Shown here piece by piece: positions 1 to 64,000 of a stretch of DNA of 64,000 nt. The notes beneath the pieces are model-generated. The model did no database searches, was not told the origin of the DNA, and was given only the letters and a program-made list of their open reading frames with translations. The position numbers and the translations under genes were made by a program. The stretch lies in NCBI RefSeq assembly GCF_900114705.1, contig NZ_FOTW01000029.1:1-64000 (forward strand), read 5' to 3'. This DNA is from Rugamonas rubra (GTDB taxonomy: Bacteria; Pseudomonadota; Gammaproteobacteria; Burkholderiales; Burkholderiaceae_D). Each line of letters opens with the position of its first letter. Position 1 is the first letter of the stretch.

Positions 1-1056
<1,056 letters not shown>

Positions 1057-1090
1057 TTCTTGATTTTTAAGAGCTAGCGATAGATGAAAA

Positions 1091-1122
1091 GGGCAGGGCC
1101 GCTCGCGGCGCTGCCCTTTTTT
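1091..1122 (+). terminator. Intrinsic terminator after tuf
   Basis: GGGCAG (1091-1096) pairs with CTGCCC (1111-1116). An inner GCCG/CGGC stem extends the hairpin, and six T residues follow at 1117-1122. It lies about 35 bp after the tuf stop codon and separates the str operon from rpsJ. Confidence 0.85.
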
Positions 1123-1244
1123 ATCGAGCTGCTGAGAACGGCGCGCATTTTGGTGCTATCATGTCGTCCCTAGCAGTATCAAGGTAGTTTTTTTACTTAT
1201 TGCCGCGCGCCAGCCGCCGCGGTTCGTTCTTTTAAGGAAATACC

Positions 1245-1562
1245 ATGTCGACCCCAAATCAAAAAATCCGTATCCGTCTGAAAGCTTTCGACTACAAGCT
1301 GATCGACCAATCCGCTCTGGAAATCGTCGAAACCGCTAAGCGCACCGGCGCCGTGGTCAAGGGTCCAGTACCCCTGCCAACCCGCATCCAGCGTTTCGAC
1401 GTTCTGCGTTCGCCACACGTCAACAAGACCTCGCGCGACCAGTTCGAGATCCGTACCCACCAGCGTCTGATGGACATCGTTGATCCTACCGACAAGACCG
1501 TCGACGCGCTGATGAAGCTGGACCTGCCAGCTGGTGTTGACGTCGAAATCAAACTGCAATAA
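1245..1562 (+). CDS. rpsJ: 30S ribosomal protein S10
   Basis: Small-subunit protein S10 (NusE), also a NusB partner in rRNA antitermination. The 105 aa product is close to the family length, and the conserved block [25 protein letters not shown] is present (20+ residues, positions about 46-70). ATG 1245 follows an AAGGA ribosome binding site. Normally it is the first gene of the S10 operon directly before rplC. Here it is followed by a strong terminator, and rplC starts 6.3 kb downstream, so rpsJ may be transcribed alone or with tuf read-through. Confidence 0.98.
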
Positions 1563-1601
1563 TCATTGCCGAGCCGGCGGGGTGTCCCGCCGGTTCAAGA
1601 A

Positions 1602-1646
1602 GGGGCCGGGCCGGTTCGCATCGCGAACTCGCCCGGCCCCTTTTTT
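1602..1646 (+). terminator. Strong intrinsic terminator after rpsJ
   Basis: GGGGCCGGGC (1602-1611) pairs perfectly with GCCCGGCCCC (1631-1640). The hairpin is extended inward by CGGTTCGC-like pairing, and TTTTTT follows at 1641-1646. A second hairpin, CCGGCGGG/CCCGCCGG (1574-1593), precedes it. This would end transcription right after rpsJ. Confidence 0.92.
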
Positions 1647-1860
1647 CATGGCGCCACCGGTGCAGCGGGCCCTCCGTTCCAAAAAGCAACAGAGTTCCTT
1701 CCAAATCAAGGAATATCGAGAATATCAAGCTGAAAGTCTTTCGTTTTCCGTAGTGATGTGAGACATTCCAGAGTTGCGTGAAAAGCCAGGCCCCTTTTAC
1801 AACAAGAAGACCTTGGTGAACACGCGGAACTTTTATAAAAAAATTCACCCGGGAGTAGTC

Positions 1861-4665
<2,805 letters not shown>

Positions 4666-4687
4666 TTCCTCGGCAACTCGAGGGCTG

Positions 4688-4720
4688 AAAAACCAGGCAC
4701 GCCGTGCCTGGTTTTTTTTT
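4688..4720 (+). terminator. Intrinsic terminator after TonB receptor
   Basis: AACCAGGCAC (4691-4700), loop GCC, then GTGCCTGGTT (4704-4713), followed by a T run to 4720. The A run before the stem makes it partly bidirectional. It separates the receptor transcript from the peptide array. Confidence 0.93.
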
Positions 4721-4775
4721 GGTTCTTGCCGGTCCGCCGCGAAGAGCGTACCAATTTCGCAACCATCAACAATAC

Positions 4776-4826
4776 CTATTTATTAAAAGTATTGTTTTGG
4801 TAATTCTCCTATGTTAACTTCATATG
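4776..4826 (+). repeat. AT-rich upstream element, copy 1
   Basis: AT-rich stretch upstream of the first peptide gene. It aligns without gaps to 5183-5233 (about 35 of 51 identical by hand count). Shared cores are TAAAAGTAT, GGTAAT, an ATG triplet and TTCATAT. CAATAC (4770-4775) and GTATTG (4789-4794) form an inverted repeat across it. It probably contains a promoter and operator, but I cannot assign clear -35/-10 boxes. Confidence 0.6.
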
Positions 4827-4931
4827 CCCATGCAGCTTTTGCCTGGACGCCGGCGTGCCGGTGCGCACGTCGAGCAGCGCTCCGGCAGCACCTGCAAGCA
4901 AGTCCACATCGTCAACTTTGGAGAGTCCGCA

Positions 4932-5129
4932 ATGAAGATCAAGCCACTTTTGTTCATGTTCGCCCTCGGCCTCGGCAGCGCGACGGTGTATGCCGACACG
5001 CCACGGGGCCAATGCCTGGCCGATTGCAACAGGTCCTACGAGCGCTGCAACGGGCCGGTATCGGACGCCCCCGACCCTTGGTGCATCGAGCAGCTCACCT
5101 ATTGCCAAGACGCCTGCGACGCCCTGTGA
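4932..5129 (+). CDS. Small secreted six-cysteine peptide (paralogue 1)
   Basis: 65 aa. ATG 4932 follows TTGGAGAG. The signal peptide runs to YA at residues 20-21 and contains the family core FALGLG. The mature part has Cys 28, 32, 39, 51, 58 and 62, spaced x3, x6, x11, x6, x3, with Tyr four residues after the second Cys. The predicted destination is the periplasm or outside of the cell via Sec. The three cysteines of each half fall on one helix face, so a helical hairpin with three disulfides is plausible (inference). It is the first of eight tandem paralogues and has the longest distance to its upstream neighbour, consistent with a transcription start here. I do not recognise the family. The cysteine layout recalls CX3C-type alpha-hairpinins, but with one more Cys per half. 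Confidence 0.85.
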   Translation: MKIKPLLFMFALGLGSATVYADTPRGQCLADCNRSYERCNGPVSDAPDPWCIEQLTYCQDACDAL

Positions 5130-5135
5130 TCGGTT

Positions 5136-5153
5136 CCGGCCGCGCGCGGCCGG
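5136..5153 (+). other. GC-rich palindromic hairpin after paralogue 1
   Basis: The perfect palindrome CCGGCCGC-GC-GCGGCCGG lies 7 bases after the stop codon of the first peptide gene. No T run follows, so it is more likely an mRNA-stabilising or Rho-assisted 3' end than a classical intrinsic terminator. Confidence 0.5.
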
Positions 5154-5182
5154 CGTAGTAAATACGCAACTCGAATTCATAT

Positions 5183-5233
5183 ATCTTTACTAAAAGTATA
5201 TTTTAGGTAATATTGATATGCCGATTTCATATA
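5183..5233 (+). repeat. AT-rich upstream element, copy 2
   Basis: Second copy of the element at 4776-4826, here 122 bp before the glutaredoxin gene. CTAAAA (5190-5195) and TTTTAG (5201-5206) form a short inverted repeat within it. A further inverted repeat, CCGATTTC (5221-5228) with GAAATCGG (5241-5248), overlaps its end. The same element before two adjacent genes suggests a common regulator. Confidence 0.6.
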
Positions 5234-5354
5234 GGTAGGCGAAATCGGCGAGGGCAGGGCGGTTCCCGATCGGAGCGCGCCCTGATGTTCCCGCCGCGCG
5301 CCGCACCGGCACGCCCATTGGCGGTCTCTCCATCGGAAACAAGGCCGAGTCGAC

Positions 5355-5750
5355 ATGTTGATCCAGAAACTGAAGCAAACCGTTTCCTATCTGCTGGTGC
5401 TCGGCGCCGGCCTCGGCGCCGGCTACGTCGCCGTGCACGCCCCGCAGTGGCTCAAATCGCCCTACACCGAGGGCAACTACGCCGCCTACTTCCCCGACGC
5501 CAAGACCCAGGTGGTGGTCTACGGCACCAAGCACTGCCCCTATTGCGCCAAGACACGCGACTATCTGCGCGGCCAGAACATCGCCTTCGCCGACTTCGAC
5601 ATCGAGGACTCCAGCAAGGCCCGCGAGGAGTTCAAACGCCTCGACGGCGAGGGCGTGCCCGTCATCCTGATCGGCAACCGCCGCATCGCCGGCTTCAACC
5701 AGGCCGCCATCGAGGACGCGCTCAAGCGCGCCAGCAAGCCCGGCGCCTGA
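5355..5750 (+). CDS. Membrane-anchored glutaredoxin-like protein
   Basis: 131 aa. Residues 9-28 form one hydrophobic segment (LVLGAGLGAGYVAVH), likely an uncleaved anchor with the rest in the periplasm (inference). Residues 50-128 are a glutaredoxin fold with the redox motif CPYC at 61-64 and the cis-proline region GVPVILIGNRRIAGF at 100-114. Classical glutaredoxins are cytoplasmic and glutathione-dependent. A periplasm-facing one inside a cluster of cysteine-rich secreted peptides suggests a role in forming, reducing or reshuffling their disulfides. It sits between paralogues 1 and 2 and shares the upstream element with paralogue 1. It could alternatively be a cytoplasmic-facing protein of unrelated function; topology is not proven. 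Confidence 0.85.
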   Translation: MLIQKLKQTVSYLLVLGAGLGAGYVAVHAPQWLKSPYTEGNYAAYFPDAKTQVVVYGTKHCPYCAKTRDYLRGQNIAFADFDIEDSSKAREEFKRLDGEGVPVILIGNRRIAGFNQAAIEDALKRASKPGA

Positions 5751-5850
5751 GCCGCTAGAACACATCGCAACACCGCTGTGGCGGGCAGGGCGTGCGGACG
5801 GCGCGCCCGGCCTGTATCCGTCCGTCCGATTTGCCATCTGGAGACGCACC

Positions 5851-6042
5851 ATGAAAGTGAAATTGTCGCTGTTCCTGTTCGCCCTCGGCCTGGGCGCTTC
5901 CGCCGCCAACGCCCGCCCGCCCAACTGGGAGTGCCTGCAGGGTTGCAACGCCGTCTACAAGTACTGCCTGAAGTCGCAGCCGAGCGAGGTCTGCGCCGCC
6001 GAGCGCCAACAGTGCCGGGAAGAGTGCATCGGCGCCGAATAG
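5851..6042 (+). CDS. Small secreted six-cysteine peptide (paralogue 2)
   Basis: 63 aa. ATG 5851 follows CTGGAGACGCACC. The signal peptide has the FALGLG core and ends NA at about residue 21. Cys 28, 32, 39, 48, 55 and 59 are spaced x3, x6, x8, x6, x3. Tyr 36 occupies the conserved aromatic position. The mature peptide has a Trp-Glu before the first Cys and a Gln/Arg/Glu-rich second half. It lies 100 bp after the glutaredoxin gene on the same strand and is probably cotranscribed with it. Function unknown; recognised only as a member of this local family. Confidence 0.85.
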   Translation: MKVKLSLFLFALGLGASAANARPPNWECLQGCNAVYKYCLKSQPSEVCAAERQQCREECIGAE

Positions 6043-6049
6043 GCATCGC

Positions 6050-6071
6050 GGCGGCCGCCGCAGCGGCCGCC
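6050..6071 (+). other. GC hairpin between paralogues 2 and 3
   Basis: GGCGGCCGC (6050-6058), loop CGCA, GCGGCCGCC (6063-6071). The 9-bp stem lies 8 bases after the stop codon. No T run follows immediately. It may stabilise the upstream mRNA or lower expression of downstream genes. Confidence 0.5.
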
Positions 6072-6110
6072 ATTGTCGCTACGATTCGACCTTTTTAAGG
6101 ACTACAAAAG

Positions 6111-6296
6111 ATGAAAAAGGGAATTGCCTTGTTCCTGTTTGCGCTCGGCCTGGGTTGCTCGCTGGCCAACGCCGACCCGAACTGTCACAACCGGTGCGAC
6201 CTCAAGTATCAGGCTTGCCTGGCGAAGCACCCGGGCAGTCTGCAATGCAAAGACGATTTGTATCAGTGCCGCGCCGACTGCTCCAACCATAACTGA
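6111..6296 (+). CDS. Small secreted six-cysteine peptide (paralogue 3)
   Basis: 61 aa. ATG 6111 follows TTAAGGACTACAAAAG. The signal peptide has the FALGLG core and an extra Cys at residue 16, which is expected to be removed on cleavage after ANA (residues 19-21). Mature Cys 25, 29, 36, 46, 53 and 57 are spaced x3, x6, x9, x6, x3, with Tyr 33 at the conserved position. The mature region starts DPNC and is strongly charged (Lys, Arg, Asp). Cys 16 is too early in the precursor and lacks an LxGC-like lipobox context (LGLGC), but a lipoprotein reading cannot be fully excluded. Confidence 0.85.
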   Translation: MKKGIALFLFALGLGCSLANADPNCHNRCDLKYQACLAKHPGSLQCKDDLYQCRADCSNHN

Positions 6297-6352
6297 GCAC
6301 CACTTCCCAATGGCCCGCTGCCGCGTTTGAACCCACGATTGGAGAATGATCG

Positions 6353-6550
6353 ATGAAGCTGAAGCTGAAACTGTCCCTGTTTATGTTCGCCCTCGGCCTG
6401 GGCGGCTCGACCGCCACCGCCTACGCCGGCGGCAACTGGTGCCTGAACCAATGCCAGGCCGAATGGCGCTACTGCGTCAGCCACAACGGCGGCCCGCAGT
6501 GCAACGACACGCTGACCGCGTGCCGCCACTTCTGCCTGCGTGACGAGTAA
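6353..6550 (+). CDS. Small secreted six-cysteine peptide (paralogue 4)
   Basis: 65 aa. ATG 6353 follows TTGGAGAATGATCG. The basic N-terminus has a duplicated KLK, then the FALGLG core and AYA cleavage site at 23-25. Cys 30, 34, 41, 50, 57 and 61 are spaced x3, x6, x8, x6, x3. The conserved aromatic is Trp 38 instead of Tyr. The loop between the halves is short and Gly-rich (SHNGGPQ), as expected for a turn between two helices. Same strand and spacing as its neighbours, so likely part of one polycistronic unit. Confidence 0.85.
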   Translation: MKLKLKLSLFMFALGLGGSTATAYAGGNWCLNQCQAEWRYCVSHNGGPQCNDTLTACRHFCLRDE

Positions 6551-6624
6551 GAGCAAGCCGGGGCCGGCGCGTGCGTGCCGGCCCATCACCCCGTTGTCTA
6601 TCCAACTGACTTGGAGGAAGCACC

Positions 6625-6825
6625 ATGAAAGCCAAACTGATGCTGTTTGTGTTCGCACTCGGCCTGGGCAGCGCGACCGTGTACGCCGAAACCCCGCAGC
6701 ACCAATGCCAAACCCAGTGCCAAAAGGCCTACAAGCGCTGCACCGGCGGCATCCTGACGCCGGAACCGAACGAGGCCTGCCTGCAGCAGCTTTCCGATTG
6801 CTTGGACACCTGCGAAGGCCTGTAG
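6625..6825 (+). CDS. Small secreted six-cysteine peptide (paralogue 5)
   Basis: 66 aa, the longest of the eight. ATG 6625 follows TTGGAGGAAGCACC. The signal peptide is close to that of paralogue 1 (FALGLGSATVYA), and the mature starts are also alike (TP-x2-QC), so these two may be a recent duplicate pair. Cys 28, 32, 39, 52, 59 and 63 are spaced x3, x6, x12, x6, x3, with Tyr 36 conserved. The inter-half loop contains prolines (TPEPNEA). The C-terminal half is acidic. Confidence 0.85.
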   Translation: MKAKLMLFVFALGLGSATVYAETPQHQCQTQCQKAYKRCTGGILTPEPNEACLQQLSDCLDTCEGL

Positions 6826-6862
6826 TCCGGCGCCGAGCGCAGCAACTGAAGGGACCGAAAAA

Positions 6863-7057
6863 ATGAACAAGTTGAAGTTGTCGCTGTTCCTGTTCACCCT
6901 CGGCCTGGGCGCCTCGAGCGCCTACGCCAACGACCCGGTGTACGCCTGCTACAAGCAGTGCGCCGAGAACTACCGCCAGTGCGTCGGCTTCGGCACAGGC
7001 CTGCCGTGCCAGCAATGGCGCGAGGAGTGCGACGCCGGCTGTCCCGACATGGTGTAG
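6863..7057 (+). CDS. Small secreted six-cysteine peptide (paralogue 6)
   Basis: 64 aa. ATG 6863 follows AAGGGACCGAAAAA, a different leader from the TTGGAG type. The signal core is FTLGLG, the only Ala-to-Thr change in the family, ending AYA. Cys 29, 33, 40, 49, 56 and 60 are spaced x3, x6, x8, x6, x3, with Tyr 37 at the aromatic position. The loop is Gly-rich (VGFGTGLP). Only 37 bp separates it from paralogue 5. Confidence 0.85.
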   Translation: MNKLKLSLFLFTLGLGASSAYANDPVYACYKQCAENYRQCVGFGTGLPCQQWREECDAGCPDMV

Positions 7058-7141
7058 CCGAAGCCGTAGCAAGCAGCGTCGCCGCCGTGGCGCGGCATGG
7101 CGGCGCCGCAGTCGCCATCCGCGCAGCCACTTGGAGAGAAG

Positions 7142-7327
7142 ATGAAGCTGAAAATCCGTATGTTCCTGTTCGCGCTGGGCCTGGGTAGCTCGATGGCCTG
7201 GGCCCAGCCCAACCTGAACACCTGCCTGAACCAGTGCACCTACGACTACAACCAGTGCCGCGCCAACGGCCAGCCCTCGTGCGGCGCCATCCGCAGCGCC
7301 TGCGTGGGCGACTGCTACCGCCAGTAA
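7142..7327 (+). CDS. Small secreted six-cysteine peptide (paralogue 7)
   Basis: 61 aa. ATG 7142 follows TTGGAGAGA and is preferred over an upstream in-frame ATG at 7097, because the family alignment and signal peptide begin here. The signal ends AWA. Cys 28, 32, 39, 47, 54 and 58 are spaced x3, x6, x7, x6, x3, the shortest loop of the family (RANGQPS). The conserved aromatic is Tyr 36. The mature part has few acidic and several Asn/Gln residues. Confidence 0.85.
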   Translation: MKLKIRMFLFALGLGSSMAWAQPNLNTCLNQCTYDYNQCRANGQPSCGAIRSACVGDCYRQ

Positions 7328-7433
7328 GCCGGCGTCCGCTTCGCGGCGGCGTCGTTTTGGAGCCGGGGCGGCGCCGCCGCCCCCTCCCGTCCGGGCGCCG
7401 TCGCGCACCCGGTCCTACCACCAGGAGACTGCA

Positions 7434-7607
7434 ATGAAAACCAAATTGGCCCTGTTCCTCTTCGCCCTCGGACTGGGCAGCTCGATGGCCGTCGCCTCGA
7501 CGCCCTGCACCTACCAGTGCGATGTGCAATACCGCTCCTGCCTGCAATACAGCAGCGCCGCTGAGTGCCGCGCCCTCAGGCTGGAGTGCTACGGCGAGTG
7601 CATGTAG
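7434..7607 (+). CDS. Small secreted six-cysteine peptide (paralogue 8)
   Basis: 57 aa, read directly from the sequence and short enough to be missed by length-filtered gene callers. ATG 7434 follows CAGGAGACTGCA. The signal peptide has FALGLGSSMAVA, very like paralogue 7 (FALGLGSSMAWA), so the two may be recent duplicates. Cys 25, 29, 36, 45, 52 and 56 are spaced x3, x6, x8, x6, x3, with Tyr 33 in place. The peptide ends ECM one residue after the last Cys. It is the last member of the array; rplC follows after about 300 bp. Confidence 0.85.
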   Translation: MKTKLALFLFALGLGSSMAVASTPCTYQCDVQYRSCLQYSSAAECRALRLECYGECM

Positions 7608-7613
7608 CGGCTG

Positions 7614-7647
7614 CCGGCCCCGCGTCCGGCGCCCGCGGCGGGGCCGG
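7614..7647 (+). terminator. Possible 3' hairpin of the peptide array
   Basis: CCGGCCCCGC (7614-7623) pairs with GCGGGGCCGG (7638-7647) around a GC-rich loop, starting 6 bases after the stop codon of paralogue 8. No T run follows, so it is a weak or Rho-assisted terminator candidate at most. Confidence 0.4.
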
Positions 7648-7781
7648 ACGAGGGGTGCTCCTCGCGCCCCCTGCGGCGCGGCCGCGGCCGCGCCGCGCCT
7701 GCCTTTCCGCCCGATCTCCCCTGCCGCCGCCCGCGCCCGCCTGCGCCGCCACGCCGCCGCCACATACCCCGTATTAAGTTG

Positions 7782-7810
7782 TTGCGTCAAGACCCTTTTC
7801 GGGATACACT
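7782..7810 (+). promoter_or_regulatory. Candidate sigma-70 promoter for rplC operon
   Basis: TTGCGT (7782-7787), a 17-base spacer, then TACACT (7805-7810), 94 bp before the rplC start. The boxes are only moderate matches, but the spacing is ideal. A promoter is needed here because rpsJ is terminated 6 kb upstream. Confidence 0.5.
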
Positions 7811-7904
7811 AGCCGGCTTCGGTATGGATTCGCCCTTTTTGAGTTCATACGTTACTTTGTAGTTAAACAAGCCCCGCCCAATCGCAGGTGGGAATGGAGA
7901 AAAA

Positions 7905-8561
7905 ATGAGCCTAGGCCTCCTCGGTCGCAAGGTTGGTATGATGCGCATTTTCACGGACGAAGGGGATTCGATTCCTGTCACCGTGTTGGACGTATCGAAC
8001 AATCGTGTTGCGCAAATCAAAACTCCTGAAACAGACGGTTACTCCGCTGTTCAGGTCGCATTCGGTCAACGTCGCGCTTCCCGCGTGACCAAGGCTGTTG
8101 CTGGTCACCACGCCAAAGCTGGTGTTGAAGCCGGTACTCTGTTGAAAGAGTTCCGCGTCGACGCCACCAAGGCAGCAGAACTGAAAGCCGGCGATGTCGT
8201 TGCCGCTTCCCTGTTCGAAGTCGGCCAAAAGGTCGACGTCCAAGGCGTTACGATTGGTAAAGGTTACGCTGGCGTCATCAAGCGTTACCACTTCGGTTCC
8301 GGCCGCGCTACCCACGGTAACTCCCGTTCGCACAACGTTCCAGGCTCCATCGGTATGGCGCAAGATCCAGGTCGCGTTTTCCCTGGTAAGCGCATGACCG
8401 GTCACCTGGGTGACGTTAACCGTACGATCCAGAACCTCGTCATCGCTCGTATCGACGCCGACCGCCAGCTGCTGCTGGTCAAGGGTGCGATTCCAGGCGC
8501 GAAAAATGGCCAGGTCGTAGTGTCGCCAGCCGTCAAAACCAAAGCCAAGAAGGGAGCTTAA
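7905..8561 (+). CDS. rplC: 50S ribosomal protein L3
   Basis: Early-assembly 23S rRNA-binding protein whose loop reaches the peptidyl transferase centre. 218 aa, near the family length, with the L3 signature region [19 protein letters not shown] (about residues 131-149) and [18 protein letters not shown] 7905 follows a GGAG ribosome binding site. It is the first gene of the remaining S10 operon and lies 3 bp before rplD. Its separation from rpsJ is the odd feature. Confidence 0.98.
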
Positions 8562-8564
8562 ACG

Positions 8565-9185
8565 ATGGAACTCAAGCTCTTGAACGCGCAAGGTCAAGCC
8601 GCCTCGAACGTCGCCGCCGCCGATACCATTTTCGGTCGTGACTACAACGAAGCGCTGATCCACCAAGTCGTCGTCGCCTATCAGGCGAACGCACGCGGCG
8701 GTAACCGCAAACAGAAAGACCGTGAAGAAGTTCACCACACGACGAAAAAGCCATGGCGCCAAAAAGGTACCGGCCGCGCTCGTGCTGGTATGTCGTCGTC
8801 GCCACTGTGGCGCGGCGGTGGTCGGATCTTCCCGAACTCGCCTGACGAGAACTTCACCCACAAAGTGAACAAAAAGATGTATCGCGCAGGTATCTGCTCG
8901 ATCCTGTCCCAGCTGGCCCGCGAAGACCGTCTGACGATCATCGAAGATCTGACGATCGAAGCGCCAAAGACCAAGCTGTTGTCGCAAAAGCTGACCGGTA
9001 TGGGTTTCGACTCCGTGCTGATCATCACCGACACGCTGGACGAGAACCTGCTGCTGGCATCGCGCAACCTGCCGAACGTGCTGGTTGTTGAACCACGTCA
9101 CGCAGATCCAATGTCCCTGGTGTTCTACAAGAAGATCCTGGTCACCAAAGCTGCACTGGCTAAGATTGAGGAGATGCTGGCATGA
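8565..9185 (+). CDS. rplD: 50S ribosomal protein L4
   Basis: Binds 23S rRNA domain I and extends into the exit tunnel. In E. coli it also represses its own operon through the S10 leader; whether that holds here is doubtful because the leader gene rpsJ is detached. 206 aa. The tunnel loop region [20 protein letters not shown] (about residues 63-82) is intact. The 3' end overlaps the rplW start by 4 bases (ATGA), giving translational coupling. Confidence 0.98.
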
Positions 9186-9499
9186 GCGCGGTATTGAAAT
9201 TTAGCGAAGAGCGCCTGATGAAGGTGCTGCTGGCTCCGGTCATTTCCGAAAAGGCCACCATGGTCGCGGAAAAGAACGAGCAGATCGTATTCCGTGTCAC
9301 CAAGGATGCGACCAAGCCAGAAATCAAAGCAGCCGTTGAACTGTTGTTCAAGGTTGAGGTTCTGTCGGTTCAGACAGCCAACCGCCAAGGTAAGCAGAAG
9401 CGCACCGGTGCCCACACCGGCCGTCGCAACCATACCAAACGCGCTTTCGTGTGCCTGAAGCCCGGCCAGGAAATCAACTTCTCCGAGGAGGCTAAATAA
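9182..9499 (+). CDS. rplW: 50S ribosomal protein L23
   Basis: Exit-tunnel rim protein that docks trigger factor and SRP. 105 aa, with typical [22 protein letters not shown] near residues 14-35 (core VISEKAT) and a basic loop [10 protein letters not shown]. It overlaps rplD by 4 bases, and its stop codon overlaps the rplB ATG (TAATGG). Confidence 0.98.
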
Positions 9500-10326
9500 T
9501 GGCACTCGTTAAGATGAAACCAACCTCGCCAGGCCGTCGTGGCATGGTAAAAGTGGTGAACCCAGACCTGTACAAAGGTCGTCCGTTCGCTGCTCTGGTT
9601 GAGAAAAAATCCAAAACTGCTGGTCGTAACAACAACGGCCACATCACCACCCGCCACATCGGCGGTGGTCATAAGCAGCACTATCGCCTGATCGACTTCA
9701 AGCGCCAGAAAGATGGTATTCCAGCGAAAGTGGAACGGATCGAATACGATCCAAACCGCACCGCGAACATCGCTCTGCTGTGCTACGCCGACGGCGAGCG
9801 CCAGTACATCATCGCTACCAAGGGCATGGCCGTTGGCGACAGCGTGATGAACGGTTCGGAAGCGCCTATCAAGTCGGGCAACTGCCTGCCGATCCGCAAC
9901 ATCCCGGTCGGTACCATCATGCACTGCGTCGAAATGCTGCCAGGTAAGGGTGCCCAGATGGCCCGTACCGCCGGCGCCGGCGTCGTCCTGATGGCCCGCG
10001 AAGGCACCTACGCTCAAGTGCGTCTGCGCTCGGGTGAAGTGCGTCGCGTGCACATCGAGTGCCGTGCCACCGTGGGTGAAGTCGGCAACGCCGAACACAG
10101 CCTGCGTAAAATCGGTAAGGCCGGCGCGATGCGCTGGCGCGGTGTTCGTCCTACCGTTCGCGGTGTGGTCATGAACCCGGTCGATCACCCGCACGGTGGT
10201 GGTGAAGGTAAAACAGCAGCTGGTCGTCATCCAGTTTCGCCTTGGGGCCAACAGACTAAGGGTAAGAAGACACGCCGTAACAAGCGTACTACTTCCATGA
10301 TCGTCTCGCGCCGCGGCAAGAAATAA
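9499..10326 (+). CDS. rplB: 50S ribosomal protein L2
   Basis: Primary 23S rRNA-binding protein needed for subunit joining and peptidyl transfer. 275 aa. The catalytic-region signature [13 protein letters not shown] is present near residue 225, and the basic C-terminus ([17 protein letters not shown]) is complete. It starts inside the rplW stop codon and lies 10 bp before rpsS. Confidence 0.99.
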
Positions 10327-10336
10327 GGGGTAGCAC

Positions 10337-10612
10337 ATGACACGTTCATTGAAAAAAGGGCCGTTTTGTGACGCCCACCTGGTGAAAAAAGTCGAAGCCG
10401 CGCAAGCGATCAAAGACAAAAAGCCAATCAAAACCTGGTCCCGCCGTTCGACCATCATGCCTGACTTCATCGGCCTGACGATCGCTGTTCACAACGGCAA
10501 ACTGCACGTTCCCGTGTACGTTTCCGAGAACATGGTTGGTCACAAGCTCGGCGAATTCGCGCTGACCCGCACGTTCAAGGGCCATGCCGCTGACAAGAAG
10601 GCGAAGAAATAA
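10337..10612 (+). CDS. rpsS: 30S ribosomal protein S19
   Basis: Small-subunit head protein that contacts S13 and the A-site tRNA. 91 aa with typical TRSLKKGPF start and [20 protein letters not shown] core. Its stop codon overlaps the rplV start (TAATGG). Confidence 0.98.
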
Positions 10613-10941
10613 TGGAAACCAAAGCTATCCTCAAAGGTGTGCGCTTGTCGGATCAAAAGGGTCGCCTCGTCGCTGACCTGATCCGCGGCAAGAAAGTTGA
10701 CGCTGCGCTCAACATTCTGCAATTCAGCCCAAAAAAGGGCGCGACCATCATCAAGAAGGTTCTGGAGTCGGCTATCGCCAACGCCGAGCACAATGATGGC
10801 GCGGACATCGACGAACTGTTCGTGAAAACGATCTACGTCGAAAAGGGCCCGATCCTGAAGCGCTTTACTGCACGCGCTAAAGGCCGGGGTGATCGTATCT
10901 CGAAGCAATCCTGTCACATTTTCGTGACTGTCGGCAACTAA
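10612..10941 (+). CDS. rplV: 50S ribosomal protein L22
   Basis: 23S rRNA-binding protein whose beta hairpin lines the exit tunnel; mutations there confer macrolide resistance in other bacteria. 109 aa, with the hairpin region [20 protein letters not shown] at about residues 83-102 intact. It begins in the rpsS stop codon and precedes rpsC by 9 bp. Confidence 0.98.
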
Positions 10942-10950
10942 GGAGTCACG

Positions 10951-11775
10951 ATGGGACAGAAGATACATCCAACAGGCTTCCGCCTTTCGGTTACCCGTAA
11001 CTGGGCATCGCGTTGGTACGCTGGCAACGGTAATTTCGCTGCCATGCTCAACGAAGATCTGAAAGCACGCGCCTACCTGAAAACCAAACTGAAGAACGCT
11101 TCGGTTGGCCGCATCGTCATCGAGCGTCCTGCCAAGAACGCGCGCTTCACGATCTACAGCTCGCGTCCGGGCGTGGTCATCGGTAAAAAAGGCGAAGATA
11201 TCGAAGTGCTGAAAGCGGCCCTGACCAAAATCATGGGTGTGCCGGTACACGTCAATATCGAAGAGATCCGCAAGCCGGAAATCGACTCGCAGCTGATCGC
11301 CGATTCGATCGCCCAACAGCTGGAAAAACGCATCATGTTCCGTCGCGCCATGAAACGCGCGATGCAGAACGCCATGCGTCTGGGTGCCCTGGGCATCAAG
11401 ATCATGTCGTCGGGTCGTCTGAACGGTATCGAAATCGCTCGTAAAGAGTGGTATCGCGAAGGTCGCGTGCCTCTGCACACCCTGCGCGCCGATATCGACT
11501 ACGGTACCAGCGAAGCGTCGACCACCTACGGCATCATCGGTGTCAAGGTGTGGGTGTACAAGGGTGACCGCGCGCCGAACGGCGACGCACCAGTCATCGA
11601 CACCCCGCCGGACGAGAAGAAAAGCCGCGGTCCACGTCGTGACGACGGCAAACCAGCTGGCCGTCCGCGTCCAGCCGGCGCCGGTGCGAAACCAACCACA
11701 GCACCAGGTGCACGTGTGCGTACCGCCGCTAAACCGGCCGTCGTTGCTGCGCCAGCTGAGAAAGCAGGAGAATAA
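10951..11775 (+). CDS. rpsC: 30S ribosomal protein S3
   Basis: Lines the mRNA entry channel. 274 aa, with a type II KH domain ([11 protein letters not shown] near residue 74). Compared with the 233 aa E. coli protein it has a C-terminal tail of about 40 residues (after about residue 230) rich in Pro, Ala, Lys and Arg. Such tails occur in betaproteobacterial S3 and are probably disordered. It is followed after 2 bp by rplP. Confidence 0.98.
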
Positions 11776-11777
11776 TC

Positions 11778-12197
11778 ATGCTGCAACCAGCACGCAGAAA
11801 GTATCGTAAAGAGCAGAAAGGCCGTAACACCGGTATTTCGCACAGCCGCGGCACCGCCGTGTCGTTCGGCGAATTCGGTCTGAAAGCTGTTGCCCGTGGT
11901 CGTATCACGGCACGCCAAATCGAGGCAGCACGTCGCGCCATGACCCGTCACATCAAACGTGGCGGTCGTATCTGGATCCGCGTGTTCCCGGACAAGCCAA
12001 TCTCGAACAAGCCTGCCGAAGTCCGTATGGGTAACGGTAAGGGTAATCCAGAGTACTACGTCGCTGAAATCCAGCCAGGCAAAGTCCTGTACGAGATGGA
12101 CGGCGTGGACGAAGCGCTGGCACGGGAAGCTTTCCGTCTTGCCGCCGCTAAACTGCCACTGGCCACGACCTTCGTCGTGCGTCAAGTTGGCCAATAA
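11778..12197 (+). CDS. rplP: 50S ribosomal protein L16
   Basis: Binds near the A site of the large subunit. 139 aa, with typical [11 protein letters not shown] start and [22 protein letters not shown] core (about residues 54-75). The gene sits 2 bp after rpsC and 13 bp before rpmC, within one transcription unit. Confidence 0.98.
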
Positions 12198-12210
12198 TTG
12201 GAGTTGAATT

Positions 12211-12402
12211 ATGAAAGCAACTGAACTCCGCGGCAAAGACCAGGCAGCTCTGCAAAAAGAGTTGAATGACCTGTTGAAGGCACAGTTCGGCATGCGTATG
12301 CAAATCGCTACGCAGCAGCTGAGCAACACTTCGCAGCTCAAGAAGGTACGCCGCGACATCGCGCGTGTAAAGACGGTAATGAACATCAAGGAAGCCAAAT
12401 GA
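12211..12402 (+). CDS. rpmC: 50S ribosomal protein L29
   Basis: Small helical protein at the exit tunnel beside L23. 63 aa, with the L29 signature [15 protein letters not shown] near residues 45-59. RBS GGAG lies before ATG 12211. Its stop overlaps the rpsQ start by 4 bases (ATGA). Confidence 0.97.
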
Positions 12403-12671
12403 CCGAACCAGTGAAAAAGCCGCTCAAGCGCACGCTGATCGGTAAAGTGGTGTCCGACAAGATGGACAAGACCGTTACCGTTCTGATCGAACGTCACGTC
12501 AAGCATCCTTTGTACGGCAAGATCATCATGCGCTCGAACAAGTATCACGCGCATGACGAAACCAACCAGGTCAAAGCCGGTGACACGGTCGAGATCCAGG
12601 AAGGTCGCCCGATCTCCAAAACGAAGGCATGGACCGTGACTCGTGTGGTGCAAGCCGCACAAATCGTTTAA
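12399..12671 (+). CDS. rpsQ: 30S ribosomal protein S17
   Basis: Primary 16S rRNA-binding protein. 90 aa with core [21 protein letters not shown] and [16 protein letters not shown]. It is the last gene of the S10 operon and is followed by a strong terminator. Confidence 0.98.
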
Positions 12672-12680
12672 TTAGGAAAA

Positions 12681-12711
12681 CCCCGCTCCGGCAACGGCGC
12701 GGGGTGTTTTT
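12681..12711 (+). terminator. Intrinsic terminator after rpsQ
   Basis: CCCCGC (12681-12686) pairs with GCGGGG (12699-12704). The inner CCG/CGG stem is capped by a GCAA tetraloop, and TGTTTTT follows. It marks the end of the S10 operon. Confidence 0.92.
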
Positions 12712-12720
12712 AATTAGTTC

Positions 12721-12758
12721 TTGCAAGCCCGCAAATTGTATGTAATACTTGCGGGCTT
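12721..12758 (+). promoter_or_regulatory. Candidate spc-operon promoter with overlapping hairpin
   Basis: TTGCAA (12721-12726), then TAATAC (12743-12748) at 16-base spacing, or AATACT at 17, look like a sigma-70 promoter about 185 bp before rplN. The same bases hold the inverted repeat AAGCCCGCAA (12725-12734) / TTGCGGGCTT (12749-12758). The following leader to 12932 contains no gene that I can support. Confidence 0.45.
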
Positions 12759-12932
12759 CGTTCATGTAACGCCGCAAAGTGTCTGGTCACAGACGGTAGC
12801 ACCAGCGGTCAGTGCAGTACGAAGGTCAAGCACCCAAACAGCGGGGCCCCACGGGCGCCACTGGCGGGACCAAGACTGACCGCGGGTCTACATTGTGTGG
12901 ATTCTTCGGCTTAAGTTGGGAAAGAGAATACT

Positions 12933-13301
12933 ATGATTCAAACTGAAAGCCGGCTCGAAGTGGCTGACAATACCGGTGCCAAAGAAGTCATGTGCATCAA
13001 GGTATTGGGCGGCTCCAAGCGCCGTTATGCTGGCATCGGCGACGTGATCAAGGTAACCGTTAAGGTTGCTGCGCCACGTGGCCGTGTCAAAAAAGGTGAA
13101 ATTTATAACGCCGTGGTTGTGCGCACCGCTAAAGGTGTTCGCCGCCAAGACGGTTCCCTGGTGAAGTTCGACAGCAACGCTGCTGTTCTGCTCAACGCCA
13201 AGCTGGAACCGATCGGTACCCGTATTTTTGGACCAGTCACGCGCGAACTGCGCACTGAAAAGTTCATGAAGATCGTGTCCCTGGCACCGGAAGTCCTGTA
13301 A
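12933..13301 (+). CDS. rplN: 50S ribosomal protein L14
   Basis: Intersubunit bridge protein. 122 aa, starting [20 protein letters not shown], typical of the family. First gene of the spc block, 262 bp after rpsQ. ATG 12933 follows GGAAAGAGAATACT. It is 9 bp before rplX. Confidence 0.98.
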
Positions 13302-13310
13302 GGAGTCGTA

Positions 13311-13625
13311 ATGGATAAGATTCGTAAAAACGACGAAGTCATCGTTCTGACCGGGAAAGATAAGGGCAAACGTGGCGTGGTACAGCAGCGTATCGATGCT
13401 GAGCACGTCGTGGTTGAAGGCATCAACGTCGCCAAAAAAGCGACCAAGCCTAACCCAATGACTGGCGTTCAAGGTGGTATCGTCGACAAGACAATGCCGA
13501 TTCACGTGTCCAACGTTGCATTGTTCAATGCAGCGTCTGGCAAGGCAGACCGTGTTGGTTTCAAAGAAGTGGACGGCAAAAAAGTCCGCGTCTTTAAATC
13601 GTCCGGCGAAGTAGTGAAGGCTTAA
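13311..13625 (+). CDS. rplX: 50S ribosomal protein L24
   Basis: Assembly initiator that binds 5' 23S rRNA. 104 aa with a KOW motif ([19 protein letters not shown], residues 8-26). RBS AAGGAG precedes ATG 13311. Cotranscribed with rplN and rplE. Confidence 0.98.
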
Positions 13626-13631
13626 GAAATC

Positions 13632-14171
13632 ATGGCACGTCTCCAAGAGTTCTATAAAGATAAAGTCGTTGCCGACCTGACCACGAAATTTGGTTACAAG
13701 TCGGTAATGGAAGTTCCACGTCTGACCAAGATCACCCTGAACATGGGTGTTGGTGAGGCTATCGCTGACAAGAAGGTCCTTGAGCACGCTGTTGGCGATC
13801 TGACCAAGATCGCCGGCCAGAAGCCAGTGACCACCAAGTCGCGTAAAGCAATCGCGGGTTTCAAAATCCGTGAAGGCTACCCGATCGGTACCATGGTCAC
13901 CCTGCGCGGCGCTCGCATGTACGAGTTCCTGGATCGCTTCATCACCGTGGCCCTGCCGCGCGTGCGCGATTTCCGTGGTGTGTCCGGTCGTTCGTTCGAC
14001 GGTCGTGGCAACTACAACATCGGTGTCAAGGAACAGATCATCTTCCCTGAGATCGAGTACGACAAGATTGATGCGCTGCGTGGTATGAACATTTCGATCA
14101 CCACCACCGCCAAGACCGACGACGAAGCGAAAGCACTCCTCGCCGCCTTTAAATTCCCGTTCAGAAACTGA
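13632..14171 (+). CDS. rplE: 50S ribosomal protein L5
   Basis: Binds 5S rRNA and contacts the P-site tRNA. 179 aa with signatures [16 protein letters not shown] (residues 32-47) and [18 protein letters not shown]. It lies 6 bp after rplX and 4 bp before rpsN. Confidence 0.98.
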
Positions 14172-14175
14172 GATC

Positions 14176-14481
14176 ATGGCAAAACTCGCACTGATTAATC
14201 GTGAGCAGAAACGTGTCGACCTGGCAAACAAGTTTGCCGGCAAGCGCGCTTCGCTGAAGGCCATCATTGATGACCAGTCGAAGTCGGAAGAAGAGCGTTA
14301 CGAAGCTCGCCTGAAACTGCAGGCGCTGCCACGTAACTCCGCTCCGACTCGCCAGCGTAACCGCTGCGCCATCACCGGTCGTCCTCGCGGCACATTCCGT
14401 AAATTCGGTCTGGGTCGTATCAAGCTCCGTGAATTCGCCATGCGTGGTGAGATCCCGGGTATGACTAAAGCAAGCTGGTAA
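14176..14481 (+). CDS. rpsN: 30S ribosomal protein S14
   Basis: 16S rRNA head protein. 101 aa, the long zinc-independent form: only one Cys is present ([11 protein letters not shown]) and the CxxC pairs of the short zinc form are absent. C-terminus IPGMTKASW is canonical. Confidence 0.98.
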
Positions 14482-14495
14482 TAGGAGAATATGCA

Positions 14496-14891
14496 ATGAG
14501 TATGAGCGATCCTATCGCCGATATGCTGACCCGCATTCGTAACGCCCAGGGCGTGCAAAAAACGACCGTGGCCATGCCATCGTCGAAAGTCAAAATTGCG
14601 ATTGCCAACGTCCTGAAGGACGAGGGTTACATTGAAGATTTCGCCGTCGCCGAAGCTGGTGGCAAGGCGGAACTGAAGATCGGTTTGAAGTATTATGTTG
14701 GCCGTCCCGTCATCGAGCGCCTTGAGCGCGTGTCCCGTCCGGGCCTGCGCGTCTACAAGGGCAAAGACGAGATCCCTACTGTGATGAATGGCTTGGGTGT
14801 GGCGATCGTGTCGACTCCGCAAGGCGTCATGACTGACCGCAAAGCACGCGCTACCGGTGTCGGCGGCGAAGTTATTTGCTACGTCGCATAA
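14496..14891 (+). CDS. rpsH: 30S ribosomal protein S8
   Basis: Central-domain 16S rRNA-binding protein and, in E. coli, the spc operon repressor. 131 aa. The start [18 protein letters not shown] and the rRNA-binding end [20 protein letters not shown] are canonical. ATG 14496 follows AGGAG. Confidence 0.98.
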
Positions 14892-14901
14892 GGAGTTACA
14901 C

Positions 14902-15435
14902 ATGTCTCGAGTAGCTAAAATGCCAATCGCTGTGCCAGCTGGCGCCGAAGTCGCCATCTCCGCACAAGCGATCACCGTCAAGGGCCCGCTGGGCGTCCTG
15001 ACCCAGAGCCTGAACGGTCTGGTGACGGTAGAAAACAACGCAGGAACCCTGAATTTCGCCCCGGCCAATGACAGCCGCGAAGCCAATGCCATGTCCGGCA
15101 CGCTGCGCGCCCTGGTCAACAACATGGTCACCGGCGTCACCAAGGGTTTCGAGAAAAAGCTGAACCTGGTTGGTGTGGGTTACAAGGCGCAAGCACAAGG
15201 CGACAAGCTGAATCTGTCCCTGGGCTTCTCGCACCCTGTCGTCCACGCGATGCCAACCGGCGTGACCTGCGCCACTGCAACGCCGACCGAAATCCTGATC
15301 AAGGGTATCGATCGCCAGCAGGTGGGCCAAGTCGCCGCCGAAGTTCGCGCTTACCGCTCCCCTGAGCCATACAAGGGCAAGGGCGTTCGCTATGCGGACG
15401 AAGTGGTTAAGCTTAAAGAAACCAAGAAGAAGTAA
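14902..15435 (+). CDS. rplF: 50S ribosomal protein L6
   Basis: Large-subunit protein near the factor-binding site. ATG 14902 (AAGGAG upstream) gives 177 aa, the usual length. An upstream in-frame ATG at 14857 lies inside rpsH and is not used here. Typical C-terminus [18 protein letters not shown]. Confidence 0.98.
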
Positions 15436-15448
15436 TTAGGGGCTGACG

Positions 15449-15811
15449 ATGGATAAGAAAGAATCACGGCTTCGCCGCGGACGCCAAACGCGCATCAAGA
15501 TCGCGGAACTGAAAGTAAATCGCCTGTCGGTGCACCGCACCAACCTGCACATTTACGCGAACCTGATCAGCCCGGACGCTAAAGTTCTGGTGTCGGCGTC
15601 GACCGCTGAAGTCGAAGTGCGTACCGAACTGGCAGGCAAGTCCGGCAAGGGTGGCAACGCCGCCGCCGCCGCACTGGTCGGCAAGCGCGTCGCTGAGAAA
15701 GCTTTGAAAGCAGGAATCACCGAAGTCGCGTTTGACCGCTCCGGTTTCCGTTACCACGGCCGTGTGAAGGCGCTGGCAGAAGCCGCGCGTGAAGCCGGTC
15801 TGAAGTTCTAA
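15449..15811 (+). CDS. rplR: 50S ribosomal protein L18
   Basis: 5S rRNA-binding protein. 120 aa with the basic N-terminus ([15 protein letters not shown]) and C-terminal [24 protein letters not shown] typical of L18 (about residues 95-118). It sits 13 bp after rplF and 9 bp before rpsE. Confidence 0.98.
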
Positions 15812-15820
15812 GGAACGATC

Positions 15821-16339
15821 ATGGCAAAAATGCAAGCAAAAATGCAATCCGACAAGCCGGATGATGGCATGCGCGAAAAAATGATCGCGATCAACCGCGT
15901 GACCAAAGTGGTCAAGGGTGGTCGTATCATGGGTTTCGCCGCGCTGACCGTAGTTGGTGACGGCGATGGCCGCATCGGCATGGGCAAGGGCAAGTCGAAG
16001 GAAGTACCGGTTGGTGTGCAGAAGGCAATGGAAGAAGCCCGTCGCAACCTGATCAAGGTACCCCTGAAGAACGGCACCCTGCATCACACCGTCTACGGCC
16101 GTCACGGCGCGTCGAAAGTGATGATGAACCCGGCTAAGCCAGGTACTGGCGTCATCGCCGGCGGCGCTATGCGCGCAATCTTCGAAGTAATGGGCGTGAC
16201 GGACGTGGTGGCGAAATCCACCGGCTCGTCGAACCCTTACAACCTGGTTCGTGCCACGCTCGACGGTCTGTCGAAAATGAGCACTGCATCCGACATCGCC
16301 GCCAAGCGCGGCAAGTCGGTTGAAGACATCCTGGGCTAA
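15821..16339 (+). CDS. rpsE: 30S ribosomal protein S5
   Basis: Decoding-fidelity protein at the mRNA entry side. 172 aa with the dsRNA-binding-like core [21 protein letters not shown] (about residues 31-51) and the conserved loop [13 protein letters not shown]. Spectinomycin-resistance positions in the loop look wild type. Confidence 0.98.
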
Positions 16340-16349
16340 GGTGGACATC

Positions 16350-16529
16350 ATGACAAAAACAGTCAAAGTACAATTGGTCAAGGGCTTGATCGGCACGCGT
16401 GAAGACCACCGTGCCACCGTACGCGGCCTGGGTCTGCGTCGTGTTAACTCGGTTGCCGAGTTGCAGGACACCCCATCCGTGCGCGGCATGATCAACAAAG
16501 TCTCGTACCTCGTTAAAGTAGTCGCGTAA
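16350..16529 (+). CDS. rpmD: 50S ribosomal protein L30
   Basis: Small large-subunit protein. 59 aa from ATG 16350 (AGGTGGACATC upstream), with the signature [20 protein letters not shown] and [13 protein letters not shown]. An upstream ATG at 16320 lies inside rpsE and is not favoured. Confidence 0.97.
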
Positions 16530-16556
16530 GCCTTCGGGCTTACCAACGGAGAAATC

Positions 16557-16988
16557 ATGGAACTGAATACCATTCAACCAGCTGACGGCGCCAAGCACTA
16601 CAAGCGTCGCGTCGGCCGCGGTATCGGCTCCGGTCTGGGTAAAACCTCGGGCCGTGGTCACAAGGGTCAAAAATCGCGTTCGGGCGGCTTCCACAAAGTC
16701 GGTTTCGAAGGCGGTCAGATGCCTCTGCAACGCCGCTTGCCTAAGCGTGGTTTCAAATCGCTCAACGCGACCTTCAAAGCTGAAGTGCGCCTGTCCGATC
16801 TGAACAATCTGGCGGTCGGCGATGTCGACATCCTGGTGCTCAAGCAAGCTGGCGTGCTCAGCGTGCTGGCCCGCGACGTGCGCGTCATTCTGTCCGGCGA
16901 GATCACCAAAGCGGTGAACCTCAAAGGCCTGAAAGTGACCGCTGGCGCGAAGGCAGCCATCGAAGCAGCCGGCGGCTCGGTAGCCTGA
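16557..16988 (+). CDS. rplO: 50S ribosomal protein L15
   Basis: Late-assembly 23S rRNA-binding protein. 143 aa with the Gly-rich basic N-terminus ([20 protein letters not shown], residues 19-38). It lies between rpmD and secY in one operon. Confidence 0.98.
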
Positions 16989-17020
16989 GTTGACCGCTAA
17001 CAGCTTGATCGGAGCGAAAA

Positions 17021-18355
17021 TTGGCGACTAATCCACAACTTGCTAAAAGTGCAGCGGCCGGCTTCCCCTGGGGACGGCTGTGGTTCTTGCTTGGCGCATT
17101 GGTGGTTTATCGTATCGGCGCTCACGTCCCGGTTCCCGGGATCGATCCGGTACAATTAGCCGCGCTGTTCAAGTCGCAAGAGGGCGGTTTCCTGGGCATG
17201 TTCAACATGTTCAGTGGCGGCGCCCTCTCGCGCTTCGCAGTGTTTGCGCTGGGTATCACGCCTTACATCTCGGCCTCGATCATCATGCAATTGCTGTCGA
17301 TCGTCTCGCCGCAGATGGAAGCGCTCAAAAAAGAAGGCGAAGCAGGCCGGCGCAAGATCACCCAGTACACCCGGTATTTCACGGTGGCACTGGCGACCTT
17401 CCAAGCGCTCGGCATCGCAGTCGCACTGGAATCGCAAGCTGGCCTGGTGCTGGACCCCGGTCTGGCATTCCGTTTCGTGACGGTCGTGACGCTGTTGACC
17501 GGCACCATGTTCCTGATGTGGTTGGGTGAGCAGATTACCGAGCGCGGCTTGGGTAACGGCATCTCGATCATCATCTTCGCCGGTATCGCCGCCGGTCTGC
17601 CGAGTGCCCTGGGTAGCTTGTTCGCCCAGGTCAGCAACGGTGCGATCGGCAGCTTCTCGGCGATCATCATCGTGGCCTTGGTGGCGTTGGTGACGTTCGT
17701 CGTGGTGTTTGTCGAACGCGGTCAGCGCAAGATTCTGGTGAACTATGCGAAACGCCAGGTAGGTAACAAGATTTACGGTGGACAGACGTCCCACCTGCCA
17801 TTGAAGTTGAATATGGCCGGCGTGATCCCACCGATCTTCGCTTCGTCGATTATCTTGTTCCCGACCACGATCCTGGACTGGTTCTCGAAGGGCGCCGACC
17901 AGGCCAACCCGGCGATCCGGTTCTTGAAAGATTTGGCAGCATCGATGGGGCCAGGCGAGCCTATCCACGCACTGTTGTACGCCATCGCCATCGTGTTCTT
18001 CTGCTTCTTCTACACCGCTTTGGTGTTCAACAGCAAGGAAACGGCGGATAACTTGAAGAAGAGCGGGGCCTTCGTGCCAGGGATTCGTCCCGGTGAGCAG
18101 ACAGCCCGTTACATCGACAAGATCCTCACGCGATTGACGCTGGCAGGCGCCATCTACATCACTTTGGTGTGTTTGTTGCCGGAATTTATGCAAGCCCAGT
18201 GGAAGGTACCGTTCTATTTTGGTGGTACTTCTCTGTTGATTATTGTAGTTGTCACCATGGACTTCATGGCGCAGGTACAGAACTACGTGATGTCGCAGCA
18301 ATATGAATCGCTGCTGCGCAAAGCAAACTTCAAGGGCGGAATTCCGACGCGATAA
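17021..18355 (+). CDS. secY: Preprotein translocase subunit SecY
   Basis: Ten-helix channel of the Sec translocon in the inner membrane; partner of SecE, SecG and SecA. 444 aa. TTG 17021 is the start, 6 bases after GGAG; no in-frame ATG fits. Plug and pore-ring region [22 protein letters not shown] (starts near residue 66) and cytoplasmic loop C5 ([12 protein letters not shown] at the end) are present. It would export the cysteine-rich peptides encoded upstream, if they are Sec substrates as predicted. Confidence 0.98.
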
Positions 18356-18374
18356 GCGCTGGTAAACATACCGA

Positions 18375-18593
18375 ATGGCAAAAGACGACGTCATACAGAT
18401 GCAGGGCGAGATTCTTGAGAATCTCCCGAATGCAACATTTCGAGTGAAGCTGGAGAACGGGCACGTGGTGCTCGGCCATATTTCGGGTAAAATGCGGATG
18501 AACTATATCCGCATTCTTCCTGGCGACAAGGTGACGGTAGAACTGACACCTTACGATTTGAGCCGAGCCCGTATCGTGTTCCGGACCAAGTAA
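18375..18593 (+). CDS. infA: Translation initiation factor IF-1
   Basis: 72 aa OB-fold protein that blocks the A site during initiation. The core [23 protein letters not shown] is typical (residues 17-39). Its place between secY and rpmJ is usual for betaproteobacteria, unlike E. coli where infA is elsewhere. Confidence 0.98.
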
Positions 18594-18622
18594 ATAGATA
18601 ATCGAACTTAAGAGAGAGCAAA

Positions 18623-18736
18623 ATGAAAGTTAACGCCTCAGTCAAGCGGATCTGCCGCAACTGCAAGATCATCAAGCGCAAAGGCGTCGTTCGCGTAATC
18701 TGCGTCGAACCGCGTCACAAGCAGCGTCAAGGTTAA
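18623..18736 (+). CDS. rpmJ: 50S ribosomal protein L36
   Basis: 37 aa, read directly from the sequence. The zinc-ribbon ligands Cys 11, Cys 14, Cys 27 and His 32 are all present, so this is the zinc-containing (C+) form. ATG 18623 follows AAGAGAGAGCAAA. It sits between infA and rpsM. Confidence 0.96.
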
Positions 18737-18763
18737 TAACCGTTATTTATCGAGGAATAACGA

Positions 18764-19129
18764 ATGGCACGTATTGCAGGGGTTAATATCCCCAATCATC
18801 AGCACACCGTAATCGGCCTGACGGCCATCTACGGCGTAGGCCGCCCACGCGCACAGTTCATCTGCGCCGCGACGGGCATTGCGACCGACAAAAAGGTCAA
18901 AGATCTGGATGACAACGAACTGGAAAAGCTCCGCGATGAAGTAGCAAAATTCATCGTCGAAGGCGACCTGCGTCGTGAAATCTCGATGAACATCAAGCGT
19001 TTGATGGACCTGGGTTGCTACCGTGGTATGCGTCACCGTAAGGGCCTGCCGGTCCGCGGCCAGCGTACTCGCACCAATGCACGTACTCGCAAGGGTCCGC
19101 GCAAAGCCGCACAATCGCTCAAGAAATAA
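18764..19129 (+). CDS. rpsM: 30S ribosomal protein S13
   Basis: Small-subunit head protein that contacts the P-site tRNA and forms intersubunit bridges. 121 aa with [20 protein letters not shown] start and basic tail [17 protein letters not shown]. First gene of the alpha-operon set. Confidence 0.98.
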
Positions 19130-19143
19130 TCTAGGGAAATCAC

Positions 19144-19548
19144 ATGGCTAAGCAACAAAGCAGCGCAGCAGCAGCGCGCGTCCGCAAAAAGGTTAAGAAG
19201 AACGTCGCCGAAGGTATCGCGCACGTTCACGCTTCCTTCAACAACACCATCATCACCATCACCGACCGTCAGGGCAATGCCCTGTCGTGGGCGACCTCCG
19301 GTGGCGCTGGCTTCAAGGGTTCGCGTAAATCGACCCCGTTCGCAGCGCAGGTTGCGGCCGAAGCAGCTGGTAAAGTCGCAGTGGAATGCGGCGTGAAGAA
19401 CCTGGAAGTGCGTATCAAGGGCCCTGGTCCTGGTCGCGAATCCGCGGTGCGCGCACTGAACAACCTGGGCATCAAGATCACCGAGATCCAGGACGTTACC
19501 CCAGTACCGCACAACGGCTGCCGTCCTCCGAAGCGTCGTCGTATCTAA
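19144..19548 (+). CDS. rpsK: 30S ribosomal protein S11
   Basis: Platform protein near the E site. 134 aa with [20 protein letters not shown] (residues 28-47) and the C-terminal [13 protein letters not shown]. It lies 14 bp after rpsM; the gap to rpsD is 282 bp and contains a terminator. Confidence 0.98.
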
Positions 19549-19674
19549 TACGCAGTCGGCGGCGGGTTCGCTCGCCCGCCTTCTGTCGTACAGATCGACC
19601 CGTTTCAGGTGTGGCACCCGGTGCCATGCACAAGTCGTAGAGAAAAATCGCTGGAGCAGGCAGCCGGAAACGGT

Positions 19675-19721
19675 TATACTGCCCGGCTATTGACGCCTGC
19701 CGAACTGTTTGGCGGGTTTTT
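19675..19721 (+). terminator. Terminator (and -10-like box) between rpsK and rpsD
   Basis: CCTGCCGAA (19696-19704), loop CTG, TTTGGCGGG (19708-19716), then TTTTT (19717-19721) and a further T run form an intrinsic terminator 110 bp before rpsD. A good -10 box, TATACT (19675-19680), lies just upstream with only a poor -35. So either rpsM-rpsK transcripts end here, or this is a leader attenuator for rpsD. Confidence 0.75.
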
Positions 19722-19830
19722 CGTTTTTAGCCACCGTCTGGCCGAGTAGGGACCAGACTAGCGCCTAACCGCATCAGCATGGTTTCCATGTGTGTGGCTG
19801 GGGCGTTATTATTCAAACAAAGGAAGCATC

Positions 19831-20454
19831 GTGGCACGTTATATCGGACCTAAAGCAAAACTTTCCCGCCGTGAAGGCACTGACCTGTTCCTGAAGAGCG
19901 CACGTCGCTCGCTCGACAGCAAGTGCAAACTGGACGTCAAACCAGGTCAGCACGGCGTTAAATCCGGCGCCCGCACCTCGGACTACGGCAACCAACTGCG
20001 CGAAAAACAAAAAGTCAAGCGCATGTACGGCGTGCTGGAACGTCAGTTCCGTCGCTACTTCGCCGAAGCGGACCGTCGTAAAGGCAACACCGGCGAAACG
20101 CTGTTGAAGTTGCTGGAAACCCGTCTGGACAACGTCGCATACCGCATGGGCTTCGGCTCGACCCGCGCTGAAGCGCGTCAGCTGGTATCGCACAAAGCGT
20201 TCACCGTCAACGGTATCGTTGTCAACATCGCTTCGTACGCTGTCAAAATCGGCGACGTCATCGCCGTCCGCGAAAAGTCGAAAAAGCAAGTGCGTATCGT
20301 TGAAGCACTGTCGCTGGCTGAACAAGTCGGCATGCCTAGCTGGGTTTCGGTTGATGCCAAGAAAATGGAAGGCACCTTCAAGTCCCTGCCAGAGCGCAAC
20401 GAAATCTGCAACGACGTCAACGAATCGCTGATCGTCGAACTGTACTCGCGTTAA
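19831..20454 (+). CDS. rpsD: 30S ribosomal protein S4
   Basis: Primary 16S rRNA-binding protein and, in E. coli, translational repressor of the alpha operon. GTG 19831, 7 bases after AAAGGA, gives the canonical start [15 protein letters not shown] and 207 aa. The S4 RNA-binding domain ([20 protein letters not shown]) is at about residues 96-115. An upstream ATG at 19792 is rejected. It is followed by a strong terminator before rpoA. Confidence 0.98.
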
Positions 20455-20473
20455 TCGCAGTCGGTAAGATCCC

Positions 20474-20500
20474 CGCCCACTCCCCGGAGTGGGCGTTTTT
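20474..20500 (+). terminator. Intrinsic terminator between rpsD and rpoA
   Basis: CGCCCACTCC (20474-20483) and GGAGTGGGCG (20486-20495) form a near-perfect hairpin followed by TTTTT (20496-20500). It lies 20 bp after rpsD and 58 bp before rpoA, so it could reduce rpoA transcription relative to the ribosomal proteins. Confidence 0.88.
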
Positions 20501-20557
20501 ACTAATGCCATCAGCCTTATCGGCGTAACGAGCCGAGGGTATTGAAAAGGACATTTC

Positions 20558-21535
20558 ATGCAAAACAGTTTGTTGAAGCCACGTATTATCGATGTAGAGG
20601 CGCTCGGCGCCGGCCACGCTAAAGTAGTGATGGAGCCGTTCGAACGCGGCTATGGCCATACATTGGGTAATGCGCTGCGCCGCGTCCTGCTGTCGTCGAT
20701 GGTGGGCTACGCGCCGACCGAAGTGACGATCGCCGGTGTTGTACACGAATACTCGTCGCTCGACGGCGTGCAAGAAGACGTCGTCGATCTGCTGCTGAAC
20801 CTGAAGGGCGTGGTCTTCAAAGTCCACAACCGTGACTCCGTCACCCTGACCCTGAAAAAGGAAGGCGAAGGCGCCATCCTGGCATCCGATATCGATCTGC
20901 CACACGATGTGGAACTGATCAACCCGGACCACGTGATCGCCCACCTGACCGCCGGCGGCAAGCTGGACATGCAGATCAAGGTCGAAAAAGGCCGTGGCTA
21001 TGTGCCGGGCAACGTCCGCCGCCTGTCGGAAGACACCAACAAGACCATCGGCCGCATCATTCTGGACGCCTCGTTCTCGCCGGTGCGCCGCGTCTCGTAC
21101 TTCGTCGAGTCGGCCCGCGTCGAACAGCGTACCGATCTGGACAAGCTGATCATCAACATTGAAACCAATGGTGTGATCTCGCCGGAAGAAGCGATCCGTC
21201 AATCGGCCCGCGTGCTGGTCGACCAACTGAACGTGTTCGCCGCCCTGGAAGGCACGGAAGCGGCCGCCGAAGCGCCATCGCGCGCCCCGCTGGTCGATCC
21301 TATCTTGCTGCGTCCGGTCGACGACCTGGAGCTGACCGTGCGTTCGGCCAACTGCCTGAAAGCCGAAAACATCTACTACATCGGCGACCTGATCCAGCGT
21401 TCGGAAAACGAGCTGCTGAAGACGCCGAACCTGGGCCGCAAGTCCCTGAACGAAATCAAGGAAGTGCTGGCGTCGCGCGGCCTGACCTTGGGCATGAAAC
21501 TCGAAAACTGGCCGCCGGCTGGTTTGGAGAAGTAA
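20558..21535 (+). CDS. rpoA: RNA polymerase alpha subunit
   Basis: Assembles RNA polymerase and reads UP elements and activators. 325 aa. The N-terminal dimerisation domain has [18 protein letters not shown] (starts near residue 31). The C-terminal domain carries [16 protein letters not shown] and [24 protein letters not shown] 20558 follows AAAAGGAC. Confidence 0.99.
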
Positions 21536-21586
21536 TCGCTGCAAAGCATTTGTTGTACCGTAGTAAAGCAGTAATGCAGTAACACT

Positions 21587-21611
21587 GTCCGGGACAGGTG
21601 TCCCGGACTTT
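21587..21611 (+). terminator. Hairpin between rpoA and rplQ
   Basis: GTCCGGGACA (21587-21596), loop GG, TGTCCCGGAC (21599-21608), followed by only TTT. A second perfect hairpin, ACCATGCACG/CGTGCATGGT (21648-21668), follows without a T run. Together they could attenuate transcription or stabilise mRNA ends ahead of rplQ. Confidence 0.55.
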
Positions 21612-21709
21612 ATGTTGTAGTTAACCTGTTTATTGAACCGGTCCGCGACCATGCACGACGTGCATGGTTGATCGAAGAACTGGAATAAAACCAACCGAAA
21701 GGAATTACC

Positions 21710-22105
21710 ATGCGTCACCGTCACGGCCTTCGTAAGCTGAATCGTACCTCGTCCCACCGCCTCGCCATGCTGCGCAACATGATGGTTTCCCTGCTGCGTC
21801 ACGAAGCAATCAAAACCACCCTGCCAAAAGCCAAAGAACTGCGTCGCGTGGTCGAGCCAATGCTGACCCTGGGCAAGACCGACACCCTGGCCAACAAGCG
21901 TCTGGCCTTCTCCCGCCTGCGCGACCGCGAAATCGTTCTGAAACTGTTCGCTGATCTGGGCCCACGTTACGCCAACCGTAACGGCGGCTACCTGCGCATC
22001 CTGAAAATGGGTTTCCGTGTTGGCGACAACGCTCCAATGGCTTACGTTGAGCTGCTGGACCGTCCTGAAGTCACCGAAATGGACGACGCTCCAACCGCTG
22101 AGTAA
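21710..22105 (+). CDS. rplQ: 50S ribosomal protein L17
   Basis: Large-subunit protein at the exit-tunnel rim. 131 aa with the canonical [17 protein letters not shown] start and [20 protein letters not shown] block. Last gene of the ribosomal region; ATG 21710 follows AAAGGAATTACC. Confidence 0.98.
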
Positions 22106-22124
22106 TCTCGGCCGTTAGTAAGCG

Positions 22125-22155
22125 AAAAAAAGCCAGGCTCAGCCTGGCTTTTTTT
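22125..22155. terminator. Bidirectional terminator after rplQ
   Basis: AAAAAAAGCCAGG (22125-22137), loop CTCAG, CCTGGCTTTTTTT (22143-22155): a 13-bp stem with an A run before and a T run after. It ends the alpha operon. Confidence 0.95.
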
Positions 22156-22396
22156 ATGCCCGGCGCGGATATCCAGACATTTCATCAAGGAATCGCGCCG
22201 CCGCGCCGCCTATACTGGTGGGGGCCGGTCGCCATGTCGGACCTCGGCCCGGGGCACTGTCGAGCTCGTGTCCGCATGCCGGCCCCGGCGCGGGATGACT
22301 AGAGGATGGCTTAAGGCTGGCCTCAGGCGGCGCCGGGACGGCCGGTGTACTATGCTGGTTTTGTCGATTGCTTTGGCCTATTTTTCGAAAGTGTCC

Positions 22397-24325
22397 ATGT
22401 TCCATCCTGTCCGTAGCGCCATTTCCGCCTCGCGCCTTGCGGCGCTGTTGTCCGGCTTCTTGCTGCTGCTGTTGCTGGCCCTGGGCGCGCTGCGCCCGGC
22501 GCTGGCCGACGAGGAGTTCCTCGAACCGGACGCCGCCTTCAAGTTCTCGGCCCGCATGGTCGACGGCCACACCGTCGCCGTCACCTACCAGATCGCCGAG
22601 GGCTACTATATGTACCGCGAGCGCTTCAAGTTCGCCGCCACCGGCGCGAAACTGGGCGCGCCGGCGATCCCGCCGGGCAAGGTCAAGTTCGACGAGACCT
22701 TCAACAAGAAGGTCGAGACCTACCGCCACAGCGTGACCATCACCATTCCGGTCGAGAGCGGCGGTCCGTTCACGCTGCAGGCCACCAGCCAGGGTTGTTC
22801 GGACAAGGGCCTGTGCTACGCGCCGCAGGACGCCAAGGCCAGCCTGGTGGGCAGCGGCATGGTGCCGGCCGCGCCGCCCGCCGCCAGTGGCGCCAGCGCG
22901 AAGGTCGGCTCGGCGCCGGCCGCCGCCAGCGTGGCGCCGGCCGCGCCGGCGCAGTCGGCGCCGGTCTCGCCCGGCGTCACCGTCAACAGCGTGCCGATGC
23001 CGCAAACCACCATCATCGAAGCGCCCGCCGTGGCCGCCGCCGTGCCGCCGGCAGCACCGGCGCCCAGCGAAATGGGCGTCATCGAGGCGGCGCTGAAGGG
23101 CGGCAAGCTGATGGTCTACCTGCCACTGTTCTTCCTGTTCGGCCTCGGCCTGTCGTTCACGCCCTGCGTGCTGCCGATGGTGCCTATCCTTTCCTTCATC
23201 ATCGTCGGCGAGGGCACCAAGGTCAGCCGTGGACGCGGCCTGCTGCTGTCGTCCACCTATTCGCTGGGCATGGCGAGTGTCTACACCGCGCTGGGTATCG
23301 CCGCCGGTCTGGCTGGCGCGGGCCTGGCCGCGAGTTTGCAAAACCCCTGGGTGCTGGGCGCCTTCGGCTTGCTGATGGCGGCCCTGTCGCTGTCGATGTT
23401 CGGCGTGTACGACCTGCAAGTGCCGGCCGCGCTGCAAACCCGCTTGAGTTCGATTTCCAACCGCCAGTCGGGCGGCAAGCTGGCCGGCGTGTTCGTCATG
23501 GGCGCCATCTCGGCGCTGATCGTCGGCCCCTGCGTGGCGGCGCCGCTGGCCGGCATTCTGGTCTATATCGGCAAGACCGGCGACGTGGTCGTCGGCGGCT
23601 CGGCGCTGTTCGCGATGGCGGCGGGCATGAGCCTGCCGCTGCTGCTGGTGGGCGTGTCGGCCGGCTCGCTGCTGCCGCGCGCCGGCGCCTGGATGGACGC
23701 GGTCAAGCGCTTCTTCGGCGTGTTGCTGCTGGCCATGGCCTGGTGGCTGGTGTCGCCGGTGTTGCCGCCGGTGGTGCAGATGCTGGGCTGGACCGTGCTG
23801 CTGGTCGGCTACGGCGGCTACCTGCTGGCCCGTCCGGGCAAGTGGGCCGGCAAGGCCGCCGGCCTGCTGTTCGCCGCGCTGGGCGTGGTGCAGCTGGTCG
23901 GCGCGGCCAGCGGCGGGCGCGACGTGCTGGCGCCGCTGGCGCATCTGCAGGCCGGCGGTATTGCCGAGGCGCTGCCGTTCAAGCGCGTCAAGACGGTGGC
24001 CGAGCTCGATGCCGCGCTGGCACAGAGCGGCGGCAAGACCGCCATGCTCGACTTCTACGCCGACTGGTGCGTGTCCTGCAAGGAGATGGAGAAGCTGACC
24101 TTTGTCGATGCCAAGGTGCGCGCGCGGCTGGCCAATTCCATCCTGCTGCAGGTCGACGTGACCGCCAACGACGCCGACGACAAGGCCATGCTCAAGCGTT
24201 TCGGCCTGTACGGCCCGCCGGGCATCATCCTGTTCGACGGCAAGGGCCAGGAGATCGCCGATTCGCGCGTGATCGGTTTCCAGGACGCGGAGAAGTTCCG
24301 CGCTTCGCTGGACAAGCTGAACTAG
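22397..24325 (+). CDS. dsbD: Thiol:disulfide interchange protein DsbD
   Basis: Carries reducing power from cytoplasmic thioredoxin across the inner membrane to periplasmic proteins such as DsbC and the cytochrome c maturation pathway. ATG 22397 (642 aa) is chosen because a signal peptide ending RPALA follows directly; in-frame ATGs at 22268 and 22352 would only add basic residues. The N-terminal domain has the Cys pair in QGCSDKGLCY. An Ala/Pro linker follows, then an eight-helix core with FTPCVLP and VGPCVAAP, then a thioredoxin-like C-terminus with DWCVSCK. In many relatives cutA lies between rplQ and dsbD; none is seen here. It may serve the System II cytochrome genes at 38.8-42.1 kb. Confidence 0.96.
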   Translation: MFHPVRSAISASRLAALLSGFLLLLLLALGALRPALADEEFLEPDAAFKFSARMVDGHTVAVTYQIAEGYYMYRERFKFAATGAKLGAPAIPPGKVKFDETFNKKVETYRHSVTITIPVESGGPFTLQATSQGCSDKGLCYAPQDAKASLVGSGMVPAAPPAASGASAKVGSAPAAASVAPAAPAQSAPVSPGVTVNSVPMPQTTIIEAPAVAAAVPPAAPAPSEMGVIEAALKGGKLMVYLPLFFLFGLGLSFTPCVLPMVPILSFIIVGEGTKVSRGRGLLLSSTYSLGMASVYTALGIAAGLAGAGLAASLQNPWVLGAFGLLMAALSLSMFGVYDLQVPAALQTRLSSISNRQSGGKLAGVFVMGAISALIVGPCVAAPLAGILVYIGKTGDVVVGGSALFAMAAGMSLPLLLVGVSAGSLLPRAGAWMDAVKRFFGVLLLAMAWWLVSPVLPPVVQMLGWTVLLVGYGGYLLARPGKWAGKAAGLLFAALGVVQLVGAASGGRDVLAPLAHLQAGGIAEALPFKRVKTVAELDAALAQSGGKTAMLDFYADWCVSCKEMEKLTFVDAKVRARLANSILLQVDVTANDADDKAMLKRFGLYGPPGIILFDGKGQEIADSRVIGFQDAEKFRASLDKLN

Positions 24326-24371
24326 CCAAGGGCGAACGTTTGGCGGGGCGCGGGCGGAACCCCGCAAGCGA

Positions 24372-24401
24372 GGGGTCTGACCCCGTACGGGGTCAGACCC
24401 C
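24372..24401. repeat. 30-bp perfect palindrome, REP-like (copy 1)
   Basis: GGGGTCTGACCCCGT at 24372-24386 is followed by its exact reverse complement at 24387-24401. The core GGGTCTGACCC/GGGTCAGACCC recurs at 35887-35913, so this is a dispersed extragenic palindrome. It lies between the convergent dsbD and Spy-like genes. Confidence 0.75.
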
Positions 24402-24427
24402 GGCTTCCGCGTCGCGGGGGGGAATGA

Positions 24428-24459
24428 AAAGGGAGCGCACCGCGAGGTCCGCTCCCTTT
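24428..24459. terminator. Bidirectional terminator between dsbD and spy-like gene
   Basis: AAAGGGAGCG (24428-24437) pairs with CGCTCCCTTT (24450-24459) around a 12-base loop. It is suited to the convergent gene pair on either side. Confidence 0.75.
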
Positions 24460-24532
24460 GTTGTTGCCGTCCGGATTCGTTGCCCGATTTTGGCGGACCG
24501 CTTTGGCCCGTCAAAATGGAGCTAAACGGGAT

Positions 24533-25027
24533 CTAGCCGCGATGCATCATGCCGTGGCGCATGCCGCGCGGGCCGTGCTCGCCGCCCATCACCTTGGCGT
24601 CGAACACTTTCTTTTGCTCGGCCGTCAGCGTGCCGTAGAACGCGGTCAGCGCCGTCAGATGGCTTTCCATGGTGGCGGTGTGCTGCTTGGCCAGCTCGAT
24701 CATCTTGGCCAGACGCTCGGGCGCCGGCAGTGCCTTCAAGGCGGCGTGGTCGGGACGGCTCGCCGGCGCGCTCGGCTTGATGGCGGCCTGGTAGGTGGTC
24801 CAGGCGGCCTCCTGCTGCGCCGTCAGCTTGAGCAGCTCGTGCAGTTTGGCCTGGCGCGCGGCGAAGTGCTCGGCCATCTTGGCCTGCATCTGTTCGGCGT
24901 TGACCTGGTGGCCGTGGCGGCCGGCGGCGGAGGTAGTGGTGTCGGCGGCGTGGGCGGCCAGCGAGGCCGTGCCCATGCCCAATACCGTCAGGCCGATCAG
25001 GATGCTTTTGCGAATGGTGTTCATCAT
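24533..25027 (-). CDS. Spy/CpxP-family periplasmic protein
   Basis: 164 aa. A signal peptide ends AAHA at about residue 27. The mature part is helical and His/Met-rich with two LTxxQ-type motifs (LTAQQ about 68-72, LTAEQ about 135-139), the mark of the Spy/CpxP family of periplasmic chaperones and stress sensors. RBS AAAGGA lies before ATG 25027; the adjacent ATG 25024 is also possible. It is divergent from the OmpR-type regulator at 25240, so it is a natural candidate for that regulator's target, like cpxP beside cpxRA. The His/Met-rich end (HGPRGMRHGMMHRG) might bind metal. Confidence 0.88.
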   Translation of the reverse strand: MMNTIRKSILIGLTVLGMGTASLAAHAADTTTSAAGRHGHQVNAEQMQAKMAEHFAARQAKLHELLKLTAQQEAAWTTYQAAIKPSAPASRPDHAALKALPAPERLAKMIELAKQHTATMESHLTALTAFYGTLTAEQKKVFDAKVMGGEHGPRGMRHGMMHRG

Positions 25028-25239
25028 GTTTCCTTTGTCGTGTCGATAGAAGTGTGTGTGTCACGGGTGTCATCGCACCGCACATGAAGCCATCATGGCA
25101 GCAAGCTGTTTCGAGGAAGTTTCCCCGCCGGCGCATTTTGTATCCATATGTTTCGCCCCGCCGGGCGCGGTCCCGGTATATACAAGACGATACAATTGGC
25201 CATTGGTCAGTGTAGCCCTAACTGGGGATAATTAGCGCC

Positions 25240-25968
25240 ATGGAACCATCATCAACTATTTTGATCGTCGACGACGATCGCGAGATCCGCACCCTGCTGG
25301 CCGACTACCTTGAAACCAACGGTTACCGGCCCCTGTGTGCGGCCGACGGCGTGGCGATGTGGAAACTGCTCGACGAGTCGCGCCCCGACCTGGTGGTGCT
25401 GGACTTGAACCTGCCCGGCGAGGACGGCCTGACGCTGTGCCGCAAGCTGCGCGCCCATTCGACCCTGCCGGTGATCATGCTGACGGCGCGCAGCGAGCCG
25501 CTCGACCGCATCCTCGGCCTGGAGATGGGCGCCGACGACTACCTGCCCAAGCCCTTCGAGCCGCGCGAGCTGCTGGCGCGCATCCGCAGCGTGCTGCGGC
25601 GCAGCCACGCCATGCCGTCCAACAGCGCGGCCGACAAGGCGCAGCAGATGCGCTTCTCAGGCTGGACGCTGGACCTGACGGCGCGCCACCTGCTCAACCC
25701 GGACGGCCTGGTCATCATGCTGTCGGGCGCCGAGTTCCGCCTGCTCAAGGTGTTCCTCGAGCATCCGAACCGCGTGCTCAACCGCGATCAGCTGCTCAAC
25801 CTGACCCAGGGCCGCGACGCCGACCCCTTCGACCGCTCGATCGACATCCAGATCAGCCGCCTGCGGCAAAAGCTGGGCGAGGACGCGCGCCTGCCGCAGA
25901 TCATCAAGACGGTGCGCAACGGCGGCTACGTGCTGGCCGGCCAGGTCAGCGTGGAGCCGAACGCGTGA
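25240..25968 (+). CDS. OmpR-family response regulator
   Basis: 242 aa. The receiver domain has the acidic pocket DDD 11-13, phospho-acceptor Asp 55, Thr 82 and Lys 104. The C-terminal winged helix (about residues 130-235) ends RLPQIIKTVRNGGYVLAG. It controls DNA targets in response to the kinase encoded next; the genes overlap by 4 bases (GTGA). Likely targets by position are the divergent spy-like gene and the downstream RND genes (inference). It resembles OmpR/CpxR/RstA types, but I cannot say which. Confidence 0.95.
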   Translation: MEPSSTILIVDDDREIRTLLADYLETNGYRPLCAADGVAMWKLLDESRPDLVVLDLNLPGEDGLTLCRKLRAHSTLPVIMLTARSEPLDRILGLEMGADDYLPKPFEPRELLARIRSVLRRSHAMPSNSAADKAQQMRFSGWTLDLTARHLLNPDGLVIMLSGAEFRLLKVFLEHPNRVLNRDQLLNLTQGRDADPFDRSIDIQISRLRQKLGEDARLPQIIKTVRNGGYVLAGQVSVEPNA

Positions 25969-27320
25969 GGGCATTTCTCGGCTCGATGACGGGGCGGGTG
26001 TTCCTGGTGCTGCTGCTGGGCATTGTCGCCTCGGCCGCGCTGACCCAATGGTTGGCGGTGGGCGAGCGCACCCGCGCCATCGAACGCTACCGCGACTTCC
26101 ACGCCCTCGAACGGGCCGAACAACTGATCACCACCGCCGACGTGGTGCCGCCGGTGTCGCGGCCGGCCTACCTGAAGGTGGCCAGCCGGGGCAGCGTGCG
26201 CCTCGAACCGGTGCGGCAGGCGGCCGCCCCGGACCTGCAGCAGACCGATTTCTCCGCCGCGCTGCAGCTGCGCCTGGGCCAGGGCTTCTCGCTCAGCCCG
26301 CTGGCCGAGCGGCCGGCCGAATGCGACCGGCCGCGCAAGTCGGTCTCGCTGTTCGGTCCCAAGCAGTGGCGCGGCACTTGCGAGACGATGTTCGTGCGCA
26401 TGCACGACGGCGAGGTGATGAAGCTGTCCGTGCTGCCGCCGCGCGCGCCGCCGGGCGGCAACAAGAACGAGCTGCTGAGCATCCTGCCCTTCCTGCTCAG
26501 CATCGCCGTGCTGGCCTACCTGGTCACGCGCATGACCATGCGGCCGCTGAAGAAGCTGGCGCAAGCGGCCAAGGACCTGGGCAACGACATCAACCACCCG
26601 CCGCTGGCCCTGGGCGGCGCCGGCGAGATCCGCCAGGCCAGCGCGGCCTTCAACGCCATGCAGGCGCGCATCCGCCAGCACATCTTCCAGCGCACACAGA
26701 TGCTGGCCGCCATCACCCACGACCTGCAGACGCCGCTGACCCGCCTGCGCCTGCGGCTGGAAAAAGTCGCCGACGCCGAGCTGCAGCAACGCCTGGTGGA
26801 CGACCTGTCGGCCATGCAGCAGATGGTCAGGGAGGGGCTGGACCTGGCGCGCAGCATGGACACCACCGAGAACATGCAGGCGCTCGACCTCGACTCGCTG
26901 CTCGACAGCGTCTGCGCCGACGCCGCCGACGCCGGCCAGCCGGTGCGCCTGCACGGCCGCGCCGCGATGACGGCGATGGGGCGGCCGATGTCGATCCGCC
27001 GCTGCCTGGTCAACCTGATCGACAACGCCGTCAAGTACGGCCAGTCGGCCGAGGTGACGGTCGAGCGCATGGTCGGTTCGGCGCGCGTGCGCATCCGCGA
27101 CCACGGCCCCGGCATCGCCCAGGACCAGATGGCGCAGGTGTTCGAGCCGTTCTACCGCATCGAGAGCTCGCGCTCGCGCGCCTCGGGCGGCACCGGCCTG
27201 GGCCTGACCATCGCGCGCAACATCGCCGAGCAGCACGGCGCCAGCCTGCAGCTGGCCAACCACGTCGACGGCGGCCTGGAGGTCACCCTGGTGGTGCCGG
27301 AATACTACGCCGCCAAATAG
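25965..27320 (+). CDS. Sensor histidine kinase
   Basis: 451 aa from GTG 25965, which overlaps the regulator stop codon; an ATG at 25986 is the alternative. TM1 is at about residues 9-26, then a periplasmic sensor region to about 165, TM2 (ILPFLLSIAVLAYLVTRM) and a HAMP domain. The H-box is ITHDLQTPLTRLRLRLE with phospho-His 252, N-box NLIDNAVKYG, and G-boxes DHGPGIA and GGTGLGL. It autophosphorylates and passes phosphate to Asp 55 of the partner regulator. Sensor ligand unknown; two Cys residues (in AECDRP and GTCETM) in the periplasmic part could form a disulfide. Confidence 0.95.
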   Translation: MRAFLGSMTGRVFLVLLLGIVASAALTQWLAVGERTRAIERYRDFHALERAEQLITTADVVPPVSRPAYLKVASRGSVRLEPVRQAAAPDLQQTDFSAALQLRLGQGFSLSPLAERPAECDRPRKSVSLFGPKQWRGTCETMFVRMHDGEVMKLSVLPPRAPPGGNKNELLSILPFLLSIAVLAYLVTRMTMRPLKKLAQAAKDLGNDINHPPLALGGAGEIRQASAAFNAMQARIRQHIFQRTQMLAAITHDLQTPLTRLRLRLEKVADAELQQRLVDDLSAMQQMVREGLDLARSMDTTENMQALDLDSLLDSVCADAADAGQPVRLHGRAAMTAMGRPMSIRRCLVNLIDNAVKYGQSAEVTVERMVGSARVRIRDHGPGIAQDQMAQVFEPFYRIESSRSRASGGTGLGLTIARNIAEQHGASLQLANHVDGGLEVTLVVPEYYAAK

Positions 27321-27428
27321 CCCGGCGCCTGGCCGGCGCCGCGGTTTTTCGGTAAATAATTGTGCGACAATGCAGCGCCCTATGCAAAGCGGCAATGTTT
27401 CTTCGCCAGCAAAAGAACAAAGACCAAC

Positions 27429-28592
27429 ATGAAAAAATCTACCCTTGGACTTCTGGTGGGCGCCGCCCTGGTGATGGGCGGCGGCTGGTACTACACGCAC
27501 CAGGGCGCCGAACCCGCCGCCGCCCCGGGCGGCCAGGCCAAGCCGGGCGCCGGCGGGGCGCAGGGGCCGACCACGGTCAACGTGGTCAAGCCGCAGCGCC
27601 AGGACGTCGCCGTGCTGCTGCAGGCCAACGGCACGGTCACGCCGATCAGCACGGTCGACCTGCATCCGCAGACCACCAGCACGATCACCAAGGTGCACAT
27701 CCGCGAGGGCCAGTACGTCAAGGCCGGCGAGTTGATGTTCTCGCTCGACGAGCGCAGCGCCCGCGCCAACCTGGACAAGGCGCAGGCCCAGGTGGCGCGC
27801 GACCAGGCCTCGCTGGGCGACCTGGAACGGCAGTACCAGCGCGGCCAGGAGTTGCTGAGCAAGAACTTCATCGCCCAGGGCGCGGTCGACACGCTGAAAA
27901 GCCAGGTCGAGTCGGCCCGCGCGCTGCTGCGGGCCGACGTGGCGGCGGCCCGCTCGGTGGCGGTGGACGCCAGCTACCACACGATCCGCGCGCCGATGAG
28001 CGGGCGGGTCGGCGCCATCGGCGTCTACCCGGGCAGCCTGGTACAGCTGAGCACCTCGCTGACCAGCATCACCCAGCTCGACCCGATCAACGTCTCGTTC
28101 ACCCTGCCGGAAAGCGCGCTGGGCGGCCTGCTCGAGGCGCAGCGCGCCGGCGCGGTGCCGGTCAAGGCGGCGCTGGCCGGCGCCGCCGACGAGGTGGCCG
28201 GCCAGCTCAGCTTCATCGACAACACGGTCGACCCGGTCGCCGGTGTGATCCGCGTCAAGGCGCAGTTCGCCAATGCGCAGACCAAGCTGTGGCCGGGCCA
28301 GTACGTCAACACCAAGCTGACCGTGCAAACCTTGAAAGACGCCACGGTGATCCCGCAAAACGCTATCATCAACAACACCCGTGGCGTGTTCGTCTATACC
28401 GTGGCGGCCGACCAGACGGCGCAGACCACCAACGTCAAGCGGCTGTATTCCTTTGGCGCCAACGTCGCCGTCTCCGGCCTGAACGGCGACGAGCAGGTGA
28501 TCGTCGAGGGCAAGCAGAACCTGCGTCCGGGCGGCAAGGTGAAGCTCGCCGCGCCCGGCAAACAGAAAGGCGAGAAAGGCGGTTCCGCATGA
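27429..28592 (+). CDS. RND efflux periplasmic adaptor (membrane fusion protein)
   Basis: 387 aa from ATG 27429. The N-terminal anchor (LGLLVGAALVMGGGWYY) is followed by a lipoyl half-motif (VDLHPQTTSTITKVHIREGQYVKAGELMF, about 77-105), a helical hairpin (about 110-170), and beta-barrel regions. This is the MdtA/HlyD type of adaptor that links the inner-membrane pump to an outer-membrane channel. It overlaps the pump gene by 4 bases. It lies 108 bp after the kinase and is probably in the same transcription unit. No outer-membrane factor gene is seen in the window, so it likely shares one encoded elsewhere. Confidence 0.93.
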   Translation: MKKSTLGLLVGAALVMGGGWYYTHQGAEPAAAPGGQAKPGAGGAQGPTTVNVVKPQRQDVAVLLQANGTVTPISTVDLHPQTTSTITKVHIREGQYVKAGELMFSLDERSARANLDKAQAQVARDQASLGDLERQYQRGQELLSKNFIAQGAVDTLKSQVESARALLRADVAAARSVAVDASYHTIRAPMSGRVGAIGVYPGSLVQLSTSLTSITQLDPINVSFTLPESALGGLLEAQRAGAVPVKAALAGAADEVAGQLSFIDNTVDPVAGVIRVKAQFANAQTKLWPGQYVNTKLTVQTLKDATVIPQNAIINNTRGVFVYTVAADQTAQTTNVKRLYSFGANVAVSGLNGDEQVIVEGKQNLRPGGKVKLAAPGKQKGEKGGSA

Positions 28593-31500
28593 ACCTGTCC
28601 GAATTGTGCATCCGCCGTCCGGTGATGGTGGTGCTGCTGTCGCTGACGCTGATCCTGGCCGGCGTGCTGGCCTATTCGGCCATCCCGGTCGCCGCGCTGC
28701 CCAGTTATAACACCCCGGTGATCCAGGTCAGCGCCAACCTCGACGGCGCCAGCCCGGACACCATGGCCTCGTCGGTCGCGCTGCCGCTGGAGAAGCAGTT
28801 CTCCACCATCGCCGGGCTCAGCCTGATCACCTCCACCAACACCCTCGGCTCGACCTCGCTGACCTTGGAGTTCGACCCCAGCATCGACGTCAACGCCGCC
28901 GCCGTCGACGTCCAGGCGGCGCTGCTGCGCGCCCAGCGCGCGCTGCCGCTGGAGATGACCGAGCTGCCGTCCTACCGCAAGGTCAACCCGGCCGACGCGC
29001 CGGTGCTGTTCATGGCGATGACCTCGCCGTCGCTGTCGCTGTCCGAGCTGAACGACTACGCCGAGAACCTGATCGCGCCCAGCCTGTCGACCCTGCCCGG
29101 CGTGGCCCAGGTGACGGTGAACGGCCAGAAACGTTTCGCCGTGCGCGTGCGCGCCAAGTCCGACATGATGAACGCGCGCAACCTCTCGCTCGACGAGCTG
29201 GCCGCCGCCATCAAATCGGCCAACGCCAACACGCCGCTGGGCGTGCTCGACGGCCCCAACCAGGTGCTGACCATCCAGGGCAACGCCCAGCTGGTGAAGG
29301 CGGCCGAGTTCGCCGAGCTGATCGTCGCCACCCGCAACGGCCAGCCGGTGCGGCTGAAGGAGGTCGCCAGCGTCGAGGACAGCTTCCAGTCCGTCAAGAC
29401 CGCCGGCAGCTACAACGGCGAACGCTCCATCGTGCTGCTGGTGCAGCGCCAGCCGAACGCCAACACGGTGCAGGTGGTCGACGGCGTGCGCGGCCTGCTG
29501 CCGCGCTTCCAGGCCCAGCTGCCCAGCTCGATCAAGATCAACCTGGTCAACGACCGCTCGGTGTCGATCCGCGAGGCGATCCACGACGTCAACCTGACGC
29601 TGGCGCTGACGGTCGGCCTGGTGGTGCTGGTGATCTTCCTGTTCCTGCACCGCGCCGCCGCCACCTTCATCCCGGCCGTGACGATGCCGATCTCGCTGCT
29701 CGGCGCGCTGGCCCTGCTGTACGCCTTCGGCTACAGCCTGGACAACGTCTCCCTGCTCGGCATCACGCTGGCCGTCGGCCTGGTGGTCGACGACGCCATC
29801 GTCGTGCTGGAGAACATCGTGCGGCACATCGAGATGGGCAAGAAGCCGCTGCAGGCCGCGCTGGTCGGCGCCAAGGAGATGGGCTTCACCATCATCTCGA
29901 TCTCGATCTCGCTGGTGGCCGTGTTCATCCCCATCTTCTTCATGCCCGGCGTGATCGGCCTGCTGTTCCACGAGTTCGCCGTGGTGGTGGCGCTGTCGAT
30001 CATGGTCTCGGCGCTCGTCTCGCTGACCCTGGTGCCGATGCTGGCCAGCCGGCTGCTGCCGGCCGGCACCCACCACGCCGCCGACGAGCCGACCCTGATC
30101 GGCCGCTGCTTCGAGGCCGGCTTCACGCGCCTGCGCAACGGCTACGCCCGCAGCCTCGACATCGCGCTGCAACACCGCTACATCGTGCTGGCGGTGGCCT
30201 TCGCCACCTTCGCGCTGACGGTGTTGTTGTACATCACCATCCCCAAGGGCTTCTTCCCGGAGGAGGACCTGGGCCAGATCCAGGCCACCACCGAGGCCTC
30301 GGAGGACATCTCCTCGGCCGCCTTGCTGGCCTTGCAGGAGCGCGTCGCCGCCGTCATCAAGGCCGACCCGAACGTGCAGGACGTCACCTCCTTCGTCGGC
30401 GGCGGCAACACCGGCCGCATGTTCCTGGTGCTCAAGCCGCGCGGCGAGCGGGCCAAGATGGCGCAGGTGTTGGACAGCCTGCGCAAGGCCACCCGCGCCG
30501 TGCCCGGCATCGCCGTCTACCTGCGGCCGATCCAGAACCTGCAGCTGGGCGGACGGCAGAGCAAGAGCCGCTACCAGTACACGCTGCAGGCGGTCAGCCC
30601 GGACGCGCTGAGCGACTGGGCCGGCAAGTTCACCGAGCGCCTGCGCGCCGACCCGGACTTCCGCGACGTCACCAGCGACTCGCAGAACCGTGGCCTGCAG
30701 GCCTCGCTGAAGATCGACCGCGACAAGGCCAATATGCTCGGCGTGCAGATCGCCGACATCCGCACCGCGCTCTACCTGGCCTTCGGCGAGCGGCAGATCT
30801 CGACCATCTATTCGCCCTCGGCCAGCTACTTCGTGCTGCTCGAGGCGGCCAGCGCCGACCGCCAGTTCGACGACGCGCTGACCAAGATCTCGGTGCGCAG
30901 CAAGACCGGCGGCCAGCTGGTGCAGCTGTCGAGCTTCGCCACGGTCGAGCGCACCATCGGCCCGACCGCCGTCAACCACCAGGGCCAGCTGCAGGCGATC
31001 ACCCTGTCGTTCAACCTGGCGCCGGACGTGCCGCTGGGCGTGGCCACCGCCAAGATCGACAAGATGGGCGCCGAGATGAACCTGCCGGCGAGCATCATCA
31101 CCAACTACGGCGGCGACGCGGCGGTCTTCCAAAGTTCCCAGGGCAGCCAGCTGATTCTGATCATCGCCGCGCTGGGCGTGATCTACGTGCTGCTCGGCGT
31201 GTTGTATGAGAGCTACATCCACCCGCTGACCATTTTGGCCGGCCTGCCGTCGGCGGCGGTGGGCGCCTTGCTGACCCTGCGCCTGTTCGGCCTGGACCTG
31301 ACGATGATCGCCATCATCGGCATCCTGATGCTGATCGGCATCGTCAAGAAGAACGCCATCATGATGATCGACTTCGCCCTGCACGCCCAGCGCAACGAGG
31401 GCATGACGCCGGAGAACGCGATCCGCGAGGCCTGCGTGCTGCGCTTCCGGCCGATCATGATGACCACCATGGCGGCGCTGATGGGCGCCTTGCCGATCGC

Positions 31501-31738
31501 CCTCGGCCTGGGCGCCGGCGCCGAGCTGCGCCAGCCGCTCGGCCTGGCGGTGGTGGGCGGCCTGCTGTTCTCGCAGGTCATCACCCTGTACATCACGCCG
31601 GTGATCTACCTGTTCCTCGACAAGTACAGCGGCAGCGGCCCGATGTCGGACGAGCAACTGGCGCAGACCGGCCACAACGATGATGCCGAGACCCCACACG
31701 CGGTCGGCCTGAAAGCGGTGAACACCGCCAAAAGTTGA
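28589..31738 (+). CDS. RND multidrug efflux transporter, MdtB/MdtC-like
   Basis: 1049 aa inner-membrane proton-driven pump of the HAE-1 group. Twelve transmembrane segments are visible in two halves, each with a large periplasmic domain. The proton-relay helix motif GITLAVGLVVDDAIVVLENIV has the two Asp residues near 405-406. In the second half, LIGIVKKNAIMMIDFAL is characteristic. ATG 28589 overlaps the adaptor stop. Substrates cannot be read from the sequence; the neighbouring sensor kinase and Spy-like protein suggest an envelope-stress-induced system. Confidence 0.94.
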   Translation: MNLSELCIRRPVMVVLLSLTLILAGVLAYSAIPVAALPSYNTPVIQVSANLDGASPDTMASSVALPLEKQFSTIAGLSLITSTNTLGSTSLTLEFDPSIDVNAAAVDVQAALLRAQRALPLEMTELPSYRKVNPADAPVLFMAMTSPSLSLSELNDYAENLIAPSLSTLPGVAQVTVNGQKRFAVRVRAKSDMMNARNLSLDELAAAIKSANANTPLGVLDGPNQVLTIQGNAQLVKAAEFAELIVATRNGQPVRLKEVASVEDSFQSVKTAGSYNGERSIVLLVQRQPNANTVQVVDGVRGLLPRFQAQLPSSIKINLVNDRSVSIREAIHDVNLTLALTVGLVVLVIFLFLHRAAATFIPAVTMPISLLGALALLYAFGYSLDNVSLLGITLAVGLVVDDAIVVLENIVRHIEMGKKPLQAALVGAKEMGFTIISISISLVAVFIPIFFMPGVIGLLFHEFAVVVALSIMVSALVSLTLVPMLASRLLPAGTHHAADEPTLIGRCFEAGFTRLRNGYARSLDIALQHRYIVLAVAFATFALTVLLYITIPKGFFPEEDLGQIQATTEASEDISSAALLALQERVAAVIKADPNVQDVTSFVGGGNTGRMFLVLKPRGERAKMAQVLDSLRKATRAVPGIAVYLRPIQNLQLGGRQSKSRYQYTLQAVSPDALSDWAGKFTERLRADPDFRDVTSDSQNRGLQASLKIDRDKANMLGVQIADIRTALYLAFGERQISTIYSPSASYFVLLEAASADRQFDDALTKISVRSKTGGQLVQLSSFATVERTIGPTAVNHQGQLQAITLSFNLAPDVPLGVATAKIDKMGAEMNLPASIITNYGGDAAVFQSSQGSQLILIIAALGVIYVLLGVLYESYIHPLTILAGLPSAAVGALLTLRLFGLDLTMIAIIGILMLIGIVKKNAIMMIDFALHAQRNEGMTPENAIREACVLRFRPIMMTTMAALMGALPIALGLGAGAELRQPLGLAVVGGLLFSQVITLYITPVIYLFLDKYSGSGPMSDEQLAQTGHNDDAETPHAVGLKAVNTAKS

Positions 31739-31815
31739 CCCGTAACAATTCGGTGGTCTGATTGCTTCGTATCATGGGAAAGGAGCTTTTTCCTTGCGGC
31801 ATGGAGCAATCAGAG

Positions 31816-33867
31816 ATGAAACGCTACAACATCACCATCGTCGGCATGGGGCCGCGCGGCCTCAGCGTGTTGGAACGCCTCGCCGCGCACGCCCTTGAAC
31901 ACCAGCTGGCGCTCGACATCAGCCTGGTCGAACCGGGCGAGTGCGGCCAGGGCGTGCATTCGGCGCGCCAGCCGCAGCACCTGTTGATCAACACCGTGGC
32001 CAGCCAGGTGACGCTGTTCCCGGCGCCCGGCGCGGTGGCGTTGCCGCCGCACTGCGCCACGCCCTCGCTGACCGAATGGGCGCGGCAGAGCGGCTACCGG
32101 CGCGTCGGCGACCAGTACTACCGCATCGGCGCCACCGGCGCCGGCGCCGAGATCGGCGAGGCCGACTACCTGCCGCGCCGCCTGCTCGGCGAATACCTGA
32201 CCTGGGGCTACGAGCAGATCCTCGCCAGCCTGCCGCCCAACGTCACCCTGCGCCACCACCGGCTGCGCGCCAACGACATGTGGCAGCAGCCGGACGGCCG
32301 CTGCGCCGTCGAGCTCGACAGCGGCTTCATCCTGATCAGCGACTACGTCTTCCTCACCACCGGCCACAGCAACAACGCCATGACCGAGCCGGAGGCCGCC
32401 TGCGCCCGCTTCGCCCAGGAGCACGCCCGCCACAACAGCAAGCTGGCCTACATCCGCCACGTCTATCCGCTCGACAAGCTGGTGCAGATCGACGCCGACG
32501 CCCGCGTCGCCGTCCAGGGCCTGGGCCTGACGGCGCACGACGTCATCGCCGAGCTGACGGTGGGACGCGGCGGCCAGTTCATCCGCGAGGGGCAGACGCT
32601 GCGCTACCAAAAATCCGGCCGCGAGCCGCAGTTGATGCTGTTCTCGCGCAACTGCCTGCCCTTCGCCGCGCGCGGCGTCAACCAGAAGGGCCTGGCCGGG
32701 CGCCACCGGCCGCACTACTTCACGCCGGACGCCGTCGCCGCCCTGCGCGAGCGGGCCCTGCGCGAGCGCGGCTGCGCCCAGCTCGACTTCGACCTCGAGC
32801 TGCTGCCGCTGCTGCGCCGCGAGATGGGCTATGTCTACCGCGCCACGCTGGACGGCGCCGGCCCCGAGCCGGCCGCCTACCAGCTGAGCGAGGAGGAGGG
32901 CGCCATCATCGACGTGCTGCTGTTCCCGCTGCGCGGGCGCGAGTTCGCTTCGCTGGCCGAATTCCGCGACTACTTCGACGACTGGCTGCGGCGCGACCTG
33001 GCCGAGGCGGTGCGCGGCAACGTCGGCAGCGCCGTCAAGGCCGCCACCGACGTGCTGCGCGACGTGCGCGCCACCTGGCAGGCGGCGCTCGAGCATGCCG
33101 GCTTGACGCCGGCCTCGCACCGCAAGTTCCTCAACGTCTACAACCCGGTGATCAACCGCATCTCCTTCGGCCCGCCGCGCCAGCGCAACGAGCAGTTGCT
33201 GGCGCTGCGCGAGGCCGGCATGGTCGACATCGTCTCCGGCCCGGGCGGCAGCGTCGGCTTCGACGACACCGCCGCCTGCTTCGAACTGCGCACCCGCTTC
33301 GCCGGCGGCCACGAGCGGCGCCCCTTCGACGTGCTGGCGGTGGCCCGGCTCGACGTGTTCTCGCCGCAGACCGACGAATCGGTGTTCATGCAGAACCTGC
33401 TGCGGCGCGGCCTGGTGCGGCCCTACTACAACGGCGTGTTCCATCCGGGCGGCATCGACATCGAACCGGGCGGCCGCGTGCTCGGCGCCGCCGGCCGGCC
33501 GCTCGGCAATGTTTGGGCGCTGGGCTACCTGGTCGAGGGCGCGCACTACTACACCCACGCGCTGCCACGGCCGCAACTGGCCTCGCGCCAGGTGCTCGAC
33601 GCCGACCGCTGCGTCGGCGCCATGTTCGCCACCATCGCCGCCAACGGCGCCGCCGGCACCAGCAGCGCAGCCGGCGGCGGCAGCGCCACCACCGCGCGCC
33701 CGGTGGTCCGGCGCGAGGCCCACGCCAAGGCGGCCAGCTTCGATCCGCTCGCCACCAGCATCGCCACGCTGCCCATCGTTCCCGCCGATGCCGACGCCGC
33801 CGTCGCGGCCGGCCAGGAGAGCAGCGCCCCCCCCGCCGAGCCGGCCGCGCCGCGCGTCCCCGTGTAA
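31816..33867 (+). CDS. FAD/NAD(P)-binding domain protein
   Basis: 683 aa from ATG 31816 (GGAG ten bases upstream); ATG 31801 or 31762 would add 5 or 18 residues. The N-terminus has the dinucleotide-binding pattern ITIVGMGPRGLSVLERL with Gly 9, 11 and 14, and later VFLTTGHSN. These fit the FAD-NAD(P)-binding family (PF13454 type) of large single proteins with unknown substrates. The last 65 or so residues are Ala/Ser/Pro-rich low complexity. It is not part of a clear operon. A role as a flavin oxidoreductase is likely; the substrate is unknown. Confidence 0.8.
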   Translation: MKRYNITIVGMGPRGLSVLERLAAHALEHQLALDISLVEPGECGQGVHSARQPQHLLINTVASQVTLFPAPGAVALPPHCATPSLTEWARQSGYRRVGDQYYRIGATGAGAEIGEADYLPRRLLGEYLTWGYEQILASLPPNVTLRHHRLRANDMWQQPDGRCAVELDSGFILISDYVFLTTGHSNNAMTEPEAACARFAQEHARHNSKLAYIRHVYPLDKLVQIDADARVAVQGLGLTAHDVIAELTVGRGGQFIREGQTLRYQKSGREPQLMLFSRNCLPFAARGVNQKGLAGRHRPHYFTPDAVAALRERALRERGCAQLDFDLELLPLLRREMGYVYRATLDGAGPEPAAYQLSEEEGAIIDVLLFPLRGREFASLAEFRDYFDDWLRRDLAEAVRGNVGSAVKAATDVLRDVRATWQAALEHAGLTPASHRKFLNVYNPVINRISFGPPRQRNEQLLALREAGMVDIVSGPGGSVGFDDTAACFELRTRFAGGHERRPFDVLAVARLDVFSPQTDESVFMQNLLRRGLVRPYYNGVFHPGGIDIEPGGRVLGAAGRPLGNVWALGYLVEGAHYYTHALPRPQLASRQVLDADRCVGAMFATIAANGAAGTSSAAGGGSATTARPVVRREAHAKAASFDPLATSIATLPIVPADADAAVAAGQESSAPPAEPAAPRVPV

Positions 33868-33946
33868 CGCCATTGATACTCGGCGGATACATACCGTAAC
33901 ATCCCTCAAGGCCGCACTCTAGTAAGCTGTGCTCGCTCAGGTTGCC

Positions 33947-33973
33947 AGACGCCCCCCGCCGGGGGCGGCGTCT
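33947..33973 (+). other. GC-rich hairpin downstream of FAD protein gene
   Basis: AGACGCC and GGCGTCT flank CCCC/GGGG arms over 33947-33973, about 80 bp after the stop codon. No T run follows. It is possibly a Rho-assisted 3' end. The rest of the gap to 34087 shows no gene. Confidence 0.4.
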
Positions 33974-34087
33974 GGCCATGCCTGTCGGAGCGGTTCCCAA
34001 AACGGCGGGACTCTGGCACTATGGCCGCATTTTGTAGACTTCGCCCCAAAGAAGGTTCGATTTATTTTGCACGACAATACCCATTCA

Positions 34088-34957
34088 ATGTCAGCAGATA
34101 GCGAGTACTGCGTGACCTGCGGCCAGAAGCTGCCGCCGCCGGAAGGGTTCGCCTACGGCACACGCAAACCGATGTCGAATCGGATCGGCATCGCCATCTC
34201 GGTGGGGCTGCACTTGATCGGCGTGCTGTACTACCTGTTCCGGCCGGCCGAGCCCTTCCACCGCACGCCGCCGCCGGGCGGCGGGCAGATCGTCTACATC
34301 GAGCCGCTCAAGCCGAACCAGCCCAAGCTGCCCAAGCAGCAGCCGAAGAAGACCGAGGTGGCCAAGGCCAAGCCGCCGCCGCAGCAGCGGCAAAAGACCG
34401 CGACGATCACGCCGCCGGCCGCCAAGCCGAAACTGGAGACCTACGTGCCGCCGGTTGTGGCGCCGATGCAACCGCCGCCCGAGCAGGACATGTCGGAAAT
34501 GATCGCCAAGGCGCGCGCCCGCCGCGCCGCCGCCAACCCGACGCCGGCCGAACCGGCGGCGGAGAGCGACGCCGAGCGCGGCCTACGCATCGCCAAGGCC
34601 AACATCGCCGGCGCCCAGGGCCGCTCGAACGGCGCCGACCGCGACGACACCGGCGGCGTGTTCACCATCCTGAGCCAGACCTCGCACAGCGCCGACGTCA
34701 AGTTCAAGGGCTGGAACGCCAACTTCAAACGCAACTGGAGCCAGCAGGTGCACGTGGAGCAGGGCGCCGAGCTGGATATCGAGACGGCCATCGTCAAGCA
34801 GATGATCGTGGTGATCCGCAAGGAAAAAACCGACGACTTCCAGTGGGATTCGCACCGCCTCGGCCGCGTCGTCAACATGAGCGCGCGCAAGGAGGACGAG
34901 GCCGAATTGACCGCCTTCCTGATGAAGGAAATGTTTCCCGAACACCGGCGCCGCTGA
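34088..34957 (+). CDS. Proline-rich single-pass membrane protein with N-terminal CxxC
   Basis: 289 aa from ATG 34088; the ribosome binding site is poor, so the start is uncertain. Order: a short N-terminal CVTC motif (half a zinc-ribbon), one transmembrane helix (IGIAISVGLHLIGVLYYLF, about 34-52), a Pro/Lys-rich stretch (about 65-120, with PKLPKQQPKK), then a globular C-terminus of about 140 residues. The layout resembles TonB (anchor, Pro-rich spacer, periplasmic end), but the C-terminus is not a TonB domain I recognise. Neighbours give no clear context. Confidence 0.7.
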   Translation: MSADSEYCVTCGQKLPPPEGFAYGTRKPMSNRIGIAISVGLHLIGVLYYLFRPAEPFHRTPPPGGGQIVYIEPLKPNQPKLPKQQPKKTEVAKAKPPPQQRQKTATITPPAAKPKLETYVPPVVAPMQPPPEQDMSEMIAKARARRAAANPTPAEPAAESDAERGLRIAKANIAGAQGRSNGADRDDTGGVFTILSQTSHSADVKFKGWNANFKRNWSQQVHVEQGAELDIETAIVKQMIVVIRKEKTDDFQWDSHRLGRVVNMSARKEDEAELTAFLMKEMFPEHRRR

Positions 34958-34999
34958 CCGTCGGGCGCGGCCGCCATCGACCATTTGATTGGAGCACGC

Positions 35000-35833
35000 A
35001 TGAAGCGGACCGCCTATTTGCTAGCCTTGTGTTTGACCTTGTTGGGTGCCCAGCCGGCGCCGGCCGGCGCAGCCGCGCCGGTCCCCGCCGACCAGGCCGC
35101 AGCGGCCGCGCCGCCGCCCGGCAGCGTGATGCAGGTCGCCTCGCGCGGCAGCAGCGTGCCGGTCTACGCGGTGTGGAACGAGCATGCCGTCGCCACGCTG
35201 GTGCTGTTTTCGGGTGGTAACGGCGGCTACGGCAAGATCGGTGCCGACGGCTGGCCCTCCAGCCAAAACTTCCTGATCCGTTCGGCCAAGCTGTTCGCCG
35301 CCCAGCCCGTCAACGTGGTGCTGGTCGGCCTGGCGCCGGACTTGCGCGAGCTCGACGGCCGCGCCCGCATCGGCGAGCAGCATGCGCAGGACAACCAGGC
35401 CATCTTCAAGATGGTCAAGGCGCGCAGTTCGGCGCCGCTGTGGCTGCTCGGCACCAGCATGGGGACTATCTCGGTGGCCTCGGCGGCGATCCGCGACAGC
35501 GTCGTCGGCGACCTGGCCGGCATCGTGCTCAGCTCCTCGGTGACCGCCTACCGGGTCGAGGGCGCCGTGCCGAGCCAGCTGCTGGAGTTGATCCACGTGC
35601 CGGTGCTGGTGGTGCACCACCAGCGCGACGCCTGCAAGATCTGCGCGCCGCACGAGGCGCAGTACCTGGCCGCGCGGCTGCCCAACGCGCCGTTCAAGAA
35701 GGTGGTGCTGGTCGACGGCGGCGGCCAGCCCAGCGGCGACGCCTGCGGCGCGCTGGACTACCACGGCTACATCGGCATGGAGCAACAGGTGGTCGATTTG
35801 ATGACGGCCTGGCTGCGCCGGCCGGCTGATTGA
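35000..35833 (+). CDS. Exported alpha/beta hydrolase
   Basis: 277 aa from ATG 35000 (GGAG upstream). A signal peptide runs to about residue 25 (PAPAGAAA). The nucleophile elbow GTSMG places the catalytic Ser at 153. An acid-containing segment (HHQRDACKICAP) and a late His (ALDYHGYIG) could complete the triad. The two Cys pairs in the C-terminal part may form disulfides, fitting a periplasmic enzyme. Substrate unknown. It lies 42 bp after the proline-rich membrane protein and may be cotranscribed with it. Confidence 0.8.
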   Translation: MKRTAYLLALCLTLLGAQPAPAGAAAPVPADQAAAAAPPPGSVMQVASRGSSVPVYAVWNEHAVATLVLFSGGNGGYGKIGADGWPSSQNFLIRSAKLFAAQPVNVVLVGLAPDLRELDGRARIGEQHAQDNQAIFKMVKARSSAPLWLLGTSMGTISVASAAIRDSVVGDLAGIVLSSSVTAYRVEGAVPSQLLELIHVPVLVVHHQRDACKICAPHEAQYLAARLPNAPFKKVVLVDGGGQPSGDACGALDYHGYIGMEQQVVDLMTAWLRRPAD

Positions 35834-35886
35834 GGCGATCCCGGCGGTGGCTGGGGTCGTTCACGGAGCGCACCGGCGCAAAACCT

Positions 35887-35913
35887 AGGGTCAGACCCTC
35901 AGGGTCTGACCCT
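35887..35913. repeat. 27-bp inverted repeat, REP-like (copy 2)
   Basis: AGGGTCAGACCCT (35887-35899), one C, then its reverse complement AGGGTCTGACCCT (35901-35913). It shares the GGGTCAGACCC core with 24372-24401. Both copies sit between convergent genes. Confidence 0.75.
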
Positions 35914-35940
35914 GTCCCGGCGTCACCGGCGTCGCCAAAA

Positions 35941-35974
35941 AAACAGGGCGAACCCGCGAAGGTTCGCCCTGTTT
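35941..35974. terminator. Bidirectional terminator before hemB 3' end
   Basis: AAACAGGGCGAACC (35941-35954), loop CGCGAA, GGTTCGCCCTGTTT (35961-35974): a perfect 14-bp stem with A and T tails, between the convergent hydrolase gene and hemB. Confidence 0.9.
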
Positions 35975-35995
35975 GTCTCCGCCGGCGGAGGCCGC

Positions 35996-37039
<1,044 letters not shown>

Positions 37040-37831
37040 TTAGGTTTTGTCGCTGCCGATATCCTTTTGGGTATCGGTGCCGCCTGCGTCGGCGCCGTCG
37101 TCCGCTGCGGACTTCGGCTCGACATCGTCCTCCATCTCGATCAGGGCCACCTGGGCGGCGGCCGCCTCGACGCCGATGCCGGCCAGTTCGACGATCTTGT
37201 CGTTGGCCTCCTCGATGCCGATGCGCTTGAGGGCGGAGAACAGTTGCACGGTGAAGGGGAAGCCGACGCCGTCCTCGTCGACATAGCTGTCGAGCTTGGC
37301 CTTGGTCTGGCGCAGCACGTTGACCGACTCGTTGCGGTTGAGCTTGTCGACCTTGGTCAGGATGCAGTGGATCGGCTTGCCGGTGGGGGCGAACCATTCG
37401 AGCATCTGGATGTCGAGGTCGGTGAACGGGCGGCGCGAGTCCATGATCAGGATCAGCGCGGCGAGCTGTTCGCGCCGCTGCACATAGTCGCCCAGCAGGC
37501 GTTGCCAGTGCAGTTTGGCCGAACCGGACACCTCGGCGTAGCCGTAGCCGGGCAAGTCGACCAGCAGGCACTCGATCTCCTCGACGATGGTGGCGTCCTT
37601 GCGGTGCTGGGCGATGTGCGCGCCGCCGATCGAGAAGTAGTTGATATGCTGGGTGCGGCCGGGGGTCTTGGAGGCGAACGCCAAGCCTTTCTGGTTGCAC
37701 AAAATGTTGATGGCGGTCGATTTGCCGGCGTTGGAGCGACCTGCAAAGGCGATTTCCGGCACCGTGGTGTCGGGGAGGTCACGCAGTTGGTTGACGGTCG
37801 TGAAGAAGCGGGCTTGCCAGAGTTTGGACAT
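37040..37831 (-). CDS. engB: Ribosome biogenesis GTPase EngB (YsxC/YihA)
   Basis: Assembly GTPase for the 50S subunit. 263 aa from ATG 37831; an upstream ATG at 37888 is less likely. Motifs: G1 GRSNAGKS (31-38), switch I KTPGRT, G3 DLPGYGYA (92-99), G4 TKVDK (159-163). Beyond the usual about 210 residues there is an acidic C-terminal extension (about 220-263, Asp/Glu/Ala-rich), probably disordered. Divergent from the cytochrome c4 gene. Confidence 0.96.
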
Positions 37832-38012
37832 GGGATAGGTAGATATTGCAACAAAAGGGGGCGAAAACGCCAGGAAGCTATTGTACAATAAGGGGTTACG
37901 AATTGTTGCTACGCATATTTTTGATGCTTCAGCGCCGAATTGATGCTTTTGCGGCTGCCGCAGGCGAGCAATGTTCGACCTCTAATTTATTGACTAGTCT
38001 CAGGGTGTCTGA

Positions 38013-38678
38013 ATGAATCGTGCGTTTTCACCATTTGTAAAATCCTTGTTCGTCACTCTGCTGGCCGTTTCGGCAGCCGCTTCGGCGTCTGAAGCCGCCC
38101 ACGGCGCCGCCGCCAAGGTCGATCCCGCCAAGGGCGCCGCCCTGTACGCCGACGGCGACGCGGCGCGCGGCCTGCCGGCCTGCGTGTCCTGCCACGGCGC
38201 GGCCGGCAACTCGACCATCACGGTCAACCCGAAACTGGCCGGCCAGCACGAATCCTACCTCTACAAGCAGTTGGTGAACTTCACCACCCCCGAGCGCAAC
38301 CAGCCGGTGATGACGACCTTCGCCACCATGCTGAGCGACGCGGAGAAGAAGGACATCGCCGCCTATCTGGCTGCGCAGGCCTCCAAGCCGGGCGCCGCGA
38401 AGAACAAGGACACCGTCGAGATCGGCAAGCGGATCTACCGTGGCGGCATCGCCGAGAAGAGCATTCCGGCCTGCGCCAGCTGCCACGGCGCCTCCGGCAC
38501 CGGCATCCCGGTGCAGTACCCGCGTCTGGCCGGCCAGCACCAGGATTACACTGGCGCCCAGCTGACGCTGTTCCGCGCCGGCGGCCGTCACAACAGCCCG
38601 CAAATGACCACCATCGCCAACCGCATGTCCGACGATGAGATCAAGGCTGTCTCCGACTACATCGCTGGCTTGAAGTAA
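38013..38678 (+). CDS. Cytochrome c4, diheme
   Basis: 221 aa periplasmic electron carrier. A signal peptide ends near residue 26. Two heme c sites, CVSCH (57-61) and CASCH (154-158), occur in two related halves, each with the later Met-containing ligand region (PVMTTFATML and PQMTTIANRM). Such proteins donate electrons to terminal oxidases. It lies directly before the System II maturation genes that would attach its hemes. A strong terminator follows. Confidence 0.95.
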   Translation: MNRAFSPFVKSLFVTLLAVSAAASASEAAHGAAAKVDPAKGAALYADGDAARGLPACVSCHGAAGNSTITVNPKLAGQHESYLYKQLVNFTTPERNQPVMTTFATMLSDAEKKDIAAYLAAQASKPGAAKNKDTVEIGKRIYRGGIAEKSIPACASCHGASGTGIPVQYPRLAGQHQDYTGAQLTLFRAGGRHNSPQMTTIANRMSDDEIKAVSDYIAGLK

Positions 38679-38730
38679 ACTCCGAAACCCCCGGCAGCCG
38701 CACTGCGGTGCGGCGGCGGGTGTGCAAGTG

Positions 38731-38765
38731 AAAAGGGCAGCAGCGTGAGCGGGCTGCCCTTTTTG
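38731..38765. terminator. Intrinsic terminator after cytochrome c4 gene
   Basis: AAAAGGGCAGC (38731-38741) pairs with GCTGCCCTTTTT (38753-38764). The stem is perfect with a T run. Confidence 0.92.
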
Positions 38766-38836
38766 TTGGTATGCTGCCGCAGCCGCGCCGTGTTTCCCTC
38801 GTCTTCCAGTCGTCCCACTTTAAGATTGTCCCGCGC

Positions 38837-40927
38837 ATGAGTAGCCCCAGCACCACCGGAATAGAATTGCAGACCCGCCGACGCGGCCTGGCCGAAGCCG
38901 TCGAACTATTGTCCTCGATGCGTTTCGCCATCAGCCTGCTGACCCTGATCGCCATCGCCGCCATGATCGGCACGGTGATGAAGCAGAACGAGCCGATGCC
39001 CAACTATGTCAACCAGTTCGGCCCGTTCTGGTTCGAGGTGTTCGCCAAGGTGGGCCTGTACGCCGTCTACTCGGCCTGGTGGTTCCTGCTGATCATGGGC
39101 TTCCTGGTGATGTCGACCTCGCTGTGCATCATCCGCAACACGCCGAAGATGCTGCGCGACATGCGCAGCTGGCGCGAGAACGTGCGCGAGCAGTCGCTGC
39201 TCAACTTCCACCACAAGGAGCACTGGCAGACCGCGCTGGCCGGCCCGGCGCTGGCCCAGCAGACCGTCAAGCGCCTGGCCGACGCCGGCTACCGCAGCAA
39301 GGTGGTCGAGAAGGAGAACGGCATCCTGGTCGCCGCCAAGCAGGGCGCCGCCAACAAGTTCGGCTACATCTTCGCCCACTCGGCCATCGTCATCATCTGC
39401 GTCGGCGGCCTGCTCGACTCGGACATGCCGATCCGCGCGCAGGAATGGTTCCTCGGCAAGACGGCCTTCGCCGGCAACGGCGTCATCGCCGACATTCCGG
39501 CCAAGCACCGCCTCGGCCTGGGCAACCCCACCTTCCGCGGCAACACCATGATCCCCGAGGGCTCGGCCAGCAGCAGCGCCATCATCCCGCGCGCCGACGG
39601 CGTGCTGATCCAGGACCTGCCGTTCACCATCGAGCTGAAGAAGTTCAACATCGACTTCTACAGCACCGGCATGCCCAAGCTGTTCGCCAGCGAGGTGGTG
39701 GTGCGCGACCACGCCACGGGCAAGACCACCAAGGCCGTCATCGAGGTCAACAAGCCGCTGATCCACGGCGGCCTGGCGATCTACCAGTCCAGCTTCGAGG
39801 ACGGCGGCAGCAAGCTGCGCCTGACCGGCTACCCGATGCGCGGCCAGCAGCGCGAAACCTTCCCGCTGGCCGGCGAGGTCGGCGCCTCGACGCCGATGAC
39901 GCCCACCTACACCGTCGAGTGGACCGGTTTCCGTCCCTTCAACGTGGAGAACCTGGCCAGCCAGGACGCCCGCGCCGTCACCAAGGGCCAGAGCCTGAAC
40001 GAGCAGTTCGCCGTCGGCCTGGACAAGCGGCTCGGCTCGGCCGGCAAGAACGCCAACAACAAGGACCTGAAGAACGTCGGCCCGAGCGTGACCTACAAGC
40101 TGCGCGACCAGACCGGCCAGGCGCGCGAGTACCAGAACTATATGCAGCCGGTGACGGTCGACGGCGCCACGGTGTTCCTGGCCGGCATGCGCGTCAACCC
40201 GGGCGACCCGTTCAGCTTCCTGCGCATTCCCGCCGACGAGGCCCACGGCGTCGGCGAGTGGATGCGCCTGCGCGCCGCGCTGCAGGACCCGGCGCTGCGC
40301 GCCGAGGCGGCGCAGCGCTACGCCCGCCGCGCCATGTCGGCCAGCGGCGGCGAGGCGCTGCGCGGCCAGTTGCAGGAGTCGGCCGCGCGCAGCCTGGCCA
40401 TCTTCGCCGGCGACGGCAAGGAGGCCGGCTTCCTTGCCATCTCGCACTTCCTCGAGAAGGTGCCGGCCGCCGAGCAGGAAAAAGCCGCCGACATCTTCAT
40501 GAAGATCCTCAACGGCAGCCTGTGGGAGCTGTGGCAGGCGGCGCGCGGCCACGACGGCCTGGCCCCGGTGGCCAGCGACGAGGCGCACGGCCGCTTCCTG
40601 CGCCTGGCCACCAACGCCCTGTCGGACGCCTTCTTCTACGCCGCCCCGGTCTACCTGCAGCTCGACGACTTCACCGAGGTCAAGGCCTCGGTGTTCCAGG
40701 TCACCAAGTCGCCCGGCCAGGTGGTGGTGTACACCGGCTGCCTGTTCCTGGTGCTGGGCGTGTTCGCCATGTTCTACATCCGCGAACGCCGCGTCTGGGT
40801 GTGGATCAAGCCGCGCGCCGACGGCGCCGGCAGCGAGGCGCTGATGGCCATGAGCACGCAGCGCAAGACCTTGGACTTTGAACATGAATTCGCCAGTTTG
40901 AAAGAAAAACTGCCGCAATCGGCGTAA
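38837..40927 (+). CDS. resB: Cytochrome c biogenesis protein ResB
   Basis: One half of the System II heme export and ligation complex in the inner membrane. 696 aa from ATG 38837. Transmembrane segments are at about 26-46, 73-93, 165-185 and 637-656, with a large periplasmic domain between the last two (about 190-635). An alternative start at 38771 would add 22 residues. The partner CcsB/ResC follows after 48 bp. The presence of this pair indicates System II in place of the Ccm system. Confidence 0.94.
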   Translation: MSSPSTTGIELQTRRRGLAEAVELLSSMRFAISLLTLIAIAAMIGTVMKQNEPMPNYVNQFGPFWFEVFAKVGLYAVYSAWWFLLIMGFLVMSTSLCIIRNTPKMLRDMRSWRENVREQSLLNFHHKEHWQTALAGPALAQQTVKRLADAGYRSKVVEKENGILVAAKQGAANKFGYIFAHSAIVIICVGGLLDSDMPIRAQEWFLGKTAFAGNGVIADIPAKHRLGLGNPTFRGNTMIPEGSASSSAIIPRADGVLIQDLPFTIELKKFNIDFYSTGMPKLFASEVVVRDHATGKTTKAVIEVNKPLIHGGLAIYQSSFEDGGSKLRLTGYPMRGQQRETFPLAGEVGASTPMTPTYTVEWTGFRPFNVENLASQDARAVTKGQSLNEQFAVGLDKRLGSAGKNANNKDLKNVGPSVTYKLRDQTGQAREYQNYMQPVTVDGATVFLAGMRVNPGDPFSFLRIPADEAHGVGEWMRLRAALQDPALRAEAAQRYARRAMSASGGEALRGQLQESAARSLAIFAGDGKEAGFLAISHFLEKVPAAEQEKAADIFMKILNGSLWELWQAARGHDGLAPVASDEAHGRFLRLATNALSDAFFYAAPVYLQLDDFTEVKASVFQVTKSPGQVVVYTGCLFLVLGVFAMFYIRERRVWVWIKPRADGAGSEALMAMSTQRKTLDFEHEFASLKEKLPQSA

Positions 40928-40975
40928 GCTGCATGATGCCGGTCCGCGCGCGCGCGGGCCGTTCAGGAGAAAACG

Positions 40976-42130
40976 ATGGAACTGTCACAAACGCACACCA
41001 CCTACACCCAGGCGCCCGGCTACTTCAAGCGCCTGACCCCGCTCGACTGGATCTACGCGCTGGCCCTGATGGCGGCCGCGCTGTTCGCGCTGAACCGCTA
41101 CGGCGCCTACATGGACGTCTACGAAAAGTGCATCCTGCTGGCCGCCGCGCCCACCTTCGCCGCGCTGGGCTGGCACTGGAAGCCGGTGCGCTGGCTGATC
41201 CCGCTGATGGCCCTGCTGGCGCTGTTCGCCATCTCGCTGTACGAGGGCAACCTCGACCTGGCCAACAAGAAATTCCTGCTCAAGTACATGTTGTCGAGCC
41301 AGTCGGCCATCCTGTGGATGGGCACGATGTTCTTCCTCTCGACCCTGTTCTACCTGATCGGCCTGGTGTCGCGCTCGCCGTTCGGCAGCTCGGTCGGCTC
41401 GGCGCTGTGCTGGGCCGGCGTGGTGCTGGGCCTGACCGGCATGATGGTGCGCTGGTACGAGTCCTACCTGATCGGCGCCGACGTCGGCCACATCCCCATC
41501 TCCAACCTGTACGAAGTGTTCATCCTGTTCTCGCTGATCACGGCGATGTTCTACCTGTACTACGAGCAACGCTACAACACCCGCCAGCTGGGCGCGTTCG
41601 TGCTGCTGGTGATCTCGGCGGCGGTCGGCTTCCTGCTGTGGTACACCGTCACCCGCGACGCCGCCGACATCCAGCCGCTGGTGCCGGCGTTGCAGAGCTG
41701 GTGGATGAAGATCCACGTGCCGGCCAACTTCATCGGCTACGGCACCTTCTCGCTGTCGGCCATGGTGGCGGCGGCCTACCTGCTCAAGTCGAGCGGCTAC
41801 CTGGCCGACCGCCTGCCGTCGCTCGAGGTGCTCGACGACGTGATGTACAAGGCCATCTCGGTCGGTTTCGCCTTCTTCACCGTCGCCACCATCCTCGGCG
41901 CGCTGTGGGCGGCCGAGGCCTGGGGCGGCTACTGGTCGTGGGACCCGAAGGAGACCTGGGCGCTGATCGTCTGGCTCAACTACGCCGCCTGGCTGCACAT
42001 GCGCCTGATGACGGGCCTGCGCGGCCGCGTGGCGGCCTGGTGGGCGCTGGTGGGCCTGCTGGTGACCACCTTCGCCTTCCTCGGCGTGAACATGTTCCTG
42101 TCGGGCCTGCACTCCTACGGCAAGCTGTAA
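40976..42130 (+). CDS. ccsB: Cytochrome c biogenesis protein CcsB (ResC/CcsA type)
   Basis: Heme-handling partner of ResB. 384 aa, eight or more transmembrane helices, and the tryptophan-rich motif [15 protein letters not shown] near residues 315-329, which binds heme before ligation to CxxCH. RBS AGGAGAAAACG lies before ATG 40976. Naming varies: this WWD protein is called CcsB in some annotation systems and CcsA or ResC in others. Confidence 0.95.
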
Positions 42131-42192
42131 GACGGCGCAGGGCGGGGCGGCCGGCCGAAATGTAATCGGCTTGTCATCCCGGCCGGCAAAAG

Positions 42193-42246
42193 AAAGGTGT
42201 AAGGTTTGGACTTCTGGCGAGACCAAGTCTGAACCTTGCACCTTTT
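42193..42246 (+). promoter_or_regulatory. Long imperfect hairpin with T run just before msrP
   Basis: AAAGGTG (42193-42199), AAGGTT and GGACTT on the left side pair with AAGTC, AACCTT and CACCTTT on the right, ending in TTTTT at about 42243-42247. It has the form of a terminator for the ccs operon, but ends only about 14 bases before the msrP ATG, right at its ribosome binding site. It may act as an attenuator or as a start-site occluding structure. Confidence 0.65.
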
Positions 42247-42260
42247 TCTTTGGAGTGAAC

Positions 42261-43229
42261 ATGCTGATCAAACGTTCCGATGGACTGATACTGCCGTCCG
42301 ACATCACCCCGCGCGCGGTGTTCGAATCGCGCCGTGGTTTCATCAAGCAGCTCGCCGTCGGCGGCGCCGCCAGCGCCGGCCTGATCGACATGGCCAGCCG
42401 CGAGGCCTTCGCCCAGGGGCTCAATCCCAAGCTGGCCGCCAAGCTCAATCCCGCCTACTCGGCGCTGGACAAGCAGAGCGCCTACAAGGACGCCACCAGC
42501 TACAACAACTTCTACGAGTTCGGCACCGACAAGAGCGACCCGGCGCAATACGCCGGCACGCTCAAGCCACGGCCGTGGACGGTGAGCATCGAGGGCGAGG
42601 TGAAAAAGCCGATGACCCTGGACTTGGACGCGCTGCTCAAGCTGGCGCCGCTGGAGGAGCGGGTCTACCGCCTGCGCTGCGTCGAGGGCTGGTCGATGGT
42701 GATCCCGTGGGTCGGCTATTCCTTCTCCGAGATCATCAAGAAGGTCGAGCCGACCGGCAACGCCAAATACGTCGAGTTCATCTCGCTGGCCGACAAGAAG
42801 CAGATGCCCGGCGTCGGCAGCCGCGTGCTGAACTGGCCCTACGTCGAGGGCCTGCGCATCGACGAGGCCAACCACCCGCTGGCGCTGCTGACGCTGGGCA
42901 TGTACGGCGAAACGCTGCCGAACCAGAACGGCGCGCCGGTGCGCATGGTGCTGCCGTGGAAGTACGGCTTCAAGTCGGCCAAGTCGATCGTCAAGATCCG
43001 TTTCGTCAAGGAACAGCCGCGCACGGCGTGGAACCAGGCGGCGCCGGCGGAGTACGGCTTCTATTCGAACGTCAACCCCGAGGTCGACCACCCGCGCTGG
43101 TCGCAGGCCAGCGAGCGGCGCATCGGCGAGGACGGCTTCCTGGCGCGCAAGCGCAAGACCCTGATGTTCAACGGCTACAGCGACGTGGCGTCGATGTACT
43201 CCGGCATGGACCTGAAAAAATTCTTCTAG
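42261..43229 (+). CDS. msrP: Protein-methionine-sulfoxide reductase catalytic subunit MsrP
   Basis: Periplasmic molybdopterin enzyme that repairs oxidised methionine in envelope proteins. 322 aa from ATG 42261 (TGGAGTG upstream). A Tat signal has SRRGFIKQL at 23-31. Mo-ligand Cys 140 lies in [11 protein letters not shown]. The C-terminus ends KKFF. It lies directly before msrQ, its membrane electron donor. Expression may be controlled by the hairpin directly upstream. Confidence 0.96.
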
Positions 43230-43243
43230 GCTAGACCAAGACC

Positions 43244-43918
43244 ATGGCATTCCATCCCACCCCGCGCCAGTACGGCGCCATCCGCGCGCTGCTGTTCCTG
43301 CTGGCGCTGGTCCCCTTGGGCCGCATGGTGTATTTGACGCTGAGCGGCCAGCTGGTCGAGCCGCTCGAGTTCATCACGCGCGGCACCGGCGACTGGACCC
43401 TGTACTTCCTTTGCATCACCCTGGCGGTGACGCCGCTGCGCCGCCTGAGCAAGTGGAACTGGCTGATCAAGCTGCGCCGCATGCTGGGCCTGTACGTGTT
43501 CTTCTACGCCGCGCTGCACTTCACCACCTTCCTGTGGTTCGACCATTTCTTCGATGTGCAGGAGATGTGGGCGGACGTGCTGAAGCGGCCCTTCATCACG
43601 GTCGGCTTCGTCGCCTTCGTGCTGTTGATTCCGCTGGCCGTCACCAGCAGCAACGCCATGGTGCGCCGCCTGGGCGGCAAGCAATGGCAGTGGTTGCACC
43701 GGCTGGTGTATGTGATCGCGCCGCTGGGCATCCTGCACTTCTGGTGGATGAAGGCGGGCAAGCACAACTTCACCCAGCCGATCATCTTCGGCCTGGTCGT
43801 CGCCGTGCTGCTCGGCGTGCGCGTGGTGTGGAGCCGCCGCAAGGCGCGCGAGGCGCGGGCGCTGGCCCCGGCCCAGGCCGGCGGCGCGGCCTGTTGCGGC
43901 GGCGGTTGCCGCTCCTAG
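43244..43918 (+). CDS. msrQ: MsrQ, heme-binding membrane subunit of MsrPQ
   Basis: 224 aa, six transmembrane helices of the ferric-reductase-like fold. It binds heme b and passes quinol electrons to MsrP. Typical His positions are in YAALHFTTFLWFDH and WLHRLVYVIAPLGILHFWWM. The C-terminus is Cys/Gly-rich (ACCGGGCRS), which is unusual and not part of the core fold. It lies 14 bp after msrP. Confidence 0.95.
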   Translation: MAFHPTPRQYGAIRALLFLLALVPLGRMVYLTLSGQLVEPLEFITRGTGDWTLYFLCITLAVTPLRRLSKWNWLIKLRRMLGLYVFFYAALHFTTFLWFDHFFDVQEMWADVLKRPFITVGFVAFVLLIPLAVTSSNAMVRRLGGKQWQWLHRLVYVIAPLGILHFWWMKAGKHNFTQPIIFGLVVAVLLGVRVVWSRRKAREARALAPAQAGGAACCGGGCRS

Positions 43919-44174
43919 ATAAAGTGCATTTAAGTCAAGGGAACGGCAGCGTGCGCACGAGACCGAGCGCAGTAAGCATCGCGGCCGGGGAAAAGTAACG
44001 GACGCACCGACTTCGCAGGTTAGCGAACCGTTCGTGACAGTGCGCTCGAGACGGCGAACCTGAAGAGGTTGGCGCTGCCCGGGTGCGGAATAGGGAGTAC
44101 GATGCTACCAACTTTGAGCGTGCCCAATGTCGCACTGCTTGATGCCTTTGGCGATTAATGATTAGTTAGATGAC
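43919..44174. other. Intergenic, start of lower-G+C patch
   Basis: No coding region, RNA gene or repeat is supported here. Base composition falls visibly towards 44175, marking the left edge of a patch that differs from the surrounding genome. Confidence 0.5.
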
Positions 44175-45116
44175 TCAATAAAAATAGCGGCCCGCTATCA
44201 AACGCTCGCGGAACTTGATCTGACGCTTCTTGAAGGTATTTTTTCCGCGCTGAGGTAGCTCGGTTGAGTCCAGAATTGCACGATAGGTGCCCACCACCCC
44301 GCCCAGCTGACGGTAGGTGACCAGCGCTTGGCGATGGAGCAGCGCCTGTAGGGACCACCAATGATCGCTGTTCTGGATGTAGCTTGGGATGTGCGGATCA
44401 ATCCACCCGGCGAGCCAACAGACGTTGTCCGCGAAGAGTTGAAGGCTGTTGACGGTGTGGCGAGGCCGGCGAGGAATCAGTCCGAGGATACCTTGGTGAT
44501 TGAACTCGGGAGTAGTCCAGAGGGAGTCATGGTGCCCGATTCGATTTCGTACATCTCGGATCCTCTTGAGTAGGTCCATGACCCGTCTCCTGAAGGCTTG
44601 ATCCCCGTAAGGTACGGTCAACGTGTCTGGGGCGTGCGGGAACACAGCGGCAAGTATGGTGGATTGGAGTCCTGCAGGCTGGGAAGAGTGGCTAAGCCCG
44701 CCAATCAATACCTCCCAGAAACCGAAGGGCAGAGCGGCCACAATGTCATCGGGGGTGACCCTATAGCCAGAGGGCTTCTTGCCCTTGATTTTTGCCACTA
44801 CCGCTGTCACATCCTCCGTCGACTTCTTGCTTAGCTTGTGCCGGGCAGGCAGGAGCGCCGGTGCCGCCGGGTTGATCGCGTGTGCCGGGTTCGGCCGCTT
44901 CATCATCCAGTCAACGGAATCGACGTTGCCAAAGTGCTGCGACAGGGCTCGATGAAGGGCATTTCGGAATGAAACCTCGAAGTCGCCAAGAATGGGCAGC
45001 AGACCAGCGCCGACCGCTTGGTTCCAAGCGTAGCAGCCGAGGACGTCCTTGTCGGACTTGGTTTTGAAGTAGGACTGTATCGTGGCCAGTCGGGGAGCCG
45101 TGAGGTGCTTCAGCAT
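44175..45116 (-). CDS. Abi-like HEPN-domain protein (putative abortive infection RNase)
   Basis: 313 aa. The N-terminal half (FEVSFRNALHRAL at about 46-58) and the segment DVRNRIGHHDSLW (188-200) match the layout of Abi_2-type abortive-infection proteins. Arg 190, Asn 191 and His 195 form the R-N-x3-H motif of HEPN ribonucleases. The family acts in phage defence by cutting RNA on infection (family knowledge); activity here is inferred. Codon use and G+C differ from the neighbours, suggesting transfer. No partner gene is adjacent. No clear ribosome binding site precedes ATG 45116, so the start is somewhat uncertain. Confidence 0.75.
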   Translation of the reverse strand: MLKHLTAPRLATIQSYFKTKSDKDVLGCYAWNQAVGAGLLPILGDFEVSFRNALHRALSQHFGNVDSVDWMMKRPNPAHAINPAAPALLPARHKLSKKSTEDVTAVVAKIKGKKPSGYRVTPDDIVAALPFGFWEVLIGGLSHSSQPAGLQSTILAAVFPHAPDTLTVPYGDQAFRRRVMDLLKRIRDVRNRIGHHDSLWTTPEFNHQGILGLIPRRPRHTVNSLQLFADNVCWLAGWIDPHIPSYIQNSDHWWSLQALLHRQALVTYRQLGGVVGTYRAILDSTELPQRGKNTFKKRQIKFRERLIAGRYFY

Positions 45117-45416
45117 CAGTAGGCTATTGATTCGTTAGGGTTAGCGATGCTATACTTCAAAGCATAGAGACAAGGATTTTCCGGGAAACTGGTCGTGCCC
45201 TTGTAAATTGAGGACAGAGCCCGCATTAGCGGGCTTTGGCCTTTCTAGAGTCGAATTCTATCGTTTAGAACACTAAACGGCAATGAAATGGCTCTCACCG
45301 AATAGTTCCGGTACAACTTCCAACTCAGCTAAAACTGCTGCTTTTGCCCAGCAGCATTTGATGCGACCTTACTTTTTTAAACATCCGTTGAGTTGCGGTT
45401 GGACAAGCCAGAGTGG
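45117..45416. other. Intergenic between Abi-like and RelB genes, with possible remnant
   Basis: AGCCCGC/GCGGGCT (45218-45235) forms a small hairpin. On the minus strand, 45368-45273 reads as a 31-residue open stretch ending EVVPELFGESHFIAV and a stop, with no start codon. It looks like the C-terminal tail of a decayed protein. No complete toxin gene for the neighbouring antitoxin is found. Confidence 0.35.
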
Positions 45417-45683
45417 TCAATCGTCCGCATTCAAGTCTGTCATCAAGTCCGCGATGGTTGCGGCGGTCTTCACCTCTCCCGCAGCGACCTTGGCCAGTGC
45501 CTTGCGGCTGCTCTTGTTCGGAACTTGGACGTCGAAGGGGAGGCATTTTTCCTCCGCGACGCGCCGTAGCAATATGCGTATCACGTCGGGAACGGTCAAA
45601 CCCATCGCATCCAGTGTCTCGGTTGCGACCTTCTTGGTGTGAGCGTCAATCCGAACGCGAATACTGGGATCGTTGCTTGCCAT
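45417..45683 (-). CDS. RelB/DinJ-family antitoxin
   Basis: 88 aa from ATG 45683 (AAAGGA upstream). The N-terminal ribbon-helix-helix region IRVRIDAHTKKVATETLDAMGLTVPDVIRILLRRVAEE (about 9-46; core ATETLDAMGLTVPDVI) is characteristic of RelB/DinJ antitoxins. The C-terminal part would bind a RelE/YafQ-type toxin. That toxin normally follows on the same strand, but the 300 bp downstream hold only stop-rich sequence and a possible remnant. So this is an orphan antitoxin or the survivor of a decayed pair. Confidence 0.8.
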   Translation of the reverse strand: MASNDPSIRVRIDAHTKKVATETLDAMGLTVPDVIRILLRRVAEEKCLPFDVQVPNKSSRKALAKVAAGEVKTAATIADLMTDLNADD

Positions 45684-45697
45684 GAATTTCCTTTTGC

Positions 45698-45864
45698 CTA
45701 TTGATCGTCTGGCAGGCCGGCCTCGGGGTACAGCTTCGGGAAGTGGAAGGGCAGGGCGCCCAGCGCAGCGACGCCGAGACGATATGCTCGGCCATCGCCT
45801 GCACTTCCAGCAATTGCCGGTCGGTAAGCAACAAGGGTTCGAATTGATAGGGTTCGAGATACAT
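45698..45864 (-). pseudogene. Possible frameshifted small gene upstream of relB
   Basis: From ATG 45864 a frame reads MYLEPYQFEPLLLTDRQLLE and on to EHIVSASLR. A shift of one base then gives a protein-like end, GALPFHFPKLYPEAGLPDDQ, with a stop at 45698, 14 bases before the relB ATG. In the original frame the sequence turns into Cys/Pro/Ser/Arg-rich text. This suggests one lost or gained base in a small real gene of about 54 aa, formerly an operon mate of relB. It could also be two chance fragments or a sequencing error. No family recognised. Confidence 0.4.
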
Positions 45865-46067
45865 TTTGCCGACTTTTTTGCCGAGTTGTGATACATCTAA
45901 CTGTTTGATTGTACGCCGCTTTATTTTAATCCTGGCGACGTTTCGGCGGACATTTTGCCGACTTTCCCGGGGCGGCGGAGCCGGCGGCAAAGCCTTAGTG
46001 CGCAAGCGAACGGTGCCCAAAACGCGGCGGGTGTATGGTGGGGCTTCCACTTACCGAGGAGTCCGTC

Positions 46068-46241
46068 ATGAGCAAGCACAGCAGCGATCCGCGCGAGCAG
46101 CAGCAACGCGAGGCCGAACAGGCTCAGCAGGAAGCGAACCGGAACAAGCAGGAGGCCGAGGCGAAGGAGGTGGCGGGACGCCACAAGAACGACGGCCAGA
46201 AGGACCACAAGGGCGCCGACAAGGGGCCGCGCGGCCAGTAG
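46068..46241 (+). CDS. Small charged Gln/Glu/Lys-rich protein
   Basis: 57 aa from ATG 46068 with GAGGAG upstream. The composition is almost entirely polar (Gln, Glu, Lys, Arg, Asp, Gly), with no hydrophobic core, signal peptide or Cys; it is probably disordered or a short amphipathic helix (about 8-38). It is followed by a strong terminator, which supports that it is expressed. Not recognised; small hydrophilic proteins of this kind are often stress-related, but that is a guess. Confidence 0.6.
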   Translation: MSKHSSDPREQQQREAEQAQQEANRNKQEAEAKEVAGRHKNDGQKDHKGADKGPRGQ

Positions 46242-46251
46242 CAAGCAAATG

Positions 46252-46285
46252 AAAAAAGCCGATCGCGTGAACGATCGGCTTTTTT
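46252..46285. terminator. Bidirectional terminator between small charged protein and lysA
   Basis: AAAAAAGCCGATCG (46252-46265), loop CGTGAA, CGATCGGCTTTTTT (46272-46285): a perfect 14-bp stem serving both convergent genes. Confidence 0.95.
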
Positions 46286-46334
46286 GCTTGGGCCAGGGGC
46301 CGGCGGGCAGCAAGCCACCCGGCGGCGGCGCGGC

Positions 46335-47612
46335 CTACTTGATCAGCGTTTCCAGCGCGAACAGCTCGGCCGGCGTTTCGCGCCGGCGCACCAGGTGGCA
46401 CTGGGCGCCGTCGACGATGACCTCGGCGGCGCGGCCACGGGTGTTGTAGTTCGACGCCATGGTCATGCCGTAGGCGCCGGCCTGCAGCATCACCAGCAGG
46501 TCGCCGCTTTGCACCGCCAGCGCGCGGTCGCGCGCCAGCCAGTCGCCCGATTCGCAAATCGGGCCGACCACGTCGTAGCTCAGCGCCGGCGTGTCCGACT
46601 CGACCACCGGTCGCATGTCCATCCAGGCCTGGTAGAGGGCCGGGCGGGCCATGTCGTTCATCGCCGCGTCGACCACGCAGAAGTTCTTTTCCTCGCCGTG
46701 CTTGATGAACTCGACCTTGGTCAGCAGCACGCCGGTGTTGCCGACGATGGAGCGGCCCGGCTCGAAGATCACCTTGATCGGCCGGCCGCCGTGGTTGGCG
46801 GCGCGCCAGGCGTCGATGCGCTGGAACAGGCGGCCCAGGTAGTCGCCCACCGGCACCGGCGCGTCCTCGCCGGCCTCGCCGTAGCTGATGCCGATGCCGC
46901 CGCCGATGTCGAGGTGGTGCAGCACGATGCCCTCCCGGCCGAGCGCGTCGATCAGTTCGATCAGGCGGTCGAGCGCCTCGAGCAGCGGGGCGTCGTCGAG
47001 CAGCTGCGAGCCGATGTGGCAGTCGATGCCGGCCACCGCCAGGTGCGGCAGGGCGGCGGCGGCGCGGTAGGTGGCCAGCGCGTCGTCGAAGGCGACGCCG
47101 AACTTGCTGGCCTTCAGGCCGGTGGCGATGTAGGGGTGGGTCTTGGCGTCGACGTTGGGGTTGACGCGCAGCGACACGCGCGCCGTCTTGCCCATCGCGC
47201 CGGCCACCTCGTTGAGGCGGTGCAGCTCGGGGATCGACTCGACGTTGAAGCAGAGGATGTCGTGCTCGAGCGCCAGGCGCATCTCGGCGACGCTCTTGCC
47301 GACGCCGGAGAAGATCACCTTGCGCGGGTCGCCGCCGGCGGCCACCACGCGCAGCAGCTCGCCGCCGGAGACGATGTCGAAGCCGGCGCCCTGGCGCGCC
47401 AGCAGGTCGAGGATGGCCAGGTTGGAGTTGGCCTTCATGGCGTAGCAGACCAGCGCGTCGCGGCCGGCGCAGGCGTCGGCGTAGGCGGCGAAGTTCTCCA
47501 GCAGGGCGGCCTTGGAGTAGACGTAGGTGGGCGTGCCGAACTGCTCGGCGATGGCGCTCAGGGAGGCGCCGTCGGCGTGCAGCACGCCGTCTTGGTAAGC
47601 GAAATGCGACAT
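46335..47612 (-). CDS. lysA: Diaminopimelate decarboxylase
   Basis: PLP enzyme for the last step of lysine synthesis. 425 aa from ATG 47612; an upstream frame extension to 47777 overlaps the lptM-like gene and is not supported. PLP-binding Lys 60 lies in CYAMKANSN. The phosphate-binding region [10 protein letters not shown] and the active-site ICESGDWLA motif are present. It forms an operon-like pair with the lipoprotein gene upstream on the same strand, the usual lptM-lysA order. Confidence 0.97.
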
Positions 47613-47626
47613 AGGGACTTGGGAAC

Positions 47627-47815
47627 TTAGTGTTGGGGGGCGGTGGACGGGGCCGGCGCTGGCGCTGGCGCAGCGGCGGCTTTGCCTGGCTCGGCGCTCG
47701 TGGCGGGCTTGGCGGGGGCCTTGGGCAGGTACAGCGGGCCGGGTTGGCCGCAGCCGCTCAGCAGGGCGGACAGGCACAGGATGGTGCCGATAAACAGCGC
47801 AGGTGTGGACTTCAC
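47627..47815 (-). CDS. lptM: LptM-like lipoprotein (YifL family)
   Basis: 62 aa from GTG 47815. A lipoprotein signal has lipobox LLSGC with Cys 22, followed by the family signature GQPGPLYLP. The rest is Ala/Pro-rich. LptM assists maturation of the LptD/E lipopolysaccharide export channel (family knowledge). It lies 14 bp before lysA and divergent from cyaY, the same order as in E. coli and other proteobacteria. Confidence 0.88.
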   Translation of the reverse strand: MKSTPALFIGTILCLSALLSGCGQPGPLYLPKAPAKPATSAEPGKAAAAPAPAPAPSTAPQH

Positions 47816-47855
47816 GATTAGAATCTTGGTTTGACTTGAGATATTGGAGTGTAGC

Positions 47856-48191
47856 ATGGGCGAATCAGAATTCCTGGCGCAGGCCGAGGCCACCCTCAGC
47901 GCCATCGAGGCGGCGCTGGACCGTTTGAACGACCAGGAGCTGCTCGACGTCGAGTGCAGCCGCAGCGGCAACGTGCTGGAGATCGAGTTCATCGACAACG
48001 GCAGCAAGATCATCGTCAACAGCCAGGCGGCGATGCAGGAGCTGTGGGTGGCGGCGCGCTCGGGCGGCTTCCACTACAAGCAGCAGGGCGGTCTGTGGTG
48101 CAACACGCGCGACGGCTCGGAGCTGTTCGCCACGCTGTCGGGCCTGGTCAGCGCCCAGGCCGGCGCGACGGTGGTGCTGGCCCAAGGCTAA
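47856..48191 (+). CDS. cyaY: Iron-sulfur cluster protein CyaY (frataxin)
   Basis: 111 aa bacterial frataxin that binds iron and modulates the IscS machinery. The N-terminal helix has acidic residues (LDRLNDQELLDVECSRSGNVLEIEF, about 23-47) and the beta sheet ends GGFHYKQQGGLWCNTRDGSELF. ATG 47856 follows GGAG; an ATG at 47844 would add four residues. Divergent from lptM-lysA. Confidence 0.95.
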   Translation: MGESEFLAQAEATLSAIEAALDRLNDQELLDVECSRSGNVLEIEFIDNGSKIIVNSQAAMQELWVAARSGGFHYKQQGGLWCNTRDGSELFATLSGLVSAQAGATVVLAQG

Positions 48192-48266
48192 ACCAGTTGT
48201 TCGGCAACAACGGCGGCGCGGCGTGGTTCGCCGCCGCCGCCGCCGCCAAGCGGCCTCGGCGCGGCG

Positions 48267-50612
48267 TCAGAACAGCTCGTTCTTGACGGCGTCCTTGGCC
48301 TTTTCCTCGGCCGGCGTGCCGTGGCTGCCGCCCTCCAGGCTGTGCACCCCGCTGCCGGGCGGGTTCTCGGCGTAGTAGTAGTCGTCGCCGACCAGCATCA
48401 GGCCGTCGGGCACGGCGCGCTCCTCGATCGGGATGTTCTTCAGCGCCTTCTGCATGTAGTTGATCCAGATCGGCAGCGCCAGGCCGCCGCCGGTCTCGCG
48501 GTTGCCCAGGTTCTTCGGCTGGTCGTAGCCGATCCAGGCGATGCCCACCAGCTTGCTCTGGTAGCCGGCGAACCAGGCGTCGATCGAGTCGTTGGTGGTG
48601 CCGGTCTTGCCCGAGATGTCGGGGCGTTTCAGCACCAGCGCCTTGGTCGCCGTGCCGAAGCGCACCACGTCCTTCAGCATCGAATCCATCAGGTAGGCGT
48701 TGCGCTCGTCGATGACGCGGTTCTTCTCGTCGCCGGCCAGGTCGGGCGCGGCCTGCGACAGGATCTTGCCGTCGGCGTCGGTGACCTTGGCGATCAAGTA
48801 GGGGTTGACCTTGTAGCCGCCGTTGGCGAACACGGCGTAGGCGCCGGCCATCTGCAGCGGCGTGACGTTGCCGGCGCCCAGCGCCAGGGTCAGGTAGGGC
48901 GGGTTCTTCTCGGCGTCGAAGCCGAAACGGGTGGCGTATTCCTGGCCGTACTTGGCGCCGATCTTGTGCAGGATGCGGATCGAGACCATGTTCTTCGACT
49001 TGGTCAGGCCGCGCCGCATGCTCATCGGCCCCTCGTACTTGTTGTCGTAGTTCTTGGGTTCCCAGGCCTGGCCGCCGGTCTGCCCGGCGTCGAAGGAGAT
49101 CGGCGCGTCGTTGATGATGGTGGCCGGCGACAGGCCGCGCTCGAGCGAGGCCGAGTAGATGAAGGGCTTGAACGAGGAGCCCGGCTGGCGCCAGGCCTGG
49201 GTGACGTGGTTGAACTTGCTGCGGTTGTAGTCGAAGCCGCCGACCATGGCGCGGATGGCGCCGTCGGTGGTGCTGGCGGCGACGAAGGCCGACTCGATCT
49301 CCGGCATCTGGGTGACCAGCCAGTCCTTGCCCTCCTGCATGACGCGGATCACCGCGCCGCGGCGGATGCGCTTGTTCGGCGCCGCCTTCTCGGCCAGCCA
49401 GGAGCGGCCCATCTCCAGGCCGGCGCCGCTGATGGCGATCTCCTCGCCGGAGGCGGTGACGGCGGTGATCTTCTGCGGCGTGGCCTGCAGCACCATGGCG
49501 GCGACGATGTCGTCGCTGTCCGGGTGGTCGGCCAGCTCGGTCTCGATGGCGTCGTCGGCGTCCTCCTTGCGCGGCGGGATGTCGATGTAGGCCTCCGGGC
49601 CGCGATAGGCGTGGCGCTTCTCGTAGTCCATCACGCCGCGGCGCAGCGCCAGGTAGGCGGCGTCCTGGTCGGCCTTGGTGATGGTGGTGAAGACGTTCAG
49701 GCCGCGCGTGTAGGTGTCCTCCTTGAACTGCTCGTAGACCAGCTGGCGCGCCATCTCGGCGACGTACTCGGCGTGCACGCCGAACTCGCTGCTGTCGGTC
49801 TTGACCTTGAGCTGCTCGGCGCGGGCCTCCTCGAATTGCTTGTCGCTGATGTAGCCGAGCTGATGCATGCGCTGCAGGATGTATTGCTGGCGGGTGCGGG
49901 CGCGCTTCGGGTTGACCACCGGGTTGTAGGCCGACGGCGCCTTCGGCAGGCCGGCCAGCATGGCCGCCTCGGCCACCGTGATGTCCTTCAGGCTCTTGCC
50001 GAAATAGATCTGCGCGGCCGAGGAGAAGCCGTAGGCGCGCTGGCCAAGGTAGATCTGGTTCATATAGACCTCGAGGATCTGGTCCTTGCTCAGGTTCTGC
50101 TCGATCTTCCAGGCCAGCAGCACCTCGTAGGCCTTGCGCTTGAGCGTCTGCTCGCTCGACAGGAAGAAGTTGCGCGCCACCTGCTGGGTGATGGTCGAGG
50201 CGCCCTGCTTGGCGCCGCCGGTGGCGTTGTGCAGGGTGGCGCGGACGATGCCGAGGTAGTCGACGCCGCCGTGCTCGTAGAAGCGGTCGTCCTCGATGGC
50301 CAGCACGGCCTTCTTCATCACGTCGGGGATGTCCTTGATGCGCACCAGGTTGCGGCGCTCCTCGCCGAATTCGCCGATCAGCACGTTGTCGGCCGAGAAG
50401 ATCCGCAGCGGCATCTTCGGCCGGTAGTCGGTCAGGGTGTCGAGGTCGGGCAGGTTGGGGTAGGCCAGGGCCAGGCCGAACACCACCAGCAGCACGCCGA
50501 CCAGGGCCAGGCCGAGCATCGACAGCATGGCCATCAGTAGGAAGCGTTTGGGTTTGGCGCCGGTGGCGGCGCCCTGCGGCGGGACGGGTGCTTGGGGAGT
50601 GGAACTGGTCAT
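48267..50612 (-). CDS. mrcA: Penicillin-binding protein 1A
   Basis: Class A bifunctional peptidoglycan synthase in the inner membrane. 781 aa from ATG 50612. TM helix about 24-48. Glycosyltransferase (GT51) catalytic Glu 107 is in AIEDDRFYEHGG, with TITQQVARNFFLS next. An OB-like insert at about 300-440. Transpeptidase SxxK at Ser 479 (PGSSFKP), SKN (KSKNMVS) and KTGTT boxes. The ORF continues upstream to 50720, but the family start fits ATG 50612. A perfect -10 box lies 49 bases upstream. It is divergent from pilMNOPQ, the classic mrcA-pilM arrangement. Confidence 0.97.
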   Translation of the reverse strand: MTSSTPQAPVPPQGAATGAKPKRFLLMAMLSMLGLALVGVLLVVFGLALAYPNLPDLDTLTDYRPKMPLRIFSADNVLIGEFGEERRNLVRIKDIPDVMKKAVLAIEDDRFYEHGGVDYLGIVRATLHNATGGAKQGASTITQQVARNFFLSSEQTLKRKAYEVLLAWKIEQNLSKDQILEVYMNQIYLGQRAYGFSSAAQIYFGKSLKDITVAEAAMLAGLPKAPSAYNPVVNPKRARTRQQYILQRMHQLGYISDKQFEEARAEQLKVKTDSSEFGVHAEYVAEMARQLVYEQFKEDTYTRGLNVFTTITKADQDAAYLALRRGVMDYEKRHAYRGPEAYIDIPPRKEDADDAIETELADHPDSDDIVAAMVLQATPQKITAVTASGEEIAISGAGLEMGRSWLAEKAAPNKRIRRGAVIRVMQEGKDWLVTQMPEIESAFVAASTTDGAIRAMVGGFDYNRSKFNHVTQAWRQPGSSFKPFIYSASLERGLSPATIINDAPISFDAGQTGGQAWEPKNYDNKYEGPMSMRRGLTKSKNMVSIRILHKIGAKYGQEYATRFGFDAEKNPPYLTLALGAGNVTPLQMAGAYAVFANGGYKVNPYLIAKVTDADGKILSQAAPDLAGDEKNRVIDERNAYLMDSMLKDVVRFGTATKALVLKRPDISGKTGTTNDSIDAWFAGYQSKLVGIAWIGYDQPKNLGNRETGGGLALPIWINYMQKALKNIPIEERAVPDGLMLVGDDYYYAENPPGSGVHSLEGGSHGTPAEEKAKDAVKNELF

Positions 50613-51115
50613 TTGTTTGTGCAATCTTTCACTGGCGCGAACGTTATCGTTATCCGAATCATTATAAGCGAGCCTATGGGGCGGCGGCGCGCCGCGCCCG
50701 GGGGCATGAAAATTTCCCAACTAGCAATAAAACAATTCACTTGTCCAGCCGGCCACAAGGGCGCGGCGGAGTGTGGCGAAACGCGCACACATGCTCAATC
50801 GCGCGCAATAGAAATACCTTTACACTCTATTTGCTTGGATTTAATGTAGTGTCTCAAGTAACGCAGGGAAAGCCCAAAGGCGCGCATGCAATATTGTCGC
50901 GCGCACCACGGTGGGGCCGCTTGCAGGCGGCTCGATAGGCTTGGCCGCCGTCGTTCATAGTTTGTTCACAGTTCGGTCTCAGATACGTTTTAGATACGCG
51001 TTTTTCCACGCAGTTTTTCTAACGGGTCCTCCATGCTCAGAGTGCGAATGCCCATCCGGCGGCTAGGCCAGGTCGGCGCCGATCCGGCGCCGCCACGGCG
51101 GCGCGGGGCGTGCGC
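50613..51115. other. Divergent mrcA-pilM intergenic region
   Basis: About 500 bp with no supported gene. A minus-strand -10 box TATAAT (50661-50666) precedes mrcA. Towards pilM the sequence becomes AT-richer (50955-51020, with TTGTTCACA and TTTTAGATAC), a likely promoter zone without a confident -35/-10 pair. A 47-codon open frame at 50706-50849 was considered and rejected. Confidence 0.6.
50661..50666 (-). promoter_or_regulatory. -10 box for mrcA
   Basis: On the minus strand this reads TATAAT exactly, 49 bases upstream of the mrcA ATG. The -35 region at the expected distance is GC-rich and poor, so an activator or alternative architecture is possible. Confidence 0.5.
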
Positions 51116-52192
51116 ATGATGCTCGACTTGAAGGCCCTGCTGGGCCAGGGCAATGCGCCGCTGGTCGGCGTCGACATCAGCACCTCCTGCGTGCGTCTGG
51201 TCGAGCTGGCGCAGAACGGCAAGGAGGGCTTGCGGCTGGAGCGCTACGCCGCCGAGCTGCTGCCGCGCGGCGCCGTGGTCGACGGCAACATCGAGAACAT
51301 GGACCAGGTGGTCGACGCCGTGCGCCGCGTCTGGAAGAAGAGCGGCAGCCGGGCCAGGCTGGCGGCGCTGGGCATGCCGCCGGCCTCGGTCATCACCAAG
51401 AAGATCATCCTGCCGGCCGGCATGTCGGAGGACCAGCTGGAGGTGCAGGTCGAGTCCGAGGCCAGCCAGTACATCCCCTTCGCCCTCGACGAGGTCAGCC
51501 TGGACTTCGACGTCATCGGCCCGGCCGCCAGCTCGCCCGAGGACATCGAGGTGATGCTGGCCGCCTCGCGCCGCGAGAAGGTGGAGGACCGCGTCGCCAT
51601 CGCCGAGGCCTCCGGCCTGAAGGCCAGCGTGATGGACATCGAGTCCTACGCCGCGCGCGCCGCGCTGGTGCGCGTGGCCGACCTGGCGAAGGGCGGCGCC
51701 GGCCAGGTGCTGGCGCTGTTCCAGATCGGCGCCCAGGTGACCCACATCTCGATCCTGCTCGACGGCGCCACCATCTACGAGCGCGAGCAGGCCTTCGGCG
51801 GCAACAACCTGACGCAGGACATCGTGCGCGCCTACGGCATGGCCTTCGACGAGGCCGAGGCGCGCAAGAAGTCGGGCGAGCTGCCCGACAACTACGCCAG
51901 CGAGCTGCTGCAGCCCTTCCTCGAGAGCGCCGCGCTGGAGGTGACGCGGGCGATCCAGTTCTTCTTCACCTCGACGCCCTACACCCGGGTCGACCAGCTG
52001 TTCCTGGCCGGCGGCTGCGCCCTGATCCCCGGCCTGGCCGAGCTGGTCGCCGGGCGCAGCAAGATCGCCACCAGCGTGGCGGCGCCGTTCGCCGGCATGG
52101 CGCTGGGGCCGGCGGTGCGCGAGAACCAGCTGCGCGCCGAGGCGGCGGCCTACCTGGTGGCCTGCGGCCTGGCGCTGCGGAGGTTCGGCTGA
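51116..52192 (+). CDS. pilM: Type IV pilus assembly ATPase-like protein PilM
   Basis: Actin-like cytoplasmic protein that binds the PilN N-terminus and links the alignment complex to the motor. 358 aa from ATG 51116 (ATG 51119 or GTG 51110 are alternatives). The nucleotide-binding signatures are VGVDISTSCVRLVEL near 18-32 and FLAGGCALIPGLAELV near 300-315. First gene of pilMNOPQ; its stop overlaps the pilN start. Confidence 0.96.
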   Translation: MMLDLKALLGQGNAPLVGVDISTSCVRLVELAQNGKEGLRLERYAAELLPRGAVVDGNIENMDQVVDAVRRVWKKSGSRARLAALGMPPASVITKKIILPAGMSEDQLEVQVESEASQYIPFALDEVSLDFDVIGPAASSPEDIEVMLAASRREKVEDRVAIAEASGLKASVMDIESYAARAALVRVADLAKGGAGQVLALFQIGAQVTHISILLDGATIYEREQAFGGNNLTQDIVRAYGMAFDEAEARKKSGELPDNYASELLQPFLESAALEVTRAIQFFFTSTPYTRVDQLFLAGGCALIPGLAELVAGRSKIATSVAAPFAGMALGPAVRENQLRAEAAAYLVACGLALRRFG

Positions 52193-52851
52193 TGATCAAA
52201 ATCAACCTGCTGCCGCACCGCGAGGAGCGCCGCAAGCAAAAGAAGGCCGCCTTCTTCGCCCTGTTGGCGCTGGGCGCCATCGCCGGCGCCGCCGTGGTGC
52301 TGCTGGTGGGCGGCTACAACGCGCGCCGCATGTCGATCCAGAACGAGCGCAACCAGGTGATCAAGGGCGCCATCGTGGTGCTCGACAAGAAGATCGCCGA
52401 GATCGCCACGCTGAAGCAGGAGATCGAGGCGCTCAAGGCGCGCCAGCAGGCCGTCGAGGACCTGCAGGGCGACCGCAACCAGCCGGTCTACCTGATGGAC
52501 GAGCTGGTCAAGCAGACCCCGGCCGGGGTCTACCTGAAATCCTTCAAGCAGGAGGGGCAGAAGGTCGCCGTGGGCGGCTACGCCCAGTCGCAGGAGCGCG
52601 TCTCCGAGCTGCTGCGCAACCTGGCCGGCGCCTCGCCGTGGCTGGAGCGGCCCGACCTGGTCGAGGTGCGCTCGACCGGACTGGGGCAGGGCAAGAGCGC
52701 CAAGAAAGTGGTCGAGTTCAACCTGACGGTGAACATCAAGCGGCCGCGCGACAAGGATTTGCCGGACAAGTCCGCCAAGCCCAAGCAACCCGGGCCGGCC
52801 GGCCGGGCCGTTCCATCCACCGCGCCCGGCCTGCCGCCGGCCGCGCCCTGA
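52192..52851 (+). CDS. pilN: Type IV pilus assembly protein PilN
   Basis: 219 aa bitopic inner-membrane protein. The N-terminal INLLPHREERRK motif (residues 3-14) is the PilM-binding peptide; one TM helix (about 20-40), then a coiled coil (about 45-90) and a ferredoxin-like periplasmic domain. The Pro-rich C-terminal tail (about 190-219) is longer than usual. It overlaps pilM by one base and precedes pilO by 12 bp. Confidence 0.96.
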   Translation: MIKINLLPHREERRKQKKAAFFALLALGAIAGAAVVLLVGGYNARRMSIQNERNQVIKGAIVVLDKKIAEIATLKQEIEALKARQQAVEDLQGDRNQPVYLMDELVKQTPAGVYLKSFKQEGQKVAVGGYAQSQERVSELLRNLAGASPWLERPDLVEVRSTGLGQGKSAKKVVEFNLTVNIKRPRDKDLPDKSAKPKQPGPAGRAVPSTAPGLPPAAP

Positions 52852-52863
52852 ACGGGAGCCGAG

Positions 52864-53529
52864 ATGGCCGACCTGAAACTCCTCGGGGCAGCGCTGGCGC
52901 AGCAGTTTCGCGGCCTGGGCCAGCGCCATCCCGGCCAGTGGCCGCTGGCGCCGCGCCTGCTGTGCGGCGTCGGCGTGATGGCGGCGGTGGTCGCGCTGGG
53001 CTATTTCGCCTATTGGAGCGGCCAGTTCGAGGAGCAGGAGGCGGCCGCCCAGGCCGAGCTCAAGCTGCGCGACGAGTACACCTTCAAGACCAACCAGGCG
53101 GTCAACCTGGAGGCGCTGCGGCGGCAGAAGCTGCAGGTCGACCAGTACGTCGAGCGCTTGCAGAAGCAGCTGCCGAGCAAGGCCGAGATGGCCGCGTTGC
53201 TGTCGGACATCAACCAGGCCGGGCTCGGGCGCGGCCTGCAGTTCGAGCTGTTCAAGCCGGGCCAGGTGGTGGTGCGCGACTACTACGCCGAGCTGCCGAT
53301 CGACATCAAGGTCAGCGGCAGCTACCACGACATCGGCGCCTTCGCCGGCGACATGGCCAACCTGCCGCGCATCGTCACGCTCAACAACATGAGCCTGGCC
53401 ACCGGCAAGGACGGCGTGCTGACCCTGGACGCCGTCGCCAAGACCTTCCGCTACCTCGATCCGGAGGAGGTCAGCGCGCAGCGCAAGGCCATGGCCGACA
53501 AGAAAAAGGCGGAGAAGAAAAAATCATGA
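52864..53529 (+). CDS. pilO: Type IV pilus assembly protein PilO
   Basis: 221 aa partner of PilN: cytoplasmic N-terminus, one TM (about 32-50), a coiled coil (about 55-105) and a periplasmic ferredoxin-like domain with GLQFELFKPG and LPIDIKVSGSYHDIGAF. Lys-rich C-terminus. It overlaps pilP by 4 bases. Confidence 0.96.
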   Translation: MADLKLLGAALAQQFRGLGQRHPGQWPLAPRLLCGVGVMAAVVALGYFAYWSGQFEEQEAAAQAELKLRDEYTFKTNQAVNLEALRRQKLQVDQYVERLQKQLPSKAEMAALLSDINQAGLGRGLQFELFKPGQVVVRDYYAELPIDIKVSGSYHDIGAFAGDMANLPRIVTLNNMSLATGKDGVLTLDAVAKTFRYLDPEEVSAQRKAMADKKKAEKKKS

Positions 53530-54152
53530 CAGCGCCCGTCCCGCCCCGTTGCCCTGGCGCCGCCGCGCCGGCCGCCGCCGCCCGCCGCGCCGCCCGGCCG
53601 CGCGCCGCGCCCGGCCGCGCCGCCCGCGGCCTGTGGCTGGCCGCCGCGCTGCTGGCGCTGGCCGGCTGCAGCGACAGCGACGTGCAGGAGGTGCGCCAGT
53701 GGATGAAGCAGGTCGACGGCCAGGCCCAGGTCTACGTGGCGCCGCTGAGCGCGCCGAAGACCTTCATCCCCTTCGCCTACGCCTCGGGCGAGGCGGTCGA
53801 CCCGTTCAACCCGAACAAGCTGCTGGTCGAGCTGGCCAAATCGGCCAACCGGGGCGGCGGCATCAAGCCGGACACCGAGCGGCGCAAGGAGTTGCTGGAG
53901 AGCTATCCGCTCGACACCGTCAAGATGGTCGGCACCATCGAACAGGGCGGCGTGGTCTACGCGCTGCTGCAGGTCGACCGCGCCGTGCACCAGGTGCGCA
54001 GCGGCCAGCACGTGGGCCAGAACTTCGGCCTGGTCACCGGCGTCTCCGAGAGCGTGGTGAGCATCAAGGAAATCGTACAGGATGCGACCGGCGACTGGGT
54101 CGAACGCATGTCCCGGCTGGAGTTGCAGGAGAGTAAGGAGGACGGCAAATGA
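53526..54152 (+). CDS. pilP: Type IV pilus lipoprotein PilP
   Basis: 208 aa. Lipobox LALAGC puts the lipidated Cys near residue 48, preceded by an unusually long Ala/Arg/Pro-rich N-terminus, so the real start might lie further in, though no better start with a ribosome binding site is seen. The mature part has DPFNPNKL and the C-terminal beta domain (YPLDTVKMVGTIEQGGVVYALL) that docks on PilQ. It overlaps pilQ by 4 bases. Confidence 0.95.
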   Translation: MTAPVPPRCPGAAAPAAAARRAARPRAAPGRAARGLWLAAALLALAGCSDSDVQEVRQWMKQVDGQAQVYVAPLSAPKTFIPFAYASGEAVDPFNPNKLLVELAKSANRGGGIKPDTERRKELLESYPLDTVKMVGTIEQGGVVYALLQVDRAVHQVRSGQHVGQNFGLVTGVSESVVSIKEIVQDATGDWVERMSRLELQESKEDGK

Positions 54153-56440
54153 ACAAGGCACTGAGGATCGCGCGGCGCAGGCCGACGCCGGCGTCGAGCG
54201 GGCCGGCGCGGCGGCGGGCGGCCCGGACGGGCCGCGTGCTGGCGCCGCTGCTGGCGGCGCTGGCCGTGCTGGGCCTGTTGGCGGGCCAGCCGGCCCGGGC
54301 CCAGGAGAGCACGCCGGCCGGCGCCACCACGGCGGCGCCCGCCAGCGCGGCCGGCAACGCCATCGAGACGATCAGCGCCAACCAGCAGGGCTCGAACGTG
54401 ATCGTCAAGATCACCCTGAGGGAGGCGCCGGCGCGGCTGCCGATCGGCTTCGCCATCACCAACCCGCCGCGCATCGCGCTCGACTTCGGCGCCACCGTCA
54501 ACGCCACCGGCAAGAACTCCCTCGACCTGGCGCTGGGCGATCTGCGCAGCGTCAACGTGGTGCAGGCCGGCGAGCGCTCGCGCCTGGTGTTCAACCTCAA
54601 GCGCAGCCTGAACTACGCCACGGCGCTCGACGGCAGGGCGGTCATCCTGACCATCGACGGCTCCGGCGGCCTGGCCCAGGCGGTCGACGCCAGCGGCATG
54701 CCGGTGGTGGCCAAGCCGGCCGCCGGCTCGGCCACGGCCGCCGCCAAGGCGCCGGCGCGGCAGTTGCTGCGCGATATGGACTTCCGCCGCGGCAGCAACG
54801 GCGAGGGCCGCATCGTGGTCGACCTGCCCAACAACCAGGTGGCGGTCGACGTGCGCCAGGTGGCCGCCGGGGTGGTGGTCGACTTCATCAAGACGGGGCT
54901 GCCGGAGAGCCTGCGGCGGCGCCTCGACGTGCGCGATTTCGGCACGCCGGTGACGCAGATCACCACCGTGCCGCAGGGCGACAACACGCGCCTGACGGTC
55001 GAGGCCAAGGGCCTGTGGGAGCAGAGCGTCTACCAGAGCGACACCCAGCTGGTGATCGACATCAAGCCGATCAAGGAGGACCCCAACAAGCTGGCCCAGG
55101 GCACCCAGGGCTACCGTGGCGAGAAGCTGTCGTTCAACTTCCAGAACGTCGAGGTGCGCGCCGCGCTGCAGGCCATCGCCGACATCTCCGGCCTGAACAT
55201 CATCACCAGCGACAGCGTGGCCGGCAACCTGACCCTGCGCCTGCGCGAGGTGCCGTGGGACCAGGCGCTCGACGTGGTGCTGCAGGCCAAGGGCCTGGAC
55301 ATGCGCAAGAACGGCTCGGTGCTGTGGATCGCCCCCAAGGAGGAGCTGCTGACCAAGGAGAAGCTCGAGCTCGAGCAGCGCGCCCAGATCGCCGACCTGG
55401 AGCCGCTCAAGTCGGAGATCTTCCAGCTCAACTACCAGAAGGCCGACGCCTTCAAGACCGTCTTCGGCCTCGAGGGCGGCGGCGCCGACGCCAAGAACCG
55501 CGTGCTGTCCAAGCGCGGCAGCGCCATCATCGAGCCGCGCACCAACCAGCTGTTCGTCACCGACATCGCCGCCAAGATCGAGGACATCCGCAAGCTGATC
55601 GCCAAGACCGACATCGCCTCCAAGCAGGTGCTGATCGAGGCGCGCATCGTCGAGGCCAGCGACTCGTTCACCCGCAACCTGGGCGCCAAGCTGGGCTTCG
55701 CCGACCTGCGCACCATCCGTGGCGGCGACAGCGGCTACCAGTTGGGCAACGGCAACACGCGGATCGGCGTCGGCGGCAACCTGACCGGCATCGGCGAGGT
55801 GACCGGCCAGATCAAGCCGACCGACGCCAGCTACAACAACACCCAGTTCGTCAACCTGCCGGCCGCGCCGATCAACGGCGCCGCCGCCGGCAGCCTGGCG
55901 ATCAGCCTGTTCTCCTCGGTGGCCAACCGCTTCCTCAACCTGGAGTTGTCGGCGCTGGAGGCCGACGGCACCGGCAAGATCATCTCCAGCCCGCGGGTGG
56001 TCACCGCCGACAAGGCGGTCGCCCTGATCGAGCAGGGCATCGAGCTGCCCTACCAGGTGGCCACCAGCAGCGGCGCCACCTCGATCGTGTTCCGCAAGGC
56101 CAACCTGCGGCTGGAGGTGACGCCGCAGATCACGCCGGACGGCAACGTGGTGCTCGACGTCGACGTCAACAAGGACAGCGTCGGCCAGGAGACCCGCGCC
56201 GGCTTCGCCATCGACACCAAGCACGTCAAGACCCAGGTGATGGTCGAGAACGGCGGCACGGTGGTGCTGGGCGGCATCTACCAGCAGATCGAGCGCAACT
56301 CGGTGAGCAAGGTGCCGCTGCTGGGCGACGTGCCGGTGCTCGGATATTTGTTCAGGAACAACAGTAGAACCAACGACAAGACCGAACTTCTGGTGTTTAT
56401 TACACCGAAGATAGTCGCCGAGCGCCTCTCCACCCGATAA
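54149..56440 (+). CDS. pilQ: Type IV pilus secretin PilQ
   Basis: 763 aa outer-membrane secretin. A long basic signal region ends PARAQ at about residue 51. Two AMIN domains (about 65-310), N0 and N1 domains, then the secretin core with NLELSALEADGTGKIISSPRVVTADK and the C-terminal VPLLGDVPVLGYLFR region. It forms the channel for pilus exit, used for twitching and DNA uptake. Confidence 0.97.
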   Translation: MNKALRIARRRPTPASSGPARRRAARTGRVLAPLLAALAVLGLLAGQPARAQESTPAGATTAAPASAAGNAIETISANQQGSNVIVKITLREAPARLPIGFAITNPPRIALDFGATVNATGKNSLDLALGDLRSVNVVQAGERSRLVFNLKRSLNYATALDGRAVILTIDGSGGLAQAVDASGMPVVAKPAAGSATAAAKAPARQLLRDMDFRRGSNGEGRIVVDLPNNQVAVDVRQVAAGVVVDFIKTGLPESLRRRLDVRDFGTPVTQITTVPQGDNTRLTVEAKGLWEQSVYQSDTQLVIDIKPIKEDPNKLAQGTQGYRGEKLSFNFQNVEVRAALQAIADISGLNIITSDSVAGNLTLRLREVPWDQALDVVLQAKGLDMRKNGSVLWIAPKEELLTKEKLELEQRAQIADLEPLKSEIFQLNYQKADAFKTVFGLEGGGADAKNRVLSKRGSAIIEPRTNQLFVTDIAAKIEDIRKLIAKTDIASKQVLIEARIVEASDSFTRNLGAKLGFADLRTIRGGDSGYQLGNGNTRIGVGGNLTGIGEVTGQIKPTDASYNNTQFVNLPAAPINGAAAGSLAISLFSSVANRFLNLELSALEADGTGKIISSPRVVTADKAVALIEQGIELPYQVATSSGATSIVFRKANLRLEVTPQITPDGNVVLDVDVNKDSVGQETRAGFAIDTKHVKTQVMVENGGTVVLGGIYQQIERNSVSKVPLLGDVPVLGYLFRNNSRTNDKTELLVFITPKIVAERLSTR

Positions 56441-56477
56441 AATGCCAACAGTTCCGTGGGAACGATAGGGTAATCCG

Positions 56478-58748
56478 ATGAATATCAGCACACACAGCCT
56501 CACCCGCCCCCTCACCGCCTCCTTCCTCGGCTGGCGCGGTGCGCTGGCCTGCGCCTGCGCGGCCGGCCTGCTGGCCGCCTGCGGCGGCGGCGGCGGCTCG
56601 GCCGGCACCAACAGCAACGGCGTGGCGCCGTCGAAGGCGGCCTCGGTGCTGCTGATCGCCAGCGCCGAGACGATAGACTCGTCCGGCCTGGACGGCACCG
56701 AGGTGACGCTGACGGCCATCGTCAAGGACGCCAACAGCAACGTGCTGCCCGGCGAGACGGTGGACTTCAAGGCCGACTCCGGCAACATCAGCAACACCAC
56801 CCGCATCAGCAACGCCAACGGCGCGGTGGTCGAGAAGCTCAACGTCAAGGGCAATCCGGCGGTGCGGGTGATCAGCATCACCGCCAGCGCCGGCGGCGCC
56901 GTCTCGGCGCCGGTCAAGGTGACGGTGGTGGCGGTGCCGGCGCCGGTGCCGAGCCTGACCCTGACCACCACCAGCGGCACGCTGGCCTCGTCCGGCGCGG
57001 CCGGCTCGGAGGTCACCGTGTTCGCCCTGGTCAAGGATTCCAGCAACACCGTGGTGCCCGGCGTGAAGGTCAACCTGAGCGTCGACTCGGGCAGCCTGAG
57101 CCTGACCAACCGCACCACCGACGCCAACGGCATGGTCAGCGAGAAGCTCAGCACCGGCAGCGACCCGAGCTCGCGCCTGATCCACGTCAGCGCCAGCGCG
57201 GCCGGCGCCAAGACCGCCAGCACGGTGGTGACGGTGGCCGGCACCAAGCTCAGCATCAACGCCGCCGGCACCGTCAACCTGGGCGCCAGCACCGACGTCA
57301 CCGTCAAGCTGGTCGACTCGGCCGGCAACGCGCTCAACGGCAAGGCGGTCAGCTTCCGCTCGGGCGCCAACACCCTGGCCGTCAAGGGCGGCGGCGCCGC
57401 CGTCACCAACACCGCCGGCCAGCTGACCCTGAGCTACACGGCCAGCGCCGGCAGCGGCGACACCATCACCGTCACGGCGCTGGGCGAGACGGCCGCCGTG
57501 CCGATCCAGATCAGCGCCTCGAACTTCTTCGTCAACGTGGTCGACGGCGCCGGCGCGCCGCTGAGCCTGGTCGGCATCAACCAGTGCTTCGCCGTGGCCA
57601 TCCACAACGACAACGGCGGCGTGGCGCAGGGCGGCACGGTCAGCCTGAGCACCTCGCGCGGCACGGTCTACGCCGACGCCGGCTGCGCCAGCCCGCTCAC
57701 CACGCCGCTGCCCCTGGTCGGCGGCAACGCCACCGCCTTCCTCAAGGCGGCCAACCCCGGCGTGGCCACGCTGACGGCGAGCGCCAGCGCCGACGCCAGC
57801 TCGGTGCAGGGCAGCGTCGAGTTCTACGCCGCGCTGCCGGCCGGCGCCACCATCAGCGTGCAGGCCGACCCGGCCGTGGTGGGCGCCAACACGCCCGGCG
57901 GCAGCAGCCAGCAGGCCACCATCCGCGCCACCGTGCGCGACGGCAGCAGCGAGAAGAACCTGGTGCGCTTCGCCCAGGTGGCCTTCTCCATCGTCAGCGA
58001 CCCGAGCGGCGGCAGCCTGACCCAGCCCTCGCTGGTGACCACCGGCGCCGACGGCTCGGCCTCGGTCAGCTACATCGCCGGCAGCTCGGACACCAAGCTC
58101 GACGGCGTGCAGATCCGCGCCCAGCTGCAGGGCGCCTCGAACGCCTCGGCCACCGCCTCGCTGACGGTGGCCAAGCGCTCGCTGTTCATCACCGCCGGCA
58201 CCGGCAACACCGTCGGCGTGCCCAACCCGGCCACCTACCAGGTCGACTACTCGGTGTTCGTCACCGACGCGGCGGGCAACCCCGTGCCGGGCGTCAACAT
58301 CACCGGCTCGGTGCGGCCGCGCAACTTCTACAAGGGCAGCCTGTACTTCGAGGGCACCGACGGCCCCTGGGCCTACAGCTCGAACCCGCTGCTGCAGCCG
58401 AAGGCCTGCCTCAACGAGGACGTCGACAGCGACGGCCAGCTGTCCGGCGGCGAGGACATCAACGGCAACCGCGCGCTCGACCCGGGCATCCCGATCACCG
58501 TCTCGCCGGCCGCCACCACCACCGACGCGCGCGGCCAGGCCACCGTCTCGCTGCTGTATCCGCGCGACCGCGCCAACTGGCTCGACGTCGACCTGACCAT
58601 CCGCGGCCAGGTGTCCGGCACCGAGGCGCGCTACATCGGCTACATCAAGCTGATCGGTCTAAGCACCGATTATTCCACCCACAATATTTCGCCGCCGGGG
58701 CGCGACAGCCCCTACGGCACGGTGCTTAGTTGCACCAGTCCAAACTAG
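56478..58748 (+). CDS. Big_1 (bacterial Ig-like) surface lipoprotein
   Basis: 756 aa. Signal peptide with lipobox LLAAC (Cys near 35), then a Gly run. At least two Ig-like repeats of the invasin/intimin Big_1 type follow (about 53-155 and 160-260), each with the pattern VTLTAIVKDANSNVLPGETVDF or VTVFALVKDSSNTVVPGVKV. Later barrel-like or Ig modules run to the end. Near residue 645 the acidic DVDSDGQLSGGEDINGNRAL resembles a calcium-binding EF-hand-like or dockerin-like loop. It lies 37 bp after pilQ, between pilQ and the aro genes, so it may be cotranscribed and serve adhesion or pilus-associated roles (inference). Confidence 0.87.
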   Translation: MNISTHSLTRPLTASFLGWRGALACACAAGLLAACGGGGGSAGTNSNGVAPSKAASVLLIASAETIDSSGLDGTEVTLTAIVKDANSNVLPGETVDFKADSGNISNTTRISNANGAVVEKLNVKGNPAVRVISITASAGGAVSAPVKVTVVAVPAPVPSLTLTTTSGTLASSGAAGSEVTVFALVKDSSNTVVPGVKVNLSVDSGSLSLTNRTTDANGMVSEKLSTGSDPSSRLIHVSASAAGAKTASTVVTVAGTKLSINAAGTVNLGASTDVTVKLVDSAGNALNGKAVSFRSGANTLAVKGGGAAVTNTAGQLTLSYTASAGSGDTITVTALGETAAVPIQISASNFFVNVVDGAGAPLSLVGINQCFAVAIHNDNGGVAQGGTVSLSTSRGTVYADAGCASPLTTPLPLVGGNATAFLKAANPGVATLTASASADASSVQGSVEFYAALPAGATISVQADPAVVGANTPGGSSQQATIRATVRDGSSEKNLVRFAQVAFSIVSDPSGGSLTQPSLVTTGADGSASVSYIAGSSDTKLDGVQIRAQLQGASNASATASLTVAKRSLFITAGTGNTVGVPNPATYQVDYSVFVTDAAGNPVPGVNITGSVRPRNFYKGSLYFEGTDGPWAYSSNPLLQPKACLNEDVDSDGQLSGGEDINGNRALDPGIPITVSPAATTTDARGQATVSLLYPRDRANWLDVDLTIRGQVSGTEARYIGYIKLIGLSTDYSTHNISPPGRDSPYGTVLSCTSPN

Positions 58749-58760
58749 TACTGGAAGTCA

Positions 58761-60404
58761 ATGCAAAATGTTTTCTTAGTCGGGCTGATGGGCGCCGGAA
58801 AAACCACCATCGGTCGCATTCTGGCCCGCAAGCTGGGCATGCGTTTCATCGATTCCGACCACGAGATCGAGGCCCGCACGGGCGCCTCGATCCCGTGGAT
58901 CTTCGAGATCGAGGGCGAGCCGAGTTTCCGCCGCCGCGAGGCCGAGGTGATCGGCGAACTCAGCGCCCAGCAGGGTATCGTGCTGGCCACCGGCGGCGGC
59001 GCCATCCTCGATCCGGCCAGCCGCGCCTTCCTGGCCGCGCGCGGCACGGTGATCTACCTGCGCGCCTCGGTCAACAGCATCCTCAGCCGCACCGCCCACG
59101 ACAAGAGCCGGCCGCTGCTGCAGACGGCCGATCCGCGCCGCAAACTGGAGGAACTGCTGGCCCAGCGCGAGCCGCTGTACCTGGAAATCGCCGACGTCGT
59201 CATCGACACCGGCCGACCTAACGTACAATCGATGGTCCAAACCATATTGCAGCACCTCGACAGCCTGGCCTGCCAGGCGGCGCCGAACTGCTACACACAA
59301 GCCGAACCTTCGATGACCGAGCAAACCACCATCCTCCTGAACGTCGACCTGGGCGAGCGCAGCTACCCCATCTCGATCGGCCCGAACCTGCTGAACGACG
59401 GCGCGCTGCTGGCGCGCCACGTCAACGGCGGCAAGGTCGCCATCGTCACCAACAGCACCGTCGCGCCGCTCTACCTGGAACGGCTCGAGCAGGGCCTGCG
59501 CGCCGCCGGCAAGCAGGTCATCTCGATCGTCCTGCCGGACGGCGAGGAGCACAAGAACTGGGCCAGCCTGATGGCCATCTTCGACGCCCTGCTGGCCGCC
59601 AAGGCCGACCGCAAGACCACCCTGGTGGCGCTGGGCGGCGGCGTGATCGGCGACCTGACCGGCTACGCGGCGGCCAGCTACATGCGCGGCGTCGACTTCA
59701 TCCAGGTGCCGACCACGCTGCTGTCGCAGGTCGACTCCTCGGTCGGCGGCAAGACCGGCATCAACCACCCGCTGGGCAAGAACATGATCGGCGCCTTCTA
59801 CCAGCCGCGCGCCGTCATCGCCGACACCGCCACGCTGGAGACGCTGCCGGCGCGCGAGCTGTCGGCCGGCCTGGCCGAGGTGATCAAGCACGGCGCCATC
59901 ATCGACGCCGCCTTCTTCGACTGGATCGAGGCCAACATCGCCCTGCTGGTGGGGCGCGACAAGGGCGCGCTGGCCTACGCCATCGCCCGCTCCTGCGAGA
60001 TCAAGGCCGAAGTGGTGCGCCAGGACGAGCGCGAGGGCGGCCTGCGCGCCATCCTCAACTTCGGCCACACCTTCGGCCACGCCATCGAGGCCGGCCTGGG
60101 ATATGGCCACTGGCTGCACGGCGAGGCGGTCGGCTGCGGCATGGTGATGGCGGCCGATTTGTCGGCCCGCATGGGCCTGGTCGAGCAGGCCACCGTCGCG
60201 CGCGTGCGCGCGCTGGTGGCCGCCGCCGGCCTGCCGGTCAAGGCGCCCGACCTGGGCACCGCGCGCTGGCTCGAGCTGATGGAGGTCGACAAGAAGAACG
60301 AGGGCGGCGCCATCAAGTTCATCCTGCTCAAGCCGCTGGGCAGCCCGAGCATCACCCACGCGCCGCAGGAACTGCTGCTGGCGACGCTGGCCGCCGCCGT
60401 CTGA
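58761..60404 (+). CDS. aroKB: Fused shikimate kinase / 3-dehydroquinate synthase (AroK-AroB)
   Basis: 547 aa single open frame. Residues 1-175 are shikimate kinase: P-loop GLMGAGKT (8-15), substrate site DSDHEIE and [11 protein letters not shown] at 80-82. Residues 185-547 are 3-dehydroquinate synthase: [30 protein letters not shown], and metal ligands in [19 protein letters not shown] and WLHGEAVG. Between them about 20 residues ([15 protein letters not shown]) bridge without a stop codon. In relatives aroK and aroB are separate neighbours. An internal ATG at 59313 could start AroB alone, but it lacks a ribosome binding site. The two enzymes act at steps 2 and 5 of the shikimate pathway. Confidence 0.93.
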
Positions 60405-61540
60405 TGGCGCCGGACGCCCACCTGGCGCCCTACGCGGCGCACTCGGCGACGGGGCGCGGGCGCCGCCACGCCGAGACGGCGCACGCCTCGCGCAGCCAGT
60501 TCCAGCGCGACCGCGACCGCATCATCCACTCCTCGGCCTTCCGCCGCCTCGAGTACAAGACCCAGGTCTTCCTCAACCACGAGGGCGACCTGTTCCGCAC
60601 CCGCCTGACGCACAGCCTGGAGGTGGCCCAGGTGGGCCGCTCGATGGCGCGCAACCTGCGCCTGAACGAGGACCTGGTCGAGGCCATCTCGCTGGCGCAC
60701 GACCTGGGCCACACGCCCTTCGGCCATGTCGGCCAGGACGTGCTGAACGAATGCATGAAGCAGCACGGCGGCTTCGAGCACAACCTGCAGAGCCTGCGCG
60801 TGGTCGACGAGCTGGAGGAGCATTACGGCGCCTTCGACGGCCTGAACCTGATGTTCGAGACGCGCGAGGGCATCCTCAAGCACTGCTCGCTGGCCAACGC
60901 CAAGCTGCTCGGCCCGGTGGCGCAGCGCTTCATCGACCGTACCCAGCCCTCGCTGGAGGCGCAGCTGACCAATTTGGCCGACGAGATCGCCTACAACAGC
61001 CACGACATCGACGACGGCCTGCGCTCCGGCCTGATCACCATCGAGCAGCTCGAGCAGGTCGACTTCTTCGCCCGCCTGTGGCACGACGTGCAGCGCAGCT
61101 TCCCCGGCCTGTCCGGCCGGCGCGCCATCTACGAGACGCTGCGCCGCCTGATCACCGCGCTGGCCGACGACTTGATCGCCACCTCCGGCCAGCTGCTGCT
61201 GGCCGCCGCGCCGGCCGACATCGACGCGGTGCGCGCCGCGCCGCCGCTGATCCGCTTCTCCGACGCCATGCGCAAGGACGCGACGGAATTGAAGCGCTTC
61301 CTGCGCGCCAACCTGTACCAGCACTACCAGGTCAACCGCATGCGGGTGAAGGCCAGCCGCATCGTGCGCGAGCTGTTCGAGGCCTTCATCAGCGACCCGG
61401 TGCTGCTGCCGCCGGACTACCTGGTGGCCTCGGGCGACGCCCAGCAGCAGGCGCGCAAGATCGCCGACTACATCGCCGGCATGACCGACCGCTACGCCAT
61501 CCGCGAGCACCGCCGCCTGTTTTCGCTCGACGAGCTGTAG
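60404..61540 (+). CDS. dgt: dGTP triphosphohydrolase-like protein
   Basis: 378 aa HD-domain phosphohydrolase that cleaves dNTPs to nucleoside and triphosphate. Metal ligands His 70 ([13 protein letters not shown]), His 99 and Asp 100 ([12 protein letters not shown]), with a later Asp in [14 protein letters not shown]. It is the shorter form, not the about 500 aa E. coli type. Its ATG overlaps the aroB stop (TGATGG), so it is translationally coupled to the aro fusion. Confidence 0.94.
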
Positions 61541-61682
61541 GCCGGCGTAGCACAATATCCAAGCTAAGTAAATTGGCAATTCCCCGGGCTTGCCGCCAAT
61601 AAGTCCCAATATCCGCAGGGCAACTTCCTTTCTATCATGGTAGCCAGTCAATAAGGCTGTCGTGTAGAGCAAAGGAGGTCAT

Positions 61683-62390
61683 GTGATTGAATCCCGCCGC
61701 AAATTCTTGCGCGCCTTGCCGGCCATTAGCGCCGGCGTGGCGCTGGCGCCCGCGCCCGCCATCGGCGCCACGGGCAAGGGCAAACAGCGCTGGGCCATGG
61801 TGGTCGACGTGCGCAAATGCATCGGCTGCCAGGCCTGCACCGTCTCCTGCATCATGGAGAACGCCGTGCCGGATAACAGCTTCCGCACCATCGTCTCGAC
61901 CTACGAGGTGCAGGACGGCAAACAGTGCGGCACCTACATGCTGCCGCGCCTGTGCAACCACTGCGAGCAGCCGCCCTGCGTGCCGGTGTGCCCGGTCGGC
62001 GCCACCTTCCAGCGCGAGGACGGCGTGGTGGTGGTCGACGGCGAGCGTTGCGTCGGCTGCGCCTACTGTGTGCAAGCCTGTCCCTACGACGCCCGCTTCA
62101 TCAACCACGACACCGGCAAGGCCGACAAGTGCACCTTCTGCGCCCACCGCGTCGACGTCGGCCTGCTGCCGGCCTGCGTCGAAACCTGCGTCGGCGGCGC
62201 CCGCGTCTTCGGCGACCTGAACGACCCGCACAGCGAGGTGCGCCGCCTGCTCGACGCCAACGAGGTCAAGGTGCTCAAGCCGGAGATGAACACCGAGCCG
62301 CACGTCTTCTACCTCGGCCTCGACGCCCGCTTCGAAGGCCGCGTCGAGGGCGAGGCCAGCCTGTGGCAACCCAGCCACCACGGGGAGTAA
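61683..62390 (+). CDS. ttrB: 4Fe-4S electron-transfer subunit, TtrB-like
   Basis: 235 aa. GTG 61683 follows an excellent Shine-Dalgarno (AAAGGAGGT). A Tat signal SRRKFLRALP sits at 4-13. Four Cys clusters for [4Fe-4S] centres are seen: CIGCQACTVSC, CNHCEQPPCVPVC, CVGCAYCVQACP and CTFCAHR with CVETC. This is the electron-carrying subunit of a periplasm-facing molybdoenzyme, of the TtrB/NrfC/PhsB kind. Gene order B-C-A matches tetrathionate reductase. Confidence 0.88.
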   Translation: MIESRRKFLRALPAISAGVALAPAPAIGATGKGKQRWAMVVDVRKCIGCQACTVSCIMENAVPDNSFRTIVSTYEVQDGKQCGTYMLPRLCNHCEQPPCVPVCPVGATFQREDGVVVVDGERCVGCAYCVQACPYDARFINHDTGKADKCTFCAHRVDVGLLPACVETCVGGARVFGDLNDPHSEVRRLLDANEVKVLKPEMNTEPHVFYLGLDARFEGRVEGEASLWQPSHHGE

Positions 62391-62392
62391 GC

Positions 62393-63526
62393 ATGGACAG
62401 CCATATCACCGAAGTGCTCAACGTCACGCGCGAAGCGTCGTGGCTGCCGTGGGCCGTGCAGTACTTCTTCCTCATCGGCCTGAGCTATGCCAGCTTCATG
62501 CTGACGCTGCCTTACTTCGTCTTCGGCCGCGCCCACCTGGAGCGGCTCGGCCGCCTGTCGCTGCTGGCCGCGCTGGCCTGCGGCGTGGCCGCGCCGGTGG
62601 CCCTGCTGGCCGACCTGCACGGGCCGGGCCGCTTCTACCACTTCTACCTGTACTTCCAGCCGCGCTCGTGGATGGCCTGGGGCTCCTTCTTCATCCCGCT
62701 GTACCTGGGCGGCCTGCTGCTGTACGCCTGGCTGGCGCTGCGCCCCGACCTGGCCGCCTGGGGCGCCTCCGGCCGCGCCGGCGCGCGCTGGTATCGGCTG
62801 GCGGGACGGGGCGGCCGCGCCTCGCGCGGCGCGCTGGCCGGCGCCGCGGCGCTGACCATGTGCGGCGTGCTGGCGCTGGCGCTCTACACCGGCATGGAGG
62901 TCGCTGTGGTGCGCGCCCGGCCGCTGTGGCACACGCCCTTCCTGCCGGCGCAGTTCGTCGCCACGGCGGCGGTCGGCGCGCTGGGACTGGCGTTGCTGTT
63001 CAACCGCTACCTCGGCGCGCCCGACCGCCGCCTGGAGCTGGCGCTGAACCGCGCGCTGGCCTTGAGCTTGGCGCTGGTGCTGGCGCTGGGCGGCGGCTGG
63101 CTGTACGTCAGCCTGTCCGGCCTCAGCCCGGTGCACAGCGCCGCCTTCAACCAGGTGGCCGGCGCGCCGGCCTGGCAGTTCAGCGCCGTGTGGGCGGTGC
63201 TGGCCACCGTCGCGCCGATGGCGTTGGCGGTCTGGCGTCCGGCCAACAGCGGCCTGTTCAACGGCATCGTCGCGCTGCACAGCGCCTGGATGATGCGCTG
63301 GACCATCTTCATCGGCGGCCAGGCGATCCCCAAGACCGGCGCCGGCCTGTACGACTACCAGCTGCCGCTGGGCAGCGACGGCCTGCTCGGCATCGCCGGC
63401 ACGCTCGGCCTGTGGCTCGTGCTGCTGATCGTGATGCTCGACTACCTGCCCTGGGCCGGCGCCAAGCGCGTCCGCCCCGATCCGGCCGATCCCGTTGCCC
63501 CCGTCGGCACGGCGGCGATTCACTAG
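62393..63526 (+). CDS. ttrC: NrfD/TtrC-like membrane anchor subunit
   Basis: 377 aa integral membrane protein with about nine hydrophobic helices, of the NrfD/PsrC family that oxidises quinol and feeds the iron-sulfur subunit. Typical features: GLSYASFMLTLPYFVFGRAHL near 30-50 and late HSAWMMRWTIFIGGQAIPKTGAGLY. ATG 62393 is 2 bp after the ttrB stop with GGGGAG upstream. Confidence 0.88.
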   Translation: MDSHITEVLNVTREASWLPWAVQYFFLIGLSYASFMLTLPYFVFGRAHLERLGRLSLLAALACGVAAPVALLADLHGPGRFYHFYLYFQPRSWMAWGSFFIPLYLGGLLLYAWLALRPDLAAWGASGRAGARWYRLAGRGGRASRGALAGAAALTMCGVLALALYTGMEVAVVRARPLWHTPFLPAQFVATAAVGALGLALLFNRYLGAPDRRLELALNRALALSLALVLALGGGWLYVSLSGLSPVHSAAFNQVAGAPAWQFSAVWAVLATVAPMALAVWRPANSGLFNGIVALHSAWMMRWTIFIGGQAIPKTGAGLYDYQLPLGSDGLLGIAGTLGLWLVLLIVMLDYLPWAGAKRVRPDPADPVAPVGTAAIH

Positions 63527-63535
63527 GAGATGACC

Positions 63536-64000
63536 ATGCAAGATAAACGTCGCGGCTTCCTGCGCAACGCCGCCCTGGGCGGCGGCCTGACCGCCTTCGC
63601 CGCCAGCTTCTCGACCACCGCCGGCCGCATGCTCGACCATGTGCGCGGCAAGGACGCGCCGCACAGCAAACTGCACGGCAATTCGCTGGCGCCCGAGTTC
63701 TCGGTCGACCCGGCCAGCGGCAAGCTCAGTGTGAACCCGCAGCAGCAGGTCAGCTACACCATGTGCATGGGCTGCACCACCTTCTGCGGCGTGCGCGTGC
63801 GCATCGACAAGGCCGACGGCAAGGTGCTGCGCGTCGCCGGCAATCCCTACAGCCCGATGTCGGCCGACCCGGCGCTGCCCTACCAGACGCCGATCCGCGC
63901 CAGCTTCGTCGCCTTGTCGCGCTTCCAGGAGAAGGGCCTGGCCGGCCGCTCGACCGCCTGCGGCCGCGGCAACGCCGTCATCGAGCAGATGGATTCGCCG
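63536..64000 (+). CDS. ttrA: Molybdopterin oxidoreductase catalytic subunit, TtrA-like (3'-truncated)
   Basis: First 155 residues of a large catalytic subunit. Tat signal KRRGFLRNAALGG (4-16). The N-terminal [4Fe-4S] ligands Cys 77, Cys 80, Cys 84 and Cys 142 are present in MCMGCTTFCGV and STACGRGN. ATG 63536 follows AGGAG by 6 bases; ATG 63530 in the same frame is an alternative. It probably reduces tetrathionate or a related sulfur or arsenic oxyanion with a bis-MGD molybdenum centre; the part that decides substrate lies beyond the window. Confidence 0.85.
   Translation, partial: MQDKRRGFLRNAALGGGLTAFAASFSTTAGRMLDHVRGKDAPHSKLHGNSLAPEFSVDPASGKLSVNPQQQVSYTMCMGCTTFCGVRVRIDKADGKVLRVAGNPYSPMSADPALPYQTPIRASFVALSRFQEKGLAGRSTACGRGNAVIEQMDSP

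What the first reader, a model, noticed from the sequence alone, without database searches (positions are those of the whole stretch)
4932..7607. Tandem array of eight six-cysteine secreted micro-proteins
Eight genes on one strand encode 57-66 aa precursors with one shared signal peptide and one shared cysteine framework: C-x3-C-x3-[YW]-x2-C-x(7,12)-C-x6-C-x3-C. All members keep all six cysteines and the aromatic, while the other mature residues vary freely. I know no described bacterial family with this layout. Such arrays typically encode toxins, bacteriocins, metal chelators or signals; function is inferred only as secreted and disulfide-rich.
Basis: partly seen in the sequence, partly recalled or inferred. 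Interest (0 to 1): 0.92.

Follow-up and report, generated by a model that had tools for sequence, protein, structure and literature searches.

The report
Disulfide-hairpin peptide array with glutaredoxin
A soil or freshwater bacterium carries eight related genes for tiny exported proteins rich in cysteine, plus a membrane-anchored glutaredoxin that travels with them and probably folds them; the family appears to be undescribed and its job is still unknown.

Summary
In detail: eight precursors (57-66 aa) with the stated six-cysteine framework lie at 4932-7607. No Pfam, NCBIfam or PHROG family convincingly covers the peptides. AlphaFold2 gives a two-helix hairpin (pLDDT 88); the cysteines lie on one face of each helix in mirror order, so a three-rung disulfide ladder is expected. 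Relatives occur in Rugamonas, Duganella, Massilia, Pseudoduganella, Janthinobacterium and Undibacterium, up to 21 per genome. In the genus, all 19 of 74 genomes with peptides (one a weak four-Cys match) also have this glutaredoxin; of two more with it, one copy is divergent and one lacks the anchor. Signal peptides are conserved (59% identity) while mature non-cysteine residues are not (13%). I infer a module: Sec-exported peptides folded in the periplasm by a dedicated glutaredoxin, then probably released to act on other cells. The folding role is well supported by association, not shown; the final function is open. Metal buffering and redox buffering are rivals. Glycocins are the closest working analogue, but their glycosyltransferase and C39 transporter are absent from the window array.

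The parts
4932..5129 (+). six-Cys hairpin precursor 1 (65 aa)
   Evidence: framework and alignment; best-hit pair in L069 dN 0.141, dS 0.587
5355..5750 (+). glutaredoxin (131 aa, CPYC) with an N-terminal helix read as a membrane anchor, catalytic domain inferred to be periplasmic
   Evidence: Pfam Glutaredoxin E 6.1e-15; AF2 helix 2-33 then glutaredoxin fold; PDB glutaredoxin/NrdH matches
5851..6042 (+). six-Cys hairpin precursor 2 (63 aa)
   Evidence: mature part (5920-6039) modelled as a helix hairpin, pLDDT 88
6111..6296 (+). six-Cys hairpin precursor 3 (61 aa)
   Evidence: best-hit pair dN 0.266, dS 1.091
6353..6550 (+). six-Cys hairpin precursor 4 (65 aa)
   Evidence: best-hit pair dN 0.066, dS 0.289
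6625..6825 (+). six-Cys hairpin precursor 5 (66 aa)
   Evidence: best-hit pair dN 0.083, dS 0.121
6863..7057 (+). six-Cys hairpin precursor 6 (64 aa)
   Evidence: best-hit pair dN 0.007, dS 0.356
7142..7327 (+). six-Cys hairpin precursor 7 (61 aa)
   Evidence: best-hit pair dN 0.501, dS 0.417 at 56% identity
7434..7607 (+). six-Cys hairpin precursor 8 (57 aa)
   Evidence: best-hit pair dN 0.246, dS 0.750
4790..4813 (+). conserved element upstream of precursor 1 (putative regulatory site)
   Evidence: 21 of 24 positions of the consensus; function inferred
5197..5220 (+). conserved element upstream of the glutaredoxin gene (putative regulatory site)
   Evidence: 23 of 24 positions of the consensus; function inferred
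4687..4717 (+). terminator-like hairpin between the TonB-receptor gene and the array
   Evidence: 14-pair stem followed by a T-rich tail (4 terminator-like sites found, 3.0 expected in shuffles)
1774..4665 (+). TonB-dependent receptor gene (context; not shown to belong to the module)
   Evidence: Pfam TonB_dep_Rec_b-barrel 1.3e-40, Plug 6.4e-19

Best explanation
A two-part module. (1) A set of short Sec-exported peptides, each predicted to fold into an antiparallel two-helix hairpin stapled by a ladder of three disulfides (C1-C6, C2-C5, C3-C4), which leaves the other surface residues free to diversify. (2) A dedicated glutaredoxin tethered to the inner membrane with its CPYC domain in the periplasm, which forms or corrects those disulfides. 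The folded peptides are then most likely released across the outer membrane and act on other organisms (competitors, predators or hosts). Shown: the genes, the framework, no convincing match to known families, tight association with the glutaredoxin, coding and mostly purifying selection. Predicted: the hairpin. Inferred: disulfide pairing, periplasmic location, catalysis by the glutaredoxin. Only a guess: release and extracellular target.
For: Sec-type signals in all eight by eye; signal identity 0.59 versus 0.13 for mature non-Cys residues. AF2 of one mature peptide with a 90-sequence alignment: helices 3-16 and 22-38, pLDDT 88.0, pTM 0.55. At 100 degrees per residue the three Cys of each helix lie within 40 degrees of one another, with mirror spacing 4+7 and 7+4. 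Six distinct variants lost C1 and C6 together and none of 195 distinct aligned hits lost C1 alone (few independent events). Genus: peptides in 19 of 74 genomes, the glutaredoxin in 21 of 74, all 19 shared, Fisher p 9.8e-16 without correction for ancestry. Family sample of 294: all 37 genomes with a peptide match at E <= 1e-10 have a glutaredoxin match of at least 139 bits. Starting from the glutaredoxin alone, 32 of 43 loci carry the exact peptide framework, the nearest copy within 1 kb, and 6 more a Cys-rich variant. The glutaredoxin begins with a basic stretch and a helix of about 32 residues before the catalytic domain. Expansion to 21 copies in one genome (G040).
Against: No outer-membrane exporter and no obvious immunity gene was recognised in the window array (opposite-strand ORFs there were not scanned). 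Peptide clusters L047, L049, L061, L062, L064 and L065 have no glutaredoxin in the stretch fetched; their genomes have one elsewhere. In the family sample 7 of 45 genomes with a glutaredoxin of at least 100 bits (cut-off chosen after seeing the list) have no peptide match, six of them in genus g7, and five weak peptide matches (E 2e-5 to 9.5e-4) come from genomes without one. Of the 19 genus genomes, G068 has only a weak match (E 1.5e-4) to a four-Cys variant on another contig than its glutaredoxin. Pairs with Rugamonas sp. CCM 8940 show dN above dS only for 7142, so an arms race is not demonstrated. Disulfides were not observed, and a glutaredoxin could as well reduce the peptides.
Confidence: 0.5

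Rival explanations
1. Periplasmic metal-buffering peptides: the cysteines bind Cu(I), Zn or another soft metal, and the glutaredoxin keeps the thiols reduced.
For: Six cysteines in about 40 residues; bufferins are Sec-exported Cys-rich copper chelators, some with six cysteines and some with tandem precursor genes (PMC12452194, passages).
Against: Cys spacing is that of facing helices; His and Met are scarce (0.64 and 0.93 per peptide). The MNIO family PF05114 is in 73 of 74 genus genomes whether or not they have peptides, and in the own genome lies on contigs C50 and C54, not with the arrays on C64 and C48; an enzyme acting from elsewhere is not excluded. No PF10048 (DUF2282) match among 74 members. 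Divergence to 13% outside Cys is unusual for one metal site (inference).
Confidence: 0.2
2. Periplasmic redox buffer or thiol-stress sink: the peptides are sacrificial dithiols/disulfides cycled by the glutaredoxin under oxidative stress; copy number gives dose.
For: Close pairing with a thiol-redox enzyme. One paper postulates a glutaredoxin-like backup coupled to periplasmic glutathione in E. coli (PMC10344953, passages).
Against: A pure thiol buffer does not need a fixed six-Cys register with divergent surfaces or up to 21 copies; many surfaces suggest many partners (inference).
Confidence: 0.15
3. Envelope chaperones or small structural proteins, like the hairpin small Tim proteins (recalled), that stay in the periplasm.
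For: Hairpin model. An M48 peptidase gene lies inside the G048 array (L050 9661-10413, Pfam 2e-14); a near-identical protein was read in G040, and G059 and G070 have 250-aa ORFs at the like place. M48 includes envelope quality-control proteases (recalled).
Against: No match in 55 of 74 genomes of the same genus, so not a core envelope function.
Confidence: 0.1
4. Chance open reading frames or an artefact.
For: Short mechanical ORFs are common in this GC-rich DNA.
Against: No framework match outside the array or in shuffles, conservation across genera, dS above dN in 7 of 8 best-hit pairs.
Confidence: 0.01

Closest known systems
Glycocins (sublancin, glycocin F, pallidocin, thermoglycocin)
   Same: Short two-helix peptides with nested disulfides, encoded beside dedicated thioredoxin-like thiol-disulfide oxidoreductases (PMC6405829 and PMC12457901, passages). 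The inner cysteines here (C-x6-C ... C-x6-C) have the spacing I recall for sublancin; that spacing comes from no call.
   Different: No glycosyltransferase, C39 peptidase/ABC transporter or immunity gene recognised in the window array; a Sec-type signal in place of a leader; an outer third rung rather than a C-terminal loop; Gram-negative; a glutaredoxin as the redox enzyme; up to 21 copies.
Plant alpha-hairpinins
   Same: Helix-loop-helix with C-x3-C pairs; six-Cys forms exist (PMC11591084, passages).
   Different: Most prevalent plant six-Cys motif is C-X3-C-X3-C-X10-C-X3-C-X3-C; here it is C-x3-C-x6-C-x(7-13)-C-x6-C-x3-C. Known plant precursors can hold several modules in one chain; here one per gene. 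Framework resemblance only.
Bufferins (Buf1/Buf2)
   Same: Sec-exported small Cys-rich proteins; Buf2 has six conserved Cys in 90% of cases (PMC12452194, passages).
   Different: Glutaredoxin partner instead of an MNIO/DUF2063 pair; no PF10048 match.
Animal Cys-rich toxins (U-actitoxin-Aeq5a, neurotoxin B-IV)
   Same: Top and third of seven non-significant hits of the profile in the PDB (E 0.082 and 0.29); one family member hits Pfam Toxin_13 (B-IV-like) at E 0.075.
   Different: Not significant; probably similar cysteine spacing by convergence.
NrdH/YruB-type glutaredoxins
   Same: The enzyme's catalytic domain (TIGR02196 E 3.7e-20 at 72.2 bits, below its cut-off of 88.55; PDB glutaredoxin and NrdH matches).
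   Different: An N-terminal helix read as an anchor, and linkage to the peptide genes.

Membership tests
Glycocin | two-helix core with nested disulfides | tested here: inconclusive
   hairpin model pLDDT 88; disulfides not observable here
Glycocin | cluster-encoded thiol-disulfide oxidoreductase | tested here: met
   glutaredoxin at 5355-5750; co-occurrence
Glycocin | SunS-like glycosyltransferase in the cluster | tested here: not met
   between the receptor gene and rplC (4666-7904) only the eight peptides and the glutaredoxin were recognised; opposite-strand ORFs overlapping them were not scanned; elsewhere in the genome not tested
Glycocin | leader peptide removed by a C39 peptidase/ABC transporter | tested here: not met
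   Sec-type signal with A-x-A end (by eye; no signal predictor was available); no such transporter gene recognised in the array
Bufferin (Buf1) | DUF2282 (PF10048) match | tested here: not met
   74 members scanned against Pfam at E <= 0.1; not among the 13 families listed
Bufferin (Buf1/Buf2) | MNIO enzyme gene next to the precursor | tested here: not met
   own-genome MNIO genes on contigs C50 and C54, peptides on C64 and C48
Bufferin (Buf2) | match to the authors' Buf_6/12Cys profile | not testable with these tools
   profile available from its authors on request; none of the hits listed is named so
Plant alpha-hairpinin | hairpinin Cys spacing | tested here: inconclusive
   outer C-x3-C pairs match; inner spacing x6 differs from the prevalent six-Cys form with x3
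Glutaredoxin (for 5355-5750) | Pfam Glutaredoxin domain above cut-off with CPYC active site and conserved proline | tested here: met
   55.6 bits, cut-off 22.9; C61, C64 and P102 invariant in 31 aligned relatives
Any Pfam/NCBIfam/PHROG family (for the peptides) | family match above a curated cut-off or in many members | tested here: not met
   8 window peptides and 74 members: weak matches only. Best: GAS_sig_Nterm 4.9e-5 (7 of 74) and PtrA N-terminal 1.2e-4 (4 of 74), models of N-terminal regions, so probably the signal peptide; BorA 0.0043 (4 of 74); single members at 0.005 in Pfam (Gp10_D3, Defensin_big) and 0.0088 in PHROGs

The most novel reading that the evidence does not exclude
A Gram-negative, venom-like peptide library: one conserved export signal and one disulfide-ladder hairpin scaffold, duplicated up to 21 times with changing surfaces, folded by a private membrane-tethered glutaredoxin and sent out against microbes or predators. 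It would be a second, independently evolved answer to the glycocin plan, without glycosylation.
Probability: 0.35. Interest if true: 0.9.

Novelty: new variant of a known kind. Interest (0 to 1): 0.7.

Why it matters
It appears to be an undescribed family of exported peptides in familiar genera (Janthinobacterium, Duganella, Massilia) and offers a natural pairing of an exported glutaredoxin with likely substrates. That would make the question of what a glutaredoxin can do in a bacterial periplasm directly testable. If the peptides are released, the scaffold is a natural library of short, variable, stapled hairpins.

Tried and rejected
Cationic antimicrobial peptides: rejected as the general explanation by charge (mean -2.03, range -7 to +2, 137 mature parts).

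Positive selection: not shown. dN exceeds dS over the whole gene only for 7142, at 56% identity and probably a paralogue pair; in 6625 dN exceeds dS in the signal part only (0.125 and 0.061), and in 5851 the mature part has dN 0.077 and dS 0.088. Pairs were best hits, orthology not tested, and short genes give rough values.

TonB receptor as part of the module: not supported; receptor homologues lie within 1.5 kb upstream of rplC in 6 of 30 genus loci, two of them at only 27% identity; the own locus is not among the 6 because the array lies between.

Fold comparison of the peptide: Foldseek gave nothing significant; VIA-align on those nine chains gave at most Z 4.7; a 40-residue hairpin carries little signal. 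Profile against PDB sequences: nothing significant; one mature peptide alone: no hit. Rfam on window 1-12000: none. Plasmids with the glutaredoxin: one 37.5% partial hit.

Literature: nine searches listed no paper whose title or start of abstract describes this family; only the top 8 to 20 of each list were seen, and subscription papers and preprints are largely not held.

Limits of counts: the genome searches score a limited number of candidates per genome (85; 21 or fewer; 14), so absence is less certain there. One search counts 33 loci, of which L109's hit is a spurious low-complexity ORF; L109 has a C-x4-C variant beside the glutaredoxin. In L086, L106, L108, L110 and L111 I saw none. An earlier count said 38 strong peptide genomes; recounting searches gives 37 at E <= 1e-10, plus G068 (E 1.1e-4), which also has the glutaredoxin. 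Of the 7 hits that scores as lacking C6, 6 have it at C-x4-C when read in full; one, L052 7708-8058, keeps C1 and has no normal C6 (degenerate). The element also has weaker hits (19 of 24) in L049, L071 and L074; 0 in one shuffled copy of the loci.
Full report
Observation. The array is real and at the coordinates given. Eight precursors of 57-66 aa share the framework C-x3-C-x3-[YW]-x2-C-x(7-12)-C-x6-C-x3-C. The framework occurs 8 times in the six frames of the window, all in the array, 0 times in the 61,250 bases outside it, 0 times in 200 base shuffles of the array, and in 0 of 20,000 residue shuffles. dS exceeds dN in 7 of 8 best-hit pairs with Rugamonas sp. CCM 8940, so the genes are very probably coding.

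Between the first and second precursor lies a 131-aa glutaredoxin (5355-5750; Pfam Glutaredoxin 55.6 bits). It has a basic start and a predicted helix at 2-33, followed by a glutaredoxin domain with CPYC. I read this as a membrane anchor with the domain in the periplasm; this is inferred, since no topology predictor was available. The GF after the proline segment is like NrdH (recalled), and sequence and fold hits are glutaredoxins and NrdH.

Setting. The block lies between rpsJ (1245-1562) and rplC (7905-8561), inside the S10 ribosomal operon, downstream of a TonB-receptor gene and a terminator-like hairpin (4687-4717). The slot seems more general than the array: in 29 of 30 genus loci rpsJ was not found within 1.5 kb of rplC (30 of 31 genomes had an rplC match). 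Receptor homologues lie within 1.5 kb upstream of rplC in 6 of 30, two at 27% identity. A 24-base element at 4790 and 5197 recurs upstream of the second cluster of the same genome (contig C48, L047), and in L049, L058/L079 (one genome) and L069. In the whole genome a 19-base core of it matches exactly at two family sites and with three mismatches at the third; two other three-mismatch hits equal the control count of 2. I read it as a dedicated regulatory site; this is inferred.

Distribution. The own genome has ten copies, eight here and two on C48. In the genus 19 of 74 genomes have members, up to 19 per genome with the first profile (G048); the wider profile finds 21 in G040. In a family sample 43 of 294 genomes match, in an order sample 3 of 399 with the first profile, in a phylum sample 11 of 398; each count includes the own genome. 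Several distant matches keep a similar spacing in short proteins that look exported, others only part of it; they may be relatives or convergent. A scan of named genomes with the glutaredoxin gave 43 loci, mainly in Rugamonas, Duganella, Massilia, Pseudoduganella, Janthinobacterium and Undibacterium, with weaker hits in Methylophilus and a Burkholderiaceae metagenome bin. Records very near the window may be left out of that scan.

Association. Starting from the glutaredoxin, 32 of 43 loci carry the exact six-Cys framework, the nearest copy within 1 kb. L109 has a C-x4-C variant, L071, L074 and L076 a four-Cys variant, and L078 and L080 another Cys-rich peptide on the opposite strand; in five I saw none. 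Starting from genomes: all 19 genus genomes with a peptide match have the glutaredoxin, though G068's peptide match is weak (E 1.5e-4) and four-Cys. Of 21 genomes with the glutaredoxin, two have no peptide match. G026 holds a divergent relative (84.7 bits) with two small Cys-containing ORFs beside it, one with a similar signal and two C-x3-C pairs. G039's copy lacks the N-terminal anchor in its open frame and has no peptide in the 9.5 kb fetched; a sequencing error is not excluded. Fisher p is 9.8e-16, without correction for shared ancestry. In the family sample all 37 genomes with a peptide match at E <= 1e-10 have a glutaredoxin match of at least 139 bits. Of 45 genomes with at least 100 bits (cut-off chosen after seeing the list), 7 lack a peptide match, six in genus g7; five weak peptide matches come from genomes below that cut-off. 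Clusters without a glutaredoxin in the stretch fetched (L047, L049, L061, L062, L064, L065) lie in genomes that have one elsewhere.

Structure. AlphaFold2 on the mature part of 5851-6042 with 90 sequences gives helices 3-16 and 22-38 with mean pLDDT 88.0 and pTM 0.55. Cysteines at 0, 4 and 11 in helix 1 and at 0, 7 and 11 in helix 2 point to one face. Counted from the turn, both helices have cysteines at 0, 7 and 11, so C3-C4, C2-C5 and C1-C6 should face each other. Among 195 distinct aligned hits, 180 keep all six, 6 lost C1 and C6 together, none lost C1 alone, 7 are scored as lacking C6 (6 have it one residue later, 1 is degenerate), and 2 are the L078/L080 type. This fits C1-C6 pairing, though five of the six joint losses come from three Massilia loci and count as few events.

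Evolution. In the window, signal identity averages 0.59 and mature identity without Cys 0.13; over 74 members 0.42 and 0.11. That is the pattern of animal venom families (recalled). Within best-hit pairs selection is mostly purifying, so an arms race is not shown. Net charge is mildly acidic (mean -2.03).

Mechanism. The best reading is a folding module: Sec export, signal removal, then disulfide formation or correction by the tethered glutaredoxin. There is precedent for disulfide formation by exported glutaredoxin in the E. coli periplasm (Eser et al. 2009; I saw only its title in the reference list of PMC10344953). No exporter or immunity gene was recognised in the window array, so release and target stay open. 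An M48 peptidase gene lies in the G048 array and its near twin in G040; LysR genes lie in or beside the clusters of G070 and G016. These fit quality control and regulated expression but were not followed up.

Comparison. Glycocins work most alike: two helices, nested disulfides and dedicated oxidoreductases (passages of PMC6405829 and PMC12457901). Membership fails on glycosyltransferase and leader/transporter in the window array. Bufferins fail on MNIO linkage and DUF2282; the Buf2 profile could not be tested. Plant alpha-hairpinins share the hairpin but not the inner spacing.

Verdict. A real, apparently undescribed peptide family with a private glutaredoxin. Folding partnership: about 0.75. 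Extracellular action on other cells: about 0.4. Metal or redox roles remain possible.

Noticed in passing
window 1245-8561: The S10 ribosomal operon is split between rpsJ and rplC; in 29 of 30 genus loci rpsJ was not found within 1.5 kb of rplC, so the gap seems a general insertion slot in this genus.
   Followed up: partly
window 1774-4665: TonB-dependent receptor gene in that slot; homologues lie within 1.5 kb upstream of rplC in 6 of 30 genus loci, two at 27% identity.
   Followed up: partly
L050 9661-10413, L052 11778-12530: M48 peptidase gene with a signal-like N-terminus inside the peptide arrays (L050 scanned, L052 read); 250-aa ORFs in L053 and L054 seen by position only.
   Followed up: partly
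L054 12526-13428, L066 8874-9779: LysR-type regulator genes in or beside peptide clusters.
   Followed up: no
L058 1174-6765: In one genome (Duganella sacchari by its twin record L079) the same slot holds the glutaredoxin, one peptide, a DUF817 gene, a 234-aa ORF and a TonB receptor.
   Followed up: no
L171 4644-4982 (same protein as in L108): Glutaredoxin copy without its N-terminal anchor and without a peptide seen nearby: looks like a decaying module.
   Followed up: partly
L172 4500-5475: A divergent anchored glutaredoxin (G026) flanked by two small Cys-containing ORFs, one with a similar signal and two C-x3-C pairs: perhaps a distant form of the module.
   Followed up: no
L126-L131, L137-L139: Similar Cys spacing in short exported-looking proteins of other genomes of the phylum; surroundings beyond 1.5 kb not seen.
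   Followed up: partly
L102 10501-10725: A member with a Cys-rich C-terminal extension beyond the hairpin.
   Followed up: no
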